Source: Gammaproteobacteria bacterium (lineage in GTDB: Bacteria; Pseudomonadota; Gammaproteobacteria; Competibacterales; Competibacteraceae). From it: a stretch of DNA of 9,267 nt. Each line of letters starts with the position of its first letter. The stretch's first letter is position 1. Position numbers and translations under genes: made by a program. Shown in pieces: positions 1 through 9,267 of this stretch. The stretch spans positions 1-9,267 of the forward strand of contig JAIFNF010000257.1 of NCBI GenBank assembly GCA_020047885.1. Reading direction: 5' to 3'. The notes beneath the pieces are model-generated. The model was not told where the DNA came from and made no database searches. It was given only the letters and a program-made list of their open reading frames with translations.

Positions 1-51
1 GCAGCACTGAACATTCTCCGTATGGGGCATCATACGCTGGCTCTGAAGTGA
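1..51 (+). CDS. tnpB: TnpB (IS200/IS605 OrfB) C-terminal end, cut by window edge
   Basis: Reading from base 1 gives AALNILRMGHHTLALK followed by TGA at 49-51. The pattern Ala-Ala-Leu-Asn-Ile-Leu-Arg plus a short polar tail is the usual C-terminus of TnpB/OrfB proteins of IS200/IS605-type elements, the RNA-guided nucleases related to Cas12. Only 16 codons are visible, so the RuvC and zinc-finger regions cannot be checked. The call is supported by the element-type right end that follows directly. The stop codon overlaps a GTG at 48-50 that opens the next reading frame (GTGA overlap), probably by chance. Integrity of the rest of the gene is unknown. Confidence 0.75.
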   Translation, partial: AALNILRMGHHTLALK

Positions 52-90
52 GTCAGGAATCCCCGTCCTTTAGGGCGGGGAGGATGTCAA
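52..90 (+). mobile_element. Right end of an IS200/IS605-type (TnpB) element
   Basis: Directly after the TnpB stop comes a hairpin at 61-80: arms CCCCGTCCT and AGGGCGGGG with one T/G mismatch (a G-U wobble in RNA), followed by AGGATGTCAA to position 90. A GC hairpin of this form with the GGATGTCAA tail is, from general knowledge, a very common right end of TnpB-carrying elements. These elements have no terminal inverted repeats; the subterminal hairpin is the recognition structure for single-strand transposition. The exact boundary near 90 is inferred from the tail motif and from receptor coding resuming just after it. Confidence 0.75.
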
Positions 91-548
91 AAACGGTCTG
101 GGAGCGCCGCTATTCCGAGAAAGAGCGGATCGGTTTGCAGGTTTATTATCAGTACGAAGATCACGAGGCGCTGCTGGCTCCGTTCCGGTTGGACACAGTC
201 GATGTGGACTTTCAGCACAGTTTCCAGTGGGGCGTGAACTATCGCCACTACCGCGACGAGTTTGATCCCTCCGAATTGATCGTCCTGACCCCGGATTCAC
301 TGTCCGCCGATCTGTTCAGCCTGTTCGCCCAGGATCAGATCGCCTTGTCGGAACGTTGGCAGTTGACGGTCGGCGCCCGCTTGGAGCGGAACGACTACAC
401 CGGCTGGGAATTTCAGCCCAGTGTCCGCCTGCGGTGGAAACCCGATGAGCGCCAACGGGTCTGGGCGGCGGTGTCGCGGGCGGTGCGCACCCCGTCACGA
501 GTCGAGGAAGACGCCCGGATCAATATGGTCACGACACCCCCGGGTGAA
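91..548 (+). pseudogene. TonB-dependent receptor fragment, both ends missing
   Basis: About 150 codons read like the beta-barrel of an outer-membrane TonB-dependent receptor. Alternating aromatic/polar strands include IGLQVYYQYED, WGVNYRHYRDEF, LFAQDQIALSERWQLTVGAR and FQPSVRLRWKP, then WAAVSRAVRTPSR, a typical barrel segment of this family. Intact receptors are about 600-900 residues with an N-terminal signal, TonB box and plug domain, and end in an aromatic residue. All of that is absent. The left break is at the TnpB element end (about 90); the right break lies just after the TTPPG stretch (about 530-548), where the frame continues straight into the YfiR protein. Full-length receptor genes commonly sit upstream of yfiR-like genes, so this is probably the remnant of the original first gene of the operon. 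It cannot form a working receptor. Confidence 0.75.
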
Positions 549-1115
549 ATGGTCGTTTTAGGGCGGCGCTGGCGCATCCGGGTTTGCCGCCTGTTTCTGT
601 GCCTGACGCCGGCCGGATGGCCGCTGACCGCATCGACCCTGTCGGCGGATGAATACGCCATTAAAGCCGCCTATCTGTACAACTTCGCCAAGTGCGTGGA
701 ATGGCCGCCGAAGGCGTTCGCCACATCCAACAATCCGCTGCTGATCTGCGTGATCGGCGATAACCCGTTTGGCGATGCGCTGACCAACTTGCGTGGCAAA
801 CGGGTCGGCCATCACCCGGTGACCGTGCCGGAACTGTCCACCGGTGCGGATGCGCCATGCTGCCATATTGTCTTTATCGCCCGTTCCCAGCAATCCCGCC
901 TGAAAAGCCTGCTGACCACCCTCGGCAGCCGCCCAGTCTTGACGGTCAGCGACATCGAAAATTTTACCCAGGCCGGCGGCATCATCGGCCTGACCGAAGT
1001 CGAGCAGCGCATTCAATTCGTCATCAACGCCGCTGCGGTGCGCCGCGCTGGCCTCACCCTCAGTTCGCAACTACTCAAACTGGCGACAATGGTCGACGAT
1101 AATGGAGGACTTTGA
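549..1115 (+). CDS. yfiR: YfiR family (DUF4154) periplasmic regulator
   Basis: This 188-residue protein carries the YfiR/DUF4154 pattern: [14 protein letters not shown] (residues 40-53), [12 protein letters not shown] (64-75), CHIVFIARS (105-113), PVLTVSD (129-135), [18 protein letters not shown] (143-160) and a C-terminal [13 protein letters not shown]. In Pseudomonas, YfiR is a periplasmic repressor of the CHASE8-type diguanylate cyclase YfiN. Here the gene ends 4 bases before a kinase with a CHASE8-like sensor, its likely partner. The N-terminus (arginine-rich, then a short hydrophobic stretch ending near ASTLSA) looks like a modest signal peptide. Start ATG 549 is the last in-frame ATG before the conserved domain, but it has no good ribosome site, and the frame stays open upstream to GTG 48 through the receptor remnant. 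The native start may therefore have been lost or the product may be a fusion. C67 and C104/C105 may correspond to a disulfide pair of Pseudomonas YfiR. Confidence 0.85.
1104..1109 (+). promoter_or_regulatory. Ribosome binding site for hybrid kinase 1
   Basis: GGAGGA lies 10 bases before ATG 1120. It overlaps an in-frame upstream ATG at 1102, which would have no ribosome site of its own and would add MEDFEF. The site therefore favours the 1120 start. It sits inside the last codons of yfiR, consistent with translational coupling. Confidence 0.7.
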
Positions 1116-1119
1116 ATTC

Positions 1120-4035
1120 ATGTCCGCGTTTGACAATTGGCCGATTAAATACAAACTGATGGCGGTCATGCTGTTGACCAACGTCCTGGTGTTGCTGGCG
1201 GTCGTCGCCGCGCTGGTGATCAATGAGACCTACACCCTGCGGAGCATGACGCGCAATCAACTGTTGACGCTGGCCGACGTGATCGGCGCGAACACGGCGT
1301 CCGCGCTGTTGTTCAGTGACCTCAAAGCCGCCCGAGAAAATCTCGCGGTACTCCGCGCCAAGCCGGATATCCGCTACGCCACCATCGACAGTCCCGATGA
1401 GCAGATTCTGGCGGATTATCACGCGCCGGGTCTGACAGAAGCGGAGCATCAGCAACTACGTCAGAGTGATAACAACCTGGATCGCCAATTTAACCCGGCG
1501 TCTGACGAGCGGGTTTTTAACAGCACGGATGGCCAGATGATGATGGTGAAGTGGCCGATTCAACAGGATGGCCAGTTGCTGGGTTATCTGGAGATGTACT
1601 CGGATATGCGAGAGTTGACCGAGAATCTACACCGCTACTACTGGATTATTGCCGGGTTGTTGGCCGGATCACTGCTGTTGACGACGCTACTGGCCTCCCG
1701 CTTTCAGCAGGTGATTTCCGGGCCGATTCTGCGCTTGCGGCAAGTCATGGATCGGGTCTCCGGTGCCCGCGATTACACCCTTCGTGCGCCCCGCGACAGC
1801 AACGATGAACTGGGGGCGCTGGTCAACGGCTTCAACGAGATGCTGGCGCAAATTCAGCAGCGTGATGCGGATCTCGCCGACTACAACGCCCGGCTGGCGG
1901 CGGAAGTCACGGAGCGCACGGTAGAACTGTCGGCGGCCAATGCCGAATTGCAGGCGCTGGTGCGGGAATTGAGTGAAGCCAAGGAACGCGCCGAGGCCGC
2001 CAGTCGCGCCAAATCCCAATTCCTGGCGAATATGAGCCACGAAATCCGTACCCCGATGAACGGCATTCTGGGCATGGCCGAGTTGCTGCTCGATACGGAA
2101 CTGCACGCCCGGCAGCGGCGCTTTGCGGAATTGATCCAGCAATCCGGCCTGAGCCTGCTGGAGATTATTAACGATATTCTGGACTTCTCGAAGATTGAAG
2201 CGGGTAAGCTGGAATTAACGATTGTTGATTTTGACGCCCGGACCGTGGTTGAAGAAGTTTCAGCGCTCTTCGCGGAAAGTGCGCAGCGCAAGGGTCTGGA
2301 GCTGATTTGCGCCCTGCCGCCACAGTCATTGGCGGCGCGCGGCGATCCGGTGCGGTTGCGGCAGGTGCTGACCAATTTGGTCGGTAACGCCATCAAGTTC
2401 ACCGAACACGGCGAAGTCATGGTCCGGACGTCGGCTCCGCGTCCTACCGAAACCGGGTTTGAGCTACGCTTTGAGGTGCGCGATACCGGCGTCGGCATTC
2501 CCGAATCGGCGCAGGAGCGCATTTTCAACGCCTTCGATCAACTCGACGGTTCATTGACCCGCCGACATGGTGGCACCGGCCTGGGATTGGCGATTGCCCG
2601 GCAGTTGGTGGATCTCATGGGCGGCGAAATTACGCTGCACAGCGTGCAAGGACAAGGTTCCACCTTTGGCTTTACCATCCCGCTGGAACCGTCGAATCAG
2701 CCGCCCAGCCCACTGGAACCTACGGATCATCTGCGCAACGTGCGCATGCTGGTGGTCGATGACAGCGCCACCAACCGTGAAATCCTGCTGCATCAATTAC
2801 AGGCCTGGGGCATACGCGGTGATAGCGCCGCCGGGGGACGGGAGGCGCTGGAACGCTTGCAAATGGCGCAGGCCATGGGCGATCCCTATGAAATCGCCCT
2901 GCTGGATGGCCTGATGCCGGGGCTGACCGGGCCAGAACTGGCGCTGGCTATCCACGAGAAACCGGAATTGCGCGAGACCCAACTGGTGTTGCTCACCTCG
3001 GTCGTCTTTCAGGGTGAGATGCAGGACAAAGCCCGCCAGGCCGGGGTGGTGCATCAGTTATTCAAGCCGGTGCGCCAATCCTTATTGTGGAGTTGCTTGC
3101 GTCAGTTACTGCAACCGTCGCCGTCGGAAGCCACCGAATCGCCTTCCGCCCGTTCGCTGGAAGTGCGGCGACGTGGAGCGCGGGTGTTGGTGGTGGAGGA
3201 CAATCCGGTCAATCAGGAATTAGCCAAGGCTATGCTGACGCAACTCGGTTGTGTGGTTGAGGTCGCGAATCATGGGCGTCAGGCGGTCGACTGGCTGGAG
3301 CACCATTCCTGCGATCTGGTGTTGATGGATTGCCAGATGCCGGTGATGGATGGCTTTCAGGCGGCAGCAGCGATTCGGGAACGGGAAGTGGGCAGGCTGT
3401 CCCGATTGCCCATCGTCGCGCTGACCGCTCATGCCGTGAGTGGGGATCGGGAGCGCTGCCTGGCAGCGGGTATGGACGATTATTTGACCAAGCCCTTTTC
3501 CCAGGAGGGTCTGGTCAAGATGCTGAATCGCTGGCTGCGAACGCCGGTGGTCAGCGTGCCGACCCCTCCCCCCAACCCCCTCCCACAAGGGGAGGGGGAG
3601 CAGCCCAACGCGCTGTTTCACAAAACTCCCTCCCCCCTTGCGGGGGAGGGCGGGGGTGGGGGGGCGGAAGCGTCCATTGAAGCGATTGATCAGCAGGTGC
3701 TGGAGAAGATTCGCATTCTCGAACGCAAGGGTGCGCCGAATCTGGTCGCCCGGCTGATCGGGTTGTATTTGCGCGACGCGCCGAAGTTGATTAGCCAGAT
3801 GAAACAGGCCGTCGCCGAGGAGGATGACGAAATGCTGCTGACCGCGGCGCATACCCTGAAATCGAGTAGCGCCAATGTAGGCGCAACGTCACTGTATGGC
3901 CTGTGCAAGGAACTGGAAGCGCAGGCGCGTCAGCAGGTGGTGGTGAATCCCCAGGAACAGGTCATGGCTATCGAACACCTGTTTATGGCGGCACAGGCCA
4001 TTTTGCGGCGGGAATTACCAACGAGCAGTCAATGA
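1120..4035 (+). CDS. Hybrid sensor kinase: CHASE8-like/HAMP/HK/REC/REC/HPt
   Basis: A 971-residue inner-membrane hybrid kinase. Domains in order: membrane helix 13-34; periplasmic domain about 35-172 resembling CHASE8, the YfiN sensor type ([17 protein letters not shown], then IRYATID); second helix 173-194; HAMP 195-248; coiled coil 250-300; HisKA with H-box [12 protein letters not shown] (phospho-His H307); HATPase with N-box NLVGN (N423), DTGVGI and GGTGLGL; receiver 1 (D547/D548, D596, K649); receiver 2 (E693/D694, D737, T769, K791); and a C-terminal HPt with [11 protein letters not shown] (H911). All phosphotransfer residues are present, so an internal His-Asp-His relay is possible. The linker between receiver 2 and HPt (about 815-849) is encoded by an inserted palindromic repeat. 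Kinase core and receiver 2 closely match the kinase at 4925. Adjacency to yfiR suggests YfiR binds or represses the periplasmic domain (inference). No DNA-binding or GGDEF output is fused. Confidence 0.92.
3561..3665 (+). repeat. GC-rich palindromic repeat inserted in kinase 1 coding sequence
   Basis: The two halves are inverted relative to each other: a C-run arm at 3561-3584 (CCCCTCCCCCCAACCCCC core) pairs with a G-run arm at about 3642-3665. Each half also folds locally: CCCCTCCC/GGGGAGGGG at about 3577-3598 and CCCTCCCCCC/GGGGGAGGG at about 3628-3650. Translated, it gives [10 protein letters not shown] and [13 protein letters not shown]. These strings are familiar to me from translations of dispersed palindromic repeats in many proteobacterial genomes, usually found between genes. 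Here it is in frame and has no stop codon. It falls in a flexible linker, which explains why it is tolerated. Confidence 0.75.
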
Positions 4036-4067
4036 CGCTGAGTCACGGTAAGGTCAATCTTCAACCC

Positions 4068-4073
4068 AAGGAG
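4068..4073 (+). promoter_or_regulatory. Ribosome binding site for the PstS-like gene
   Basis: AAGGAG lies 5 bases before ATG 4079. A GTG at 4076 in the same frame is only 2 bases away, so ATG 4079 is the better start. The rest of the 43-base gap between kinase 1 and this gene (4036-4078) shows no convincing terminator or promoter. Confidence 0.65.
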
Positions 4074-4078
4074 TTGTG

Positions 4079-4903
4079 ATGCTTCCAACATCAATCACGA
4101 GCCGCGCCATCCTGCTAGCCGCGCTCTTCAGCGGATGGACGCCAATTGCTGGCGCTGCGGAAGAACTCAAAATCGGCGGTACGGGCAACGCGCTGGGGAC
4201 GATGCAACGGCTGGCCGACGCCTTTAACCAGCAAAATCCCGACGTGAAAGCCACGGTGTTACCCAGTATGGGCAGCAGCGGCGCGGTCAAAGCGGTTCCC
4301 AAGGGCGCTATCGACATCGGCCTGAGTTCGCGGGATCTGACCGACGCCGAACGGCAGAGCGGCGCGGTCTCGGTCGAATATGCCCGGACTCCGCTGGTGT
4401 TTGCCGTAGCCACGACGACCAAAACCACCGCCATCACCCTGGATCAAGTCGCTGATCTGTATTCGGGCCAATTGCTGAACTGGCCAGAGGGCGGCGGGCA
4501 GATTCGTCCGGTGTTGCGCCAGCCCGGCGATGACAACACCCGCCAGGTGCGGGATATGTCCCCGGCGCTCGATCAGGCCATGACCCTGGCGGAGAAACGG
4601 CCGGGAATGCCCTTCGCGGTGACCGATCAGGACGCCGCTGACAAGATCGGCAGCATCCCCGGTGCGATTGGCGTGACCACGCTGGCCTTGATGCTCTCGG
4701 AAAACCGACCCCTGCGCGCCCTGACGCTGGATGGTGTGGAACCCACTGCGGAAAACGCCGCCGCGGGTCGCTATCCTTACTACAAGCGCCTGTTCCTGAT
4801 CACGCGGGCTAACCCCCCGGCCAAGGTTCAACAGTTTAAGGCGTTCCTGATTGCTCCCACGGGACGCGATATCCTGACCGGTGCCGGTCACTGGATCCCC
4901 TGA
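4079..4903 (+). CDS. Secreted PstS-like substrate-binding protein
   Basis: A 274-residue periplasmic binding protein of the PstS-like fold (COG0226 type). A signal peptide occupies about 1-26 (hydrophobic ILLAALFSGW, cleavage likely after AGA before AEEL). The mature protein begins with strand LKIGGTG, then has GSSGAVKAVPKGAIDIGLSSRDL (65-87), the phosphate-loop-like segment typical of the family, an IGSIPGAIGVT segment (190-200) and GRYPYYKRLFLIT (230-242). Length is slightly below that of classic PstS. No pstC, pstA, pstB or other ABC transporter genes are nearby. Instead it sits 43 bases after one sensor kinase and 21 bases before another, which suggests a sensory role, presenting a bound anion to a kinase as binding proteins do in other two-component systems. 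The ligand is unknown; phosphate is only the family default. There is no lipobox, so it is probably soluble. Confidence 0.85.
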   Translation: MLPTSITSRAILLAALFSGWTPIAGAAEELKIGGTGNALGTMQRLADAFNQQNPDVKATVLPSMGSSGAVKAVPKGAIDIGLSSRDLTDAERQSGAVSVEYARTPLVFAVATTTKTTAITLDQVADLYSGQLLNWPEGGGQIRPVLRQPGDDNTRQVRDMSPALDQAMTLAEKRPGMPFAVTDQDAADKIGSIPGAIGVTTLALMLSENRPLRALTLDGVEPTAENAAAGRYPYYKRLFLITRANPPAKVQQFKAFLIAPTGRDILTGAGHWIP

Positions 4904-4924
4904 ATTCGCAGACGACGCGCCTTA

Positions 4925-6991
4925 ATGACTTCCCGCGACGACCAGATTGCCTCGATCATCAACCGGACGGCGCTGATTGTGGCGCTGCTGGTGACCCTCG
5001 CCCTGCCACTCGGCTACGGCATGGTCGCCTTCAACGACCTCAGCGCCGCCCTGGCGTTCAAGGCGCGGGTCAAGGCGACCGCCTTCAGTACGCTGATTAC
5101 CGGCAATCCCGAGTTGTGGATGTACGCCGAAAATCGGATGCAGGGGCTGTTGATGCGCGAACCGGTCCCGCTGGAAACGGAATGGGCGCAGGTTTATGAC
5201 GAGCAGGGCGTACTGATTACGCAAACCGGCCAACCGCCCGCGTCGCCACTATTGAGCCGGAGTTATCCCCTGTACGACGCTACGCGCATCGCCGGCCGTA
5301 TTGAGGTCAGCGACTCCTTGCGCAGCCTGATCCAGGGCGCGGTCATCGCCACGTTGATCGGTCTCGCGCTGGGTGCCTCGGTATTCATGGCCTTCAGGGT
5401 CGTCTCCCTGCGGGCGCTGCGGCGGGTGACGCAAGCGCTGGTCAACAGTGAAACGGCCTACCGAAATCTCGTCGAATTATCCCCCGATGCGCTGTGCATC
5501 AGTTGCGACGAAAAAATTGTGTACCTCAACGCCGCCGCCGTCCGCCTGGTCGGGGCGGATTCCCTGGACGCGCTGCTGGGTACTTCCATTTGGGACTATC
5601 TGCATCCCAAAGCTCGGATCCGGGTTCGGGAACGGTTGGGGGACATTTTGGCCGAACAGTGCGCCGCGCCCTTTCTGGAAGAACGCTGTCTGCGGCGCGA
5701 CGGCACGGTTTTTCCGGTGGAAATCGCCGCCGCCCCGTTTATTTACAACGGACGCCCGGCGCTGCAGATCATCGTCCACGATCTGACCGAGCGGAAGCGC
5801 ATGGAAGAAGCCCGTCAGGCGCGGGACGCTGCCGAGGCGGCCAGTCAGGCCAAGTCGCGGTTTCTGGCGAATATGAGCCATGAAATCCGCACCCCGATGA
5901 ATGGCGTTCTCGGCATGACCGAGTTGTTGCTGAATACCGAATTGCACCCCAGTCAGCGGCGCTTTGCTGAATTGATCCAGCAATCTGGCCGCAGTTTGCT
6001 GGAGATCATCAATGACATTCTGGATTTTTCCCGGATTGAAGCCGGCAAGCTGGAACTGAATCGCGTCGATTTTGACATCCGCCGGGTGGTGCAGGACATC
6101 GCCGGGCTGTTTGCCGAGCATGCCCAGCGCAAGGGTCTGGAACTGATCTGTGCGCTGCCGCCGCAGTCGTTGGCGGTCCAGGGCGATCCGGTGCGGCTGC
6201 GTCAGGTGCTGACTAACCTAGTCGGCAACGCCCTCAAATTCACCGAGCGGGGTGAAGTGATGATCCGGGTCGCTGCGCCGCGTCTCACCGCAACCGGCCT
6301 CGAGGTGCGCTTTGAAGTGCGTGATACTGGGGCGGGCATTGCCGAAGCCGCGCAGGAGCGGATTTTCAATGCCTTCGATCAGGCCGACAACTCCCTGACT
6401 CGTCGGCATGGCGGTACCGGGCTGGGTCTGGCCATCGCCCGGCAACTGGTGGGATTGATGGGCGGGGCGCTGACCGTGCAGAGTCGGGCCGGGCAGGGCG
6501 CGACATTTCACTTTACCCTGCCGCTGCGCCCGGCGATTGACGCCGTGGCCTCAGTCCGGCGGCCGCCCGATCCGGAGCCGCCCCTACTGGCGCGACCGGG
6601 TGCCCGAGTGTTGCTGGTCGAGGATAATGCCGTGAATCAGGAATTGGCTCAGGTGATGCTGATCCAGCTCGGCTGTATCGTGACGGTCGCCCAACATGGA
6701 CGGGAAGCCCTCAACTGGTTGGAGCACCAGACCTGCGATCTGGTGCTCATGGACTGTCAGATGCCGGTCATGGACGGCTTTCAGGCGACGGCGCTGATTC
6801 GCCGGCGGGAACAGCGCGAAGCCATGACCACCCGGTTGCCCGTCGTAGCGCTAACCGCTCATGCGGTCAGTGGCGACCGGGAACGCTGTCTGGCGGCGGG
6901 TATGGATGATTATCTGAGTAAACCCTTTTCGCAGGAGGCACTGGTGAATGTACTGAATCGCTGGTTGCCCACCCCCCACCAAAACGGTTAG
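4925..6991 (+). CDS. Hybrid sensor kinase: periplasmic sensor/PAS/HK/REC
   Basis: A 688-residue membrane hybrid kinase. Helix 1 is about 16-38, a small extracytoplasmic domain is about 39-135 (ending [20 protein letters not shown]), and helix 2 is about 136-158. These are followed by PAS (173-290, [12 protein letters not shown] to [10 protein letters not shown]), a short coiled coil, HisKA with [12 protein letters not shown] (H319), HATPase (N435, DTGAGI, GGTGLGL) and one receiver (E566/D567, D610, T644, K666). It stops right after the receiver and has no HPt, so phosphate from D610 must go to a separate HPt; the HPt domains of the kinases at 1120 and 7002 are candidates. Kinase core and receiver are close copies of those in the 1120 kinase. 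The start ATG 4925 has no clear Shine-Dalgarno, but later starts would cut into the first helix. It lies 21 bases after the binding-protein gene, so translational coupling is likely and that protein may be its ligand receptor (inference). Confidence 0.9.
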
Positions 6992-7001
6992 AGGCGATAG
7001 C

Positions 7002-8978
7002 ATGATGGATGACGACCAGAAACCGCCTTGTGTGCTGGTGGTAGATGACGACGATGGACAGCGCCTGTTGGCCAGCGTCGCCCTGATGCAGGCTGGATTT
7101 TCGGTGTGGGAAGTCGCCAGTGGCGAACAGGCGCTGCGTCGGTGTGCCGAGGAATGGCCGGATATCGTGTTGCTCGATGTGGTCATGCCGGGTCTGGATG
7201 GGTTCACGGTTTGCGAGAGGCTTCGGCAACAGCCGGGCGGGGCGCATGTGGCGATTTTGATGGTCACCGGCCTCGATGATCTGGACTCCATCGAACGGGC
7301 TTACCGGGTCGGGGCGACCGATTTCATTACCAAGCCCATTCAGTGGCTGATCCTGCATCAGCGGGTGCGGTATATCCTGCGCGCCAGCCAGGCGTTTCAG
7401 GCCTTGCGGGAACGGGAACAGGCGTTGATTCAGGCCAAGCGGCAGGCGGAACTGGCCAGTCAGGCCAAGTCGGATTTCCTGTCGATGATGAGTCACGAAT
7501 TGCGCTCGCCGATGACCGGCATTCTCGGGGCGCTCAGTCTCCTGTTGCAAACGCCACTGGAGGCGGAGCAGGGACAGTATGCGCACATTGCCCACGATTC
7601 GGCGCGTTCGCTGCTGGCGATCCTCAATGACATCCTGGATATGGCCAAGCTGGAGGCGGGTCGGATGACCATTGAAGATCTTGATATTACGATTGACCCG
7701 GTGATCGACGAGGTGGTGCACCTTATGGCGGCACCGGCGACCGAGAAGGGGCTATGCCTGGTCGTCAACCGGGACTCAGCCATTCCGCCTGAGTTGCGCG
7801 GGGATGCCGTGCGTATTCGCCAAATCCTGTTAAATCTGGTGAGCAATGCGGTCAAGTTTACCCACCGCGGCGCGATTACCGTTGACGTCGCCTATGAACC
7901 GGAAGCGTCTCGGTTGAAGATCGCGGTCACTGACACCGGGATCGGCATTCCGCCGGACGTTCAGCAGCGCCTGTTTACCCGCTTCACTCAGGCGGACAGC
8001 TCGATCAGCCGCAACTACGGCGGCACTGGGCTGGGCCTGGCGATTTGCAAACAGCTTTGTGAATTGATGGGCGGCGACATTGGCTTGCACAGTACGCCCG
8101 GCGAGGGCAGCACGTTCTGGTTCACGGTTCACTGTCCACCCGGCGCTGTCGATCAGGTGAATGACCGCATCGGCTCAGTCGCCCAGACCGACACCGCCAT
8201 GACCCAACCGTTGCACATTCTGCTGGCCGAAGACAGCCCGATTAACCAGGTCATCATCAAGGCGATTCTGATCAAGGCGGGACATACGCTGGAAATCGCC
8301 AATAATGGCCGGGAAGCGGTGGACGCCGCTGCGCGTACCCATCTCGATCTGATTCTGATGGATGTGCAGATGCCGGAGATGAACGGGGTCAGCGCCACGC
8401 AGGCCATTCGCGCCTTGCCACCGCCGCACTGTAGGGTGCCGATTATTGCGCTGACCGCCAACGCCATGCGCGAGCAACAGGGGCAATATCTGGCGGCAGG
8501 TATGGATGATTATGTGAGCAAACCCTTTACCGAAGACGCCTTGCTCAGCGCTATCGCCCGGCGTCACGCCGCTCGCCCGGTCGCGGGAGAGGCGTCCGCC
8601 GAGAGCGCCCACTGGGAGGCGATTAGCCTGTTCGATGCAGTCCAGATCGAGGGGATTCGCGCATCGGTGGGTGAAGAAGCGTTCCGCAGTCTCCTGGAAG
8701 AATTTGTGAATGCGATCGCCGAAAACATCGACCAGTTACGCCACGCCTGGCGAGATGCCGATACCGAGCAGATCGGCAAGATTACGCATCGGCTGAAAGG
8801 TGAAGCCGGTACGCTGGGCATTGCGCGGATTGCCGCTATTGCCAAGTTCCTGAACACCACTGAATCTGCTGACATCGGCCAGGCGGTTCAAGCACTGGAA
8901 CAGGCTTATCGGGAAACCGTGGCCGCTATTCCGGCGCTGAATGCGGCGCATCCGTCAACGGGCAAAGCTGACTCATGA
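7002..8978 (+). CDS. Soluble hybrid kinase: REC/HK/REC/HPt
   Basis: A 658-residue protein with no membrane helix or signal peptide, so cytoplasmic. Order: receiver 1 (D15/D16, D59, T89, K111), coiled linker (about 118-155), HisKA with MSHELRSP (H165), HATPase (N-box NLVSN with N282, DTGIGI, GGTGLGL), receiver 2 (E410/D411, D454, T485, K507) and C-terminal HPt with [12 protein letters not shown] (H596). An N-terminal receiver before the kinase core means its kinase activity is probably set by phosphorylation from another protein, plausibly the two membrane kinases upstream. The H-box differs (HELRSP against HEIRTP), so it is not a recent copy of those two. Start ATG 7002 is preceded by GAGG at 6991-6994, 7 bases away; ATG 7005 is an alternative. 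It begins 10 bases after the previous stop, so it is co-transcribed. Its last 53 bases overlap the opposing receiver remnant. Confidence 0.9.
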
Positions 8979-9200
8979 CCTCCAGCAGGTTGTCGGGATT
9001 GACCGGCTTGGTCATCCAGGCGCTGAGTCCCGCCGAGCGGGCTTTTTCGCGCACCTCGTGGTGGGTGTCCGCGGTAATCATAATAATCGGTGTCTGACCA
9101 TAGGCGGGCATTGCGCGAACTTTTGTCACCAGGGTCAGGCCATCCATGTTATCCATGTGGTAGTCAACAATCAGGCCGTCATCAGATTTTCCGCGAGAGA
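8926..9200 (-). pseudogene. Response regulator receiver domain, C-terminal remnant
   Basis: Read on the minus strand, the frame gives DGLIVDYHMDNMDG, then TPIIMITAD, SAGLSAWMTKPV and LLEVMSQL, ending at a TAG (8928-8926). These are the second half of a CheY-like receiver: phosphoacceptor Asp in VDYHMD, the conserved Thr in MITAD and Lys in MTKPV. The first strand with the acidic pair, about 45-50 residues, is missing. Upstream the frame runs without a domain match into the GC hairpin at 9201-9220, so the gene is probably truncated by the mobile-element end there. The first internal ATG (9156-9154) is not a credible native start, since it lies after the phosphoacceptor. It converges on, and overlaps by 53 bases, the kinase at 7002. 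Its neighbourhood suggests it was the regulator partner of this kinase cluster, or a domain of a larger protein; the remnant alone could not work. Confidence 0.7.
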
Positions 9201-9220
9201 CCCCGGCCTTCAGGCCGGGG
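9201..9220. mobile_element. GC hairpin resembling an IS200/IS605-type end
   Basis: CCCCGGCCT and AGGCCGGGG form a perfect 9-base inverted repeat around TC, followed by AGGGATAGCG. The layout matches the left-hand element end at 61-80: both are CCCCG-CCTT-AGG-CGGGG followed by AGG. No TnpB C-terminus lies beside it inside the window, so it may be the end of an element extending to the right, a non-autonomous derivative, or a solo remnant. Orientation is undetermined because the hairpin is symmetric. It marks the break point of the receiver remnant. Confidence 0.5.
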
Positions 9221-9231
9221 AGGGATAGCGG

Positions 9232-9248
9232 GCCGAACGAAGTTCGGC
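9232..9248. repeat. Second small inverted repeat near the right edge
   Basis: GCCGAAC and GTTCGGC form a perfect 7-base stem around GAA, 11 bases after the hairpin at 9201-9220. It is followed by GGCCTTTGGG, not a T-run, so it is a poor intrinsic terminator. It may be part of the same mobile-element end; the window stops too soon to tell. Confidence 0.4.
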
Positions 9249-9267
9249 GGCCTTTGGGTTGGGTTGT

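Follow-up and report, generated by a model that had tools for sequence, protein, structure and literature searches.

What does a YfiR-like protein regulate when the sensor encoded beside it carries a histidine kinase? This question is raised by a 9,267-nucleotide stretch of DNA from a Competibacteraceae genome (Gammaproteobacteria bacterium; assembly GCA_020047885.1, contig JAIFNF010000257.1, positions 1 to 9,267, forward strand), which we refer to as the window.

A yfiR-like gene directly precedes a CHASE8 hybrid kinase

The window encodes a 188-amino-acid YfiR-like (DUF4154) protein on the forward strand (549..1115; Pfam accession PF13689) that scores 157.3 bits against a cut-off of 24.9 (E 3.5e-46). 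The protein falls within the TOL_0243 family of YfiR-like proteins (NF053591; 145.8 bits, curated cut-off 125), lies below the curated cut-off for classic YfiR (NF053586; 41.6 bits versus 85) and matches the YfiR structure 4zhu in the PDB (E 4.7e-9). Its N-terminus, judged by eye, resembles a signal peptide, and its start at ATG 549 is backed by the related locus L001, where the receptor TAG overlaps the equivalent yfiR ATG by 13 bases. Cys67 and Cys105 correspond to the first cysteine pair of Pseudomonas aeruginosa YfiR (71-110); the second (145-152) has no counterpart, leaving the window protein with one of the two pairs. Phe157 aligns with P. aeruginosa Phe162, though as a marker of adjacency this residue was rejected for its weak separation (102/123 CHASE8-adjacent versus 15/25 other YfiRs).

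The yfiR stop codon ends at 1115, and a 971-amino-acid hybrid sensor kinase follows on the same strand (1120..4035). Its reading frame is also open from ATG 1102; the start is most likely ATG 1120, with a GGAGG at 1104-1108 (identified by eye) and a protein database entry of 971 amino acids from this contig, and the 4-base gap reported in an earlier note on this DNA is thus correct. That note had also placed a CHASE8 domain within kinase residues 35-172, which a PF17152 match at residues 41-158 bears out (1240..1593, forward strand; 52.6 bits, gathering cut-off 27, E 5.8e-14, in the numbering of the 971-residue form). The proposed CHASE8-HAMP-HisKA-HATPase-REC-REC-HPt architecture was likewise recovered, with HAMP, HisKA, HATPase_c, two Response_reg and Hpt domains each above their Pfam cut-offs. 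Motif positions provide the His, Asp, Asp and His of a phosphorelay: the HisKA phospho-acceptor His307 (2038..2040), Asp596 of the first receiver (2905..2907), Asp737 of the second (3328..3330) and His911 of HPt (3850..3852), all on the forward strand. Against NF053592, the NCBIfam model for kinases near YfiR-like proteins, the window kinase scores just below the curated cut-off (177.9 versus 194 bits); two of eight other yfiR-adjacent CHASE8 proteins scanned exceed it (195.1 and 217.5 bits), the higher-scoring one being of the GGDEF/EAL type.

An AlphaFold2 model of kinase residues 1-265 has a mean pLDDT of 94.6. The sensor fold is of the extracytoplasmic PAS/CACHE type and matches WalK, CitA and LuxQ, while a PDB sequence search with the sensor region gave no match up to E 10.

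The arrangement recurs among relatives, often with a receptor gene

A genome scan with patterns from close relatives provided 204 yfiR loci, of which the best 80 were retained, a selection that biases this set to the present YfiR subfamily. A same-strand CHASE8 sensor gene directly follows yfiR in 78 of these best 80 of 204, an order thus shared by more loci than chance would give, and a TonB receptor gene lies within 400 bases 5' of yfiR in 57/80. Geomonas limicola is one bacterium in which the receptor gene adjoining yfiR is intact.

A separate draw covered 274 genomes of one class, in which 66 yfiR genes were counted (of 71 places that passed the cut-off, 68 are covered by 65 regions, with the fragments G168:C128, G247:C416 and G072:C60 left out). 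The two sets overlap at least at one gene, L147 being the same as L077. Within the class draw, a CHASE8 protein is encoded 3' of yfiR in 42/66 cases, with none directly after it in 24/66. A TonB-dependent receptor gene lies 5' of yfiR in 31/66, and 16/66 combine a receptor 5' with a CHASE8 kinase 3'; these counts exclude L175 and L208, whose yfiR genes an overlap filter removed and which both have this combination. Seen from the sensor side, yfiR adjoins 45 of 76 CHASE8 genes (5' in 44) and is absent beside 31. TonB receptors are few, with 112 matches (110 over the cut-off) across 10 class-draw genomes totaling 38.7 Mb.

A Pfam check of 30 chosen receptors identified the plug in 30/30 and the barrel in 29/30. 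In the FecA-FecR system the receptor's partner is an anti-sigma factor. By contrast, a scan of these 30 receptors at E <= 1e-5 reported no STN signalling domain, and the partner here is YfiR plus a kinase rather than an anti-sigma factor.

Phe65 as a proposed point of contact between YfiR and the sensor

Phe65 of the window sensor (codon 1312..1314, forward strand) aligns with the phenylalanine of AAVVF, a motif proposed in the available portions of PMC3375315 as the YfiR-binding site of YfiN; E. coli DgcN has the same phenylalanine within AAVVF. Among yfiR-adjacent sensors, Phe65 is present in 75/75 from the 80-locus set (sensors longer than 250 amino acids, 75 of the 80 loci) and in 44/44 from the class draw, the latter a mildly circular count in that its members were picked with a profile from the 80 loci that includes column 65. 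Non-adjacent class-draw sensors have it in 12/31 cases; a sensor counts as non-adjacent when no same-strand PF13689 place over the cut-off lies within 1500 bases, a group that includes some sensors with a yfiR 1.7-3 kb away (L214, L228, L267, L279) or a contig end nearby. In genomes in which no yfiR was found the count is 3/17. Column 65 shows the largest adjacent/non-adjacent difference among sensor columns in this first comparison.

The contrast is weaker in a second draw, where Phe65 occurs in 29/30 adjacent versus 9/13 non-adjacent sensors (L262 is the L042 gene, a point at which the sets overlap at least; the L284 alignment row is doubtful) and column 65 is outside the ten most-different columns. 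A tree-corrected test of the association was not significant (7 supported pairs, usually 4-5 for and 0 against, p 0.06-0.25), on a quick tree with several doubtful long-branch joins. We propose that the conservation of Phe65 beside yfiR favors a YfiR-CHASE8 contact, as judged from aligned sequences. In a structure prediction of the pair (a two-gene read-through model), of the kind the earlier note had suggested, the parts fold well and their relative placement lacks confidence (pTM 0.53, with no interface score). One reading frame joining YfiR to a CHASE8 kinase (P0210) was rejected as evidence of a fusion: a signal peptide precedes its YfiR part and TM1 its CHASE8 part, a layout in which the two could not both lie in the periplasm, and a lost stop or assembly error is therefore likelier.

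We consider it unlikely that YfiR is co-transcribed with the kinase yet works mainly with the TonB-dependent receptor, such as by carrying a ligand through the periplasm, and that CHASE8 itself senses a small molecule. Such a role would suit the class-draw yfiR genes that accompany receptors with no adjoining CHASE8 gene (a receptor 5' and nothing close 3' in 5/66; a receptor directly 3' in 8/66), the resemblance of the sensor's fold to the citrate sensor CitA and the binding of vitamin B6 and Trp by P. aeruginosa YfiR described in the available portions of PMC4887326. It sits poorly with the pattern of Phe65, which never varies beside yfiR and is far less constant in the other class-draw sensors, and with the genetic repression of YfiN by YfiR in P. 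aeruginosa (PMC3375315, as far as available). Docking of YfiR on the sensor remains the reading we prefer.

The phosphorelay may still end in cyclic-di-GMP

The earlier note had suggested that the switch known from YfiN was rewired, His-Asp signalling replacing c-di-GMP synthesis; as an explanation, this version leaves an output free of c-di-GMP. The pairing of YfiR with a phosphorelay kinase stands, and the kinase lacks a GGDEF domain, none having matched in the seven window sequences scanned. The terms "rewired from" and "instead of" fare worse, and we rate the explanation as a whole lower than a mainly receptor-serving YfiR. Kinases are the commoner yfiR partner in the class draw (32/66 versus 9/66 for GGDEF proteins, the 9 excluding L197 and L205, in which a CHASE8-GGDEF gene is in the same gene run and not directly after yfiR), so GGDEF need not be ancestral and the claimed direction lacks support.

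GGDEF proteins also recur downstream. Among class-draw loci with a visible gene after the CHASE8 kinase, that gene encodes a GGDEF protein, often a receiver-GGDEF(-EAL) protein, in 11/27. A receiver domain was identified in 9/10 of these downstream proteins (10 of the 11 genes were scanned; that of L165, cut by the region end, was left out), and a receiver-GGDEF gene adjoins the kinase in 10/10 chosen loci. In Methylomonas sp. LW13, too, the kinase gene is followed by one for a GGDEF protein. With a receiver-GGDEF(-EAL) gene following so frequently in relatives, c-di-GMP may still be the end point of the relay, and it probably is where such a gene is the neighbor. No response regulator is visible 3' of the kinase within the window.

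The receptor gene in the window is a remnant

The earlier note reported the yfiR-kinase pair and left unmentioned what lies immediately 5' of it, the beta-barrel part of a TonB-dependent receptor gene (93..548, forward strand; PF00593, 64.2 bits). Compared by blastn with L001, where the receptor gene is intact, window positions 91-543 correspond to 6438-6914 and 543-586 to 7558-7601; the 5' part is gone, with different sequence at 1-90, and the 3' part lacks about 640 bases. The stretch of the last receptor codons (KWSF-stop in L001) survives, overlapping the yfiR start. The window's receptor gene is thus broken or wrongly assembled, and the window differs from L001 in having no intact receptor. 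Because the remnant still looks constrained (w 0.08 against L001), either the loss happened recently or the assembly is at fault. The window gave no Rfam match at gathering scores, and no repeat was reported at its two ends or in the kinase linker.

That the whole locus is decaying, the YfiR-kinase pair no longer working, is highly improbable: the remnant lacks its 5' and 3' parts, yet yfiR and the kinase are open, the phospho-acceptors and Phe65 are retained and comparison with L001 indicates purifying selection (w 0.24 for yfiR, 0.14 for the sensor and 0.12 for the kinase core, an out-of-frame binding-protein row being left out).

A working model for the YfiR-kinase module

We think it rather likely that the window belongs to a widespread envelope module of TonB-dependent receptor, YfiR-like protein and CHASE8 sensor, in which YfiR docks near Phe65 and controls the kinase. 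Domains, gene order and conservation are read directly from the loci; binding, its sign, the signal, the relay path and the output we infer as follows. Exported YfiR would dock on the membrane-distal end of CHASE8, around Phe65, and keep the kinase in a single signalling state, which, if YfiN is a guide, is probably the off state. YfiR binding would be altered by an envelope signal that the outer-membrane receptor probably relays in intact relatives, and the redox state of the Cys67-Cys105 pair could perhaps be a further input. Altered binding would be transmitted through TM2 and HAMP to HisKA, and phosphate would then travel from H307 to H911 by way of the receivers (D596/D737), to be handed finally to a separate response regulator, which in many relatives may be the receiver-GGDEF(-EAL) protein encoded next door.

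A broader generalization, which we offer tentatively and at slightly less than even chances, is that across bacteria YfiR is mainly the periplasmic relay of STN-less TonB-dependent receptors. Ligand at the receptor would change YfiR, which would then release CHASE8 sensors by way of a docking site near Phe65; kinase, GGDEF and kinase plus receiver-GGDEF outputs would be interchangeable, and Pseudomonas YfiB would be a receptor substitute.

Relation to known systems

To our knowledge, YfiR is unrelated to LuxP, and the resemblance of the window pair to LuxP-LuxQ is one of working only, not of membership. With the YfiBNR/HmsCD systems of P. aeruginosa, E. coli and Y. pestis the window shares the YfiR family, the CHASE8-HAMP input half, the AAVVF phenylalanine and one cysteine pair. 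It differs in that the sensor's output is a kinase rather than the GGDEF effector of YfiN and, from YfiBNR, in that a scan of seven window sequences gave no match to an OmpA-like protein such as YfiB.

The earlier note's implication of novelty does not hold, as YfiR-kinase pairing is already known and widespread. In divergent Yfi systems, histidine kinases replace the GGDEF domain of YfiN, and HPt and GGDEF-EAL outputs also occur (Malone 2012, PMC3375315, available portions). Like these systems, which mostly lack YfiB, the window places YfiR next to a YfiN-like sensor half whose output is a histidine or hybrid kinase; unlike for window-type loci, the available portions of that account include no TonB-dependent receptor or receiver-GGDEF gene. 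NCBIfam also names parts of the cluster in the consecutive models NF053590 (TOL_0244 receptor), NF053591 and NF053592; the window has the same three kinds of gene, the receptor as a remnant only, and the L001 receptor scores just below the NF053590 cut-off (615 versus 645). In open-access PubMed Central, DUF4154 and "histidine kinase" are never co-mentioned. Some literature there co-mentions YfiR and TonB, Malone 2012 not being among the matches listed.

The founder receptor TOL_0244, which resembles Alcanivorax OmpS, rises sevenfold on n-C28 alkane versus Tween 80 (PMC6304351, available portions), and a relay through YfiR could thus be how such receptors signal inward. If conserved over many phyla, the receptor-YfiR-CHASE8 arrangement would constitute a second TonB-dependent receptor signalling route beside FecA-FecR. 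The wider module would, if true, provide a testable input for YfiR, and Phe65 offers a single residue on which the contact can be tested.

A YfiR-kinase pair of a known kind

The window encodes a yfiR-like gene (549-1115, 188 aa; PF13689, 157.3 bits) and, starting 4 bases past its end, a 971-aa sensor kinase (1120-4035). Pfam identifies a CHASE8 domain in the kinase (52.6 bits against a cut-off of 27), along with HAMP, HisKA, HATPase_c, two receivers and an HPt domain, and the phospho-acceptors H307, D596, D737 and H911 are all present. These domain scores and acceptors confirm the earlier note's description of a yfiR gene 4 bases from a CHASE8 phosphorelay kinase, in coordinates as well as content. 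Within the kinase, the region linking the second receiver to HPt contains a G+C-rich stretch (3550-3675) that is translated in frame and missing from the relative P0122; by eye, it resembles a repetitive element that has entered a coding gene.

Divergent Yfi systems have previously been reported to almost always lack YfiB and often to swap the GGDEF output for GGDEF-EAL, HPt or sensor kinases (PMC3375315, 2012). The window's YfiR-kinase pair is a further example of this known arrangement. NCBIfam release 20 contains consecutive models for a TOL_0244 receptor (NF053590), a TOL_0243 YfiR-like protein (NF053591) and a kinase near YfiR-like proteins (NF053592), which leads us to infer that the cluster is known to curators. 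The window's YfiR passes NF053591, and its kinase falls just under the NF053592 cut-off (177.9 versus 194). According to portions of PMC6304351, TOL_0244 is up sevenfold in Thalassolituus on n-C28 alkane versus Tween 80 and is 40.3% similar to OmpS, an alkane receptor; a full-text word search of that paper did not return the word YfiR.

As described in part of PMC4887326, P. aeruginosa YfiR has two cysteine pairs (Cys71-Cys110 and Cys145-Cys152), only the first of which has counterparts in the window's YfiR. Among 123 CHASE8-adjacent YfiRs, cysteine is found at window position Cys67 in 100 and at Cys105 in 117, while Phe157, which aligns with P. aeruginosa Phe162, is phenylalanine in 102.

Receptor-YfiR-CHASE8 loci in other genomes

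Beyond the pair itself, the greatest interest lies in the receptor-YfiR-CHASE8 arrangement, which could be a trans-envelope route whose outputs are interchangeable. Scanning species genomes with a YfiR alignment yielded 204 relatives, the best 80 of which form a locus set biased to this subfamily. In 78 of these 80 loci (all but L018 and L020), the gene immediately 3' of yfiR encodes a CHASE8 sensor, which is joined to a kinase in 68 and to GGDEF in 3, is cut off by the contig end in 5 and is unclear in 2. A TonB receptor is present within 400 bases 5' of yfiR in 57 loci and absent in 20; the other 3 have too little upstream sequence to tell. The majority of the set are metagenome bins, and record titles include Competibacteraceae, Acidobacteria, Verrucomicrobia, Phycisphaerae, Pirellulales, Desulfobacteraceae, Geomonas, Methylomonas and Hahella.

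Because of this bias, we also drew 274 genomes from the class of the Thiocystis violacea genome (G003, locus L077). PF13689 is present in 39 of them. The gene after yfiR is a CHASE8 kinase in 31 of 66 cases, CHASE8-GGDEF in 9, a TonB receptor in 8, and a CHASE8 kinase-GGDEF, a cut CHASE8 protein and a GGDEF protein without CHASE8 in 1 each; in the remaining 15, yfiR is followed by some other gene, by no close gene or by the end of the contig. A TonB receptor precedes yfiR in 31/66. The receptor label was checked with Pfam on 30 chosen examples, which have Plug in 30 and the barrel in 29; the scan listed an STN domain in none of them at E <= 1e-5. NF053590 is matched by 28 of the 30 at E <= 1e-20. 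Receptors of this type are scarce, with 112 matches (110 above the cut-off) across 10 class-draw genomes totalling 38.7 Mb.

Several loci depart from the simple order. In L012 (3398-13368) and L014 (1342-13371), a CHASE8-GGDEF gene and a CHASE8 kinase gene flank two TonB receptors and two yfiR genes, so that both output kinds share one neighbourhood. At L156, L166, L172, L177, L181, L199 and L203, yfiR sits beside a TonB receptor with no adjoining CHASE8 gene, and G040 and G191 each have more than one such pair. A 906-aa protein of L210 (2871-5591, minus strand) joins YfiR at its N-terminus to a histidine kinase at its C-terminus; a long coiled coil, a single membrane helix, a PAS domain and a receiver are also discernible by eye. 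In this protein the kinase carries YfiR as an integral sensor, a topologically sensible arrangement. The 438-aa protein of L162 (4962-6278, minus strand) apparently has two tandem YfiR-like domains (143.8 bits and, just under the cut-off, 24.1 bits).

A conserved phenylalanine at the proposed YfiR-binding site

In the proposal of Malone and colleagues (PMC3375315), the YfiR-binding site of YfiN is an 'AAVVF' motif whose Phe is exposed. The counterpart in the window's kinase is Phe65, which lines up with the Phe of EAAVVF in E. coli DgcN. Phe65 is kept in every yfiR-adjacent sensor of the 80-locus set (75/75) and class draw (44/44), in kinases and GGDEF proteins alike, versus 12 of 31 class-draw CHASE8 proteins without an adjacent yfiR (no PF13689 match over the cut-off within 1500 bases on the same strand) and 3 of 17 from genomes with no found yfiR. 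Column 65 shows the largest adjacent versus non-adjacent difference across the 265-residue sensor half in the class draw and, with a HAMP Glu, is the sole invariant column in a 91-sequence alignment of adjacent sensors. In a sensor model (mean pLDDT 94.6), Phe65 directly follows a long helix (9-64) that starts in TM1, and we read it as located at the membrane-distal end.

A second draw took 119 genomes of the phylum to which G064, the genome carrying the acidobacterial locus L042, belongs; in it yfiR lies beside 30 of 43 CHASE8 genes. Phe65 follows the same direction less sharply (29/30 adjacent versus 9/13 non-adjacent, Fisher p 0.024), and column 65 falls outside this draw's ten most different columns. 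A tree-aware test found 7 supported pairs, of which usually 4-5 were in favour and 0 against, and did not reach significance (p 0.06-0.25). A read-through model of a YfiR-sensor pair gave a pTM of 0.53, with no confident placement of the two parts. Contact between YfiR and the kinase is therefore graded as likely only.

Receiver-GGDEF proteins next to CHASE8 kinases

The earlier note proposed that the kinase drives a phosphorelay instead of a diguanylate cyclase. This fails as a general rule, as the gene that immediately follows the CHASE8 kinase encodes a GGDEF protein in 11 of the 27 class-draw loci where it is visible and in 18 of the 59 loci of the 80-locus set with enough downstream sequence. 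Ten of the class-draw neighbours were scanned (GGDEF in 10, receiver in 9, EAL in 9), and ten chosen from the 80-locus set all have receiver and GGDEF domains, 8 also with EAL; the L077 neighbour is the same gene counted in both. Many relatives therefore probably have a phosphorelay interposed between the sensor that YfiR controls and an enzyme of c-di-GMP metabolism. No output protein for the window's kinase is visible among the window's genes, and a Pfam scan found no output domain in its three kinases or receiver fragment.

A receptor remnant upstream of yfiR

Directly upstream of yfiR is the remnant of a TonB-dependent receptor gene (93-548; PF00593, 64.2 bits). The closest relative, L001, is a Pseudomonadota metagenome bin whose kinase sensor part is 85% identical to the window's. 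Its receptor is whole (674 aa), with a stop overlapping the yfiR start by 13 bases, and downstream of its yfiR come the same kinase, then a PstS-like binding protein and another kinase. Relative to L001, the window is missing ~890 bases of the receptor's 5' part and ~640 of its 3' part, and the stretch holding the receptor's final codons is retained where yfiR begins. Codon constraint on the remnant appears to persist (w 0.08, a selection measure from codon comparison against L001), which points to recent receptor loss or an assembly error. Short G+C-rich palindromes occur at both window ends (1-92, CCCCGTCCTTTAGGGCGGGG; 9190-9240, CCCCGGCCTTCAGGCCGGGG), presumably resembling the ends of IS200/IS605-type elements. 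One lies beside the broken receptor gene; the other borders a receiver gene at the point where its domain is truncated.

Additional kinases in the window

According to Pfam, the CHASE8 kinase is followed by a PstS-like periplasmic binding protein (4076-4903; PF12849), directly before a second membrane kinase with PAS, HisKA, HATPase and one receiver (4925-6991), a receiver-kinase-receiver-HPt protein (7002-8978) and a convergent receiver fragment (8926-9267, minus strand) that overlaps the 3' end of the latter gene. The binding protein and second membrane kinase form a second periplasmic-protein/kinase pair, also found in L001, where the binding protein is ~100 codons short. Parts of each membrane kinase's core and last receiver (1989-2685, 3168-3515, 5831-6516 and 6599-6968) match L001's other kinase at 77-78% DNA identity. 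From these cross-matches, the two membrane kinases seem to be paralogues, with one core duplicated under two sensors.
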